This document shows, piece after piece, positions 1 through 47,948 of a stretch of 47,948 bases of DNA. The position numbers and the translations under genes are program-made. Position 1 is the stretch's first letter, and every line of letters begins with the position of its first letter. Source of the DNA: a virus; the IMG/VR virus record IMGVR_UViG_3300024252_000024, positions 1-47,948 of that record. One strand, 5' to 3'. The notes under the pieces are model-generated. The model was not told the origin of the DNA, ran no database searches, and saw nothing but the letters and a program-made list of their open reading frames with translations.

Positions 1-151
1 ACATTGAGAGAGAGCCAATTTTTGCATTTGTAGGTGAACTTGAGTTTGTCCTACTTAAATAAGCACTAGCAGATGAACGAAAACGTAAGCTGTTGTCTAT
101 GTCATAACCACCAGTAGCACTGTTAGCTGCTGCTCCGACTAATAAAGACAT
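1..151 (-). CDS. Tail-associated protein, 5' part only (runs off window)
   Basis: Only the first 50 codons are visible. The ATG overlaps the stop of the upstream tail-fibre gene as TAATG, which implies translational coupling. The visible start (MSLLVGAAANSATGGYDID, then NSLRF and AYLSRT) resembles the N-terminus of large tail or receptor-binding proteins in marine phages, where an 'SVRF...YLSRTPS' segment opens a lectin-like domain. That resemblance is from memory and covers few residues. Its position at the end of the tail gene run supports a virion role. Confidence 0.55.
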   Translation of the reverse strand, partial: MSLLVGAAANSATGGYDIDNSLRFRSSASAYLSRTNSSSPTNAKIGSLSM

Positions 152-1359
152 TATGAAACTCCTAGCGTTTGACCTTGCTCGTAGAGATTTGTCCCGTCAG
201 ACCTAAAGTTGAAGAAGTCAACAGCTGCAGCTGCTGTAGATAGAGTAGGAGCAGTTGCTGCGTTCCATTTAAATATAGCATTCCATGCTAAAGTTCTTGA
301 CCCTGTGCCATCTTGAATTACTTGTATACTATAAAACCCACCGTCTTGTAAGTTAGTAGGTGCTGCCATGGTTCGGTTACCCGCTAAGGTAACTTTAGAT
401 ACTTGTCCTGAATTTGTGTCCCAAGTGATGGTAGCCGCGTCAGTAAGTGTGAGTGTAGGAGAAAAGCCTTGGCCATCTACCTGTAAATTAAGTGTAGTGC
501 TTAGTGAAGTAAATGCTCCGGTACTAGGGGACGTATCACCTATAGGGCCCGGTGTAGCAAATCGTGCGGTAACGCCTGCACCTGAAACGGTACTTGTTGC
601 TGAAAGTGTTGTGAAAGCACCTGTACCTGAAACTGTACTTGATGCTGAAAGTGTTGTGAAGGCACCTGTACCCGCTACTGAACTACCGATTGCAGGAGGG
701 GAAGCAAATTTTGCATCGACACCAACACCACTAAATGTACTTGATGCTGAAAGTGTTGTAAAAGCACCTGTACCCGCTGCTGAACTACCAATTGCAGGGG
801 GAGAGGCAAATTTTGCATCAACACCAGCACCACCAAATGTACTAGTTGCTGAAAGTGTTGTAAAAGCTCCAGTGCTAGGAGTAGTTGCTCCAATTGTAGT
901 ACCGTTAATTACACCACTAGCTATAGTATATGAGGCTGAATAGTTTACTGCTTCTACAACTTCATAGTTAGTTCCTGAATGGACTCCAGTTTGATATAAA
1001 GCCATAGATTTGCCTGCAGGCACTTCAATACCAGCTGCAGAAGTTTTTACAGTTACGTCTGTATCAGATGCATTATATACATAATAATTTTTACCTTCAG
1101 ATAATTCCGGAACAAGTAAATCTGATGAGCCACCTGAACTTCCAGTAAGTTTTAGTCTTAAATATCTAGCATCTTGTTCGGTGTTGTCGGTAGCGCTCCA
1201 TGCAAGCGTTTGATTTGCACCCGTGACTGCTATATCTTTAGAATTTGCAATGGGATTTTGAAGAGCATATTGTAAATTTTTATTGGTCGTTGCGCCCCAC
1301 GTACCGTCTTGTTCTCCGGTTCCTATGAGTTCTATACTTAAATTTGAATATGTTGACAT
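151..1359 (-). CDS. Tail fibre-like protein with internal repeats
   Basis: 402 residues. Residues ~1-140 look like an ordered N-terminal domain, opening with the phage-typical STYSNLSIELIGTGEQDGTWG, followed by a beta-rich segment. Residues ~150-275 are repeats built on 'IGSSxAGTGAFTTLSASSTFSG' followed by 'GVDAKFASPPA'; such Ser/Thr/Gly-rich repeats are common in trimeric fibre shafts. The C-terminus has a second beta-rich domain (~295-402). The gene follows the 22-residue-repeat protein and precedes another tail gene, so fibre or fibre-adaptor is the best reading. The adhesion target cannot be inferred. Confidence 0.7.
   Translation of the reverse strand: MSTYSNLSIELIGTGEQDGTWGATTNKNLQYALQNPIANSKDIAVTGANQTLAWSATDNTEQDARYLRLKLTGSSGGSSDLLVPELSEGKNYYVYNASDTDVTVKTSAAGIEVPAGKSMALYQTGVHSGTNYEVVEAVNYSASYTIASGVINGTTIGATTPSTGAFTTLSATSTFGGAGVDAKFASPPAIGSSAAGTGAFTTLSASSTFSGVGVDAKFASPPAIGSSVAGTGAFTTLSASSTVSGTGAFTTLSATSTVSGAGVTARFATPGPIGDTSPSTGAFTSLSTTLNLQVDGQGFSPTLTLTDAATITWDTNSGQVSKVTLAGNRTMAAPTNLQDGGFYSIQVIQDGTGSRTLAWNAIFKWNAATAPTLSTAAAAVDFFNFRSDGTNLYEQGQTLGVS
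495..905 (-). repeat. In-frame repeats in the tail-fibre shaft
   Basis: Three to four imperfect copies encode units with GAFTTLSA(S/T)ST and GVDAKFASPP cores; one copy is internally shortened (STVSGTGAFTTLS joins two units). High DNA identity between copies suggests growth and loss by slippage or recombination. Confidence 0.75.
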
Positions 1360-1369
1360 AATTTTTTCC

Positions 1370-1945
1370 TTACGTTACTACTGGCACCCAATTAGGAACC
1401 TGTGTTGTATCAATTATAACCCAATTAGGGTTGTCTATGGTAGGGGCATGTCCCTCTAATGCTAAAGCTCCAACTGGTGGAGATATTATTACTCCATCTA
1501 ATACTATTGGTGCTACTCCCGCTAATGCTAAAGCTCCAACTGGTGGAGATATTATTACTCCATCTAATACTATTGGTGCTACCCCTGCTAATGCTAAAGC
1601 CCCAACACTTGGAGTAATTATTGATGTTGAAGATACAGTTGGTGCTACTCCCGCTAATGCTAAAGCTCCAACACTTGGAGTAATAATATCTCCCACAACT
1701 ACACTAGGTGCTACCCCTGCTAATGCTAAAGCCCCAACACTTGGAGTTATTACTTTTCCCTCTAATACTGTCGGTGCTACTCCCGCTAATGCTAAAGCTC
1801 CAACACTTGGAGTAATAATATCTCCCACAACTACACTAGGTGCTACCCCACTAAGAGCCAATGCTCCTACTGGAGGTGTAATTACACACCCAAGCCCATA
1901 ACCAGCTGAGCTCCAAGGTCCTCGTCCCCAGCCGCAAGTAGCCAT
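1370..1945 (-). CDS. Virion/tail protein made of 22-residue repeats
   Basis: 191 residues. After a short N-terminus (MATCGWGRGPW) almost the whole chain is seven tandem 22-residue units with core PSVGALALAGVAP followed by a variable stretch (SVVVGDI, TVLEGKV, TVSSTSI or IVLDGVI). The C-terminus is a unique tail with NPNWVIIDTTQVPNWVPV. 'PxxGxLxLxGxAP' repeats occur in phage tail-tip and fibre-associated proteins, so a role in the fibre or host attachment is inferred. It sits between a virion paralogue and the tail-fibre gene. The repeat DNA leaves the opposite strand open for 156 codons, which is a by-product. Confidence 0.65.
   Translation of the reverse strand: MATCGWGRGPWSSAGYGLGCVITPPVGALALSGVAPSVVVGDIITPSVGALALAGVAPTVLEGKVITPSVGALALAGVAPSVVVGDIITPSVGALALAGVAPTVSSTSIITPSVGALALAGVAPIVLDGVIISPPVGALALAGVAPIVLDGVIISPPVGALALEGHAPTIDNPNWVIIDTTQVPNWVPVVT
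1443..1904 (-). repeat. Seven tandem 66-bp repeats
   Basis: Period is exactly 66 bases (22 codons). In plus-strand sense the conserved core is GCTAATGCTAAAGC(T/C)CCAAC followed by a variable segment of ~20 bases. The six units starting 1443-1773 are nearly identical in the core; the seventh (from 1839) diverges at its end. The variable segment occurs as a few discrete versions that recur in non-adjacent units (the version before 1700 recurs near 1826), implying unit shuffling. Confidence 0.9.
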
Positions 1946-1955
1946 TAATGACTCC

Positions 1956-2417
1956 TTATGTTAGCGTAAAAATGCCGGTTGCAGCAGGTAAAACTGTTAA
2001 AGTGTTTGGCGAAGTTACAGTAAACTGAGAACTAGATAACTGACAGAAACATAAAAGTTTACCTGCAGCTGCGCTAGTTGAGTTACGTAAAATCGCATAT
2101 CTAACATTTACTAAATTAGCACCGGAAGCAGTAAATGCTAATCCCACTGCAGACATTGTAAACTTCATCTGTTTAGCTGAAGATGGATTTACAGTCCATT
2201 GAGCTGTAGCGGGTACTAAGTTTCTACCTCCCGCAACATAACCACCTGCCGCTGCAACTTCATTTGTCACAGATGCATATGTACTCAAAGTAAATGTAGA
2301 AGCATTACTAGCCGTTTGAGCTAAAACCATTTTAAAAACACCGGCACCTAACTTTATGGTACCATTGCCTATATATTTTTTGGCACTGTTGTATAGTTGC
2401 CATGCTGTTGCTGCCAT
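1956..2417 (-). CDS. Virion-like protein, paralogue of the 3855-4283 product
   Basis: 153 residues, beta-rich, no transmembrane segment. Shares with the 142-residue product at 3855-4283 the layout of an N-terminal 'KLGAGVFKMVLAQ / FDTDTFKIALY' strand, a 'VTNEVAAAGGYVAGGRNL / TTNEVVGTGYVAGGNTL' core and a Leu/Thr-rich ending, so the two are probably duplicated structural proteins. Proteins of this pattern are frequent in phage tail modules, but a precise role is not known to me. Starts at an ATG with upstream AAGGAG. Confidence 0.6.
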   Translation of the reverse strand: MAATAWQLYNSAKKYIGNGTIKLGAGVFKMVLAQTASNASTFTLSTYASVTNEVAAAGGYVAGGRNLVPATAQWTVNPSSAKQMKFTMSAVGLAFTASGANLVNVRYAILRNSTSAAAGKLLCFCQLSSSQFTVTSPNTLTVLPAATGIFTLT

Positions 2418-2418
2418 G

Positions 2419-3843
2419 TTAAATCTCCTTAATATCGGCGTATGATGCGCCGGTTTCTAAAATATGGTGAAGCAATCCACCGTAAACTTCTAATTCTATC
2501 TCTTCTCCCAGCATTCTAATTAAATCTATAAACTCTTGCGCTTGAGAAACCATCCATGGATGGCACTTAAATATTTTCCCACCTACATTTACAGGCATTA
2601 TTAACTGGCCATCATTTTCTTTCTGTTCATATGCATGATGCTTATCTTCTTCTAAACACGAATCACATCCAAATAAATGAAATCTTTTAAATCCTAACAT
2701 TCTAAACAATGGTATAGCCCTTAACAATACAGTCGATCCTCCTGGAACTGACCACCATGTTTTATATTGCTCATCTAGTATATCTTTTAATAAGTCTGCT
2801 TGCGTATGCCATATGTAAGTTCTATCTTTTGGCAAGCCCTCAAATACACTAGGGTTACATTGTGAAGCTATAAAGTATTTACAATCCTCTACTACAGGTT
2901 TTGTAAACCTCGCATTAAACTTTCTTGCATCTACCATGACCATAGCAGAAGGAGTTAAACCATTATCTAAACACCAATTATAGGCGTTATTAATAGTTAT
3001 AAGTTTAACACCTTTTGCCCTCAATTGCTTTATTTTTTCTATATGTTGTGGTAAGGATGGTCCCCCTCCTACAATCATAACTTCAATATCATTAGTCGGA
3101 TGTGGTTCTACTTGTAAATAACCTTGCTTTATATTGTGTTCTACGTTTTTCTTTATCTCATCATCAGTTGTATTTACAGTACCCGCATCAACTACTTCTT
3201 CCCCTGTTGCCCAATTACTTACATAAAACAAACAAGTATTATCTGTTTTGTTAGACCAATGTATTACACATTTATGGTCTTTAAGTTTTTTAAGCCACCA
3301 CTCATATGGGTGCACACTCAAATGTAGTTTATGTCCTACTAAAACACCACAAATATCATCAACTGTAGATATTTGAAAAAATACATGTTGACAAGCAGAT
3401 AAACAATTCTCTATAACTTGATCTACATGATGAGGTCTTATATGTTCCATCACATCAGCACAAAAACCATAAGCTGCTTGGACAGGTAGAGGTTGAGACA
3501 AATCAGCTTCTACAAATCGCAACGCATGTTTCTGTGTTTCTAACATTGGGACTATATCTTTATCTAAGCAGTTATCTGCAAAGTCAACCATAGTCACATC
3601 TAATCCACCAAAGAACGCTAGGTTTAATCCGCCTCGTCCTGTACCACAACCTAAATCTAAAACTGTAGCACCTTGTTTAGGTTTAGCCTGTTTTAAAAAC
3701 TCATGGGCTATTTTTTCACCAGGAGCAACTTGTCTATACTCTGGTTTATCCCACATCATTTTATATAAATCTTTTTCTAATGGTCTTACTTTATCTACTG
3801 TTACTTCTGGTGCATCCGCTATAAGCGACGAAAATCCTGTCAT
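2419..3843 (-). CDS. SAM methyltransferase - DUF115 fusion protein
   Basis: 474 residues, two domains. Residues ~45-215 are a class I methyltransferase: motif I is VLDLGCGTGRGG at ~61-72, then an acidic VTMVDFAD strand at ~83-90. Residues ~252-470 match the DUF115/MptE-like family: it opens with VMIVGGGPSLPQHIEKI and continues LITINNAYNWCLDNGLTP and MVMVDARKFN. DUF115 proteins include flagellin and surface-glycan transferases and pterin pyrophosphokinases, so the joint activity could modify a sugar or small molecule. The gene lies inside the tail module between two paralogous virion genes, suggesting virion or host-surface modification. That role is inference. Substrate unknown. Confidence 0.75.
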   Translation of the reverse strand: MTGFSSLIADAPEVTVDKVRPLEKDLYKMMWDKPEYRQVAPGEKIAHEFLKQAKPKQGATVLDLGCGTGRGGLNLAFFGGLDVTMVDFADNCLDKDIVPMLETQKHALRFVEADLSQPLPVQAAYGFCADVMEHIRPHHVDQVIENCLSACQHVFFQISTVDDICGVLVGHKLHLSVHPYEWWLKKLKDHKCVIHWSNKTDNTCLFYVSNWATGEEVVDAGTVNTTDDEIKKNVEHNIKQGYLQVEPHPTNDIEVMIVGGGPSLPQHIEKIKQLRAKGVKLITINNAYNWCLDNGLTPSAMVMVDARKFNARFTKPVVEDCKYFIASQCNPSVFEGLPKDRTYIWHTQADLLKDILDEQYKTWWSVPGGSTVLLRAIPLFRMLGFKRFHLFGCDSCLEEDKHHAYEQKENDGQLIMPVNVGGKIFKCHPWMVSQAQEFIDLIRMLGEEIELEVYGGLLHHILETGASYADIKEI

Positions 3844-3854
3844 GTTATCCCTTT

Positions 3855-4283
3855 CTATTCAAATCGAATAAGTGCTGTTGTTGCAGTGTTATCAGGTAAT
3901 GTTACAGTTAATGTTTGAGCTACAATAGTTTTAACTGATCCAAAATCTAATACACATACAGAATAATTACTAGAACTGCTATTATATATTAAAGCTCCTC
4001 TTGCGGAAAATGTGCCTGTCCAAGTAGTAGGAGAATCAAAAGTTATATACACTACGTCTGCAGTATCATCTTGTGTAACTGTAGCGCCTGTTAATGTATT
4101 ACCCCCAGCTACATACCCTGTGCCTACCACTTCATTTGTAGTTGTATATGCAGAGGTAGAAGAATCTAGCGTTGCGTCATCAGTATATAAAGCTATTTTA
4201 AATGTGTCGGTATCAAAATCTATATCACCAGCTAATGATTTAGCAACAAATGTATTAGTTATTCCTTGTATAATAGTTGCCAT
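3855..4283 (-). CDS. Virion-like protein
   Basis: 142 residues, beta-rich, Thr/Ala/Asp-rich. The pattern TNTFVAKSLAGDIDF, FKIALYTDDATL, TTNEVVGTGYVAGGNTLTG, then WTGTFSARGALIYN is common in phage structural modules. It is a paralogue of the 1956-2417 product, the two being split by the methyltransferase-DUF115 gene. Its ATG overlaps the stop of the upstream adaptor-like gene. Exact position in the particle is unknown. Confidence 0.6.
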   Translation of the reverse strand: MATIIQGITNTFVAKSLAGDIDFDTDTFKIALYTDDATLDSSTSAYTTTNEVVGTGYVAGGNTLTGATVTQDDTADVVYITFDSPTTWTGTFSARGALIYNSSSSNYSVCVLDFGSVKTIVAQTLTVTLPDNTATTALIRFE

Positions 4284-4948
4284 TAAACTGCACTCCCTCT
4301 TCTACCTTTAACAGGTATTCTAGCTTGTCCACTACGATAAGCATCACGAGTATTTTTACCTTCGCCTAGTCTAGTTAATTCTACTAGTGCTTGTTCATAT
4401 CTATTGGAGTAGTTTGCTATTGTTTCTGGGTCGGCTTTGAGGTACGTAGCTGCTTCCAACAATGAACCATAAAGTAATACGGAACTATAATTATCTCCCA
4501 GCCAAGACGTACCGCTAGCGGCAGTAGTAATAGACTCAGGATAAAAAAAGTAATGAAGCTCAGCGCCATAAGCTTTATCAGGTGTAGGACCGAGTATAAA
4601 TGTTGTATCATCGAAGACAGCATAATATTGTGGTTTTCCGTAGTGAGCTACATCAGTATCAGGAAATGATTGCCTAATAAAGTTAACGTCTTTATTTATA
4701 AGAAAAGTATACTCATTAGTTGTATTATCAATAGCCGCTAAACTATAAGTAGCTAGCCAATCGGCAGGCACATTTAAATATTTATTAGCGAAGTTAATAG
4801 TACCCGTATCATTTCTTCTTAAGTCTGGAAGATTAACCCCATTAAAGATTCTGTTTTCAGCTTGAGTTATAAACGTGTTTACATCTACTGTAGAGTATTC
4901 ATCTTCAGTATACGATTGTATTTGTGCGACTAGTTCTGCGTAAGTCAT
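4283..4948 (-). CDS. Head-tail adaptor-like / neck protein
   Basis: 221 residues. The helical N-terminus MTYAELVAQIQSYTEDEY, followed by ITQAENRIFNGVNLPDLRRND, then a beta segment YLNVPADWLATYSLAA and a C-terminal helical segment (LEAATYLKADPETIANYSNRYEQAL) match a layout often seen in podovirus structural modules and usually labelled adaptor or tail-tube-like. No enzymatic motif. It lies among neck and tail genes, consistent with a connector role. The annotation rests on family memory and context. Confidence 0.55.
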   Translation of the reverse strand: MTYAELVAQIQSYTEDEYSTVDVNTFITQAENRIFNGVNLPDLRRNDTGTINFANKYLNVPADWLATYSLAAIDNTTNEYTFLINKDVNFIRQSFPDTDVAHYGKPQYYAVFDDTTFILGPTPDKAYGAELHYFFYPESITTAASGTSWLGDNYSSVLLYGSLLEAATYLKADPETIANYSNRYEQALVELTRLGEGKNTRDAYRSGQARIPVKGRRGSAV

Positions 4949-4957
4949 AAACTATCC

Positions 4958-5137
4958 TTATGCCATTGGGCCACGAGCTTTTCTACCTTTAGTTGCTGCA
5001 CCATTGCCACGAGTTACTACGCCTGTTGTTTTAACATTTTTTTCAGGATAACCTGCAAAGTTAGGTACAGGTACATCTTGAGGTTGTACATACCCACCCT
5101 CCAATTTTGGTTTTCTTGTCTCGTTTTCTTTAGCCAT
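4958..5137 (-). CDS. Small basic protein with Gly/Lys-rich C-terminal tag
   Basis: 59 codons from an ATG with a well placed AGGAG (TTAGGAGAAAGAA before ATG). The sequence begins MAKENETRKPKLEGGYVQPQD and ends TRGNGAATKGRKARGPMA. The ending resembles the basic Gly-rich tags on the products at 5515, 7774 and 8416. No domain recognised. Placed between an adaptor-like gene and a zinc-ribbon gene in the virion run. Confidence 0.7.
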   Translation of the reverse strand: MAKENETRKPKLEGGYVQPQDVPVPNFAGYPEKNVKTTGVVTRGNGAATKGRKARGPMA

Positions 5138-5146
5138 TTCTTTCTC

Positions 5147-5515
5147 CTAAGTTATTGTTATTGTAACAGTTCCTACTACTCCTGAACTTACTAAATTATT
5201 TCCCGTAAACTCATTAGCTGGAGGTCTTGCTCCACCAATAGGTTCCCATCCCCATTGTATATCTCTTGACCCAGTTACGTTGTTGTCATTAAAACTTTGG
5301 TCAGGTCTTGGATCTCGCACTGCTTGAGGATCTTCTACTGGATACATCCCTTGCATATTCTGTGGTTGATCTGGGTTCCAACACTCTTTACAAGCTTTAA
5401 TATTAGTGTTAGTTTTTCTTACATATAAATCTTTTAGTTCTCTAAGCTTGAACTGAAAACCACAAACATCACAGTCTGCAATAGCATTCTTATTAGTGGT
5501 GTACTTGTTGCTCAT
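5147..5515 (-). CDS. Zinc-ribbon-like protein of the virion module
   Basis: 122 residues. A four-cysteine knuckle near the N-terminus (CDVCGFQFKLRELKDLYV then ACKECWNPD, i.e. CxxC...CxxC) suggests one bound zinc. The remainder is Pro/Asn-rich, with WGWEPIGGARP and a beta-like C-terminus ending VVGTVTITIT. ATGs and stops are coupled with the gene at 5515. A structural or packaging-associated role is inferred from location. Confidence 0.6.
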   Translation of the reverse strand: MSNKYTTNKNAIADCDVCGFQFKLRELKDLYVRKTNTNIKACKECWNPDQPQNMQGMYPVEDPQAVRDPRPDQSFNDNNVTGSRDIQWGWEPIGGARPPANEFTGNNLVSSGVVGTVTITIT

Positions 5516-5955
5516 TATTTGCTTCTTTGTTTAGCCCTAGTTTTACCACGAACAGCAATACCATCCATTCTACATTTACCTTTAACAGACCCACCTTTTT
5601 TAAATGTAAGCTTTCCAGTTAAAGGCTCACTCTTTCCCTCTTTTCGTAGTTGTCGAAGTGTTTTTGCTGATAAAGCTCTATCTTTTGCAGCTTCTTTTTT
5701 CATAAATTTTTCTATAGCTGCTGGACTAGGATCTGATTTCTTAGGTCTTTTTGCTATTACCTCTCCCACTTTTCCCATATACGGATGCTTAGTAACTTTT
5801 ACGCCGTCTTTTATAGTTGTTGTGGCTTTTGCTTTTGCGTGATCGCGTACAGCTTTTCTTTCTGTTCTAGTAAGGTCTTGGCCTACCTTTAACTTGTCCA
5901 TTATTTTTTTTGTTAGTGGCTTTAATAGTTTTTTCCCTGCTGCTGCTAAGCCCAT
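5515..5955 (-). CDS. Lys-rich virion-module protein with shared C-terminal tag
   Basis: 146 residues, strongly basic. The chain is helical and Lys-rich (GLAAAGKKLLKPLTKKIMDKL at the start, no membrane span) and ends KKGGSVKGKCRMDGIAVRGK then TRAKQRSK. The 'KKGGx...DGxAxxGkT' ending recurs in the proteins at 7774-8400 and 8416-8946, and in weaker form at 4958. Such proteins are common in marine phages but uncharacterised; DNA binding, decoration or ejection are possible. Confidence 0.65.
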   Translation of the reverse strand: MGLAAAGKKLLKPLTKKIMDKLKVGQDLTRTERKAVRDHAKAKATTTIKDGVKVTKHPYMGKVGEVIAKRPKKSDPSPAAIEKFMKKEAAKDRALSAKTLRQLRKEGKSEPLTGKLTFKKGGSVKGKCRMDGIAVRGKTRAKQRSK

Positions 5956-5956
5956 C

Positions 5957-6226
5957 TTATTTCCCCTTTAAATAATTTCTGTCTTTAATTACCATCCCAC
6001 CTTCTTTAAACTCAAATGTAACTGAGCCCCCATAACCTGATATTCCCGCGTCTGATCCCCAATCTCCTTTAGCTGCGTATCCCTGTATATAGGGTTCAAG
6101 AGTTACGTTGTCTGTAATAGGAAGTTGTGCCGTTGCTCGACCTCCTCCATATGTTGTGCCTTTGCGTCTTCCTCCTCCACCTTCAAGCTTTAACGACGAC
6201 TTTCTTTTTTTCTTTTTATCAGTCAT
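5957..6226 (-). CDS. Small Lys/Gly-rich protein, GGMVIKD tag
   Basis: 89 residues. N-terminus DKKKKRKSSLKLEGGGGRRKG, middle beta-like (LPITDNVTLEPYIQGYAAKGDWG), C-terminus KEGGMVIKDRNYLKGK. The last 16 residues are nearly identical to those of the neighbouring 6228-6455 product, so the two share a tag but not a body. Function unknown. Confidence 0.6.
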   Translation of the reverse strand: MTDKKKKRKSSLKLEGGGGRRKGTTYGGGRATAQLPITDNVTLEPYIQGYAAKGDWGSDAGISGYGGSVTFEFKEGGMVIKDRNYLKGK

Positions 6227-6227
6227 C

Positions 6228-6455
6228 TTATTTCCCCTTCAAATACTGTTTATCTTTAATTACCATTCCACCTTTTTTTAACCCGGCAATAGGAACTTCA
6301 AACAGCCCTAATCCTTGCTCGTATCTTGCTTCAGCTTCTGCTGCCTCCAAAGCTCTTTCTTTTTTAGTTTTTTTAACTTTTTTACTTTTTTTCGCTGCCG
6401 TCTTAAGAACTTTTGGAGCTATTTTTAATATGTTTCCTACTACTGCTGCACCCAT
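6228..6455 (-). CDS. Small Lys-rich protein, GGMVIKD tag
   Basis: 75 residues. Hydrophobic-basic N-terminus (GAAVVGNILKIAPKVLKTAAK), a KKSKKVKKTKKE patch, then C-terminus KKGGMVIKDKQYLKGK shared with the 5957-6226 product. The shared tag on different bodies suggests a targeting or assembly signal. Function unknown. Confidence 0.6.
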   Translation of the reverse strand: MGAAVVGNILKIAPKVLKTAAKKSKKVKKTKKERALEAAEAEARYEQGLGLFEVPIAGLKKGGMVIKDKQYLKGK

Positions 6456-6464
6456 TTTAATCTC

Positions 6465-7145
6465 CTATACGTATGATGTTCTTGGTGCTATGGTTAAAGT
6501 TGCTTTTTCTCTATCTTCAGTTGAAGCAAGTAACCATTGCTCTTCATATTCTGATTTTAACATTTGTATTCTTGGTGCTGCTTCCGGAATCTTAAGAGAC
6601 AGATAATAAGCTAGTCCCGCTACCATACAAGGTAAAAATCTAAATGGGATATGCTGCGTGTTTACGCCGGTACCTGCATCATCAATTCGTTTTAAATACC
6701 AATACACAAGCGTATAAGTACTATCATTAGGGACAGGCCACATCGTTACTGTTGGGATTGCCGCTTGTCTATCTATATAAACTTGTATCGGTCTGCCCGT
6801 GTCGTTCTTACTTGGGATAGATGCATAAGTAGGATTTGACACCCTAGAAATAGCTATGTCTGACTGAGTCGTTCCCGTCCCAGTTCTTATGACTTGACTC
6901 ATGAGGTCGATGGTAGTCGCGGGCAAATTGTAAGTGGCTGTACCAGCAACTAGTGGGATTGATCCTTGTTCAACAGTCCACAAATTTATGCCTCGGTTAG
7001 CCCACTCTATTGTAAGTAAATTTAAACTACGGGTTGCAGTTCTTAAATCATATCCTGTTCTTAACTCTGAACCACACCGTTCAAACGCTTCTTCTACAAG
7101 AAGGTTAAGGTCTAAATTAAATGCATGTGTGTTAGTTGTAGCCAT
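6465..7145 (-). CDS. P22 gp4-like head-tail adaptor candidate
   Basis: 226 residues. Layout: N-terminal helix (LDLNLLVEEAFERCGSELR), TATRSLNLLTIEWANRGINLW, a beta-sandwich-like middle (ATYNLPATTIDLMSQVI; PIQVYIDR; VTMWPVPNDS), and a C-terminal helical region with GLAYYLSLKIPEAAPRIQML. This matches the tail accessory factor family represented by P22 gp4, which binds beneath the portal. Consistent with the P22-type portal in the same module. No catalytic motif is visible. Confidence 0.65.
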   Translation of the reverse strand: MATTNTHAFNLDLNLLVEEAFERCGSELRTGYDLRTATRSLNLLTIEWANRGINLWTVEQGSIPLVAGTATYNLPATTIDLMSQVIRTGTGTTQSDIAISRVSNPTYASIPSKNDTGRPIQVYIDRQAAIPTVTMWPVPNDSTYTLVYWYLKRIDDAGTGVNTQHIPFRFLPCMVAGLAYYLSLKIPEAAPRIQMLKSEYEEQWLLASTEDREKATLTIAPRTSYV

Positions 7146-7200
7146 TATGTTTTCCTTGTTGTCCTTTTACGTCTAAGAGATGCGACTCTTCTTAGTTTAC

Positions 7201-7512
7201 CTACTTATATTGTCTCAACACTTCTGTTTCCACTACTTCTCTAAACATATCAGAACCAAAGACACTAAAGTCTCCATCCTTCCACTTAATGTTTATCATG
7301 TTGTCAGGTGTTACTGTCCAACATCCTTTAACGAAAGAGTGGTTAGTATTCTGTGCTGCTGCTCTAAAGCCCCTCTCATTATTATCACATGGAGTTTTAG
7401 CTAGCACTATCCTTGTATTGGGATTCAAATAATAAACTTGATATTGCCCTGCAAATACGATAGTGCTTATGAAGAGTAATACTACTAGCGTAATTTTTTT
7501 AAGATGCTGCAT
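7201..7512 (-). CDS. Secreted/periplasmic protein with signal peptide
   Basis: 103 residues. A clear N-terminal signal peptide: MQHLKK, hydrophobic ITLVVLLFISTIVFA, then cleavage near AGQYQ. The mature part is ~80 residues with two cysteines (TPCDNN... KGCWTV) that could form a disulfide. It starts at an ATG with AAGGGAGA upstream and overlaps the preceding 37-residue membrane protein. The lysis-like position (small membrane protein, secreted partner, holin-like nearby) suggests an envelope role such as a spanin part, but no lipobox is seen. Function not established. Confidence 0.6.
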   Translation of the reverse strand: MQHLKKITLVVLLFISTIVFAGQYQVYYLNPNTRIVLAKTPCDNNERGFRAAAQNTNHSFVKGCWTVTPDNMINIKWKDGDFSVFGSDMFREVVETEVLRQYK

Positions 7513-7598
7513 ACTTTCTCCCTTAGTACAACATATAAATCTCTACCATAAAATTCCCAAGTAATTGCACCACCTATAAACCATAATAAATACATCAT
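7485..7598 (-). CDS. Small membrane protein, 37 residues
   Basis: Begins MMYLLWFIGGAITWEFYGRD, with one short N-terminal hydrophobic helix, and ends VVLREKVCSILKKLR. Its start overlaps the upstream gene's stop and its 3' end overlaps the signal-peptide gene, carrying that gene's ribosome site. This tight coupling supports translation. An accessory lysis role is possible but unproven. Confidence 0.5.
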   Translation of the reverse strand: MMYLLWFIGGAITWEFYGRDLYVVLREKVCSILKKLR

Positions 7599-7774
7599 GC
7601 TTTTGGTTTCCTATGTCCATAACCTTTTTTCTTAAGCTCTAAATGCTTAGCTTTAGTGGGAGCTTTAACTGCTTTGCCCGTCTTCATATCATACATCATA
7701 TGCGATTTAAATACATCACCCCCAGCTTTCATCTTCTTAGGATTTACAATCCCCATTCCTCGGCAGCCTCGCAT
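7595..7774 (-). CDS. Small basic protein, 59 residues
   Basis: Begins MRGCRGMGIVNPKKMKAGGD and continues with SHMMYDMKTGKAVKAPTKAK to a C-terminus KKKGYGHRKPKA. Coupled to the upstream Lys-rich gene by TAATG. It carries the KAGG element typical of the neighbouring basic proteins. Function unknown; part of the basic small-protein set of this virion module. Confidence 0.65.
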   Translation of the reverse strand: MRGCRGMGIVNPKKMKAGGDVFKSHMMYDMKTGKAVKAPTKAKHLELKKKGYGHRKPKA

Positions 7775-8400
7775 TATCTAGCCCTTTTGGCTTTTGTGTG
7801 ACCTTTAATTGCGCAGCCATCAATCCTACCGCCTTTTTTAAACCCAGTCATGCTTGGTCTACTAGGTCCACGTTTTTTCAGATCAACTTTTGGATCTTTG
7901 TTTCTAGGTTTAGGTCCAGTACTTGGGGCTTTCATAGAAGTCATAGTCGGTCCTGAAGGTCCGCGTTTTTTTAGATCAACTTTCGGGTCTTTATTTCTAG
8001 GTTTAGGTCCAGTACTTGGAGCTTTCATAGAAGTCATTCTAGGTCCTGATTTAGATTTAGACTTAGATGCAGTAGACTTAGACTTAGATGCAGTAGATTT
8101 AGACTTAGATGCAGTAGACTTATCGTCTCTAAAGTATGTTCTTTTATTTTTAGCCTTTGCCCCAAAGCTACCTTTGTTATCAACATCCTTTTTCTTAAGT
8201 TTTTTGATTTCAGCGTCGGACAATCCTTTTTTCTTAAGTTTCTTTTCTGTTGTTTTATTAATCTTGCCATAGACTTTTAGTCCTGCATTCTTTTTGTTTT
8301 GCTTTTCAGCTTTCATGACTTCGTTGTTTAAGTCACTTTTTACTTTCTTCGCTTTTCTTTCTTTAATCTGTTGACGAAGTCTATCTTGTAGTGATGCCAT
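7774..8400 (-). CDS. Lys-rich repeat protein with shared C-terminal tag
   Basis: 208 residues, very basic. The first ~95 residues are helical and Lys-rich. Then come three STASKSK units, and then two copies of a 32-residue block with core MTSMKAPSTGPKPRNKDPK followed by VDLKKRGPS. The C-terminus is FKKGGRIDGCAIKGHTKAKR, matching the tag on the 5515 and 8416 products. No enzymatic domain. Low-complexity basic composition suggests nucleic-acid contact or a disordered virion component. Confidence 0.65.
   Translation of the reverse strand: MASLQDRLRQQIKERKAKKVKSDLNNEVMKAEKQNKKNAGLKVYGKINKTTEKKLKKKGLSDAEIKKLKKKDVDNKGSFGAKAKNKRTYFRDDKSTASKSKSTASKSKSTASKSKSKSGPRMTSMKAPSTGPKPRNKDPKVDLKKRGPSGPTMTSMKAPSTGPKPRNKDPKVDLKKRGPSRPSMTGFKKGGRIDGCAIKGHTKAKRAR
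7850..8110 (-). repeat. Tandem repeats inside the Lys-rich gene
   Basis: Two ~96-base copies encode the MTSMKAPSTGPKPRNKD block, followed (to ~8110) by three to four copies of an 18-21 base unit encoding STASKSK. Opposite-strand openness over this interval (7850-8272) is caused by the repeats. Confidence 0.8.
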
Positions 8401-8415
8401 TCTAGTTCTCCTCAG

Positions 8416-8946
8416 TTAAACCATACGACCACGGGTGTGACCTTTAGTAGCACATCCGTCTGCGCGTTTAGATGCTGAGCTAACTGTCCCGCCTTTTTTC
8501 ATTTTCTTACCTTTAGCTTTCATTATAGCGCCGCCGGCTTTATATCCTAATTCTTTTCTTTGCTTATCTATTCTTTTTTTGTTTTTTTTATCTGCTTTTC
8601 TCTTAGCGGCCCTTACTTCATCTGAATCAAAAAATCGTGTGCCACCTGGCTTAATACTTGAATCGAGAGGGGTAGTTTTTTTAACCTTACCACCTTTCCT
8701 CATTTTTAATTCACCAACTACGCGCTTCTTTTCAGCCATCAAATTATCTTTGCCTTTTCGAGTATAGGCTTTCTCATTATCTACTCTGCCTAATTCTTCA
8801 AGGCGGTTCATTCTTTTGGTATTCATGCTTTTCTCCTTAGTGAACTCTCGTCCAATTGATTGTTTAACGCCTACTTTTTTAGCAAACTCTGGGTTATTAG
8901 CCACTGCCTGCATAAACTTTTTCTGCTTTTTACTTTTTACGGGCAT
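8416..8946 (-). CDS. Lys-rich virion-module protein with shared C-terminal tag
   Basis: 176 residues. N-terminus MPVKSKKQKKFMQAVANNPE resembles small basic phage proteins that begin 'MPxKSKxQ++FM'. The body has several Lys-rich helices and KAGGAIMKAKGKKMKKGG, and ends KRADGCATKGHTRGRMV. The ending matches the tags at 5515 and 7774. ATG overlaps the stop of the holin-like gene. Function unknown. Confidence 0.65.
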   Translation of the reverse strand: MPVKSKKQKKFMQAVANNPEFAKKVGVKQSIGREFTKEKSMNTKRMNRLEELGRVDNEKAYTRKGKDNLMAEKKRVVGELKMRKGGKVKKTTPLDSSIKPGGTRFFDSDEVRAAKRKADKKNKKRIDKQRKELGYKAGGAIMKAKGKKMKKGGTVSSASKRADGCATKGHTRGRMV

Positions 8947-9191
8947 TACTTATTAATCCTGTTACTTGAAGCTTCAGGCTTTCTTGGTTTAGCACCTTCG
9001 TCTTCAATAACTTCTTTTTTACCAAATAGCTTTTGTACCGTATTGGTTTCCCAAATACGAATAACCATCCATATAATAGTAAATAGTGAAGCCATATGAG
9101 GAAGCCATGAAAGCATTGAGCCCACAGCCGTGAAGATAGACGTAGCGTCTAGTAAGTGTTTCGTCGATTCATCCATTTTTATCATTTCCAT
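8946..9191 (-). CDS. Putative holin
   Basis: 81 residues from the ATG at 9191, chosen over a TTG at 9200 because AGGAG lies 10 bases from the ATG and only one from the TTG. A short cytoplasmic N-terminus is followed by hydrophobic stretches STKHLLDATSIFTAVGSMLS and MASLFTIIWMVIRIW, then ETNTVQKLFGKK and a charged tail. Size, one or two membrane segments and the charged C-terminus fit class II/III holins. Its place among small membrane and secreted proteins (7201-7598) agrees. No endolysin is present in the window to confirm. Confidence 0.55.
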   Translation of the reverse strand: MEMIKMDESTKHLLDATSIFTAVGSMLSWLPHMASLFTIIWMVIRIWETNTVQKLFGKKEVIEDEGAKPRKPEASSNRINK

Positions 9192-9277
9192 TATACGCAA
9201 TCTCCTAATGCTTCAAACCAACGCCTCAGTTCTTCGAGGTGATCTTCATTCTTAGTTGGTTTGGGCTCTTCGTCCAT
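9191..9277 (-). CDS. Small acidic ORF upstream of the holin-like gene
   Basis: 28 codons: MDEEPKPTKNEDHLEELRR then WFEALGDCV. Starts at an ATG 4 bases after the upstream gene's stop and ends TAATG on the holin-like start, so it also carries the holin's ribosome site. It could be a real peptide or a translational-coupling leader. Confidence 0.4.
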   Translation of the reverse strand: MDEEPKPTKNEDHLEELRRWFEALGDCV

Positions 9278-9280
9278 ATT

Positions 9281-9892
9281 TTATCCACAGAATACCGTTA
9301 ATGATGTAACTTGAGTTGTTTGAGTTAATACCCCAAACGACGCAAGTGCATCAGTTCCGTTAATTAAAATTCCATCACCGGGTAAAGCCATTTGTTGTGA
9401 CTCGACTGCAGCTGGAGTAGCTATACTTAATAAAACTTTATCTGATGCTGCATTACCATTTAAGGTTAATGTAACACTACCTGCTCCTGCAGAACCTACA
9501 AAATAAAATCCTTTCATTCTTGCTCTGGGTAGAGCAGTTCCATTAGCAATAGCATTACCAATACTTACATTGGTTGCTACAGCTGCATCGGAAGAAATGC
9601 TAGTAACTCTAGAATAATAGTTTGTGGAAATTGCAGTGTCGGTATCAACGCCATCTACAGTTTCAGTGGTTACTGACTGAGTTAAATCCCCAACCTTGTA
9701 TCCAGTGATAGTAAATGTAGCGGCAGTTGCATCGCCTGCACAAGTAAATAGAATTTTATACCCTGCACCATTATCTAGAGGCTGATTAGTTTTTAGAGTA
9801 ACATCGCCTGCGCCACTAATAACAGCAGCATCTCTATATAGCGTAGCTGAAAAGCTAGGAGTGACGGCCCATATATCTGTTGTTATAGCCAT
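9281..9892 (-). CDS. Virion-like protein
   Basis: 203 residues, beta-rich and Ala/Thr-rich, beginning MAITTDIWAVTPSFSATLYRD. No membrane segment or catalytic motif. Location downstream of the capsid gene and after the 9908 product, with similar composition, suggests a head-decoration or tail-base component. Family not recognised. Confidence 0.5.
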   Translation of the reverse strand: MAITTDIWAVTPSFSATLYRDAAVISGAGDVTLKTNQPLDNGAGYKILFTCAGDATAATFTITGYKVGDLTQSVTTETVDGVDTDTAISTNYYSRVTSISSDAAVATNVSIGNAIANGTALPRARMKGFYFVGSAGAGSVTLTLNGNAASDKVLLSIATPAAVESQQMALPGDGILINGTDALASFGVLTQTTQVTSLTVFCG

Positions 9893-9907
9893 TGTCTATT
9901 CTCCTAT

Positions 9908-10384
9908 TTAAGCAATAGTTGCAAGAGGTGTAGAAAGTGTTTCAGCTTTCCACGTAGAGTTAGTACCATCATCAGAAACACATGTTAATTTAACTCTCGC
10001 GTTTGCAACGGTTGCATTAATTAATGTTAGTGTGTCCCCTGCAACATCACTAGCTGCATTAGCAGCTACACCACCCATAAGTGATAAAGCGCCAAACCAA
10101 TTAGATACGCCTGCACCTGGTAATACATAAGTTACAGTTGTACCTGCGCCAACTGCAGTAGTTACAAAAAATTCATAAGTTAAACCTGCGTTTGCTGTAC
10201 TTAAAGCAGGCATATTAACAATGATGTCGCCTGTACCGTCTACTTCAAATAATGTTCCTGATTGAGCTGCAGTAAGAGTTGTTGTAACTGCTGCGCCGGT
10301 GTTGAGTGTTGTGTTATCTACTACGATAGGTCCGTTAAAGCCCGCTGTAGATGTGACTGGACCTGAAAAGGTTGTGCTTGACAT
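9908..10384 (-). CDS. Virion-like protein, head fibre/decoration candidate
   Basis: 158 residues. The start is set at the ATG at 10384, six codons inside the longest frame, because GGAG lies 9 bases before it. N-terminus MSSTTFSGPVTSTAGFNGPI is the short Gly/Ser motif often found on phage fibre and decoration proteins ('FSGPV.S..GF'). The middle has beta-structure with LTAAQSGTLFEVDGTGDI. First gene after the capsid terminator, behind its own promoter-like -10. Confidence 0.55.
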   Translation of the reverse strand: MSSTTFSGPVTSTAGFNGPIVVDNTTLNTGAAVTTTLTAAQSGTLFEVDGTGDIIVNMPALSTANAGLTYEFFVTTAVGAGTTVTYVLPGAGVSNWFGALSLMGGVAANAASDVAGDTLTLINATVANARVKLTCVSDDGTNSTWKAETLSTPLATIA

Positions 10385-10407
10385 AATTATTTCTCCATAC
10401 AAAGTTA

Positions 10408-10453
10408 AGCTTATCTGTCTTGTATGCGTCTGCTGGGGCAGTCATGATAAGCT
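10408..10453 (-). other. Long inverted repeat in the 5' leader
   Basis: AGCTTATC (10408-10415) and GATAAGCT (10446-10453) are perfect 8-base arms around a 30-base loop, lying between the -10 at 10493 and the gene starting at 10384. In the RNA this would form a stem just before the ribosome site. Confidence 0.4.
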
Positions 10454-10492
10454 GGTTGTTCCCAGATAATTAATATTACACGCTTTCATGCA

Positions 10493-10498
10493 ATTATA
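10493..10498 (-). promoter_or_regulatory. Probable -10 box (TATAAT) for the post-capsid genes
   Basis: Minus-strand TATAAT preceded by TTGT, located after the capsid terminator and ~110 bases before the 10384 start. No good -35 is seen. It would restart transcription for the tail and lysis genes. Confidence 0.45.
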
Positions 10499-10639
10499 CA
10501 ACAAAAAAGGGTTAAAACACGTTCATGAGTTTATCCATAAAGAAATAATAAAAATTGTAGGCGAGATAGGTAACACCGCAACAAGCCCCATAATAACTAT
10601 TAATTTTTTACACCAATTTCTCATGTATTCATGCCTTAC

Positions 10640-10675
10640 AAAAAAGAAAACCCGACAGAGAGGAGCCGGGTTTTC
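10640..10675 (-). terminator. Intrinsic terminator after the major capsid gene
   Basis: Nine-base-pair stem (GAAAACCCG 10646-10654 with CGGGTTTTC 10667-10675) and a 12-base loop. In minus-strand sense it is followed by a T-run at 10645-10640. It lies 17 bases beyond the capsid stop. Confidence 0.85.
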
Positions 10676-10691
10676 AGAGGAGGTGCTTTAA

Positions 10692-11627
10692 TTACGCACC
10701 GGGTGAACCCCACATACCGAGAGGATCGGACCAACCGAATGAATATCTTTCACGGGCTTTATATCTTACATTGCCAGTATCGAAATCACCATCCATCGAA
10801 GTTGTTAAAGCAGTTCTTTCAAAATGCTTCATACCGTTAGGCACGTCAGTAGTTAAGAAGTAAGCGTCACTATCAGTTAGATAGTGGTTTACTGTATAAC
10901 CTTCTGGTATTGCACCATTATTTCTTAATGCGTTAAGGTCGTTATCAGCTGTACCAACACGAAGTTGTGTGTCAAGCAAACGAGTAGCAACGAATTGAAG
11001 AGCTGGTGGAATAACCAACTTACGAGGTTTAGCTGCAATCAATAGACCTCTTTCATCAGTCCATGCTGCGATTTGAATCACTGCGTTTTCTAATGCTGTT
11101 TCGTTAAGGTCTGTTGGTGTTGCTTGTGTATTACTGTTAGTACCACCTGAAACTAATGGGTGATTTACTACCACATCAGGATTAGAGTTGTCATAACCAA
11201 ATAATGACACACCGTCACCACCAGCAAAAGCGCCATCAAAACCATTGTTAAGAACATTAGCTGCTCTAACTTGTTTTGTGTTCGCCATTGATCGTGCAAG
11301 AGCTTTAGTATAACGAGCTGAAAGACTATCATATAGATTATCTTCAACCGCTTCTTCAGTTAAACTGAAACCTAAAGCAATTGTTACGTGGTTGTATCTA
11401 GCTGTAAAAGCTTCTTGTGCGTTATCATACGCAATAGCTGCTCCCTCATTTTTCAGAGGTGCGGCTGCAAAGCCAGCTAGTTTTGTTTCTTCTTCAAAAG
11501 AACGATCAGAAGATTCAGTTTCGTAAATCTCTTTATGTTCTTCGCCATATTTCTCATATTCTAAACCGAATAGAGCGTTAAGGCCTGGTAATAGCTCCTT
11601 AAGGAGCTGGGCTCTTGAAATTGCCAT
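10692..11627 (-). CDS. Major capsid protein
   Basis: 311 residues. Opening AQLLKELLPGLNALFGLEYE, then YGEEHKEIYETESSDRSFEE, and a domain with ALGFSLTEEAVEDNLYD. The C-terminal part has RKLVIPPALQFVATRLLD and a final YSFGWSDPLGMWGSPGA. This is the pattern of Mu gpT-like/HK97-fold head subunits. It lies downstream of portal and scaffold genes and carries a strong terminator behind it, as highly expressed capsid genes often do. Family assigned from memory. Confidence 0.8.
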   Translation of the reverse strand: MAISRAQLLKELLPGLNALFGLEYEKYGEEHKEIYETESSDRSFEEETKLAGFAAAPLKNEGAAIAYDNAQEAFTARYNHVTIALGFSLTEEAVEDNLYDSLSARYTKALARSMANTKQVRAANVLNNGFDGAFAGGDGVSLFGYDNSNPDVVVNHPLVSGGTNSNTQATPTDLNETALENAVIQIAAWTDERGLLIAAKPRKLVIPPALQFVATRLLDTQLRVGTADNDLNALRNNGAIPEGYTVNHYLTDSDAYFLTTDVPNGMKHFERTALTTSMDGDFDTGNVRYKARERYSFGWSDPLGMWGSPGA

Positions 11628-11643
11628 ATCATATTCTCCTTAA

Positions 11644-12255
11644 TTATACGCCTGCAGCGCGGGTGTATGAGTGAATGCCTTCATTAAACTTAATTAATAA
11701 GTCTGTGAATGCGTCACCCACGGTTGAAGTTGGACTATCTACAAAATCAACAATACGGAAAGCAATAGTGCTTGTCGCAGCTGTCGTAGCAGATACTGCC
11801 ATTGTAGAATTACCAGTGGTAGTATCGCCTGATGTTGTAGGATTTACCACAGAGGTGAAATTAGTATTCTGACCTAAGTCAGTTTGTGTCACAATTCCAT
11901 CCGCTTGTGCTTGAAAAATTACATCTGGGTCGTCAATAATATATGCTTGAGCATCCGATGCTACTGTAGATGCTGGCCAGTTTTGACTAAACACTATTGT
12001 GCCTAGATTAGGGTCTGTGTAAGTACAACCTACAAAAACACCAATAACACCATCAGGGAATACATCTCCGTTGTCCCCTTTGTTTCGGACAATATCAATT
12101 GTTCCATTAGTAGCGTCGATTGCAACAACCGAACCATTAAATATATTTTCTGCTAAACCAGAAGTAATCGGTAATAGACGCGTAGAGCCCGCATAAGGGG
12201 TACCGCCTATATGGTTTACCGCTTTAAGCCCATAGGGCGTAGCTGTAGTTGCCAT
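11644..12255 (-). CDS. Head-associated (decoration/stabilising) protein candidate
   Basis: 203 residues, begins MATTATPYGLKAVNHIGGTP, beta-rich with YAGSTRLLPI and GVIGVFVGCTYTDP. Located immediately upstream of the capsid gene, 16 bases from it. Proteins of this pattern regularly sit beside the capsid gene in uncultured podovirus contigs. Decoration role inferred from position only. Confidence 0.55.
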   Translation of the reverse strand: MATTATPYGLKAVNHIGGTPYAGSTRLLPITSGLAENIFNGSVVAIDATNGTIDIVRNKGDNGDVFPDGVIGVFVGCTYTDPNLGTIVFSQNWPASTVASDAQAYIIDDPDVIFQAQADGIVTQTDLGQNTNFTSVVNPTTSGDTTTGNSTMAVSATTAATSTIAFRIVDFVDSPTSTVGDAFTDLLIKFNEGIHSYTRAAGV

Positions 12256-12270
12256 GATTGTTTCTCCTAT

Positions 12271-12723
12271 TTATTTTTTACCCCTTCCGAAACTTTTACC
12301 ATTTTCTTGACCTTCAGCAAACTTAGGCATACGTGGATCACTTTGATTCAAATATGATTGGTCAACTGCATCAGTCTGTGCTTTTGTTTTATTTTTAACA
12401 TAAGCCGCTCTTTGGTCCATCATTTCTTGAGGAGCTTTACATAATAATAGACCTCCAATTTCTATGCCTTCTTTAAATTGGCTATTGGGGTCTGCTTGTA
12501 ATACGACTTCTGGGTGTTCCGAATGCTTCACCGGTTCCCAGCCTTCACGCATTTTTGAAGATACGTTCATGTTATCAGGCTCATTCAATAAAGAAACTCG
12601 AATCCAACGATAGGCCCATCCAGCTTTTTTAGTAAACTCCGGTAGGAGTGAAGCAGGTTGCCATTTCTTTGGTTCATCTTCTCGTACTTCTGTTTCTCTT
12701 GATTCTCTTTTTACCTTATCCAT
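12271..12723 (-). CDS. Conserved head-module protein, unknown function
   Basis: 150 residues, charged. Contains GWAYRWIRVSLLNEPDNMNV and MREGWEPVKHSEHPEV, and a C-terminus rich in Lys/Gly (ENGKSFGRGKK). This layout is frequent next to capsid genes in marine phages. Its ATG overlaps the scaffold gene's stop by 8 bases. No domain with known activity. Confidence 0.55.
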   Translation of the reverse strand: MDKVKRESRETEVREDEPKKWQPASLLPEFTKKAGWAYRWIRVSLLNEPDNMNVSSKMREGWEPVKHSEHPEVVLQADPNSQFKEGIEIGGLLLCKAPQEMMDQRAAYVKNKTKAQTDAVDQSYLNQSDPRMPKFAEGQENGKSFGRGKK

Positions 12724-13744
12724 TTGCGTTCTCCAATTTCATAATTTCTCGTGCATATTGCTCAGGTGTTAACTTTAGTTTTTTCGCTAAAGCGACTTGC
12801 GTCTTAGTCAACCTAACTTTTTTAGGGCTAGTTGATCTGGTTGCAGGAGCAACAACATTTGAAGGTTTGCGTTGGGCGGGTTTCTCCGGTTCCAACGAAT
12901 TATCCCCAAAATTTTCAGGGAATCGTTTTTGCATCGTTTCATCTATACGACGATAGTATTCGTCACTTGTAGGACTTAACCCACTCCTGACTAATTGTTC
13001 GTGCACACCTAGGGCTAGACTTGTCATTTGCTCATCTTTCCCAAACCAATCGTTATTACTTTGCCAATCTGTTGCTTTAACATCTGGCTTTGCAATTGAA
13101 GGTTGCACTTGTTGATTAGACTGTACTCTAGTTTCTGCTTCTTGTCCAGAAAAATTATATTGAGGCCTTATAGTCCGAGCCGAAGACAGCTGATATTGAG
13201 CATCATTCATTTTAGTCTGGGCGTCAATAATTTTAGTAGTGTCTCCAGAGTCATAAGCTTCCCGATAATCTCTTTGGGCTACAGACAAATCAGCCTCAAA
13301 TTTACCTTGAAGTGTTTTAATATAATCTTCTTCGCCAGCGCTTAATGTGGTTTTTAGTTGATGGTTTTGTTGAATATATTGTTCAGCAAGTCTTACAGCT
13401 TCTTGTCTTTCCCGATCGGCTTTTTCTTTTTCACGTCTTTCATCATGGTGCATCTTTTTTAGTTGCGCCATACGTTGTTTAACACGTTCAGAATAATCTT
13501 CTAAAGTGTCATTTTCAACTTCTTTAACAATTTCTTCAGGCAGTGGTTCTTTGCCTCTGTCTTCAAGAGGAGTGTCATCTTCTATTTCTAAATCTAACTC
13601 ATCTTGTTTAGGCTCTTGTTCTACTCTTTCAACATCTGACGTAGATTTTTCAGGGGCAGCTTTTTTACCTTCGTCTAAATCGACTTCTAGCTCCTCTCCC
13701 TTTATATCTAGTTCATCTGGTATTTCATTTATTATCTCTGCCAT
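12716..13744 (-). CDS. Scaffolding-like protein
   Basis: 342 residues. N-terminus very acidic (many Glu/Asp in residues 1-85), then a long coiled-coil region ~85-180 (MAQLKKMHHDERREKEKADR and neighbours), a Gln/Asn/Pro-rich linker, and a basic helical C-terminus LTKTQVALAKKLKLTPEQYA. Acidic coiled-coil with a small basic C-terminal helical hook is the usual build of phage scaffolds, in which the hook binds the capsid protein. Position between portal and capsid agrees. Confidence 0.7.
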   Translation of the reverse strand: MAEIINEIPDELDIKGEELEVDLDEGKKAAPEKSTSDVERVEQEPKQDELDLEIEDDTPLEDRGKEPLPEEIVKEVENDTLEDYSERVKQRMAQLKKMHHDERREKEKADRERQEAVRLAEQYIQQNHQLKTTLSAGEEDYIKTLQGKFEADLSVAQRDYREAYDSGDTTKIIDAQTKMNDAQYQLSSARTIRPQYNFSGQEAETRVQSNQQVQPSIAKPDVKATDWQSNNDWFGKDEQMTSLALGVHEQLVRSGLSPTSDEYYRRIDETMQKRFPENFGDNSLEPEKPAQRKPSNVVAPATRSTSPKKVRLTKTQVALAKKLKLTPEQYAREIMKLENANG

Positions 13745-13755
13745 CTTTGCTCTCC

Positions 13756-14045
13756 TTATGCACTGACGTACTTATCAGCGTTGCGGTTGTGTTTGCGACG
13801 ATTCCAATCTCTTGGAACCACCTGTAAATTACCTAAAGAGTGTTTACCACCTTTCGATAACGGTTGTATATGGTCAACTTCCCAAGCAAACCCTGTTTCT
13901 AAGGTTCGTTGTCTAGCTAACTCATAAATTTCTCTAAGTGCCCATCTATCTTCAGATGATACTCTTTATTCTTTATACGAAGACGCTCTTTGTTTTTAGC
14001 ATAATACTCCTTCATATAATTTGGATCAGACCTAAGCACGTTCAT
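13756..14045 (-). pseudogene. Broken HNH endonuclease gene
   Basis: Two overlapping frames read as one HNH gene. The upstream frame from ATG at 14045 gives MNVLRSDPNYMKEYYAKNKE then RLRIKNKEY, the usual start of small phage HNH proteins. The downstream frame gives RVSSEDRWALREIYELARQR, then GFAWEVDHIQPLSKGGKHS, then LGNLQVVPRDWNRRKHN and stops at 13756. The catalytic VDHIxPLSKGG...NLQ core is intact, but it lies one frame away and roughly 20-30 residues that usually link the halves are missing. Likely an internal deletion with frameshift; a sequencing error could explain the shift but not the missing linker. Confidence 0.7.
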
Positions 14046-14484
14046 AACCTCTAGGGTCATCAACAACTGCTTCTACTGTGTCATCTGAGATGAGTCTAAA
14101 CTCTTTGCCGTGTATTTTAATTCTAGTTCCTGAGTAAGCACGAGTTATAACAAAATCCCCCTCTTTACACCACGGACCTGTTGGAAACCTAGCGTCGTCT
14201 TGATAAGCTAAATCTCCTAACTGCATAACAAATAAGACCACCGTTGCATGTTCTTGTAATTGTTTTACAGAATCTGATTTAATGATCCCACCTTCATAAG
14301 TATCTTCTGCTTCAGGCACCATACATAATATGCGGTATCCTTTAACATCAGGTAACTGTGTAGTTAGTTTAGCTAATGCTTCTTCTTCACTAACTTTCTT
14401 ACCTTCAGTGGTTTCAGTATTTTTAGTTTTAATAGGTGCTCCAGAGCTGGAGACTATTGTTTTGTCTGGGGTGGCTATAGTCAT
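14032..14484 (-). CDS. GroES-like co-chaperonin
   Basis: 150 residues. After a ~45-residue disordered N-terminal extension, residues 49-142 follow the Cpn10 fold: GYRILCMVPEAEDTYEGGII carries the mobile-loop position (GroES ETKSAGGIVL), and WCKEGDFVITRAYSGTRIKI leads into FRLISDDTVEAVV, matching GroES VGDIVIF... and EEVLIMSESDILAIV. Cpn10 proteins cap GroEL and help fold substrates; phage versions (T4 gp31) are needed for capsid folding. The gene lies between portal and scaffold genes, in line with capsid assembly. Extension function unknown. Confidence 0.75.
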   Translation of the reverse strand: MTIATPDKTIVSSSGAPIKTKNTETTEGKKVSEEEALAKLTTQLPDVKGYRILCMVPEAEDTYEGGIIKSDSVKQLQEHATVVLFVMQLGDLAYQDDARFPTGPWCKEGDFVITRAYSGTRIKIHGKEFRLISDDTVEAVVDDPRGYERA

Positions 14485-14738
14485 TATTTACCCCTTTTCT
14501 TTGTATCTATATTTACTACACTGTCCGTAGGACTGCTTTCAAAGTCTTCGTCCTCTTTTTTATGTACTATCAACATATCACTAATCATCATTTGAACTGT
14601 ATCAAATCCTCTAATCTGTCCACATGCATGTTGATAACCTCCAAGGTCTGCACCCCCTCTAGCCATGTCTTCCGTTACTTCGTTGCGTCTCTCTTTTATC
14701 TGGCTTGATAAATATAAGAGCGTTTCTTTCTCTGTCAT
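14484..14738 (-). CDS. Small conserved protein between portal and co-chaperonin genes
   Basis: 84 residues, mostly helical and charged: MTEKETLLYLSSQIKERRNE, then GGADLGGYQHACGQIRGFD. Ends acidic then basic (NIDTKKRGK). Coupled by 1-base overlap to the co-chaperonin gene. No family known to me beyond recurrent phage occurrence. Confidence 0.5.
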   Translation of the reverse strand: MTEKETLLYLSSQIKERRNEVTEDMARGGADLGGYQHACGQIRGFDTVQMMISDMLIVHKKEDEDFESSPTDSVVNIDTKKRGK

Positions 14739-14750
14739 GTTAATCCTTTT

Positions 14751-17363
14751 TTAGTTGTTTTCTCCATTATTGGATTCTTTCGTCTTAGGTGCATTACGCA
14801 TCTGAGATTCTTTTTCCCGAAGCGCTATGTCTTGCTTCTTATTAACTGCAGCTGCGCCCATTTGTGCCCCAGCTAAAGTTTCCTGGGACTTAATACGATT
14901 TCGAGCACTTACTACTTCTACACCCATCTTAGCCCCTTCAAGTAATTCTTTTGCTTTTATTGCTTTATCGTCTGTTACTGCTTTAGCTCCTAGTTGAGCT
15001 CCTGCAATTTGTTCATTGGATTCAATCCTAGCTTTTTCTAAAATCATATCTCGTTGAACATTAGTTGATAGTTTTTCTTGCTCTAACATTAACTTACCTT
15101 TATCAAGCTCAATATCAGCCATTGTTTTCTGTGCTTTCATTTGAGTTTCCTGTTTCTTAAGCTCAAGTTCAGCTTGTTGCATTTGAATCAATGGATCTTC
15201 TTGCGCTTGCTGAGCTTGTCTTTGTTGAGCATCAGATTTATTCTGTTGTAACAGTTTTTGTGCTGCATCAGCTGAAAGCCTAGCTACTTGGTTCTGAATA
15301 TTTTCTGGCATTACTTCGTCTTCTTCTGGAAGTGGTACGCCGAGTTGTACTTCAATTTGTTTTCTATATTCAAAAGCTAAATGCTCTGCTAGATGAGCTT
15401 CCATCGCTGCCTGCATTTGAGGCGCTTTTGGATTCTGCCCTAGCATCTCACGGACAAGAGGGTCGTCTCTAAATGTAGCATGTACTGCAATGTGAGCTTT
15501 TTGATCTTGGAATAAAAATGCTTTAACTGGAGTTCCGTTCACCATGTTCATATTCTCAGATACTGGGTCTAAAGGTTTAGCATCGTCGTCTGTAGGAATA
15601 AGTTTTCCTATATTTTTAACGCCTAATACTTCAAGCATCTGCCTATTAAGTTCTTTTAAGTCATAAATGTCTGGATTTTGTTGAGCCATCTGCATAACTG
15701 CTTGATACTGAACAACTTTCTGTGCCATTGTTGCAGCATTAGGGTCAGCTACAGGTATTAAATTAACCTTATCATAGTCTTCTTGTTTAGCTCCGGGAGT
15801 TCCTGTTGAAGGGTCATACTTATAATCAGAGTCTGTATAGTCTCTAATAATATGCTTAAGTAATAAGAACTCTTTTTTCATTGAGTAATAGATACGCGCA
15901 TTAACTGCTGACATTACTTTCAATGTTCGTTCGAGTATAGCGAGTGTAGAACCTACTGGAGAGTTAGCTGACATGTCAGATACTTTCATATCGGCAGCAG
16001 AAGCAAAGCGTCTACCCTCATCAATAATTTTATCCATTAATTGAGCTAATACTTGGCTTGGCTCTTTATATGGAAGATTCATTAAGTTATCACGGAGTGT
16101 TCCGGCTGCAGCATCTACATCACGCCACTCACCTGGACCAATTGGTGTATCATCACCTTTTATACGTAAGCCCCTAGTTTTAAATCCACCTGGAAGATTT
16201 GATAATGTACCTGCGTCAACTAATTGTCTTAATAGCATTGTTCCTGATTTTGAAAACGCCCCAATTAAATGAATCAGACCAAAACAATAAAACCCAAATC
16301 CTGGTATATAGCCATAATGCACAAAGTGTTCTCTGCGTTTTTTTGTACTGTCCTCTTGTTTCCAATTACGTCTAACAGATAAAATATCAGTAGTACCTTT
16401 GTCTATCGTTACAATATAAGGTAACGCTATTCCTGTTTTTCTATTTCCGTCTTTATCTTCATAACCTTCTAAGTCAAGGTTAACGTTCATTTCTAATATT
16501 TTATATCGATCATCATTAGTAGCGTCAAAGCCCATCTGTTCTGCAATTTTTTTCTCTACTTCATCTAAGTCATAGTTAGGCTCACCTAACTCTACGTCTC
16601 GATAAAAACCTAGTTCTTGTAAGTTATGTATTTCTTGTTTAGTCTTGCGCATAACATGAGTTACACGTTCGGCTGTTTCTAAGTTAGATGCACCGTAAGG
16701 CACAACCATATCTTCAGCGGGTACAAATAATGACACTTGTCGACCAAGTGCTGGGTCGTAATAAACTTTCTTAAACGCATTACCTGCTAATCCTAAACCC
16801 CATAACATTCTTTCATGTTCAGGTCTGTACTCAGGCATCATATCCATGAGTTGGTAGTTCATATTCTCTTGTACACGTTGTGCAGCTTCAATACATTCTG
16901 GAGTTTCTTTACCAACAATAGAAGTCTTCACTGGGCCTGCAGCAGGAAAGGTTTCCATCATTGTTTCAGCTTGGAATTTAACTAATGCTTCGGAGAGTAG
17001 TGGGTGATAGACAGCACATGCGCCTTCCCACGGTTCAGTACGTTCTTCAAGTTTTAACCCTAATAGCTCTAACCCATCAACATAAGTATCAAGCCAATCT
17101 TTTCTTGAGTTAACATCATTACTAAAATCTTCAAGTAAATTTGAAGACAGTTCAACTAGAGTTCCTTCATCTAATTCTTCAGCTAAGTTTTTATCAAACT
17201 CATCATCATCCATTCTATCTGGATCAATAACAATCTCACTATCACCAATACCAATAGTAACTTTTTCTGGGTCTTCTATTTCAATTTCAATAGCTTGTTC
17301 TTCAACTGCTGCTTCATCTATGCCAACTGGAGCTTCATATAGTCCTTTATCTACGTCTGCCAT
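14751..17363 (-). CDS. Portal protein, P22-type
   Basis: 870 residues. Acidic N-terminus, then the portal body, with KDWLDTYVDGLELLGLKLEE, a WEGACAVYHPLLSEALVKFQ helix, MLWGLGLAGNAFKKVYYDP and FVPAEDMVVPYGASNLETAE. The later part contains KVSDMSANSPVGSTLAILER. The last ~200 residues are a long Gln/Lys-rich coiled coil (residues ~690-860), similar to the extended C-terminal barrel of P22-like portals. Length and pattern suit the large podovirus portals. The portal forms the dodecameric ring for packaging and ejection. Placement after TerL agrees. Confidence 0.88.
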   Translation of the reverse strand: MADVDKGLYEAPVGIDEAAVEEQAIEIEIEDPEKVTIGIGDSEIVIDPDRMDDDEFDKNLAEELDEGTLVELSSNLLEDFSNDVNSRKDWLDTYVDGLELLGLKLEERTEPWEGACAVYHPLLSEALVKFQAETMMETFPAAGPVKTSIVGKETPECIEAAQRVQENMNYQLMDMMPEYRPEHERMLWGLGLAGNAFKKVYYDPALGRQVSLFVPAEDMVVPYGASNLETAERVTHVMRKTKQEIHNLQELGFYRDVELGEPNYDLDEVEKKIAEQMGFDATNDDRYKILEMNVNLDLEGYEDKDGNRKTGIALPYIVTIDKGTTDILSVRRNWKQEDSTKKRREHFVHYGYIPGFGFYCFGLIHLIGAFSKSGTMLLRQLVDAGTLSNLPGGFKTRGLRIKGDDTPIGPGEWRDVDAAAGTLRDNLMNLPYKEPSQVLAQLMDKIIDEGRRFASAADMKVSDMSANSPVGSTLAILERTLKVMSAVNARIYYSMKKEFLLLKHIIRDYTDSDYKYDPSTGTPGAKQEDYDKVNLIPVADPNAATMAQKVVQYQAVMQMAQQNPDIYDLKELNRQMLEVLGVKNIGKLIPTDDDAKPLDPVSENMNMVNGTPVKAFLFQDQKAHIAVHATFRDDPLVREMLGQNPKAPQMQAAMEAHLAEHLAFEYRKQIEVQLGVPLPEEDEVMPENIQNQVARLSADAAQKLLQQNKSDAQQRQAQQAQEDPLIQMQQAELELKKQETQMKAQKTMADIELDKGKLMLEQEKLSTNVQRDMILEKARIESNEQIAGAQLGAKAVTDDKAIKAKELLEGAKMGVEVVSARNRIKSQETLAGAQMGAAAVNKKQDIALREKESQMRNAPKTKESNNGENN

Positions 17364-17372
17364 TGTTTATCC

Positions 17373-18020
17373 TTAGTCTATAATTTTTTTGCCACCCTGC
17401 AGTGGTTTTCTTGTTAATTTATCTAATTCTTCTAATTTATCTAATTCTTCTGTTGTATATAAATCGGCGTTTCCCAGTTCACCAAATGGTATAGGAGAAA
17501 ACCCTTCAACTAACCCTTCAACTAAATCTTTTGCATTAGCAGAAGTAGCAGCAGTTAAAGCCGCGCCTACCCAAGGTACTTTCTTTAATATTTTTTTAAT
17601 CTGAGTACCAAAATGAATTCCTTTACCCGTATCCCCTATGTTACTAGCACTATTATATATTTCTACTGGATATTGTCCTACTGAAGGTTTAGTAGAATAT
17701 TTAACAGTCTTTAATATTGTTCCAGTTTTTTTAGGTCCATAATCTTCAGTTAACACTAAATTTGCTCTACCAGTAGGTTTACCCCTAATAATTTCAGGTT
17801 CAAGTTTAGTGGCCATATCTGGATTTTGAAAATAACCACCTAAGTTATTAGTGGCCTTTTTATCCATAAATATAGTTTTACCTGACTTAGGTTGTATTCC
17901 GGTTGTTTTATCTATATGCATAGCTCCACTTCTATTTCTTATAGTAGTAGCATCATCAAAGTGTGCATATTCAGAACCTCTATCGGTAACAAAGCCTCCT
18001 AACATATCATCTTGTGCCAT
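17373..18020 (-). CDS. Unknown protein between TerL and portal genes
   Basis: 215 residues. Begins MAQDDMLGGFVTDRGSEYAH. The middle has YGPKKTGTILKTVKYSTKPS and a hydrophobic-basic stretch VPWVGAALTAATSANAKDL, not long enough to be a confident membrane span. The end has TTEELDKLEELDKLTRKPLQ. No recognised domain. Tight spacing (14 and 9 bases to neighbours) shows it is part of the packaging operon. Confidence 0.5.
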   Translation of the reverse strand: MAQDDMLGGFVTDRGSEYAHFDDATTIRNRSGAMHIDKTTGIQPKSGKTIFMDKKATNNLGGYFQNPDMATKLEPEIIRGKPTGRANLVLTEDYGPKKTGTILKTVKYSTKPSVGQYPVEIYNSASNIGDTGKGIHFGTQIKKILKKVPWVGAALTAATSANAKDLVEGLVEGFSPIPFGELGNADLYTTEELDKLEELDKLTRKPLQGGKKIID

Positions 18021-18034
18021 TGTTTATCCTTATA

Positions 18035-19561
18035 TTATAGTGCATATAACCTTTTATTTTTTCGACCTCTAAACATCTGTATATCATCTTCTTCGTCATT
18101 TGGCAAGCGAATAAATCCACCCTGCCGAAACCTTGCTAGAGCCAGCGTTGTAGCATCAACTAAGTCATCGTTGGCACCACTAGGGAAATCGTTGCATTCT
18201 TCAATAACCTCATGCGCCCAACGTCTGTCTGGTGCCCAAACCACACCCCCACTAAACAAATCAGACACAGCATTAACACGGCTAATCTTATCCTGTCCCT
18301 TTCCAGGTGTAAATTCACCCACTGGAATTCCCATTCTTCTAAATTCTTGGTAAAGCGCTGCACCATTTGACTTTTTCTCCACAATAAAAGCGTCTGGTTC
18401 CCACTCCCGATACTCATCTAGACACAGAGCCTTGAGTTCTGGAAACTCTAGTCGTTCTTTTACTGCATTCAATAATATTATAGCGTAATTATTAGTTTCT
18501 TCGTTAAAAAAGACACCCCATGTTGTTATTGCATTATAATCAGCTCTATTATTGGCTTCTTGAGCAGCATCAAGCGTCATTATTATAAACTCACAACTAG
18601 GTGGATCTTCTTCTTCCCACATATTCCACCATTCTCGCTTAATTAGTGCGCCTTCTTCCGATGTTGGGTTCTGTAAGTACTGCGCATTCCAGTATCGTAT
18701 GTCTAGTGCAGCTCTTCTACTCTGTAATTCTTCTAGCGGCCAGAACTCAGGCCATAATGGGACTTCATTCCCTTTTTTATCCTCTAAAATAGCTGGAAAC
18801 TCTACTATTTCCCAGTCATCAACGTCGTCATTCTTAACCATCTGGTTAATTATCTGTCCTGTTAGGTCTAATTTAGACCATCGAGTCATTACTACAATAA
18901 TTGCACCGCCAGGCATAAGCCTTTGTAGTGGTCCTGACTGAAACCATTCCCAAGCTGGGAGAAAAACATCTCCCTTTCCTAACTTTGCGTCTTGCTCTGA
19001 GTGTGGATCATCAATTATAAAAAGGTCTGCTCCACGACCAGCCAAAGCACCACCAACACCAATAGCAAAATACTCACCGTTATGATTTGTACCCCACCTA
19101 CTGGCGCTTTTACTATCCGCTTGTAGACTGATATCGGGGAATATGTCTTTATAAGGGTCTGAGCCCACGAGATTCCTGACCCGACGGCCGAAGTTAACAG
19201 CAAGATCTGCTGTATGAGATGCCATGATAACCTTCTTTGCTGGATGCTTACCCAAAAACCAAGCCGGAGCCAGATAGGAAATAAGTTCCGATTTTCCGTG
19301 ACGAGGCGCGATATTAACGATAACTCGCTTTCTTTTTCCGTCTGTGATTTCTTCAAATAATTTAGCCAATTTTGCATGATGTTCTCCTACTTTATAATCG
19401 GGGTAGACATGTTTAATAAAGTCTAAGAAGTTTGCCTTCCCCTGTGTTTTAGTTAAGTTCTTTTTGTATTCTTTTAAAAGCGTAAGGTGCTTCTGTTGCT
19501 CCCGCTCACTCATATGAGGGATTTTTGCTTGAAGTAGATTTAGATCGTTTTCACTAATCAT
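18035..19561 (-). CDS. terL: Terminase large subunit
   Basis: 508 residues from ATG at 19561; a TTG at 19567 is too close to the GAGG site. ATPase: Walker A-like APRHGKSE at ~85-92, Walker B DLFIIDD at ~179-185 and a coupling-motif-like VVMTRW at ~223-228. Nuclease: MTLDAAQEANNRADYN (Asp near 331), FIVEKKSNG (Glu ~395) and NDDLVDATTLALARF (Asp ~466). TerL docks on the portal, pumps DNA into the prohead with ATP and cuts it. The start overlaps the small-subunit-like gene by 8 bases. All key residues look intact. Confidence 0.95.
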   Translation of the reverse strand: MISENDLNLLQAKIPHMSEREQQKHLTLLKEYKKNLTKTQGKANFLDFIKHVYPDYKVGEHHAKLAKLFEEITDGKRKRVIVNIAPRHGKSELISYLAPAWFLGKHPAKKVIMASHTADLAVNFGRRVRNLVGSDPYKDIFPDISLQADSKSASRWGTNHNGEYFAIGVGGALAGRGADLFIIDDPHSEQDAKLGKGDVFLPAWEWFQSGPLQRLMPGGAIIVVMTRWSKLDLTGQIINQMVKNDDVDDWEIVEFPAILEDKKGNEVPLWPEFWPLEELQSRRAALDIRYWNAQYLQNPTSEEGALIKREWWNMWEEEDPPSCEFIIMTLDAAQEANNRADYNAITTWGVFFNEETNNYAIILLNAVKERLEFPELKALCLDEYREWEPDAFIVEKKSNGAALYQEFRRMGIPVGEFTPGKGQDKISRVNAVSDLFSGGVVWAPDRRWAHEVIEECNDFPSGANDDLVDATTLALARFRQGGFIRLPNDEEDDIQMFRGRKNKRLYAL

Positions 19562-20165
19562 CGTCAACTACCTCATGTTCGCCTTCAATGACTTTACCTT
19601 TTAGCTGTTCTATAGTTTCTAAAAGTTCTTTCTCTAACTCATCTCCTGATTTAGTAATGTGCGTAATCTCTGTTTTTCTTTTAAATGCATCGACGCCGTC
19701 TACTTCTCCTAAATTTCTTAATGCTTTTATTCTGTCCGCATCTTTTTCTGCCGTTGCTGATAATTCTACAAACTTATTAACCGTATAAAGTTTTAAATCT
19801 GATAGCTCTTTGACAATCATACAATTAGTTTGTGCTACAAGTCCTGCTAAAAACGCCATTGTTTCATTAGGGTAGTTTGCGAACTCAGGTTTAAGTTTCT
19901 TGTTTGTCATCATATCACGCGCAAGTTCTACGGCTTGATCTTGATGCTCTTTTGAGGGCTCTATGTTTTCTCCAGCTAAATCAGAGACCGTCTTTATTGT
20001 GTTGGCGCGGATAGAAACTTCTTGCTCAGCGCTCATCTCAGGAATAGCTTCTTTCTTACTCTTAGGTATAACAACCCCTTTCTCTATTTCAGGAATAACT
20101 AATAGATCTTCTTTTAACTCTTCCTCGGTTGAAGGAGTGAGTACTGGAGGTTTGTGTTTACTCAT
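19554..20165 (-). CDS. Terminase small subunit candidate
   Basis: 203 residues, mostly helical, acidic at both ends. The N-terminal ~50 residues are Glu/Pro-rich and flexible. The central part (IRANTIKTVSDLAGENIEPS, then ELARDMMTNKKLKPEFANYP) and the C-terminal coiled coil (LEKELLETIEQLKGK) suit an oligomeric DNA-recognition subunit. It is the first late gene, directly before terL, the usual place of terS. No convincing helix-turn-helix is visible, so the call rests on position and build. Confidence 0.55.
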   Translation of the reverse strand: MSKHKPPVLTPSTEEELKEDLLVIPEIEKGVVIPKSKKEAIPEMSAEQEVSIRANTIKTVSDLAGENIEPSKEHQDQAVELARDMMTNKKLKPEFANYPNETMAFLAGLVAQTNCMIVKELSDLKLYTVNKFVELSATAEKDADRIKALRNLGEVDGVDAFKRKTEITHITKSGDELEKELLETIEQLKGKVIEGEHEVVDDD

Positions 20166-20263
20166 GTGTTCGCCGTTACACCTTGATTATTTGCAGCTAT
20201 GCACAAGAGTATATCTGATTAAATTAATAATAACAAACAGAAACCATAAAGTAGCACTAAATA

Positions 20264-20284
20264 TAAGCAGGCGTTAAGCAGGCG
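20264..20284. repeat. Direct repeat TAAGCAGGCG, 11-base period
   Basis: Two perfect copies (20264-20273 and 20275-20284) one helical turn apart, a spacing typical of a cooperative protein-binding site. They lie between the two divergent promoters. The binding protein is unknown. Confidence 0.5.
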
Positions 20285-20524
20285 AAAGAGTGTATATAAA
20301 ATGTTCATACTCGTAGTATACGTCCTTCAGCTAGATCAAGCGGCAGTGAGAATCATTCCGGTTTTTGAGAATTTTTTGCGAAATATTTTTTTGATTGGCT
20401 ATTTGTAAAGTAAGGGGGCCTATCTGGTAACTTTTAGAAAAACTTCTGGTTATTTGAGTATATTAGAATGTATATAGTAATAGAAAAAAAATTTTATAAA
20501 GTGGTGCATAGGGGGGGCGTGGGG

Positions 20525-20554
20525 TTGCTTGTATATGTAAAGTAATGTTATAAT
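20525..20554 (+). promoter_or_regulatory. Early promoter, extended -10
   Basis: TGTTATAAT (TGnTATAAT) with the -10 at 20549-20554; TTGCTT at 20525-20530 is a weak -35 with 18-base spacing. The segment GTAAAGTAATGTTATAAT recurs almost exactly at 22198-22215, and in variants at 21806-21823 and 22887-22904. Predicted start site ~20561. Confidence 0.8.
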
Positions 20555-20596
20555 AGGGACATGGCAGTCCTTTCTGCCTACACAAGGAGTAACAAA

Positions 20597-20875
20597 ATGA
20601 GAAACAAAATGAGTAAGCAAGTAAGTTGGAGAAAAGAGGAGGAAGGTGGCACAGACCTAGCGGGACAAGAAGTGACATGGAAGGGCCAAACCTTTCTTAT
20701 CCTTCGCGACGATAGGAAAGCTAATTGGTGTATCGGGTGGGGAATTGTTACAGTTAAAGACTTAGCCAATGACGAAGAGTATGGATTAAGTGGGCGGTAC
20801 TTCGATGACCAAGGTTTCAATGAAGGAGCATTGGAGCACGGCGGAGTAGAATCCTTTCATTCAGCATATAACTAA
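20597..20875 (+). CDS. First early protein, unknown function
   Basis: 92 residues from the ATG at 20597, which has AAGGAG 8 bases upstream; a farther ATG at 20561 coincides with the predicted transcription start and is unlikely to be used. Sequence begins MRNKMSKQVSWRKEEEGGTD, with WKGQTFLILRDDRKANWCIG and GLSGRYFDDQGF. Probably a small single-domain protein. First gene after the early promoter, so a host-takeover role is possible. Confidence 0.65.
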   Translation: MRNKMSKQVSWRKEEEGGTDLAGQEVTWKGQTFLILRDDRKANWCIGWGIVTVKDLANDEEYGLSGRYFDDQGFNEGALEHGGVESFHSAYN

Positions 20876-20884
20876 CCAAGGGTT

Positions 20885-20900
20885 GGGGGGGAAACCCCCC
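20885..20900 (+). other. G/C hairpin with GAAA loop before a start codon
   Basis: GGGGGG-GAAA-CCCCCC followed by TTCAATAATT and the ATG at 20911. Copies at 21172-21187 and 21712-21725. No T-run follows, so it is unlikely to be an efficient terminator. It replaces a Shine-Dalgarno site. Confidence 0.7.
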
Positions 20901-20910
20901 TTCAATAATT

Positions 20911-21162
20911 ATGGAAAAAGCAACAGTACTAGATAGACCAGACCAGATAGAAGCATATAGAATGGCGGTCTTTAAGCAGGGCATCAAAGCTTTATTGATC
21001 GGTATGAAAATCAACAGTGGATACACTTCTACCGTATGCAGGAATTATGTATCAGGCCTTACTGGAAAAAGATACCCTGCAGGAAAGAAAGGGTTAACTA
21101 CAGCGCTCGATGATCTTCAAGATTCGATCGATCGTTATAACCTTCCTATTATTTACGACTAA
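20911..21162 (+). CDS. Early protein, unknown function
   Basis: 83 residues, begins MEKATVLDRPDQIEAYRMAV, with LLIGMKINSGYTSTVCRNYV and GLTGKRYPAGKKG. Pattern of helix, Arg/Lys-rich loop, helix; no known domain. No ribosome site precedes the ATG; instead a GAAA-loop hairpin ends 10 bases before it, as for the next gene. Confidence 0.6.
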   Translation: MEKATVLDRPDQIEAYRMAVFKQGIKALLIGMKINSGYTSTVCRNYVSGLTGKRYPAGKKGLTTALDDLQDSIDRYNLPIIYD

Positions 21163-21171
21163 CCAAGGGTT

Positions 21172-21187
21172 GGGGGTGAAAGCCCCC
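21172..21187 (+). other. G/C hairpin with GAAA loop before a start codon (copy 2)
   Basis: GGGGGT-GAAA-GCCCCC, then ATCAAAAATT and the ATG at 21198. The sequence from AACCAAGGGTTGGGGG to the start codon is shared with copy 1. Confidence 0.7.
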
Positions 21188-21197
21188 ATCAAAAATT

Positions 21198-21512
21198 ATG
21201 AACAATGAATCAAGATACATTCACAACGGGTATTTAACATTCACAAATGTACCACATTTTAAATACCATACAGACGCAGGGCATGGTTGGGTTGAAGTAT
21301 CTAAAGACCTAGCCAGTGCATTGGGGTTCGCTGATGAGATTAGTACCTATTCTTTTCACGATCAAGATAACTATTATTTGGAAGAAGACTGCGACGCAAG
21401 ACTGTTGGTCGACGCATTAAAGAATCGAGGGCAGGTATATAGAATGGACGATTGTTTTATGGAGGGCGATAGTTTCGTTCGAGACCTTGCTTCTGTAAGG
21501 AGGGGCGAATAA
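21198..21512 (+). CDS. Conserved phage protein, unknown function
   Basis: 104 residues. Contains the recurrent phage pattern DAGHGWVEVSKDLASALGFA, then ISTYSFHDQDNYYLEEDCDA, then LLVDALKNRGQVYRMDD. Related proteins are widespread in aquatic phages but have no assigned role. The stop overlaps the next ATG (TAATG). Confidence 0.7.
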   Translation: MNNESRYIHNGYLTFTNVPHFKYHTDAGHGWVEVSKDLASALGFADEISTYSFHDQDNYYLEEDCDARLLVDALKNRGQVYRMDDCFMEGDSFVRDLASVRRGE

Positions 21513-21718
21513 TGAAACATGAAACATACGAAGAAATGACTGATGAACCAAAAGAAAAAATTAGTGAAGGATCGGCTTTTTATGAATGGGAAGATATGAT
21601 GAAAGATGATGACTATGAGTATTGGTGGGAATTATCTCACGATCAGAAAAAATTGATGAAAGAATTTTATGATCATTGTTCTGGTTATGATGACTTAAAA
21701 CATATCAAGGAGGGGTGA
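21512..21718 (+). CDS. Small acidic protein
   Basis: 68 residues, acidic with clustered Asp/Glu and Tyr/Trp (EWEDMMKDDDYEYWWELSHD). Overlap-coupled to the previous gene and starts after AGGAGGGG. Unknown function; DNA-mimic-like composition is noted but not evidence of activity. Confidence 0.6.
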   Translation: MKHETYEEMTDEPKEKISEGSAFYEWEDMMKDDDYEYWWELSHDQKKLMKEFYDHCSGYDDLKHIKEG

Positions 21719-21725
21719 AAGCCCC
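21712..21725 (+). other. G/C hairpin with GAAA loop (copy 3)
   Basis: GGGGT-GAAA-GCCCC overlapping the stop codon of the preceding gene, followed by ATCAAAAATTATGAA as in copy 2. Here the ATG (21737) opens only a 21-codon frame, so this copy may be a remnant of a lost gene. Confidence 0.6.
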
Positions 21726-21753
21726 CATCAAAAATTATGAAGATTTTTTTGGG

Positions 21754-21783
21754 TAGTGACTGGTATCAAAGGACATCGAGATC
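21754..21783 (+). promoter_or_regulatory. Upstream box, cassette B
   Basis: 30-base element with core GTGACTGGTATCAAAGG and end CATCGAGATC. It spans about -76 to -47 relative to the predicted start site. Near-identical copies at 22148, 22839, 23714, 23738. Confidence 0.75.
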
Positions 21784-21814
21784 CGGTATAAAAGTAGAGT
21801 AATAAGTAAAGTTA

Positions 21815-21823
21815 TGTTATAAT
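21815..21823 (+). promoter_or_regulatory. Early promoter, extended -10, cassette B
   Basis: TGTTATAAT, preceded by AGTAAAGTTA; no good -35, so activation through the extended -10 or the upstream box is likely. Predicted start ~21830. Confidence 0.75.
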
Positions 21824-21851
21824 AATGATTCAACAACACAAGGAAAAAACT

Positions 21852-22106
21852 ATGAAACTAACTAAAAAAGAAATTAAACTGCTTGATCAAGTATCTGATG
21901 ATCTACATGACGTCTTCGGGCATCGTAAGGAGACCGTGGTCGGTATTTTGAAGGATCTTGAAGGTACAAGTAGCGACGTTCTCACAAAACATTATGAAGA
22001 GTCTGCAAAAGACCTTTCATATAAAATGATGCAAGGGTGGCATCGTTGGGAACAGATCAGAAGTATTATTTATGATCAGGATCGTGAGGATCAGGATCAG
22101 GACTAG
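21852..22106 (+). CDS. Small early protein, unknown function
   Basis: 84 residues from ATG at 21852, downstream of AGGAAA; an upstream in-frame ATG (21825) lies before the predicted transcription start. Helical: MKLTKKEIKLLDQVSDDLHD, HRKETVVGILKDLEGTSSD, and an acidic end DQDREDQDQD. Single-gene cassette with its own promoter and terminator. Confidence 0.65.
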   Translation: MKLTKKEIKLLDQVSDDLHDVFGHRKETVVGILKDLEGTSSDVLTKHYEESAKDLSYKMMQGWHRWEQIRSIIYDQDREDQDQD

Positions 22107-22115
22107 CCGAGGGGA

Positions 22116-22141
22116 GCCAGGGGAAACCCTGGCTTTTTTTT
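22116..22141 (+). terminator. Intrinsic terminator with GAAA loop
   Basis: Seven-pair stem GCCAGGG-GAAA-CCCTGGC followed by a run of eight T at 22134-22141. Ends cassette B; the next box begins 7 bases later. Confidence 0.9.
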
Positions 22142-22147
22142 ATTATC

Positions 22148-22177
22148 TAGTGACTGGTATCAAAGGACACCGAGATC
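22148..22177 (+). promoter_or_regulatory. Upstream box, cassette C
   Basis: Same 30-base element with CACCGAGATC at the end; about -74 to -45 from the predicted start at ~22222. The preceding TTATTATC is shared with cassette D, so terminator and box form a joint unit. Confidence 0.75.
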
Positions 22178-22206
22178 GAACCACGTTTTAGTAATATGTA
22201 AAGTAA

Positions 22207-22215
22207 TGTTATAAT
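22207..22215 (+). promoter_or_regulatory. Early promoter, extended -10, cassette C
   Basis: TGTTATAAT within GTAAAGTAATGTTATAAT, matching the 20.5 kb promoter nearly base for base. Confidence 0.75.
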
Positions 22216-22245
22216 AATGATCCACTAACTACAAGGAGAATGAAA

Positions 22246-22446
22246 ATGGATATAGATGAATGGGAAATTAACATTAAAGACGCTGAAGAACTACAAATGG
22301 ACGATTATAGAGATAAGCTTTTAGAACTAATAGATGGCGGATTGCTTGATGCGAGACTGGCCGTTTTATGTCTGGTCAAGTATATGTCACAAGACGATGT
22401 TAAGGACTGTATGAAAGTTAACGAACTATTAGAGGAGGACGAGTAA
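22246..22446 (+). CDS. Small acidic protein
   Basis: 66 residues from ATG at 22246, 7 bases after AAGGAG; the ATG at 22240 is too close. Helical and acidic: MDIDEWEINIKDAEELQMDD, GGLLDARLAVLCLVKYMSQD, ending LLEEDE. Unknown function. First of three coupled genes in cassette C. Confidence 0.6.
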   Translation: MDIDEWEINIKDAEELQMDDYRDKLLELIDGGLLDARLAVLCLVKYMSQDDVKDCMKVNELLEEDE

Positions 22447-22577
22447 TGAAAATTGTATCGTGGCATGTAGTAGTAGAAGATGAGAATGGAAAGAAATCTG
22501 AATTAGATGTACCCACATGGGCCGCAGAAAACATAGATGAATTTATAACTGAAATACAAGAGGAGGTAGAGTCATGA
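22446..22577 (+). CDS. Small protein, 43 residues
   Basis: Begins MKIVSWHVVVEDENGKKSEL and ends FITEIQEEVES. Start overlaps the upstream stop (TAATG) and the 3' end carries the GAGGAGG site of the next gene, with ATGA overlap. Coupling on both sides supports it. Unknown function. Confidence 0.6.
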   Translation: MKIVSWHVVVEDENGKKSELDVPTWAAENIDEFITEIQEEVES

Positions 22578-22798
22578 ACACAATACCAAAAAGCTTTGCG
22601 GGTTTACAAGTTGGATCTAAACCTGAGACAGTTAAGAATAGATTTTCCGGAGAGAGTGTAGAACTTGAACCTCAGGCCGTCGCGATGTATGACGCGATCA
22701 TGGGGGCCGAAGCCATGGAACTTTATGACATGATGCAAGAGGGCTTGACTTGGTTTCGCGAGTATCACCCAAAAGCATACATGACTTTATTAGACTAA
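22574..22798 (+). CDS. Conserved small phage protein, unknown function
   Basis: 74 residues: MNTIPKSFAGLQVGSKPETV, then NRFSGESVELEPQAVAMYDA and YDMMQEGLTWFREYHPKAYM. The NRFxGxSVxLEPxAVAxYD pattern is one I recognise from many marine phages, always unnamed. Last gene of cassette C. Confidence 0.65.
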   Translation: MNTIPKSFAGLQVGSKPETVKNRFSGESVELEPQAVAMYDAIMGAEAMELYDMMQEGLTWFREYHPKAYMTLLD

Positions 22799-22808
22799 TC
22801 GGGAGGGG

Positions 22809-22832
22809 CCCGGGGCAACCCGGGTTTTTTTT
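22809..22832 (+). terminator. Intrinsic terminator with GCAA loop
   Basis: CCCGGG-GCAA-CCCGGG followed by eight T (22825-22832). GNRA loop as in the other early terminators. Confidence 0.9.
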
Positions 22833-22838
22833 ATTATC

Positions 22839-22868
22839 TAGTGACTGGTATCAAAGGGCATCGAGATC
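22839..22868 (+). promoter_or_regulatory. Upstream box, cassette D
   Basis: 30-base element with one change in the core (GGGCATCGAGATC); about -72 to -43 from the predicted start ~22911. Confidence 0.75.
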
Positions 22869-22895
22869 GAGATTATTTTTAAATAAGTAAAGTTA

Positions 22896-22904
22896 TGTTA
22901 CAAT
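22896..22904 (+). promoter_or_regulatory. Early promoter, extended -10, cassette D
   Basis: TGTTACAAT, a one-base variant of the other early -10 boxes, after AAGTAAAGTTA. Confidence 0.7.
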
Positions 22905-22932
22905 TATAAAACACAATTAGAGGGGTACAAAA

Positions 22933-23661
22933 ATGACAAAATTACTAAGTATTAACGCGGATGCAAAGACAATAAAAGGAAACAAAAAAGGCTTTATGAC
23001 GGCCATACAATATTTAAGCCCTTATAAGGATAGCGGGGTTAACTTGTGCGCCAATGCAGACAACGCACAATGTCATATTGCATGTTTAAAATCCGCGGGC
23101 CGTATGGTTATGGCGTTCGATGCAAGACTAACCCGAACTAAACTTTATCTAACGAATCAGGCAGAATATTTTAGGCAATTAGTAAAAGAGATTAAAGCAT
23201 TTATTAAAAAGGCTGAACAAAACAATTTAACCCCTTTAGTGCGCTTGAATGGGACGAGTGATATACGTTGGGAAAATGTCGGGTTTTATTCTGAAGGCGT
23301 TTATTATCGTAACATTATGGAGCGCTTTGATGCTGTTCAATTTTATGATTATACTAAAATACCCAATAGAGAAAAAAGCATCAACGGCGTTCAAAGCTTC
23401 CCGACCAACTACGATTTAACTTTTAGTTATTCAGGCGCCAAAGGTTTTGAGAAGTTTACCGACCGAGCATTCAAAGACGGTAAACGGGTTGCGGTTGTAT
23501 TCGATAGGGTTGAAAATATCCCGTTAACGTTTCATGGTCGCAAAGTTGTAAGCGGGGATGATACAGATATCAGGCATCTAGATCCCGAGGATGTTGTGGT
23601 TTCATTATATGCGAAGGGACACGCAAAAAAAGATGGATCCGGGTTTGTTGTTAAGACGTAA
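22933..23661 (+). CDS. GP88-family protein
   Basis: 242 residues. Contains KGFMTAIQYLSPYKDSG, then NLCANADNAQCHIACLKSAG with three cysteines, RLTRTKLYLTNQAEYFRQL, LVRLNGTSDIRWENVG and YDYTKIPNRE. This is the pattern of the phage 'Gene product 88' family, whose members have a Cys-rich N-terminal segment and sit in early regions; activity unknown. Sole gene of cassette D, with its own promoter and terminator, so it may be needed in a different amount or time from its neighbours. Confidence 0.75.
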   Translation: MTKLLSINADAKTIKGNKKGFMTAIQYLSPYKDSGVNLCANADNAQCHIACLKSAGRMVMAFDARLTRTKLYLTNQAEYFRQLVKEIKAFIKKAEQNNLTPLVRLNGTSDIRWENVGFYSEGVYYRNIMERFDAVQFYDYTKIPNREKSINGVQSFPTNYDLTFSYSGAKGFEKFTDRAFKDGKRVAVVFDRVENIPLTFHGRKVVSGDDTDIRHLDPEDVVVSLYAKGHAKKDGSGFVVKT

Positions 23662-23683
23662 ACCCAACAGAGTACCTTGTGGG

Positions 23684-23706
23684 GGGCAGAGAAATCTGCC
23701 CTTTTT
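23684..23706 (+). terminator. Intrinsic terminator with GAAA loop
   Basis: GGGCAGA-GAAA-TCTGCCC followed by TTTTT (23702-23706). Ends cassette D. Confidence 0.9.
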
Positions 23707-23713
23707 ATTTACC

Positions 23714-23767
23714 TAGTGACTGGTATCAAAGGACAATGAGTGACTGGTATCAAAGGACATCGCCATC
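23714..23767 (+). repeat. Two tandem upstream boxes at the edge of the origin region
   Basis: Boxes start at 23714 and 23738 (24-base period), both with GTGACTGGTATCAAAGGACA. No TATAAT follows at the spacing seen in cassettes B-D. The pair sits between the last cassette terminator and the iteron field. Confidence 0.8.
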
Positions 23768-23781
23768 GACATTGGGTTTAC

Positions 23782-23798
23782 GATAAGTTTTACTTATC
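23782..23798. promoter_or_regulatory. Inverted repeat, operator-like
   Basis: GATAAGT-TTT-ACTTATC, perfect 7-base arms. Lies between the box pair and the first iterons. Confidence 0.5.
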
Positions 23799-23802
23799 AA
23801 TT

Positions 23803-23826
23803 TGTTCCAATGTTCCAATGTTCCAA
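23803..23826 (+). repeat. Iterons TGTTCCAA x3
   Basis: Three perfect head-to-tail copies, period 8. Confidence 0.9.
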
Positions 23827-23929
23827 CCCAAAACAAGTATACATAGGATTTTTCAGGATTCCGAAAGTCAAGAGACCTGATTTCGCGGTGCAATAAAAAA
23901 GCCTGTGAGCATATCGTACTTAAAACAGT

Positions 23930-23945
23930 GTGGAACATTGGAACA
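23930..23945 (-). repeat. Iterons TTGGAACA (reverse) x2
   Basis: GTGGAACA and TTGGAACA, period 8, opposite orientation to the first cluster. Confidence 0.8.
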
Positions 23946-24031
23946 GCACACAAAATATACAGCACTATATATATATAATATTAATATTTATAGTAGTAGT
24001 AGTAAGGGTTTAAAGGAATTCGCACCAATAG

Positions 24032-24052
24032 TTATCCACAAGTTAATCCACA
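24032..24052 (+). other. DnaA-box pair
   Basis: TTATCCACA (24032-24040) is a perfect consensus DnaA box; TAATCCACA (24044-24052) has one mismatch; period 12. Confidence 0.65.
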
Positions 24053-24072
24053 GATTTTGTGTAGCTTTACAT

Positions 24073-24109
24073 ATGGAACACGTTGGAACATGGAACAGAC
24101 TTTGGAACA
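24073..24109 (-). repeat. Iterons TTGGAACA (reverse) x4
   Basis: Copies end at 24080, 24090, 24097 and 24109; two are full TTGGAACA and two differ at the first base. Confidence 0.85.
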
Positions 24110-24264
24110 GACCCGAATCCTATTAAATCAATGAAATCAACGAGATAGCACCTACAAGGCTCGTAGCGAGATAATTAGTAAACTTGAACCTTACCTATCA
24201 ACCCTTACTAGAACGTCGCATACAGAGCCAATATGACAACTTAAATTTTACAAGTATCAAGACC

Positions 24265-24306
24265 TGTTCCAATAATCGTGTTCCAATCTGTTCCAATCTG
24301 TTCCAA
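24265..24306 (+). repeat. Iterons TGTTCCAA x4
   Basis: Perfect copies start at 24265, 24279, 24289 and 24299; the last three have a 10-base period. Confidence 0.9.
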
Positions 24307-24324
24307 TAATAATTAAAGTATTAG

Positions 24325-24353
24325 TTGACATGTCTGAAATAGTAGCGTAATGT
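24325..24353 (+). promoter_or_regulatory. Promoter for the 24.4-31 kb gene run
   Basis: Consensus -35 TTGACA (24325-24330), 17 bases, then TAATGT (24348-24353) within GCGTAATGTTTTAT, which resembles the early -10 region. Predicted start ~35 bases before the 24397 ATG. It directly abuts the last iterons, so initiator binding could repress it. Confidence 0.65.
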
Positions 24354-24396
24354 TTTATGTAGCTTTACTAATTTTTAACCACACGAGGAACTAAAA

Positions 24397-24600
24397 ATGA
24401 ATATTAAAATAACTAGAAACGAGTACGGAACTTTAGAGTTTGATGGAACTTTTGAAGAGAAAGACGCAGTAAGACAAGAATTAAATGAGAGAATTAAAAA
24501 AGCTAAAGAGGCTAGTGAGGTTTTGTTTCAATTAATAAAAGACCTAGAATTTCAGAAATTAGAATTAATTGTGAGCAACCACACGGGAGAAACAGTATGA
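24397..24600 (+). CDS. Small helical protein
   Basis: 67 residues: MNIKITRNEYGTLEFDGTFE then a coiled-coil-like VRQELNERIKKAKEASEVLF. First gene after the origin region, with GAGGAA upstream. ATGA overlap with the next gene. Unknown function. Confidence 0.6.
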   Translation: MNIKITRNEYGTLEFDGTFEEKDAVRQELNERIKKAKEASEVLFQLIKDLEFQKLELIVSNHTGETV

Positions 24601-24761
24601 ATATGACAGATGAACTTGACGAAATAATGGGGTGGACTTCCACCTCATATGAGGGAGAAAAGGCATGGGAGATAGTAGGCGGACGCATGTCAGGCACTGA
24701 TTACAAACTTGCATTATTAAGACTACAAGGAGATTCAAATGAACCCAATGAGAGATATTAA
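24597..24761 (+). CDS. Small acidic protein
   Basis: 54 residues: MNMTDELDEIMGWTSTSYEG, ending LQGDSNEPNERY. Coupled to the previous gene by ATGA; its end overlaps the next gene by 23 bases and carries that gene's AAGGAG. Unknown function. Confidence 0.55.
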   Translation: MNMTDELDEIMGWTSTSYEGEKAWEIVGGRMSGTDYKLALLRLQGDSNEPNERY

Positions 24762-24948
24762 TAAATCAAGGGGGAATTGCCCCAACCTCACTTGGTCGGG
24801 CAGACCATCGGAAACTACACCAAAAACCAAATGTGGCTCGACAGGATGGTACGGAAAACCTGTCGCATGTCATGAGTGTGAAACAAAACATGACCAAGAA
24901 ACACAACCCTATTACCCCGAAGACGATTATGACGACGGACTTAATTAA
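24739..24948 (+). CDS. Small Cys-rich protein, possible zinc binding
   Basis: 69 residues with four cysteines (GNCPNLTW, KCGSTGW, VACHECE), suggesting a zinc knuckle. The C-terminus YYPEDDYDDGLN is shared with the product at 25138-25293. Starts after AAGGAG. Unknown function. Confidence 0.6.
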   Translation: MNPMRDINKSRGNCPNLTWSGRPSETTPKTKCGSTGWYGKPVACHECETKHDQETQPYYPEDDYDDGLN

Positions 24949-24961
24949 AAAGGAGATTCAA

Positions 24962-25138
24962 ATGAATATAACAGAAGAGGAAATTAAAGAAGTTGTCAAA
25001 GAGCTAACGAATATGACAGAAGAGCGAATTAAAAAAGAAGTACTCTATGATTTATGGCTAGGCGATAAACTTTTTACTGAAGAGCAAGATGAGGTGATAG
25101 AAACTGAAATCCAAAAACGACTACAAGGAGAAAAATAA
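24962..25138 (+). CDS. Small helical protein
   Basis: 58 residues from ATG at 24962, after AAGGAG: MNITEEEIKEVVKELTNMTE and TEEQDEVIETEIQKRLQGEK. Acidic coiled-coil-like. The longer frame from 24833 has no ribosome site and overlaps the previous gene. Unknown function. Confidence 0.6.
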   Translation: MNITEEEIKEVVKELTNMTEERIKKEVLYDLWLGDKLFTEEQDEVIETEIQKRLQGEK

Positions 25139-25293
25139 TGAGTAAAGAAAAGACTATAAAAATATATGTAGAGGGGGGTGCAGTCATAGATGTTATAAAT
25201 ATTCCACCGAATTATAGTTGTGAGATTATTGATTATGACCAAGAATCACACCCATATTACGCCGAAGATGACTACGATGACGGACTACTTTAA
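25138..25293 (+). CDS. Small protein sharing an acidic C-terminus with a neighbour
   Basis: 51 residues: MSKEKTIKIYVEGGAVIDVI, then IPPNYSCEIIDYDQESH and PYYAEDDYDDGLL. The end matches that of the 24739 product and the MSKEKT start matches that of the 26110 product, suggesting mosaic assembly. TAATG coupling to the upstream gene. Confidence 0.6.
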   Translation: MSKEKTIKIYVEGGAVIDVINIPPNYSCEIIDYDQESHPYYAEDDYDDGLL

Positions 25294-25310
25294 CTACAAG
25301 GAGAATCATA

Positions 25311-25967
25311 ATGATTAGAATGACATGGAAACAGTTTGAAGATAAGTATCAATTTGAAACAGATGAGAACGGCTCACAATTATTCTCGGCTCAAGACAGT
25401 CGCAAGATAGATGTTGAGGAAGAACACGGAGACAATGCTTGGCGATATATTTGGACAGTCTGTTCCGAGGGCAGTGATGAATACTTTGTTGCGGGGTATG
25501 CCGTTGTCAATCGCATGGACTACATGATTGCAACAGTACCCAATGATTTTTCTGCTGAAAAGTGTGAGATGGGAGAGTCAGTTGAGATTGTCGAGGACTA
25601 TGATGAGCTATCACAAAGACCGAAGAACGAGTTGGCTATCAACCCCAAACAAATAGAGGGATACCCCCAACTCAATACCTACCTCCACTATGCAAAGTAC
25701 GACCTATGGATAAAAGGCGAACTCAAGATAGTCGAGATATTTGCCGAGCAGAACATAGATGACTATGTATGGTTCAGCCTAGCGATTGACGGAGAGGTCA
25801 TGGAGACGTCCGAGTATAGTGATTGGAATCCTGAAGAAGAGGACGAGAAAGGGGAGTTCGACTTTGATGAGCTAGTCAAGACCGAACTCATGGGTAACCG
25901 ATACTTGGGCAGAGATATTGTTGCCGATACATTTATGAAAATAACTTTAGAGGAGGTAACATCATGA
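25311..25967 (+). CDS. Acidic early protein, unknown function
   Basis: 218 residues from ATG at 25311 after AAGGAG. N-terminal part: MTWKQFEDKYQFETDENGSQ, then AWRYIWTVCSEGSDEYFVAG. C-terminal part: DLWIKGELKIVEIFAEQNID and an acidic stretch NPEEEDEKGEFDFDELVKTE. Probably two small alpha/beta domains. Pattern seen in marine phages, function unknown. Confidence 0.6.
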   Translation: MIRMTWKQFEDKYQFETDENGSQLFSAQDSRKIDVEEEHGDNAWRYIWTVCSEGSDEYFVAGYAVVNRMDYMIATVPNDFSAEKCEMGESVEIVEDYDELSQRPKNELAINPKQIEGYPQLNTYLHYAKYDLWIKGELKIVEIFAEQNIDDYVWFSLAIDGEVMETSEYSDWNPEEEDEKGEFDFDELVKTELMGNRYLGRDIVADTFMKITLEEVTS

Positions 25968-26107
25968 GTAAAAAAGCTCAAAGCCAATACCACGAACTTG
26001 TAAAAGATATTTTGTGGACTTTTGTTAATGAAAAAGATATTCCTGAGATTGAAAAACAAGTTAATGAAGTCCGTAAAGAATTCAACCAACGCAAATTAGG
26101 AGAATAA
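25964..26107 (+). CDS. Small protein, 47 residues
   Basis: MSKKAQSQYHELVKDILWTF, then EKDIPEIEKQVNEVRKEFNQ and RKLGE. Coupled by ATGA to the previous gene. Its last codons FNQRKLGE and the embedded TTAGGAGA site recur at the end of the next gene. Confidence 0.6.
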   Translation: MSKKAQSQYHELVKDILWTFVNEKDIPEIEKQVNEVRKEFNQRKLGE

Positions 26108-26109
26108 TT

Positions 26110-26577
26110 ATGAGCAAAGAAAAGACAACAGAAATTCGACCATACAAATGGTCGGCTTGGGACTTTGAACTATTTAGTCGGGATCGAGAGGGTAAAACCG
26201 AGTACGCATTTATTACTACCGAACACAAGTGGGTCACATTGGCAATCGACGGAGACTATAACCTAGTTCCTGTCGAGCAACACAAACTACTCGCCCCACT
26301 GTTTGATGGGATAACTGCCTCAACTGATATGTACTTTGTCATTGACGGAGTATGTGGAGTAGATGAGGCAGACGGAGGGTACATCGATATGGAGTTTTCC
26401 GAGCAACACTTGAAGACCGAGTACGCTACCTTGCAGAAACTAGACAACAACCACGACCTATGTGAATCAGAGATTCTATTTGAAATGGGGTTCAAGGAGT
26501 ATGAGGACAAGATGAACATCTCTGACGACTACACCCGAACAGTAATTAAATTCAACCAACGCAAACTAGGAGAGTGA
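26110..26577 (+). CDS. Early protein, unknown function
   Basis: 155 residues. MSKEKTTEIRPYKWSAWDFE, ITTEHKWVTLAIDGDYNLV, a central DMYFVIDGVCGVDEADGGYI and an end VIKFNQRKLGE. Probably a small beta-rich domain. The shared FNQRKLGE end overlaps the ribosome site of the next gene, as in the preceding gene. Confidence 0.6.
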   Translation: MSKEKTTEIRPYKWSAWDFELFSRDREGKTEYAFITTEHKWVTLAIDGDYNLVPVEQHKLLAPLFDGITASTDMYFVIDGVCGVDEADGGYIDMEFSEQHLKTEYATLQKLDNNHDLCESEILFEMGFKEYEDKMNISDDYTRTVIKFNQRKLGE

Positions 26578-26579
26578 AC

Positions 26580-26807
26580 ATGGAAACAGAAGTAACAAAG
26601 AAGTACAGGATATACAGATTCATTAATGACATATCAATAAATGGTAAAGAGTTTATTTGTGAGGATGATGGCTCGATCAAATTGTTCGATAGTGAAGACC
26701 ACGCAAAGGCATTCATTAAAGAGGGCGACCCGTCAATCGATGTGGAGGCCGACGACCTACTACATGAATATGGACTAGACATTGAGGAGGACGACGATGG
26801 AGTTTGA
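26580..26807 (+). CDS. Small acidic protein
   Basis: 75 residues from ATG at 26580, 7 bases after AGGAG; the GTG at 26574 is too close. METEVTKKYRIYRFINDISI then FICEDDGSIKLFDSEDHAKA, ending in acidic LDIEEDDDGV. Unknown function. Confidence 0.6.
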   Translation: METEVTKKYRIYRFINDISINGKEFICEDDGSIKLFDSEDHAKAFIKEGDPSIDVEADDLLHEYGLDIEEDDDGV

Positions 26808-26958
26808 TACTGATTTACTAGATGAGTACTGCCGAAATACATTCGGCCATAGCAATTGGGAGTTTATTGAAACCAAGCCTGACCATGTAATTGTGAAGTT
26901 TAACAAAGAACCTTTAGAGGATGATGACATGAGCGAATTTGAGAGAGGAGAACGATAA
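26797..26958 (+). CDS. Small acidic protein, 53 residues
   Basis: MEFDTDLLDEYCRNTFGHSN, then WEFIETKPDHVIVKFNKEP and an acidic end with the next gene's GAGAGGAG site. Overlaps the previous gene by 11 bases and the next by 1. Unknown function. Confidence 0.6.
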   Translation: MEFDTDLLDEYCRNTFGHSNWEFIETKPDHVIVKFNKEPLEDDDMSEFERGER

Positions 26959-27158
26959 TGAAACAAAATAAAGACGGGTCAATTTCAGTAACATGGAACA
27001 TAGAAGACGTTCAATCATTAGAACCAAAAGTAACAGATGAACAAGCTATGGAAGTTTTAGAGTTAGCTCTTGATAATCATGACGCTAATGTAGGAATCAA
27101 TTGGGGAGTCCTAGAATTTTGGATATCCCAAGTTTACAAGGAGAATGACAATGACTAA
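26958..27158 (+). CDS. Small protein, 66 residues
   Basis: MKQNKDGSISVTWNIEDVQS, then VTDEQAMEVLELALDNHDAN and WGVLEFWISQVYKENDND. A 'DEQAxEVLxxxxxxHDAxxGxxW' pattern is frequent in phage small proteins. Unknown function. Confidence 0.6.
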   Translation: MKQNKDGSISVTWNIEDVQSLEPKVTDEQAMEVLELALDNHDANVGINWGVLEFWISQVYKENDND

Positions 27159-27429
27159 AAGATGGTACACAAACAACTGGGATGGGTCAGCGTGGGTATT
27201 CAACAAAGCCCTAGACGAAGTAGAAGTTCAGATAGATATTCTGTATGACGTTGAACATGATGACGGGGGGAGTTTCCCCGCGATATACCCAATAGCAACA
27301 TACTCGGATGACGATGGATACGAGCAAGACTATAAGTTATCGGAGAATGAGATTCAAAAATTTTACGAGGAGGTCTACGAGGCTATGCAAGAAGAACCTA
27401 TGTACGATGAATACGGAGGTGCGCTATGA
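27151..27429 (+). CDS. Small acidic protein, 92 residues
   Basis: Start set at ATG 27151 (7 bases after AAGGAG) rather than 27145. MTKRWYTNNWDGSAWVFNKA, YDVEHDDGGSFPAIYPIATY, and an acidic end. Unknown function. Confidence 0.6.
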   Translation: MTKRWYTNNWDGSAWVFNKALDEVEVQIDILYDVEHDDGGSFPAIYPIATYSDDDGYEQDYKLSENEIQKFYEEVYEAMQEEPMYDEYGGAL

Positions 27430-27467
27430 CAGTAGAACAAATAGAGGAGTGTGAAGATGAAATATAA
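27426..27467 (+). CDS. Possible 13-codon leader peptide
   Basis: MTVEQIEECEDEI, starting by overlap with the previous stop and carrying the GAGGAG site for the next gene, whose ATG lies inside it (11-base overlap). A coupling leader rather than a functional protein is likely. Confidence 0.35.
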   Translation: MTVEQIEECEDEI

Positions 27468-27612
27468 ATACATACCTGAAACAAAAAAAGAAAAATTAAT
27501 AGATAAGGTGATGAGAATTAAAACATCATTTATTTATTCTGATAGAGCCGAGCTATTATGGAATATGGACGAAGATGATTTGGAAATTTTATTAAAGGAG
27601 ATACAACAATGA
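27457..27612 (+). CDS. Small protein, 51 residues
   Basis: MKYKYIPETKKEKLIDKVMR, then IKTSFIYSDRAELLWNMDED and a C-terminus LEILLKEIQQ. GAGGAG 8 bases upstream; ATGA overlap with the next gene. A+T-rich and more basic than its neighbours. Unknown function. Confidence 0.6.
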   Translation: MKYKYIPETKKEKLIDKVMRIKTSFIYSDRAELLWNMDEDDLEILLKEIQQ

Positions 27613-27827
27613 GTAAACTAAAACTAAAACACTATCGAGTGTATGTCACGCAGTATTGTATACCGATGGACATCATGGCAGTAAGTACAACCCAAGCAAA
27701 AAGAATTGCTACCGAAGACCGCACATGGGAAGTAATGGATGCTGACATTCGAGCAGAAAGACAGGAGGAGAGAGAGGAACAAGAGGCTATAGATGAAGAA
27801 GACTATCAATACAGGGGGAACACATAA
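27609..27827 (+). CDS. Small protein with acidic tail
   Basis: 72 residues. LKLKHYRVYVTQYCIPMDIM, AVSTTQAKRIATEDRTWEVM, then a Glu/Arg-rich helix. The 'YRVYVxQxxxxxMDIxAxSxxQA' pattern suggests a small beta-alpha domain common in phages. Unknown function. Confidence 0.6.
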   Translation: MSKLKLKHYRVYVTQYCIPMDIMAVSTTQAKRIATEDRTWEVMDADIRAERQEEREEQEAIDEEDYQYRGNT

Positions 27828-28048
27828 TGTACCACGTGCAAATGAAAAAATCTTTCGATCGAGGAGGAGACAAATGGATGTCAGCTTGGGAGGGTGCGGA
27901 ATGCAACACTCAAGAAGAGGCGTTCGATATGCTAGATGAATATCTAGAAGAGGCAAAGGAAGATGGGCTTGAATATAATCGAGACCATTATCGAGTTAAA
28001 TATATAGAGGGCATAGTCATAGACTTTAGCCCCGAGGGAGAAGAGTAA
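27827..28048 (+). CDS. Small protein, 73 residues
   Basis: MYHVQMKKSFDRGGDKWMSA, then CNTQEEAFDMLDEYLEEAKE and YRVKYIEGIVIDFSPEGEE. Resembles the preceding product in using a 'QEEA' helix followed by a YRVKY strand. Overlaps by 1 base on each side. Unknown function. Confidence 0.6.
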   Translation: MYHVQMKKSFDRGGDKWMSAWEGAECNTQEEAFDMLDEYLEEAKEDGLEYNRDHYRVKYIEGIVIDFSPEGEE

Positions 28049-28311
28049 TGCCTAAAGAAAAGATTGATTATGTAGAGCAAGACATTTATGACTACTTTGG
28101 GGCAGACCAAGATATTTGGAAAGCCGAACGACATGAACTACTGGGAATCATTGGGGGTATGAGTGGCATACTAGAACTCATATGGCACAACCAAGTGTCG
28201 GCTGAGCGTTCATTCAAAGACTTTAAGGATTGGCTAAAAGAAACGAAAGAACTTGACATGATAGAAGTTGTAGATAATACTGATACTCCAATCAAAGTCG
28301 GAGAGGGCTAA
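28048..28311 (+). CDS. Small protein, 87 residues
   Basis: MPKEKIDYVEQDIYDYFGAD, then RHELLGIIGGMSGILELIW, a short hydrophobic helix, and a charged C-terminus. Unknown function. Confidence 0.55.
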   Translation: MPKEKIDYVEQDIYDYFGADQDIWKAERHELLGIIGGMSGILELIWHNQVSAERSFKDFKDWLKETKELDMIEVVDNTDTPIKVGEG

Positions 28312-28568
28312 TGGCACACCATATTTTTATCAAAGTTCGTAGACTACTCATGGACTTCGTTGCCTTACTTGATAAACATAGCATAGGCAGTGAAGACCGA
28401 GAAGAGGCTAATCGAATCATCGAAGAGCTATCAGTAATAATGAAAGATGAGAAGTTTGTAGAACATCTTGAAACCGAAATAAAGCAACACGAACATCAAC
28501 AAATGACAGACGACATTGCAGACGAGATTCTATCTCATGGATGTCCGAACGGAAATTGTGATGTGTAA
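28311..28568 (+). CDS. Small helical protein, 85 residues
   Basis: Helical: FIKVRRLLMDFVALLDKHSI, then REEANRIIEELSVIMKDEKF, ending ILSHGCPNGNCDV, where a CPNGNC pair could bind a metal. Start overlaps the previous stop. Unknown function. Confidence 0.55.
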   Translation: MAHHIFIKVRRLLMDFVALLDKHSIGSEDREEANRIIEELSVIMKDEKFVEHLETEIKQHEHQQMTDDIADEILSHGCPNGNCDV

Positions 28569-28610
28569 CAGAGAGAGCAGTATTTTATTTTAATTAAATG
28601 GAGAGAGCGA

Positions 28611-28958
28611 ATGAACCAAGTAACAAAGAAAAACGCAATAGCATTAGCAGTTATCGTAGCAATTGGAGGGCTTGTGTATGTATCAAAACAAGATGTACCC
28701 ACACCCGCACCCGCGTCAACACCCGCGGTAGTCATAGTTGAAACTATCACAGAATCAGAGGCTAGGTCACTGGTATCAAAAGACACCGGCATTGACCTTA
28801 TAAATCTTGGAGACGAAACAGTTCTTCCTGAAATTGCGGGATATGACAACCCAACAGTTGACGACCTACCCCCACTTACATTGGATGGCTCACACCTACC
28901 CGACATGGCGGGATATGAGTCACCATCAGCTGACAAACTTCCACCACTAGAATCATAG
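28611..28958 (+). CDS. Single-pass membrane protein with C-terminal repeats
   Basis: 115 residues. N-terminal anchor: NQVTKKN then AIALAVIVAIGGLVYVS; the rest is Pro/Asp-rich and probably periplasmic. Two C-terminal repeats share LP(E/D)(I/M)AGY followed by P..D.LPPL. Separated from the previous gene by 42 bases; GAGAGAG upstream. A stretch of its coding DNA (28764-28793) matches the early upstream box. Possible envelope-directed early function, e.g. superinfection exclusion; inference only. Confidence 0.55.
   Translation: MNQVTKKNAIALAVIVAIGGLVYVSKQDVPTPAPASTPAVVIVETITESEARSLVSKDTGIDLINLGDETVLPEIAGYDNPTVDDLPPLTLDGSHLPDMAGYESPSADKLPPLES
28764..28793 (+). other. Upstream-box-like sequence inside a gene
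   Basis: ACTGGTATCAAA then one mismatch then GACACCG matches 20 of 21 central positions of the intergenic box. It encodes part of ARSLVSKDTGID in the membrane protein and no promoter-like -10 follows. Confidence 0.55.
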
Positions 28959-29272
28959 TGGCAACACCTGAAAAGAAAGTAAAACAGAAAGTATGTGCCA
29001 AGCTTAAGGAACTTGGTGCGTACTACTTTTATGCCTCAACAGGAGGATATGGGGCAAGTGGTGTACCTGACATCGTCGCATGTTACAAAGGTAAGTTTAT
29101 CGGGATCGAGTGTAAAGCCAATGGAAACAAAGCAACGGCCTTACAACAGAAACACTTACGGGAGATAAGTATGCAACAAGGAGTCTCACTAATTATTGAC
29201 GAGACGAATATTGAGATGTTAGAGTATTACGTTAAAGGCAAACGAGTGATGAGTTTGGAGAGTAAAACATGA
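28958..29272 (+). CDS. VRR-NUC domain nuclease
   Basis: 104 residues, GTG start overlapping the previous stop by one base. Catalytic pattern of the VRR-NUC fold: GVPDIV at 35-40, GIECKANG at 49-56 and Q63 in the following helix, with the KKVKQKVCAKLKELGAYYF N-terminus. VRR-NUC proteins are PD-(D/E)XK nucleases that cut branched DNA, often in phages for recombination or junction resolution. Complete at the usual stand-alone length. Sits in the early run ahead of the polymerase. Confidence 0.85.
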   Translation: MATPEKKVKQKVCAKLKELGAYYFYASTGGYGASGVPDIVACYKGKFIGIECKANGNKATALQQKHLREISMQQGVSLIIDETNIEMLEYYVKGKRVMSLESKT

Positions 29273-29499
29273 ATGCAGAAAATAATAAAGCAAAGAAAGA
29301 ACTTACACGCATGCAAACTAAAGAACAAGCAATAGATATGTTAAGGGAGGAGGGGTACACGGTTTTATACCCAATACCGAAAGAGGCTTCAAGAATACGC
29401 ATGGAAGCGAGAATGGTAAGGGTATTAAAACAAAGCATAATACCTGTGTTAGAGCATAGTGGGTATACGGTAACTAAAACAGGAGTGCCTAAAAGATGA
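29269..29499 (+). CDS. Small basic protein
   Basis: 76 residues, helical and basic: KELTRMQTKEQAIDMLREEG then MEARMVRVLKQSIIPVLEHS. Follows the nuclease with ATGA overlap. Unknown function. Confidence 0.55.
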   Translation: MNAENNKAKKELTRMQTKEQAIDMLREEGYTVLYPIPKEASRIRMEARMVRVLKQSIIPVLEHSGYTVTKTGVPKR

Positions 29500-29729
29500 A
29501 TGCAGAAGATGTAGACATGGTAAATCATCCACCCCATTACACAAGTACGAAGTATGAGGTGATAGATATACTAGAAGAATTTTTTAAAGACGACCCACTA
29601 TTGTGGCAATGTGGTAAATATCTTTTACGATGTAAAGGTAAGGGAAACCTAGAGCAAGACCTTAGTAAGATGATATGGTACGCTAAACGTAGGATGGAGA
29701 GAGAGGACATAAATGACAATAAAACGTAG
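29496..29729 (+). CDS. DUF3310 family protein
   Basis: 77 residues. VNHPPHYTSTKYEVIDILEE, then CGKYLLRCKGKGNLEQDLSK and IWYAKRRMERED match the DUF3310 pattern (VNHPxHY...KYL.R...K.....DL.K...Y). The family is widespread in phages and sometimes labelled nucleotide-kinase-like, with no proven activity. Overlaps on both sides with neighbours. Confidence 0.85.
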   Translation: MNAEDVDMVNHPPHYTSTKYEVIDILEEFFKDDPLLWQCGKYLLRCKGKGNLEQDLSKMIWYAKRRMEREDINDNKT

Positions 29730-29949
29730 ACTTTATTCAGATGAGAAAGAGCAAGAGTTTTTAACAAGAGCGATAGCATATATGGAGAAAAACCCAAAGA
29801 CAACTAGAGGTAAAGTTGCTTTATACGCGGGGGTAGGGGTTAGTGTATTGGAGCGATTTGAAATTGAGGGGAGACTAACATTACCTCCGAAGTTGACTCT
29901 AAAACAAGCTAGGGCTACAAGTCCTTGGGCAAAAGGTCACATGGTATGA
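29713..29949 (+). CDS. Small HTH-like basic protein
   Basis: 78 residues. Helices AIAYMEKNPKTTRGKVALYA, then GVGVSVLERFEIEGRLTLP, form a possible helix-turn-helix; the C-terminus is KLTLKQARATSPWAK. Seventeen-base overlap with DUF3310. DNA-binding role suggested only by fold impression. Confidence 0.5.
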   Translation: MTIKRRLYSDEKEQEFLTRAIAYMEKNPKTTRGKVALYAGVGVSVLERFEIEGRLTLPPKLTLKQARATSPWAKGHMV

Positions 29950-30140
29950 GTGACGAGATAGACGTAGCCAACAACGAAGTACAGAGACAATTAGAGGCAA
30001 CTCTAAAAAGTGTTGATACGACTGTCGAAGAAAATGATACCGGCAAATGTACGTGGTGTGAAAGAGAAGTAAAAGACAAGAGACGATGGTGTTCAGTTGA
30101 ATGCCGGGACGAGCATACATTTTATGCTAATAAACTATAA
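29946..30140 (+). CDS. Zinc-finger protein, phage type
   Basis: 64 residues from ATG at 29946 (ATGA overlap), preferred over a TTG at 29925. C-terminal CTWCEREVKDKRRWCSVECR forms CxxC...CxxxC, a treble-clef-like zinc site found in many phage small proteins. N-terminus acidic. Function unknown. Confidence 0.65.
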   Translation: MSDEIDVANNEVQRQLEATLKSVDTTVEENDTGKCTWCEREVKDKRRWCSVECRDEHTFYANKL

Positions 30141-30150
30141 GGAGAACGAC

Positions 30151-30303
30151 ATGACTGTGTGGCCTCAAGAACATAAAGATCCTGATGAAGATGAGAAAGA
30201 CTTACATTCTTTGTCAGAAAAAGACTATAAAGTATTGGAGTATTTCATTAATACAGTAGCCGTTGCTACGGCCAGTTACGTGCTTTATTTACTGTTAACG
30301 TAA
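30151..30303 (+). CDS. Tail-anchored small membrane protein
   Basis: 50 residues from ATG at 30151, after AAGGAGA. Charged N-terminal part (MTVWPQEHKDPDEDEKD), then a single C-terminal hydrophobic helix FINTVAVATASYVLYLLLT ending the protein. Inner-membrane anchoring with the N-terminus inside is expected. Unknown function. Confidence 0.6.
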   Translation: MTVWPQEHKDPDEDEKDLHSLSEKDYKVLEYFINTVAVATASYVLYLLLT

Positions 30304-30479
30304 TGGCAATTATTAAAGAAGATAATAGAGTTGGGCCGGCAGTATGTTGTAAGTGTGGTTCTGACGCTAAGATTAACCACGGGGGCAAGTGGTATTGCTC
30401 AATAGAATCAGACATGGGCGTCTATAATATTAAAGGGTTTTGTATAAAAGAGAGGAAAAATAATGGAAAAAGTTTATGA
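30303..30479 (+). CDS. Small zinc-ribbon-like protein
   Basis: 58 residues. CCKCGSDAKINHGGKWYC supplies three to four zinc ligands, with a further Cys in GFCIKERK. Start overlaps the previous stop (TAATG); its end overlaps the next gene by 17 bases. Unknown function. Confidence 0.6.
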   Translation: MAIIKEDNRVGPAVCCKCGSDAKINHGGKWYCSIESDMGVYNIKGFCIKERKNNGKSL

Positions 30480-31008
30480 TATATGGATTGATTTAAATAA
30501 AGAATTAATGACGGTAAGAGCAGAAAACTTAACAGAAGCTTTACAAGAAACAAAAAAAGAATTAAATAAAATAATTGATAGTATTACTGAAGAAGACCTA
30601 AAGAAAGAAATAGATACCGACAGGGGGTTGTATTATTATCAATTTCAAGAAAGAAAGAAAGATACATATGACAACACAGATATTGTCATATATGACAGTT
30701 TAGATTATTCATATGTGGATGGTAAAAAATATGATGATTTTTCAGGCTATGATTTGTTTAATTGGGAAAACCCTGAAGTAGAACACCTTGTAACTCATGG
30801 TGTTTGTTGGTGTTGTGATGTCATAATGCCGAAGAAAAATATAAAATGGGATTTAGAAAAGATATGTAAAGAGAAGAATTTAAATCACGAGTATCTTGAG
30901 GACATCCTTCCTATTTGTAATACATGTATTACCGATAAAAAATATATGAGTGAGTACAACAGAATTAAAGAAATTGATGAAGAATTTAAAGCGAAAGGGA
31001 CAACTTGA
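30463..31008 (+). CDS. Unknown protein with a Cys cluster
   Basis: 181 residues, rich in Asp/Glu/Lys/Tyr. N-terminal half helical (TEALQETKKELNKIIDS); C-terminal half has GVCWCCDVIMPKK and LPICNTCITDKKYMSEYNR, i.e. CxxC plus CxxC, a likely zinc-bound fold. Its stop overlaps the TTG start of the polymerase gene. Function not recognised. Confidence 0.6.
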   Translation: MEKVYDIWIDLNKELMTVRAENLTEALQETKKELNKIIDSITEEDLKKEIDTDRGLYYYQFQERKKDTYDNTDIVIYDSLDYSYVDGKKYDDFSGYDLFNWENPEVEHLVTHGVCWCCDVIMPKKNIKWDLEKICKEKNLNHEYLEDILPICNTCITDKKYMSEYNRIKEIDEEFKAKGTT

Positions 31009-32846
31009 ATCTAGTAACGATTGACTTTGAAACATTTTACGATGTGGGATTTAGTCTATCTCGAATGACAACTGAAGAGTACATCAATGATGAGCGGTTC
31101 CAAGTCATTGGTGTAGCAATAAAAATAGATGACGGAAAAACTGAATGGCATGCCGGAGAAGAGGCAGTAGCAAAAGCTATAGCTGACATCGCATGGGCCG
31201 ATGCAATGTTATTGTGTCACAACACTTTGTTTGATGGCGCTATTCTTAAATGGAAGTTTGGTGCAGAGCCGATGAAATACCTGGACACCCTGTGTATGGC
31301 GAGATCTATACACGGAGTGGATGCCGGGGGTTCACTTAAAGCTTTGGCTGAACGTTACAAACTAGGAGAAAAAGGCACAGAAGTCTTGGATGCTAAAGGT
31401 AAACGCATAGAAGACTTTCGCGACCATGAGCTACGCCAATACGGAGTGTACTGTAAGAACGACGTGAAGCTCACTTATGGTTTATTCAAAGAGCTCGCTA
31501 TTAACTATCCGGCTAGTGAACTTAGACTTATCGACATCACGTTAAGAATGTATATATTACCCGGGTTACAGTTAGATAAAGACGTACTTGTGGATAGATT
31601 GAAAGAGGTCAAGAGTGAAAAGCTTAATTTGTTACAGGCACTTGCGGATAAACTTGAATGTGAAGTAGAAGAAGTGCGTAAAAGATTAGCAAGTAATAAA
31701 CAGTTTGCTGATGTGTTAGAACAGTTAAATGTGTTAGTACCAATGAAGACAAGCCCAACAACAGGGAAAGAAACTTACGCCCTAGCAAAAGGAGACCAAG
31801 GGTTTTTAGCTTTATGTGAACACCCGAATGCTTTTGTACAAGAGCTATGTACAGTAAGACTCGGCACTAAATCTACGATTGAAGAAACTCGCATAGAGCG
31901 GTTCATTGGTATAGCTGAACGCAACCGCAATCAACTCCCTATACCCTTGAAATATTATGGCACACATACAGGACGTTGGGCTGGTTCAGACAAAGTAAAC
32001 TTCCAGAACTTACCGTCACGCGACAAGAAACAAAAGGCATTGAAGAACGCCATTCTCCCACCAGACAATCACGTGATTATAAATTGTGACTCTTCACAAA
32101 TCGAAGCTCGTATACTAGTCTGGTTTGCCGGACAGCATGATGTACTTGAACAGTTTAAAAGGGGGGAAGACGTGTATTCAGTGTTTGCCTCTAAGGTTTA
32201 TATGAAGTCTGAAGTAAATAAGACTGAACGGGCCGTAGGTAAGACTTGTATCTTGGGATTAGGTTATGGTACTGGTGCAAAGAAACTGCGAGATGTATTA
32301 AAGATTAATGCGGGTGTAGATATGGCTGAAAAAGAAACAAAAAGTTTAGTAGATTTATACCGAAAAATAAACCACGAAGTGGAAGGGCTTTGGAAGGAGT
32401 GTGATCGAGCCTTGAAATTTATGGCGTCTTGGCCTAAAGATAAACCTGTTTATTATTTAAGCAAAGTGAATTGTGTATTGGTTACTCCGGAAGGATTAAA
32501 ACTACCTAACGGATTGTATCTACGCTATCCAAACTTAGAGCTAAAGAATAATGGGTATACTTATATATCAAGACGAGGCGAGATTAGTATTTGGGGTGGA
32601 GTAGTGGTGGAGAATGTAGTTCAAGCTTTAGCTAGGATAGTTATTGGGGTGCAAATGATTACTATTAATAAGAGATATAGACCACTGCTTACTGTGCATG
32701 ACGCAGTGGTGTGCGTTGCGCCGGAGGCAGAAAAATATGAAGCATTACGTTTTATTATGCAGACTATGAATAAAGCACCGTCATGGGCAAAAGGCTTGCC
32801 GGTAACGTGTGAAGGGGATTTTGGTAAAAACTATGGCGAATGCTAA
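31005..32846 (+). CDS. Family A DNA polymerase with 3'-5' exonuclease domain
   Basis: 613 residues, TTG start in TTGA overlap with the previous gene. Exonuclease: DFETFYD (D7, E9), HNTLFDGA (D77), YCKNDVKLTYG (Y149, D153), so all four catalytic acids are visible. Polymerase: TGRWAGSDKVNFQNLPSR (~322-339), motif A CDSSQIEARI (D362), motif B with R409, K413 and Y421 in ERAVGKTCILGLGYG, motif C VHDAVV (H565, D566). Replicates the phage genome. No 5'-3' exonuclease domain, normal for phage PolA. Short thumb region compared with E. coli Pol I. Confidence 0.95.
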   Translation: MNLVTIDFETFYDVGFSLSRMTTEEYINDERFQVIGVAIKIDDGKTEWHAGEEAVAKAIADIAWADAMLLCHNTLFDGAILKWKFGAEPMKYLDTLCMARSIHGVDAGGSLKALAERYKLGEKGTEVLDAKGKRIEDFRDHELRQYGVYCKNDVKLTYGLFKELAINYPASELRLIDITLRMYILPGLQLDKDVLVDRLKEVKSEKLNLLQALADKLECEVEEVRKRLASNKQFADVLEQLNVLVPMKTSPTTGKETYALAKGDQGFLALCEHPNAFVQELCTVRLGTKSTIEETRIERFIGIAERNRNQLPIPLKYYGTHTGRWAGSDKVNFQNLPSRDKKQKALKNAILPPDNHVIINCDSSQIEARILVWFAGQHDVLEQFKRGEDVYSVFASKVYMKSEVNKTERAVGKTCILGLGYGTGAKKLRDVLKINAGVDMAEKETKSLVDLYRKINHEVEGLWKECDRALKFMASWPKDKPVYYLSKVNCVLVTPEGLKLPNGLYLRYPNLELKNNGYTYISRRGEISIWGGVVVENVVQALARIVIGVQMITINKRYRPLLTVHDAVVCVAPEAEKYEALRFIMQTMNKAPSWAKGLPVTCEGDFGKNYGEC

Positions 32847-33375
32847 ATACTATTTTAAGATACCTGACGAGTCGATAGCTTCGGAGATGATGTACCTTCG
32901 AGCAATTACTGCACGTAAGGAGTCGTGGTTTGACTATTATAATTTTAAAGCTATAGAAGTACAAGATGATTGGGTAGTTGATCCTTGGTGGAAATACTTA
33001 TACAGAGCACACCCATTTAAAGCCGGGATTATTAAGTTGGAGGCTAACACATATTATGATTGGCACATCGATACTGATAGAGGAGTCGGGGTAAACATGT
33101 TGTTAAATAACTGGGACAAAAGCCATTGTATGTTTAACCCAAATTTAAAACTCGGGGCAAATGTAGCACTTGGTAATGTAAAAGGCGAGTTTATTGAGTT
33201 AAAGTACAAGCCCCAAAGGTATTACTTATTTAACGCACAAGTTACACACACGGTGTATAATTTTGAAGAGACTAGGTATTTATTAAGCGTAGATTTTGAA
33301 GAGGATAGAACTAAATTAACTTATAATCAGCTACTTGCGGAGATGAAGCGCGAGCGTTGGTGGGAAAAAGGATAA
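32833..33375 (+). CDS. 2OG-Fe(II) oxygenase-like protein
   Basis: 180 residues from ATG at 32833 (an upstream GTG at 32809 is also possible). Double-stranded beta-helix signature: H78xD80 in WHIDTDRG, distal H139 in QVTHTVYN and R148 in TRYLLSVDF, the order expected for Fe(II) (H, D, H) and 2-oxoglutarate (R). Such enzymes hydroxylate proteins, nucleobases or small molecules. Placement between PolA and the Mom-like gene allows a DNA-base modification role, but the sequence also resembles phage proteins of unknown substrate. Confidence 0.65.
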   Translation: MANAKYYFKIPDESIASEMMYLRAITARKESWFDYYNFKAIEVQDDWVVDPWWKYLYRAHPFKAGIIKLEANTYYDWHIDTDRGVGVNMLLNNWDKSHCMFNPNLKLGANVALGNVKGEFIELKYKPQRYYLFNAQVTHTVYNFEETRYLLSVDFEEDRTKLTYNQLLAEMKRERWWEKG

Positions 33376-33378
33376 ATA

Positions 33379-33624
33379 ATGTTGCACGAAATGTATGATG
33401 GCCTTTTAATTATGGATTTTTTCGATGATTGCATTATTGGAGTAGTGAAAGGCATTGATAATGAAGATAAAGTTTGTTACAGCTTTAGGAAAGTAATAGC
33501 CAAACTTATGCGTGAAGATGAAATGACTGAAGAAGATGCAATGGAACATTTCTATTACAACATGATGGGCTCGTATGTGGGAAAAAACACCCCATGCTTT
33601 TTATTTGTTGAAGGGGATCATTAA
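33379..33624 (+). CDS. Small conserved phage protein
   Basis: 81 residues. MLHEMYDGLLIMDFFDDCII, then GVVKGIDNEDKVCYSFRKVI and AMEHFYYNMMGSYVGKNTP. The 'EDAMEHFxYNxxGxYVGExTP' ending is a frequent phage signature without assigned function. TAATG overlap with the Mom-like gene downstream. Confidence 0.6.
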   Translation: MLHEMYDGLLIMDFFDDCIIGVVKGIDNEDKVCYSFRKVIAKLMREDEMTEEDAMEHFYYNMMGSYVGKNTPCFLFVEGDH

Positions 33625-34574
33625 TGGCAAAAAAGTTTCAGACGCAAGAAGTCTATGAGCGTTTTAAAGATTATAAAAAAGACCATTGCTGGCAATACGA
33701 AATTCGCCAACAAAACTTAATCAACGATTTGAAGCAAGCAAACCTTACTAAAGATGAATATAAATCTTTACGCATTGATGACTTTGAGTTTTCTTATGTT
33801 GACAAAGAAGATAAAAAACAATGTGAGGAGATAAAAAAGTTTATTAAACAGCATGAGTGGTTGGGTAAACTTCCCATTTGGCTTACTCATAGATTCACAG
33901 CGCGATTAAAAAAGAATAAAACTCTCGCTGGCGTTATCATTATGGCAACACCAAATGCCTTTTCAAATATTTTAGGGGAAGAAAATAAAAATAAGGAAAA
34001 ATTAATAAGTCGAGGCTCTTGTATTTCTTGGTCACCTAAAAATCTTGCTTCATGGTTGCTAATGCATTCAATTAAATATATGGTAAAAAATACAGAATTT
34101 AGAGCATTTTCAGCTTATTCAGACCCAGAGGCAAAGGAGCTAGGAACCATTTATCAAGCTTGTAATTTTATTTATTTAGGACAGAAATTTGGTGCTGGAA
34201 GTCAATATTTAGACCCCAACAACCCAAAACGTGGTTGGTTTGGAAGTAGCGGCTTTGCTGACCGAAGTCAAATTGTACGTTATGCAAAAAAGTTAGAAAT
34301 TGAATGGCAACCTGAATGGTATAAGATGATTGGCAAAAAGAAAAACTATAGAAAAGTAAATTGGCACACCATACCAGAAGACATCGCAACGAGATTAAAG
34401 AACGAAAGGGAAAGTCATAAAAACTGTTGTGATAAGCGTCCATCACCCACCAAACATAAATACATTTACATTCTTGGCTGTAGTAAAAAAGAAACAAAGC
34501 AGCTTCACAACAAATTTAAAGAAATAAACCCCAAAATAATAAATTTAGCATACCCAAATATTCGAGGAAAATAA
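33624..34574 (+). CDS. Mom-like DNA adenine-modification protein (GNAT fold)
   Basis: 316 residues. The block LISRGSCISWSPKNLASWLL (127-146), then SIKYMVKNTEFRAFSAYSDP (149-168) and LGTIYQACNFIYLG (173-186), is the conserved core of the Mu Mom family, whose members add an acetamide/carbamoylmethyl group to adenine N6 and protect phage DNA from restriction. The C-terminus HKYIYILGCSKKE (278-290) is also family-like. An N-terminal ~80-residue extension is helical and basic. A separate small tRNA-like or regulatory gene (com) is not evident. Placed beside the oxygenase-like gene and polymerase. Confidence 0.8.
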   Translation: MAKKFQTQEVYERFKDYKKDHCWQYEIRQQNLINDLKQANLTKDEYKSLRIDDFEFSYVDKEDKKQCEEIKKFIKQHEWLGKLPIWLTHRFTARLKKNKTLAGVIIMATPNAFSNILGEENKNKEKLISRGSCISWSPKNLASWLLMHSIKYMVKNTEFRAFSAYSDPEAKELGTIYQACNFIYLGQKFGAGSQYLDPNNPKRGWFGSSGFADRSQIVRYAKKLEIEWQPEWYKMIGKKKNYRKVNWHTIPEDIATRLKNERESHKNCCDKRPSPTKHKYIYILGCSKKETKQLHNKFKEINPKIINLAYPNIRGK

Positions 34575-34577
34575 TTA

Positions 34578-34724
34578 ATGCCAAGAAAAGTAAAACGGAA
34601 CGTTGCCCAAACTTACACGCCAACTCATAAACGAACACAGCAAGGGGGACACATTAGAAAGACTTCATCCATGAACAAAAGTTTTAAAGCGAGTTATAAA
34701 AAATACAGGGGACAAGGCCATTGA
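34578..34724 (+). CDS. Small basic protein after the Mom-like gene
   Basis: 48 residues, strongly basic: MPRKVKRNVAQTYTPTHKRT, then GGHIRKTSSMNKSFKASYKK and YRGQGH. Its stop overlaps a TTG start of the next gene. Conserved small basic proteins of this type recur in phages; function unknown. Confidence 0.6.
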   Translation: MPRKVKRNVAQTYTPTHKRTQQGGHIRKTSSMNKSFKASYKKYRGQGH

Positions 34725-34942
34725 AAACAATTGTCCATGTTAATCAACATGTTATAAAGTCAAACAGAAAGCACAGCACAGAAGAACCTGTATTGACTGT
34801 TAAGACATACAAGAGCAATACCTACGCTTCAGAGGTCATTATAAGAGGGGACTCTAAAGTAGTATATAGCCCAAACAAACCACTATCATGTGGTGCACAT
34901 GTTTGGATAGAAACCCAATCTGAAGTGGAGATAGTTAGATAA
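34721..34942 (+). CDS. Small conserved protein
   Basis: 73 residues, TTG start overlapping the previous stop (TTGA), preceded by AAGG. MKTIVHVNQHVIKSNRKHST, then VLTVKTYKSNTYASEVIIRG and PLSCGAHVWIETQSEVEIV. The 'P(L/V)TVKTxKxNxYxxEVxIxG' pattern is frequent in phages. Unknown function. Confidence 0.6.
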   Translation: MKTIVHVNQHVIKSNRKHSTEEPVLTVKTYKSNTYASEVIIRGDSKVVYSPNKPLSCGAHVWIETQSEVEIVR

Positions 34943-35604
34943 TGAGTGATTTTACATGGAGTTTTTCCTCCCTAAAAGAATATATTAATTGCCCTAAGAA
35001 ATACCAAGAGGTAAGAATATTAAAGAACTATTCATTCGTAGATACGCCTCAAACTATTTATGGTAAGGAAGTGCATGAAGCACTAGAACTTTATGTCAGA
35101 GATGGTAAACCTCTAGCTAAAAACTATATGCGCTTTAAGAAAATGGTAGACACGTTGGTGGCTATACCCGGAGTTAAATACCCCGAATATAAAATGGCCT
35201 TAACTAGAAAGATGGAGCAGTGTGATTTTGACGACGACAACAGATGGGTAAGAGGTATAGCCGATTTGGTTATTGTAGATGGTGACAAAGCTTTTATCAT
35301 TGATTACAAGACGGGGTCGAATAGATACCCAGACACTAAACAATTAAAACTCATGGCACTCATGGCGTTTGTTTGTTTCCCTGAAGTTAATAAGATAAAA
35401 GCCGGACTATTATTTTGTATGAAAAATAGTTTTGTTCAAGAGTCGTATACTAGAGACGGCATACATAAAGCTTGGAGATCCTTTGAACAACCGTTAGATC
35501 GGCTAACAATGTCTTATGATAAAGATGAATGGGTACCTAACCCTACGCCACTGTGCGGATGGTGTCCTGTCGAGACATGCGAACACCATAAGCCTAGACG
35601 TTAA
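34942..35604 (+). CDS. Cas4/AddB-like PD-(D/E)XK exonuclease, probable Fe-S
   Basis: 220 residues. H45-E46 in YGKEVHEALE, D108 in RGIADLVI and D121-x-K123 in IIDYKTGS form the RecB-family nuclease core. Cys17 in NCPKKY and the trio C205, C208, C213 in CGWCPVETC match the one-plus-three cysteine arrangement that binds an Fe-S cluster in Cas4 and AddB. Likely acts on DNA ends in recombination or replication. Translation coupled to neighbours by 1-base overlaps. Confidence 0.85.
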   Translation: MSDFTWSFSSLKEYINCPKKYQEVRILKNYSFVDTPQTIYGKEVHEALELYVRDGKPLAKNYMRFKKMVDTLVAIPGVKYPEYKMALTRKMEQCDFDDDNRWVRGIADLVIVDGDKAFIIDYKTGSNRYPDTKQLKLMALMAFVCFPEVNKIKAGLLFCMKNSFVQESYTRDGIHKAWRSFEQPLDRLTMSYDKDEWVPNPTPLCGWCPVETCEHHKPRR

Positions 35605-36050
35605 TGCATAAAAAACGGGCTGCCTGTGTTGTTTGTGGGGATAAATTTACTACTACTCACCCAAAGTATTTGACATGCTCTAAAAAATGTCGGGACGTAA
35701 ACAAAGTTAATCGTCGATACCAAAGGATGAACAACGATTGGGCCGCTTACTTTAAACACTTACTGTCCAAAAAGAAAGACTCTCCCTTAACTGTTGATCA
35801 GTTAATATACAAAGTGGCTGGGCAAGATTATAAATGTGTGTTGTCTGGAATAGAACTTACGTGCATCCGAGTGCGAGGAAAAGTTATGCAGACCAATGCA
35901 AGTATAGATAGAATTCATGCGGGAAAAGAGTATAATTACGATAATATACAGATAGTCTGTAGAGCCGTGAACTCCTTTCGGGGTAACATGGAAGTAGAAG
36001 AATTTATTTTTTGGTGTAAAGAGGTAGCTAATCATGGCGTATGTAAATAA
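35604..36050 (+). CDS. HNH endonuclease with N-terminal zinc finger
   Basis: 148 residues. C8, C11, C25 and C29 (AACVVCGDKF ... YLTCSKKCRD) form a CxxC...CxxxC zinc finger. The C-terminal half has the HNH-type pattern YKCVLSGIELTC, NASIDRIHAGKEYNYDNIQ and IVCRAVNSFRGNM, similar to late-resolvase/homing nuclease relatives that use 'SLDRID...GY...N.q.VC...N.mK'. May cut a specific or branched site. Overlaps the following gene by 17 bases. Confidence 0.75.
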   Translation: MHKKRAACVVCGDKFTTTHPKYLTCSKKCRDVNKVNRRYQRMNNDWAAYFKHLLSKKKDSPLTVDQLIYKVAGQDYKCVLSGIELTCIRVRGKVMQTNASIDRIHAGKEYNYDNIQIVCRAVNSFRGNMEVEEFIFWCKEVANHGVCK

Positions 36051-36339
36051 AAAAAGGCCTTATAAGAAAGAGTATCAGCAGCAAAAGAATCGCGAAGAAC
36101 ACCCCAATCGTATGGAGCGCCAAAAGCTTAGACGCAAAGTAGATAAGAATGGTAAAGACGCTAACGGCAATGGTGTGGCAGATAAGAGAGAGGGTAAAGA
36201 TTTAGCTCACAAAAAACCTCTATCAAAAGGTGGTAGCAACAAAGACGGTTACACAGTTCAATCAAAATCTAAAAACCGATCGTTCAAAAGAAATTCAGAT
36301 AGCTCAATAAAAAACAGACAATACCTAGCAAATAAATAA
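36034..36339 (+). CDS. Basic protein with an HNH-like end
   Basis: 101 residues, very basic. N-terminus KKRPYKKEYQQQKNREEHPN, then DANGNGVADKREGKDLAHKK, PLSKGGSNKDGYTV and KSKNRSFKRN. 'DLAHKKPLSKGG...' resembles the His-containing half of HNH nucleases, but no cysteines or full catalytic set are seen, so activity is doubtful. May be an HNH-derived DNA-binding protein. Confidence 0.6.
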   Translation: MAYVNKKRPYKKEYQQQKNREEHPNRMERQKLRRKVDKNGKDANGNGVADKREGKDLAHKKPLSKGGSNKDGYTVQSKSKNRSFKRNSDSSIKNRQYLANK

Positions 36340-36347
36340 AATATAGC

Positions 36348-36376
36348 TTGACTTGTATTTAAATAGCGTCCATACT
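36348..36376 (+). promoter_or_regulatory. Promoter for the helicase-primase run
   Basis: TTGACT (36348-36353), 17 bases, CATACT (36371-36376), then the ATG at 36399 after GAGAGG. It lies in the 59-base gap between the HNH-like gene and the SNF2-type helicase gene. Confidence 0.6.
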
Positions 36377-36398
36377 GTTATTTCAATGAGAGGACATT

Positions 36399-37967
36399 AT
36401 GGAAATACTAGAAAACGTAGCTGTTAAGTTAATGGTGCCAAACGCAGTGGTGCCCGCGATACAAGGGCGCATTAAAAAATTTAAAGTTTTAGAGACCGGC
36501 GAGACAATGTCTGACGTTGTTATTCGATGGGGTCTAGATGAGATGACGTTATTATCTGATTTATTAAACTTTAAAAAATTCCCACCTTCACCTATTACTC
36601 GTGACTATAAATGGTCAGGAAGATTTCAACCTTTCGATCATCAAAAAGTTACTTCGGAATTTTTTAGTATAAACCGTAGAGCGTTTTGTTTTAATGAAGC
36701 CGGCACCGGTAAAACTTCTAGTGTGTTATGGGCTTCTGATTACTTAATGAATGAAGGCAAGATTAAAAGAGTCTTGGTAATTTGTCCACTATCAATCATG
36801 ACATCTGCGTGGAGGAATGATATATACAACACTTGTATACACAGAACTCCCGGGGTAGCTTACGGTTCTGCCGAAGATCGTCGCGCTATTATAAGTAATA
36901 CTCAGTACGAATTTGTAATCATTAATTATGATGGGGTAAACATTGTTAGAGAGGATATAGCGGATGCCAACTTTGACTTGGTTGTGGTAGACGAAGCCAA
37001 TGCTTACAAGTCTGTGACAACTAAACGGTGGAAAACATTAGCTAAAATACTTAAGCCTGAGACTCGTTTATGGATGATGACCGGGACTCCGGCATCTCAA
37101 TCTCCAGAAGATGCGTTCGGTTTAGCCAGACTCGTATGCCCCCACCGTGTACCTAAATTTAAAACAGCGTGGCGTGACAAAGTTATGAATCAGATTACTA
37201 GGTTTAAATGGATGCCCAAAAAGAATAGCCAAGAATTAGTGTTTAATGCCTTGCAGCCCGCTATACGTTTCGCTAAAAATGATTGTCTTGATTTACCCGA
37301 CGTAACTTATCAAACAAGAGAGATACCACTTACGCCACAAGTAGAAAGATACTACAAGAAATTGAAGAAAGATATGATCATTGAAGCAGCCGGGCAAGAG
37401 ATAACTTCAGTAAATGCAGCTGCGGCTATGACAAAATTGTTACAGATTTCTGGTGGAGCAGTATACACTGACGGCCACCAAGTTGTGCAGTTTGATATTA
37501 AACCTAGACTTAAAGAGCTTGTGGATACTATAGAACAGACAGCGCATAAACTCATAGTGTTTGTGCCGTACCGACACACCATAGATATAGTTGCCCAACA
37601 TTTAGAAGCGAATAACATCACCACTAAAATTATTCATGGGAGTGTATCGGCTCACAATCGTACACAGATTATTAAAGAGTTTCAAAACGCTGATGACCCA
37701 AGAGTCTTGGTCTTGCAACCACAAACCGTAGCACATGGCATTACACTTACTCGCGCAGACACCGTAGTATTTTGGTCTCCCGTGATGAGTGTTGAAGTCT
37801 ACATACAATGTATAGCGCGGATTGATCGAGTGGGACAAAAAAACAAGATGACAGTAGTACACTTACAGGGTTCGGCCATTGAAAAAAGGATGTATGCAAT
37901 GCTACAAGGTAAAGTAGATAGGCATATGAATTTAGTTGATTTATACAGAGAGGAGATAGGACTATGA
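36399..37967 (+). CDS. SNF2/SF2-type DNA helicase
   Basis: 522 residues. Walker A FNEAGTGKTSSVLW (~96-109), Walker B with DEAN (~196-200, replacing DEAH), motif III-like MMTGTPAS (~227-234), and motif VI QCIARIDRVGQ (~470-480). The C-terminal domain has IVFVPYRHTIDIVAQHLE and VLVLQPQTVAHGITLTRADT. Members translocate on duplex DNA. The downstream junction GAGAGGAGATAGGACTATG and the end LYREEIGL recur at the end of the next gene. Confidence 0.9.
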   Translation: MEILENVAVKLMVPNAVVPAIQGRIKKFKVLETGETMSDVVIRWGLDEMTLLSDLLNFKKFPPSPITRDYKWSGRFQPFDHQKVTSEFFSINRRAFCFNEAGTGKTSSVLWASDYLMNEGKIKRVLVICPLSIMTSAWRNDIYNTCIHRTPGVAYGSAEDRRAIISNTQYEFVIINYDGVNIVREDIADANFDLVVVDEANAYKSVTTKRWKTLAKILKPETRLWMMTGTPASQSPEDAFGLARLVCPHRVPKFKTAWRDKVMNQITRFKWMPKKNSQELVFNALQPAIRFAKNDCLDLPDVTYQTREIPLTPQVERYYKKLKKDMIIEAAGQEITSVNAAAAMTKLLQISGGAVYTDGHQVVQFDIKPRLKELVDTIEQTAHKLIVFVPYRHTIDIVAQHLEANNITTKIIHGSVSAHNRTQIIKEFQNADDPRVLVLQPQTVAHGITLTRADTVVFWSPVMSVEVYIQCIARIDRVGQKNKMTVVHLQGSAIEKRMYAMLQGKVDRHMNLVDLYREEIGL

Positions 37968-38569
37968 ATAAAATAGAGAAATTAGAAAGGGAAAGAACAG
38001 ACTTAAAGAACAAATATTATGAAGAAACAAAAGCAATAACTGAGAAAATAAAACATGCGCAGTGGGTAAAAAGAAAAGCATCTCTTGATGCGCGCGAAAA
38101 GAAAAAATTATTGGGGGTAAAAAGAGATGAGCAGATTAAAGAAGAATATGATAGGGGAGAAATTACACTTAAAAAACTAGGAGCTAAATATAATTTGTCT
38201 GGCTCAAGAGTTCGTTGCATCATACAAGCAGTTGAGCGACGACAGCGAGCTCAAAGAGTTTGGAAACAAAAACGCAAAGAGATAAGGGGGTTAAAAAAAG
38301 AGTTACAAGATGGTAATAATGATACAACTCCGTTCGGGAATCAACTTGTAACTTATGACATTTATTTTTTAAACATGAATGTTAGAACGTCGAATTGTCT
38401 TAAAGGGGTAGAGATTTATACTATTGGTAGCTTAATTCAAAAGAGCGAAAGGGAGTTATTGAGGGCACCTAACCTAGGTAGAAAGACTTTAAATGACATT
38501 AAGTATACATTGGATGATTGGGGACTTAAATTAAATACAAAAATTAATAGAGAGGAGATAGGACTATGA
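37964..38569 (+). CDS. HTH protein fused to an RNA polymerase alpha C-terminal-domain-like module
   Basis: 201 residues. Residues 1-50 basic coiled coil. Residues ~55-92 form a helix-turn-helix resembling sigma region 4: DEQIKEEYDRGEITLKKLG then YNLSGSRVRCIIQAVERR. Residues ~138-190 match RpoA-CTD closely: VRTSNCLKGVEIYTIGSLIQ and ELLRAPNLGRKTLNDIKYTL. The E. coli DNA-contact residues R265, N268, C269, G296 and K298 are all kept (here R141, N144, C145, G172, K174); S299 becomes T175 and E302 becomes D178. Suggests a transcription adaptor or decoy binding UP-like DNA. Ends REEIGL like the helicase. Confidence 0.8.
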   Translation: MNKIEKLERERTDLKNKYYEETKAITEKIKHAQWVKRKASLDAREKKKLLGVKRDEQIKEEYDRGEITLKKLGAKYNLSGSRVRCIIQAVERRQRAQRVWKQKRKEIRGLKKELQDGNNDTTPFGNQLVTYDIYFLNMNVRTSNCLKGVEIYTIGSLIQKSERELLRAPNLGRKTLNDIKYTLDDWGLKLNTKINREEIGL

Positions 38570-38970
38570 GTGGAGTAAAAGTAAATTCCTTAGTGAAAGC
38601 TTATTTGGCTATTAGATTAGAGCGAGATAAGTTAGCTAAGAAATATCAGCAAGAAGATAGCGAACTTAAAGATCAGATAAGTAGATTGGAGAGTGCCATG
38701 CTAGAAACTTGTGATGACATTGGTGCAGAAACATTACGCACCGAAAGCGGTACAATTATTAAAACCCTTAAAGAAAACTACATATGTGGGGATTGGGATA
38801 ACTTTAAAACTTATGTATTAGAAAACCAAGCTTTAGAGTTATTACAGCAACGCATTAGTCAGACAAACTTTAAGGAGTTTCTAAGTACACGAGAGGAGGA
38901 GGGACTCCCTCCTGGTATCAGTACGATGAGAGAGTTTAAAATAACTGTACGTAAACCAACTAGTAAATAA
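38566..38970 (+). CDS. Coiled-coil protein in the replication module
   Basis: 134 residues. N-terminal coiled coil (LAIRLERDKLAKKYQQEDSE, LKDQISRLESAMLETCDDIG), then a beta-hairpin-like LRTESGTIIKTLKENYICGD and a helical C-terminus. Upstream of the ssDNA-binding gene, ATGA-coupled to the alphaCTD gene. Phage proteins of this shape (Gam-like or unknown) often accompany recombination genes; function not established. Confidence 0.55.
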   Translation: MSGVKVNSLVKAYLAIRLERDKLAKKYQQEDSELKDQISRLESAMLETCDDIGAETLRTESGTIIKTLKENYICGDWDNFKTYVLENQALELLQQRISQTNFKEFLSTREEEGLPPGISTMREFKITVRKPTSK

Positions 38971-38981
38971 GGAGAATGACT

Positions 38982-39659
38982 ATGGCTCAACAGCCTGTAA
39001 CATTTACAACACCTCAAGGTGTTGCGCAATACCCTTGGTTATCTAAACCGGATACTAAATTTTCGGAAGAGGGCGACTATAAAGTAAATCTTATTATAGC
39101 CAAAGAAGAGGCATTACCTGCGTTAAAATTAATTAATCAAGTGTATGCTGAGAACTATGAAAAAGAAGTTAAGAAAGCGAAGGGGGCTGAAATTAAGAAA
39201 GCACCCCCTCCATTTTCCGAAGAGCTTGATGATGCTGGTCAACCTACTGGTAACATCATACTTAAGTTTAAATCAAAAGCAGCGTACAAGCCAGCTATCT
39301 TTGATGCTAAGGGTATCCCTATGATAGACAGTAATATTTGGGGTGGCTCGGAGTTAAAAGTAAATGGTTCAGTTGCCGCATACTACACCCCTTTGATTGG
39401 CGCCGGAGTCGCTTTAAGACTTAGAGCCGTTCAAGTTATTCAGTACGTTGAGGGTGGCTCAGGTAGCGCTGATCGTTTTGGCTTTGAGGTTGTTGCCGGC
39501 TATGAACATAAAGCGGTAGAAACTTTTGAAGAGGTGACAGCTACAGAAGAAGCGCCTGTCGTTAAAGAAGACGAGCCAGTAGTTAGATCTGACGGTAAGA
39601 TACCGCCGAAACCCGCTGACGATTTGTCAGACATTCTTAAACAGTTTGCAGAGGAATAA
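38982..39659 (+). CDS. Single-stranded DNA-binding protein, gp2.5/DUF2815-like
   Basis: 225 residues from ATG at 38982, 7 bases after AAGGAG; an ATG at 38976 is too close to it. Pattern: TPQGVAQYPWLSKPDTKF, KVNLIIAKEEALPALK, IILKFKSKAAYKPAIFDAKG, and GAGVALRLRAVQVIQYVEG, which suits an OB-fold gp2.5/DUF2815 protein. The C-terminus is acidic and flexible, ending DDLSDILKQFAEE, as in T7 gp2.5, where the tail recruits partners. Acts at the replication fork. Confidence 0.85.
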   Translation: MAQQPVTFTTPQGVAQYPWLSKPDTKFSEEGDYKVNLIIAKEEALPALKLINQVYAENYEKEVKKAKGAEIKKAPPPFSEELDDAGQPTGNIILKFKSKAAYKPAIFDAKGIPMIDSNIWGGSELKVNGSVAAYYTPLIGAGVALRLRAVQVIQYVEGGSGSADRFGFEVVAGYEHKAVETFEEVTATEEAPVVKEDEPVVRSDGKIPPKPADDLSDILKQFAEE

Positions 39660-39661
39660 CT

Positions 39662-40003
39662 ATGCCAAAAAAATATAGCCCAGAGTTTTTAATAGAGCTT
39701 AATACTTTTGACAAAGATAGACCCGGAGTTCAGTTAGCGAAGGCCTGTGTAAATGCAGACCTTCCTATCACTGAAGTCGCTAAAGTTTTTGAGGTGTCTC
39801 GGATGACTATTCATAGTTGGTTCCGAGGATCTCCTATTAGAGATAAGAACTGTATTAAAATTAAAAAATTTTTAAAAGCACTTAATGAAGCGTGGGACGA
39901 TCAGTTTGAGAATCATACAGATACTCTACCGTTGTCGCATTTAAAATTAGCTAAAGAATTTTTGAATACTAAAATAGTCCCTAAATTAGGGGTTGAAGAT
40001 TAA
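39662..40003 (+). CDS. Helix-turn-helix protein
   Basis: 113 residues. HTH at ~36-55: PITEVAKVFEVSRMTIHSWF, followed by a basic C-terminal helix. Adjacent to the ssDNA-binding gene and the PrimPol gene; a replication or regulation role is plausible. Three bases separate it from the ssDNA-binding protein stop. Confidence 0.65.
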   Translation: MPKKYSPEFLIELNTFDKDRPGVQLAKACVNADLPITEVAKVFEVSRMTIHSWFRGSPIRDKNCIKIKKFLKALNEAWDDQFENHTDTLPLSHLKLAKEFLNTKIVPKLGVED

Positions 40004-40070
40004 TCCGATAAGAGTAGAATAGATAACGCTCCGAAGGTTTTAAAAAACCGCACATTAGTGTGGGGGCGTC

Positions 40071-42926
40071 TTGTCGACTAAAAAAGTAAAGGCAAATATG
40101 TTAAACGAATTTTATAGCAAAGCATTACCCGATGAAGGTATTTATTGCATAGCTTATAATAAACCAAACACAAAACTTTTTAATCAAGCATTCGCACAAA
40201 CTCTAGATGAAGCCGTCAATTTAATAGACAAGTACAAAGAACACCACAATACTTTTATTGCTATGGGCACTTTTGAAACTCAAAAGCGTGAAGCGGCTCG
40301 TACTAAATTTATTAAATCTTTTTATCTTGATTTAGATGTAGGTGAGAATAAAGAATACGCATCTCAAAAAGAAGCACTACTAGCGCTAGGTGATTTTATT
40401 GAGAAGACCCAGTTACCCATGCCTGCTATTGTAAATAGTGGTAATGGCATTCACGTGTATTGGTTTTTAAAACATCAGATTACAGGGGAAGAATGGAAAC
40501 CTTTAGCTGAAAGACTTAAAAAGTTTTGTATGAGTATGGGATTAAAGATTGATCCTTCTGTAACTGCAGACTCAGCGCGCATCTTAAGATGCCCTGACAC
40601 AAACAATTATAAATCAGAACCTCCCAGACCTACCTTGATACTAAAGGATGCACCTGTATACGAACTCAAACGTATTATGAGTTGCATTGAGAGTAAAGAA
40701 GTTTCGCTTGAAGAGCTAGTGACACATCAGAGTTTTACTGAAGAAGAAAAGAAACTAAAGTATGGGAATATTGAAAACAAGTTTGAGGTGTTATTAAAAA
40801 ACAGCGTTAAAGAAAATGATCAAGGATGTGCTCAAGTAAAATACTATATTGATAATGTTAAGAGCACACCCGAACCTGTGTGGTGGCGAGTTATATCACT
40901 TATTCAAAACTCTGTAGACCGAGACAAATGGGTTCATATATTATCCAAAGATCATCCGGGATACTCCTATGAAGAGACAGAAGAAAAATCTTTATCCACT
41001 CAAGGTAAACCTCACACATGTGCAGACATAGATAATAACAACCCTGGCATTTGTACGAAGTGTCCTCATTGGAAGAAGATTTCTACTCCATTGCAGTTAT
41101 GTAAGGTGCCCATCAAAGCAGAGGTGGTTGAGGCAGCTGCAATAGAGGGTGAGGTTATTACAATACCTAAAAAAGAGAAAAACAGATTACCTCAAACTTT
41201 AGACGATAAAGGCTATTGGATAGGGAAAAATCATGGAGGGGTATACAGGACTGTTACAGTACACGATAAAAAAGGAGGGGCGTCTTTTGAGGATCAGATA
41301 CTAATATACGACTATGAAATGCTTGTAGTCAAACATTTAAAAAGCTCTATAGATAAAAACTGTTTACTCGTTAATGTGTACCACCCGCATGATGGGCTAT
41401 TAGAATTTATTTTGCCCATGAAGACAGTATACGACCCTACAGAGCTAAGAAAAATATTAACAAGTCAGGGAATTTATTATCAATCTAAACAACAAGAGGA
41501 TTACATTATGAAATATTTTATAGATTACGCAACAGATATGCAACGCAAGGGTAAGCTTGACACCATGTATGATCAGATGGGTTGGAATCAAGACAAGAGT
41601 TCGTTTGTTTTAGGGAGAAAGGAATTAAGAAGGGATGGTACGGAGAAAGACACCCCTATTTCTAACCTGGCTCAAACTATTGCCCCCTTCTTAACGCAGA
41701 GCGGCACCTATGCAAACTGGCGAGCTGCGGCACAAAAGCTTAATCAACATGGATTAGAGATGCATATGTTTACTATGCTGTGTGGTTTTGGTTCTATCTT
41801 AATGGAGTTTTCTTCTACTGCGGGGGTTGCTATTTCTTTGACAGGAGAATCAGGTTCAGCTAAAACAGGCGCATTGAAAGCGGCGACTAGTATATGGGGA
41901 GAACCGGAAAATGTATATGCCACGACTACTACCCCATTAGCTTTACAACAAAGATTTTTGACACTGCACAGCTTACCTGTAGGGTGGGATGAAGTAGGCA
42001 ATAGGAGCGCATATCATATTTCTGATTTTGTTTTAGGCGTATCTTCAGGAAAAGCAAAGCTTAGGATGCAAGCATCAACTAACCAAGAACGTAACGTAGA
42101 AGCACCTGCATCTGTGATAGCAATACTAACCTCTAATCACTCATTGATTGATAAATTAAAACAGCTTAGGGCTAACCCTAATGGAGAGGCGGCTAGGTTG
42201 ATTGAATTTACAGTCCGAAAACCTAAAGCATTTATGGATGATGCCCGTATTGGAAAAGAAATCTTTGATGTATTTAACTCTGACTATGGGTGGGCCGGTC
42301 CTGATTTTGTAAAAGCAGTTTATGCTTTTGGCGATACACCTAAGATTAAAGCTAATCTTGCTAAATGGGAACAACGTTTTGTAGAAGATTTTGGTAATGA
42401 TACTGCATATCGTTTTTATGAAAATTTAGTAGCCGTGACTATGACTGCAGGAGAGATTGTAAATGAGGCTAATATTTTAACAATAGATGTTGAAAGAATT
42501 TATAAATTTATTATTGGTGAGATGATTACTATCAGGGATGAAGTAGTTAAAATTAATGATCAAGATTATGAGGATATTTTAGATACTTATATGAATACTA
42601 ATCTAGATAAGCAACTTGTATTTAGAGATGGTAAGATGGAGTCGGCCCCTGATAGACAACTTACTATTCGTATAGACCACGATAAAAACTTTATTTACTT
42701 ATCTAAACGAGACTTTGATCAGCATTTAGCTGAGCTTACTATAAGTACTAAAGAGTTTGTCTACCAAATGAAACAGTTAGGAGTAGATATTGAGGCGGGC
42801 TCGGGTGTAAAACAACGCATGACGGCCGGATGGCAAGACGTTTCTAAAGCAGCTACGTCAGTGTATAAAATTGCAATAAGTACATTAGGTGCAAAAGTTG
42901 AGATAAAAAATGCGGCTACACAATGA
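40071..42926 (+). CDS. PrimPol - DUF927 helicase fusion (replicative primase-helicase)
   Basis: 951 residues from TTG at 40071, or 942 from ATG at 40098 which has AAAGG 5 bases upstream. N-terminal AEP primase: YLDLDVG (D87, D89), NSGNGIHVYW (122-131), DSARILRCPDTNNYK (167-181). A Cys cluster HTCADIDNNNPGICTKC (~316-332) looks like a zinc knuckle. C-terminal DUF927/ATPase: QMGWNQDKSSFVLG, then LTGESGSAKTGALKAA (~588-603, Walker A-like), WDEVGNR (~644) and LTSNHSLID (~687). One chain primes and unwinds DNA. Confidence 0.9.
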   Translation: MSTKKVKANMLNEFYSKALPDEGIYCIAYNKPNTKLFNQAFAQTLDEAVNLIDKYKEHHNTFIAMGTFETQKREAARTKFIKSFYLDLDVGENKEYASQKEALLALGDFIEKTQLPMPAIVNSGNGIHVYWFLKHQITGEEWKPLAERLKKFCMSMGLKIDPSVTADSARILRCPDTNNYKSEPPRPTLILKDAPVYELKRIMSCIESKEVSLEELVTHQSFTEEEKKLKYGNIENKFEVLLKNSVKENDQGCAQVKYYIDNVKSTPEPVWWRVISLIQNSVDRDKWVHILSKDHPGYSYEETEEKSLSTQGKPHTCADIDNNNPGICTKCPHWKKISTPLQLCKVPIKAEVVEAAAIEGEVITIPKKEKNRLPQTLDDKGYWIGKNHGGVYRTVTVHDKKGGASFEDQILIYDYEMLVVKHLKSSIDKNCLLVNVYHPHDGLLEFILPMKTVYDPTELRKILTSQGIYYQSKQQEDYIMKYFIDYATDMQRKGKLDTMYDQMGWNQDKSSFVLGRKELRRDGTEKDTPISNLAQTIAPFLTQSGTYANWRAAAQKLNQHGLEMHMFTMLCGFGSILMEFSSTAGVAISLTGESGSAKTGALKAATSIWGEPENVYATTTTPLALQQRFLTLHSLPVGWDEVGNRSAYHISDFVLGVSSGKAKLRMQASTNQERNVEAPASVIAILTSNHSLIDKLKQLRANPNGEAARLIEFTVRKPKAFMDDARIGKEIFDVFNSDYGWAGPDFVKAVYAFGDTPKIKANLAKWEQRFVEDFGNDTAYRFYENLVAVTMTAGEIVNEANILTIDVERIYKFIIGEMITIRDEVVKINDQDYEDILDTYMNTNLDKQLVFRDGKMESAPDRQLTIRIDHDKNFIYLSKRDFDQHLAELTISTKEFVYQMKQLGVDIEAGSGVKQRMTAGWQDVSKAATSVYKIAISTLGAKVEIKNAATQ

Positions 42927-43110
42927 TCCTGAATGGGTGTTGCCGTTTTCATCTATGGAACCAGGGGATAGTTTTTTTATTCCCACAGTAAAAGCGCCGG
43001 ATCTTTTGTATGCGATTGAAAGTGGGGCTAAAAGAGCAAAGGTAAGAGTAAAATCGTTAGTAGTAGTAGAGGGAGACTTGATGGGGGTTAGAACGTGGAT
43101 GCTTAGCTAG
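42910..43110 (+). CDS. Small conserved protein at the end of the early arm
   Basis: 66 residues: MRLHNDPEWVLPFSSMEPGD, then SFFIPTVKAPDLLYAIESG and AKRAKVRVKSLVVVEGD. Small beta-alpha-beta layout of a type often found in phages near primase genes. Its stop TAG overlaps the stop of the opposing giant gene as CTAG. Confidence 0.6.
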   Translation: MRLHNDPEWVLPFSSMEPGDSFFIPTVKAPDLLYAIESGAKRAKVRVKSLVVVEGDLMGVRTWMLS

Positions 43111-46100
43111 CTACCCATGTCTTTCCGAATTACTTTTTCAATTCTTTTGCCAAGAGTGATACCACCAACGCTATTATTCAATGAGTCTTCTGTAGTTTTA
43201 TAAGAACGTTTTAGAGAAGATCCGGTAATAGGGTTCGCGCTCCCTATGGTGCTTCTATTGAAATCATTTATCTTACTTTGCACTTCTCTCATCATATCAA
43301 AGTCGCCGTTCTTGCGGGCTAAATAAGCTGCTTTTAAAAGACCAGAACGTCTAGCATTAAAGTTTTTCTCTGCTTGTTTCATTGATTGATTACGCGCATA
43401 CTGTAAAGAGAGGTCTTCATTAGTAAACCCGAAGATTTGTAAGAATCCATCAAGTGGATTTAGCGGAGTTATTTCAGCACCTTTTCTGTTCACTGCTCCT
43501 TCGGTAGCATACCTTATGGCTTTCATAGGGTTACGTGCAAAGGCCGGTAGAGTCTGTTCTATGCCGCGATATATATTACCCCGTGCCATATCCTGTAATC
43601 CTCGATTAACGCTTAGACCATAAGAGAAGGAAGGTCCTAAACCTTGTTCTAATACATACGGCATAAGTCCAACTTCAGATATACGACGTGGATCTTCTCG
43701 CCAAATTAAGTTAGCAAACCCAGTACGCGATGCAATATCCACATTAAGTAGTTTATTAAGTGGGCCCCGGTATCCTATGTCTCCAAATATTTCTCGTGTA
43801 GATTCTTCAAAATCAAAAGGCTCATCTTCATCACCAAACATCGCATACATCATTTCTGCTAACGCTTGAGTAAATCCGTATAACGGTACCCCCTGTAATC
43901 CTGCAAAAGTAAACGAAGCACCGTAGATACCTAGTATTTGTTTTCTCGCTATGTTTCTTACTTCTTTAGATTCCCCTCGATAAGCATCGTTAAACGCTTT
44001 AAATAGTAAATGCAGCATTGCATGACCGTAACGTTTAAAGGTGAACATTACTTTACCAAAATCTTGTTGAAAGAATTTAGGGCCTATTTCAGGAAGCGCA
44101 GTACCATGTGACCTACGAGTAAACTCTCGTGATTTTTCTTCAGCCACTTCAAAGGAATCACCTTTCTCTTTAGCCGCTAAATACCCAGCGATGTAAGTTA
44201 CTTCTCGGTTCATTCGTTCTGTATTTTGAAACATCCAACCCATTAATGCATCAAACTTAGCTTTAGTACCCACAAAGTCTTTAGCATTTGTCTTACGCAT
44301 TTCAGTAAGTTCATATCCTACACCCCTACGAAACACACTATTATCTATTCCGGTTTTGTAAAGCTGTTGTAAGTCTTCTGGTAAATCTGTTCGTAGTTTA
44401 CCGTCTTTCATTCCAAAAGATTGATCTGGTAAAAAACCTCGGTTACTATCTTTGCCACCACCAAAGTAATAACTAAAAGCTTGCCCCATTACTCTATTAG
44501 CTGTACCAAACCCATACTCTGCAACAAGTGTTGGGTAGACAATAATAGCTAACTGAGTGGCGTTAACCAATGCAGAAGACACATTACCAGCAATAGAAGT
44601 AAGATAACTTAAGTAAGCAAACCTAGAAGATATTGGGCCGGCTACAGGGTTATGAAAAAAACTTTTAGAGTCTTCAAGTCTTTCCACAACTGAACTAAGC
44701 GAAGTTTGTAAGGAAGCGTCTTTGGGATTGGTGGGATCTAAATCTGCTTGCATCGTAGCGTTCTCAGTACCAACGTCTTTTATATTTTCATTAATCTCTG
44801 GAATATATTTTAGGTTAGCAACTTGAGTTGCCATACGTGCACCTAGATCGATAAAGCCACCTACTACGTCTTCTATGTAACCCCCTGTACCAATTCTTTG
44901 GCGTGACTGTTGCTTAATTGATTGAGACGGAAGAGCATCTAAAAATAACCCAGCCACTTCTTTAATCACAGCCTCGTCTACTACAGGTTTTCCCTCTTCA
45001 TCTGTTTTTTGTAAAATGCTTGTTACTTCCTGCATTATGCCAACAGCCCCTTCACCACTTACTCTAAATGATTTATTCTCAGGATCTATTTCTGCTTTTA
45101 GTACAGTAATCCCGTCAGCGCTTTCTTGTCGAATAGCCGCTTCTACATACGCCGCTTTAGTTTCATACCTTGAAGTTTGAACTAAAGGTTGATACCTCTT
45201 AAACTCTTGTGCTTTTCTAAATGCTTTTTGATCCTTAGACTCATCAGAGTTTTCTATTTGCTCCATGATTTCATTGTGTTCAGCTAAATCTTTCTCTGAG
45301 ACGTAAGATAAAACATAATCCCCACGTCGTCTAAACGGATGATAAAACTTTAATCTGTTTTCAGTAAATTCTTTTACTACTCTTTCCACTACTTCTTGAG
45401 CAGTCTCATCTTTTTGAACAGCTTTTTCTGCCGCAGTTTTGTATGCGTCTAACAAGTTGTTGCCGTATTGCTCGAACTTTTCAGTGTATGCTATAGATAA
45501 TGCTTGAAGCTCTGGTGGTAAATTAAAAAACTTTATTACGTCAGGATCAGTAAAATTAGCTTGATCTCTTGGGTCAATATCTCGTTCTGAAAGTTTGTAA
45601 GTCGTTTGCTCCCAAGTTTTTAACTGCCCATCTGTATACTTTCTACTTGTTGTTTTATCTGTCAGAACAACTTGCCCGTTATCATCTATTTTAACTTGTC
45701 CAGTTTTTTCGTCGTAGTCAATAAGTCGTCGTTCTTTTCCTTGAATAACATCCATACCTAAATTACCTAAGACATCTACTTCTGCACGTGTGGTCTCTAC
45801 TTCTGCCGCACGGCGTTCTAACGTGTTCATAAGTTTTTTAATGCTTGGTAAATACTTATCATACAAATCAACCATAGCTTGTAGACCTAACATACCGGTC
45901 CAGGCTTTTTTAATCCATGTAGGTAATTCTAAAACTTTTTGCCAAACACCATCTATGTAATCTTTTGTAGGAAGAGGTAGTTTCTGTTGCAAGTCACCTG
46001 CATATTTAAACAACGCATTGTCTTGTGTAGGGTTAACTCCACCTGGAGGATTCTCTTTAGAGAACTGAATGTTTTTATTATCTACTCTTGATTCTTGAGT

Positions 46101-47948
46101 TGTTTTACTTTTTGGCGAAACTGATTCACGTTGTTGCTCTCGTCGTTCTGCTGTAGCTTCTACATTTTTAGACATCTGTACAGCTGGAGTATCTGATGTA
46201 CTTGATGCCAGTGACTTACCAGTATTCTCTGCTAGAGAAACTCTTAAAGAGTTTAAGATCATGTCTTGTATGTCAACGTCGCTAAAACGATTGACGTCGT
46301 ATATCCCCAACCTGCGTAAAAAGTTTTTGACTGCACCTACCATGCGTCTAAACAATGTGTTGTTAGGAGATTTTTCGCCTAGCTTAGCCATGACCTCTTG
46401 TAAGAAAGGCTTACTGTCTACTTCAAATTCTGGGTACAGCTCTTGCACTTCACCAAAGAGCGCATCTATATCTGCGTTTTGTTTTCTTAATGTTTTGAGA
46501 CGGTTAAGTAGAGGCATGTAGTCTTTGCCTACCATTTTCTCTAATCCATAATGCTCACCTATCTCATGTAATAATATGCGACGCCCTTGACCTTTTTGTA
46601 TACGGTCAGCTACTAAATAAGATATGCCTGAGTTATTATCAAAGGCTCCATTAGCCGTTGAAGACATAGTAATGTTAGCAGGCAGTTGACTTACGTTGTC
46701 TACAATAACTAACTTACCTTTTTCTATCATCTTATTAATGTTGTTACCAAACTCTTTTACAAGGTCTGCTAATACTGTCGCTGCAGTTTGTCCTGTGCCT
46801 TCTGTTTCAGTTCGTGATTCTTGTATGTTGTCTTGGGCAGGTGTAGCGGTTTGAGTTTGCTCTTGTGTGGGCTTAACGTCTTTATATTTTTTTATAAATC
46901 TTTCTAGTTGTTTTATTTCACGTTGAAGATTTTTTACGTCTAGAGCAAAATCTTTTTCTTGACCCGCAAAGTCTTTTAGATTCTCTACCTCTTTATCTAA
47001 TAGATGCTCAGCTTCTTTGATTATATACTCATCTGTATACGCCGAAGTTTGATTTATCGCTTCTTCTAAAGACCTAGCATTATTATAAGAGTCTCCAAGT
47101 CCTTGATAATTATCTGCTGCATCAACGTCCATAAATTGTACTCGTAGCGCATCAACCTTTACCGCGTCTTTAATAATTGGTCTTACTTTCTTTGTAGTTT
47201 GTTGTGTAGGTTTGCCTTCAAAGGTATACGTTTTAGGGGGAGCAGTTCGTGATTCTTGAAACCCTAGCTCCCCATCAATTTGATCTACAAGTTGTCCCGT
47301 CAGTTCTCCATCTTCTTTTGCCTCTCTTAAGCGTTGTTTATTTTCAGAACTTAGTTTAGCAAAAGGAATCTCCGATATAGACATTTCTTCCCAAGCTTCT
47401 TCAACTGTTTCTTCTAATGCAGGATTGACGACATCCGCTCGCTCTCCAGTTGGTGAAACAGGACCAGTATCGACTTCCACTTTTCCTCCGACAGGACTTC
47501 CAAGTTCGGCGGCAGTTTCGCCGGTAGCGGATTCGAGAGGTAACGCATCGCTTCCTCTAATAATTTTATTTCTGTCAACGGCATCAATAGTTGTGGGTTC
47601 ATCTTGGATTGTCTCCTGTGGTGGTTCATAATTAATTTGTTCTATTTCATCTAGCCCATTGTAATACGCTATACCTTCTTCAATTGTCATACCTTCTGGA
47701 GGTCTAAACCCTTCATATGGAAGTTCTATATCTGCCTCATCATCGTCGTCTACCTCTTTCACGGCTTCTGCTACAAGTTCTTCTCTTACTTTTGTCCATT
47801 TATTAGTTTTAGGGTTGTAATTAAAAACTTCTCTAACACTAACAGCTTGCCCTTCTATCATTTTTTCTGATATTTTTATAGCTTCTTTAAATTCTTCTTG
47901 AATATCTGGTTTAATTATTGTAAGCCCTTGTATGTCCGCCGCCTCTTT
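43107..47948 (-). CDS. Giant virion-associated/polyvalent-type protein, 5' end beyond window
   Basis: At least 1613 codons: an ATG at 47861 opens 1584 residues, but the frame stays open for 29 more codons to the edge, so the true start is outside. Numbering from 47861: residues 1-270 charged and flexible; ~285-330 coiled coil; ~425-440 LLHEIGEHYGLEKMVG, zincin-like although H-E-x3-H rather than HExxH; ~1085-1120 hydrophobic helices (SSALVNATQLAIIVYPTLVA); ~1190-1260 charged, with FGKVMFTFKRYGHAMLHLLF; ~1305-1345 hydrophobic. Resembles large polyvalent/internal virion proteins that are ejected with the DNA. Role inferred. Confidence 0.65.
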   Translation of the reverse strand, partial: KEAADIQGLTIIKPDIQEEFKEAIKISEKMIEGQAVSVREVFNYNPKTNKWTKVREELVAEAVKEVDDDDEADIELPYEGFRPPEGMTIEEGIAYYNGLDEIEQINYEPPQETIQDEPTTIDAVDRNKIIRGSDALPLESATGETAAELGSPVGGKVEVDTGPVSPTGERADVVNPALEETVEEAWEEMSISEIPFAKLSSENKQRLREAKEDGELTGQLVDQIDGELGFQESRTAPPKTYTFEGKPTQQTTKKVRPIIKDAVKVDALRVQFMDVDAADNYQGLGDSYNNARSLEEAINQTSAYTDEYIIKEAEHLLDKEVENLKDFAGQEKDFALDVKNLQREIKQLERFIKKYKDVKPTQEQTQTATPAQDNIQESRTETEGTGQTAATVLADLVKEFGNNINKMIEKGKLVIVDNVSQLPANITMSSTANGAFDNNSGISYLVADRIQKGQGRRILLHEIGEHYGLEKMVGKDYMPLLNRLKTLRKQNADIDALFGEVQELYPEFEVDSKPFLQEVMAKLGEKSPNNTLFRRMVGAVKNFLRRLGIYDVNRFSDVDIQDMILNSLRVSLAENTGKSLASSTSDTPAVQMSKNVEATAERREQQRESVSPKSKTTQESRVDNKNIQFSKENPPGGVNPTQDNALFKYAGDLQQKLPLPTKDYIDGVWQKVLELPTWIKKAWTGMLGLQAMVDLYDKYLPSIKKLMNTLERRAAEVETTRAEVDVLGNLGMDVIQGKERRLIDYDEKTGQVKIDDNGQVVLTDKTTSRKYTDGQLKTWEQTTYKLSERDIDPRDQANFTDPDVIKFFNLPPELQALSIAYTEKFEQYGNNLLDAYKTAAEKAVQKDETAQEVVERVVKEFTENRLKFYHPFRRRGDYVLSYVSEKDLAEHNEIMEQIENSDESKDQKAFRKAQEFKRYQPLVQTSRYETKAAYVEAAIRQESADGITVLKAEIDPENKSFRVSGEGAVGIMQEVTSILQKTDEEGKPVVDEAVIKEVAGLFLDALPSQSIKQQSRQRIGTGGYIEDVVGGFIDLGARMATQVANLKYIPEINENIKDVGTENATMQADLDPTNPKDASLQTSLSSVVERLEDSKSFFHNPVAGPISSRFAYLSYLTSIAGNVSSALVNATQLAIIVYPTLVAEYGFGTANRVMGQAFSYYFGGGKDSNRGFLPDQSFGMKDGKLRTDLPEDLQQLYKTGIDNSVFRRGVGYELTEMRKTNAKDFVGTKAKFDALMGWMFQNTERMNREVTYIAGYLAAKEKGDSFEVAEEKSREFTRRSHGTALPEIGPKFFQQDFGKVMFTFKRYGHAMLHLLFKAFNDAYRGESKEVRNIARKQILGIYGASFTFAGLQGVPLYGFTQALAEMMYAMFGDEDEPFDFEESTREIFGDIGYRGPLNKLLNVDIASRTGFANLIWREDPRRISEVGLMPYVLEQGLGPSFSYGLSVNRGLQDMARGNIYRGIEQTLPAFARNPMKAIRYATEGAVNRKGAEITPLNPLDGFLQIFGFTNEDLSLQYARNQSMKQAEKNFNARRSGLLKAAYLARKNGDFDMMREVQSKINDFNRSTIGSANPITGSSLKRSYKTTEDSLNNSVGGITLGKRIEKVIRKDMGS

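Follow-up and report, generated by a model that had tools for sequence, protein, structure and literature searches.

The virus analyzed here, an IMG/VR virus record of 47,948 bases (hereinafter the window), encodes several small basic proteins whose bodies are unrelated but which end in closely similar peptides. Across public viral contigs such endings are interchangeable tags: they are held at protein C-termini, conserved as peptides, exchanged between bodies that are hypervariable, and confined to the virion module. We lean, if only somewhat, towards the view that they are disordered C-terminal sorting tags for hypervariable virion cargo, loaded by a receptor in a mode resembling that of the T4 capsid targeting sequence (CTS). 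The first-pass annotation, which had suggested that the endings direct incorporation into the particle, bind DNA or serve as protease sites, is partly supported.

The left half of the window carries on the minus strand a structural block coding for a terminase, a portal, a GroES homologue, a scaffold candidate, the major capsid protein (10692..11627, minus strand) and two SU10-type adaptors (SU10_adaptor, PF24175), namely adaptor 1 (6465..7145, minus strand) and adaptor 2 (4283..4948, minus strand); the right half codes for replication genes on the plus strand. The reported tagged proteins are located between the capsid gene and adaptor 2. Adaptor 1 is the syntenic anchor of the tag cassette, adaptor 2 a second one, and the capsid gene, on which the lineage tree was also built, the upstream one. 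All ORFs and endings listed in the first-pass annotation are present, with the ORF calling being mechanical, so that some starts and body lengths are uncertain. Three basic proteins, all on the minus strand, share the DGxAxxGxT ending: T1 (8416..8946, 176 aa), which combines an N-terminal module with the type A tag RADGCATKGHTRGRMV (8416..8502, from KKGG to the stop) and ends in MKKGGTVSSASKRADGCATKGHTRGRMV; T2 (7774..8400, 208 aa, with internal repeats), which ends in FKKGGRIDGCAIKGHTKAKRAR and has the tag KKGGRIDGCAIKGHTKAKRAR (7774..7839); and T3 (5515..5955, 146 aa), which ends in FKKGGSVKGKCRMDGIAVRGKTRAKQRSK and has the type B tag KKGGSVKGKCRMDGIAVRGKTRAKQRSK (5515..5601). The ending of a fourth, the 59-aa type D protein T4 (4958..5137, minus strand; ends TRGNGAATKGRKARGPMA), had been called a weaker form. 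Its tag RGNGAATKGRKARGPMA (4958..5011, minus strand), of the form RGNGAATKG, is indeed related; however, it is no decayed copy but the local copy of a conserved ortholog found just before adaptor 2, the invariant columns of which comprise the tag only (R-G-x-G-A-A-x-x-G). The shared ending of the 89-aa (5957..6226, minus strand; ends KEGGMVIKDRNYLKGK) and 75-aa (6228..6455, minus strand; ends KKGGMVIKDKQYLKGK) proteins is likewise real and constitutes a separate YLKGK tag, which is exactly C-terminal in all 18 distinct occurrences, on several bodies. Also between the adaptors (5147-5515, minus strand) is a conserved Cys-rich protein (CDVCGF...CKECW) present in 17 of the 17 genomes compared.

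We searched public viral contigs with DNA coding patterns in which the tag residues were fixed and the position was left open; accordingly, terminal location, neighborhood and body diversity are free of the regular expressions. In the window itself DGxAxxGxT forms the C-termini of three proteins and is absent elsewhere in all six frames, and the coding pattern DGxAx[K/R]GxT has three matches as against 0.01 expected from dinucleotide shuffles, each near the end of one of the ORFs of T1, T2 and T3. Among the in-frame matches to DGCAx[KR]GxT[KR]G listed (96, with a stop), exactly 3 residues separate the end of the match from the stop in 82, and in all 35 matches to RGxGAAx[KR]GxxFxG the gap is 0–2 residues; for most of the DGIA-type matches listed it is 0–5 residues, and another group has a gap of 10–19. 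The general motif has at least 628 distinct contexts. In 607 of them it lies no more than 25 residues from the C-terminus and in 9 it is close to the N-terminus; the other 12 are internal and mostly fall in the C-terminal region. The sole clear N-terminal use is that of one small protein family, which accounts for 8 of the 9 N-terminal contexts: its 61–62 aa members bear the tag core at their N-terminus (MAYTRSADGIAKKGKTEGKNLGDSGP; L093 4378-4566, L118 9258-9446, L167 5948-6133 and five others). The suggested role as a protease site finds no support, with the motif lying mostly 0–5 residues from the stop and no protease family turning up among the structural genes scanned.

The first-pass annotation had allowed that the endings might be simple Lys/Gly bias with no positional conservation. 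Shuffling residues within 590 tagged tails, with composition kept, gives 0.025 matches as against 550 observed, which rules out such bias as the source of the tags, and the C-terminal position is strict. In 20 long records there are 46 tag matches and none to a reversed control pattern. One could nevertheless see the endings as nucleic-acid-binding tails, i.e., basic Gly-rich C-termini that condense or neutralize packaged DNA with no specific protein receptor, a reading that we regard as unlikely. Consistent with it, the bodies are basic (median net charge +7 per 100 aa vs 0.8 for all ORFs over 100 aa), the tags are rich in K/R and G, and one tagged body shows a weak likeness to a histone-like nucleoprotein. 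Yet charge would not need so strict a terminal position or such strong conservation at non-basic residues (A 96%, T about 100%, G/A at position 10; invariance at residues fixed by the regular expressions being partly by construction), and one G-x-A-x-[KR]-G core is common to several tag types whose flanks differ. DNA binding by the tag, as had been proposed, is thus possible but a poor account of the strict terminal position. A reading of the tags as Walker A/P-loop motifs (GxxxxGK[ST]) was also rejected: it is a chance fit to many A/B tags, and the tail is unstructured rather than a folded NTPase domain. In about 17% the K of this pattern is replaced by R, H, L or F, and types C and D lack it.

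At least 650 distinct tagged proteins yielded 599 bodies of at least 30 aa, which fall into 217 single-linkage clusters including 159 singletons; this clustering merges some unrelated low-complexity bodies, as in one cluster of 160, and 217 therefore errs, if at all, on the low side. The earlier proposal that the bodies differ and the tags are interchangeable therefore holds, with the same tags found on unrelated bodies, and whole-protein homology as the cause of the shared endings is ruled out. A Pfam scan of 97 representative tagged proteins gave a strong match for one to DUF6321 and for another to LysM. The DUF6321-type domain occurs with a tag in several contigs and untagged in the phages HTVC027P and DSL-LC04, in which the protein has nothing after it, and so the tag is an add-on. 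No Pfam, PHROG or PDB family or structure describes the tag itself, matches being mostly to bodies (DUF6321, LysM and the N-terminal module of T1). The PDB has no match for T1 or for a profile of the 97 tagged proteins, and comparison of the major capsid protein, adaptor 1, the Cys-rich 5147-5515 protein and T1 with solved structures gave no useful match. The tagged LysM protein (L303 6973-8154, plus strand), with its peptidoglycan-binding domain (2e-13), is the only tagged body with a clear hint of function.

The proposed check that the tags be confined to virion modules bears out the first-pass annotation: homologues of the window's core structural genes are also present on 266 of the 277 stretches in which the patterns found a tagged ORF, and on stretches with adaptor 1 all 440 tagged ORFs are on its strand, 436 of them within 3 kb. 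In genomes read over most of their length, we found no tag in parts lacking structural genes. Two outlier tags come after a large tail-region gene; in the case tested there is a PHROGs match to a virion structural family, and its block also has a match to a DNA ejection protein. A P22 gp10-like identity for the 720-aa protein preceding the outlier tags was not confirmed by Pfam, and PHROGs identifies it as a virion structural protein. In the sister group of phages, most type C tags adjoin the portal gene or fall between the capsid gene and adaptor 1. In each of the 17 genomes compared, the 3.5 kb preceding adaptor 1 hold 1–5 genes with A/B tags, adding up to 47. A cassette body has homologues in a mean of 1.0 of the 16 other genomes, and 33 of the 47 have none there, while about 16 of the 16 share the neighboring adaptor 1, 5147 protein, adaptor 2 and 3855 protein.

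This genomic setting bears on two further alternatives. The tagged proteins might be connector or tail assembly factors, with the tag docking on the portal or adaptor during assembly only and not retained in the virion. The clustering of tagged genes at adaptor 1, at adaptor 2 and, for type C, at the portal gene would be expected of such factors, but the sequences of assembly factors tend to be conserved, unlike the bodies here, most of which occur in a single genome, and a genome has several of these proteins; hence, we deem this improbable. Less probable still is a function of the tag inside the host, such as that of a degron or host-protein docking motif, with the virion operon merely setting late expression. 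Being terminal, disordered and linear, the tags would be typical of degrons and docking motifs; however, they are confined to the structural block in phages of different hosts and habitats, and an effect on the host that comes only late is less expected for so many bodies.

Within contigs, codon agreement at the fixed tag residues is 46% as compared to 40% expected from pooled usage. With synonymous codons near-randomized, most tags must be old and kept as peptides, indicating that selection acts on the peptide; recent duplication as the sole cause is ruled out for most pairs by their synonymous divergence. Exchange of the tag DNA itself is apparent in one genome (L374 11779-14415), where three neighboring tandem genes with unrelated bodies have identical tag DNA running through the stop into the overlapping start of the next gene. 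At 36–156 bases upstream identity is mostly at chance level, with one of the three pairs partly identical at 36–96 bases. Identical tag DNA on three unrelated genes means that tags also move by recombination, and the arrangement in this genome suggests that recombination at tag junctions creates new cassette genes. One might go further and treat the tag DNA as a recombination handle or selfish unit, with the peptide incidental. This trio and the 10 of 482 within-contig pairs that are at least 93% identical in the tag core fit such a notion, but it is largely refuted by most within-contig pairs, which differ at synonymous sites while keeping the peptide, and we give it hardly any credence.

The tag is used by a large group of short-tailed phages that is apparently uncultured. 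SU10 adaptors are present in 19 of 20 long records, and they lie beside the tagged cassette together with a homologous structural block, placing these viruses in the SU10-adaptor short-tailed lineage. In the capsid-protein tree the A/B-tag genomes fall almost wholly within one fully supported clade of 44 rows, with none of the five named phages of the tree inside it; one tagged record (G018) lies outside, and the untagged rows within are mostly short stretches. A stricter pattern retrieved only three contigs from an 84,980-species collection of bacterial and archaeal genomes, all from metagenome-assembled or uncultured genomes. A tblastn search of 50,697 phage records with short tag queries, which is insensitive for 25-residue queries, recovered only the cultured Pelagibacter phage HTVC023P (E about 6), and the tag is likely absent from other named phages. 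Like the window virus, HTVC023P has tagged proteins in its structural block, gp32 and gp51, with the type C endings RGVGAAIRGHKFIGVK and RGGGAAVRGMGFKGVF; unlike it, it has only type C tags and lies outside the A/B-tag capsid clade, and both proteins are annotated as hypothetical. Several observations count against the sorting-tag reading: the CTSs known are N-terminal and the present tags mostly C-terminal, the untagged relatives HTVC027P, CRP-902 and DSL-LC04 build their particles without the cassette, and no receptor gene specific to tagged genomes stood out, the core structural genes being common to untagged relatives. Literature searches with motif strings and DUF6321 found no description of the tags and no paper on DUF6321.

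T1 shows how the tag is combined with other modules. Refining the first-pass description, this protein also starts with a shared module of about 36 aa (MPVKSKKQKKFMQAVANNPEFAKKVGVKQSIGREFT; 8839..8946, minus strand), and in a structure model based on 46 homologues the module is confidently helical (pLDDT 83–91 over residues 1–30) and the tag tail unstructured (pLDDT 45–52). The module (MPxKSKKQxxFMxAVANNPxFAKKVG) is mobile, occurring alone (44–58 aa), fused to many tails, in phiKZ-like and 121Q-like jumbo phages, and at the start of proteins of families annotated as virion structural. In 153 ORFs the module is present with 75 aa or more following its start; near their C-terminus 104 of these bear the strict tag, and the number rises to 146 when relaxed forms are included. 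The module looks like a second exchangeable virion module. In a fold search with the T1 model only this module aligned, to phage proteins, with none at E <= 0.001.

Restricted almost entirely to the ends of proteins and to one gene block, the motif is attached to unrelated bodies and persists longer than they do, a pattern best explained by a sorting signal. Since that block builds the particle, it is to the particle that the proteins are likely sent. The tag probably directs proteins into the particle, as the genomic context and the analogy with T4 internal proteins favor. Accordingly worded as a model, the tags would be a family of short, disordered, C-terminal linear motifs of one SU10-type-adaptor lineage, with a G-x-A-x-[K/R]-G core often following a KxGG stretch. 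Each genome would maintain in its virion operon a cassette of small basic proteins which retain the tag even as their bodies turn over fast. The tag would be bound by a conserved component of the virion, located perhaps at the portal/adaptor vertex, which would load these proteins into the assembling particle, from which they could pass into the host along with the DNA. We infer a virion destination, a receptor in the connector or capsid and cargo acting early in infection.

The T4 CTS is cleaved by the prohead protease, and to our knowledge all CTSs are N-terminal. Encapsulins and similar shells load unrelated cargo via short, disordered, C-terminal peptides; the present tags differ from these in motif, occur without an encapsulin gene and belong to a phage virion rather than a compartment. 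The internal proteins of T-even phages are a diverse set sharing only a conserved CTS (PMC3012670). Like the CTS, the tags are short peptides common to diverse, hypervariable bodies (PMC3012670), but they are mostly C-terminal (607 of at least 628 contexts) where the CTS is N-terminal, are of other sequence and from another phage lineage, and their packaging is predicted. In P1, a terminal segment of up to 30 residues similarly sends proteins to the capsid, with 30 residues of DarB being enough for loading a reporter (PMC9024508). However, the signals of the Dar proteins are N-terminal with no common consensus, as against the many proteins with one C-terminal motif here. Being C-terminal and unrelated in sequence, the tags are not filed under the T4 or P1 signal families.

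Should the tag be a packaging signal, it would be a C-terminal counterpart to those N-terminal signals and would allow proteins carried in the virion, and probably injected, to be picked out by a sequence rule in uncultured viruses, most of them without a recognizable family; the choice of internal proteins by short-tailed phages would become directly testable. A bolder conjecture, which we offer tentatively and with some doubt, is that of a lineage-wide cargo-loading code, in which one receptor for the terminal peptide serves a recombining, hypervariable effector cassette injected at the start of infection, the tag marking an open set of counter-defense or takeover proteins.

Elsewhere in the window, a 1584-aa protein (43107-47861, minus strand), the C-terminal half of which matches a DarB-like antirestriction family (8e-64), is a probable large virion-internal protein and has none of the tags. 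Several small proteins of the block that holds the tagged genes begin with an RGMG motif (MRGCRGMG, MASRGMG, MAGRGMGCATRGGG) in the window (7595-7774, minus strand), in L195 (27448-27732 and 28658-28885) and in L189; these starts are possibly a related N-terminal form of the tag. At the left end of the structural block (1370-1945, minus strand) is a protein made of repeated IITPSVGALALAGVAP units.
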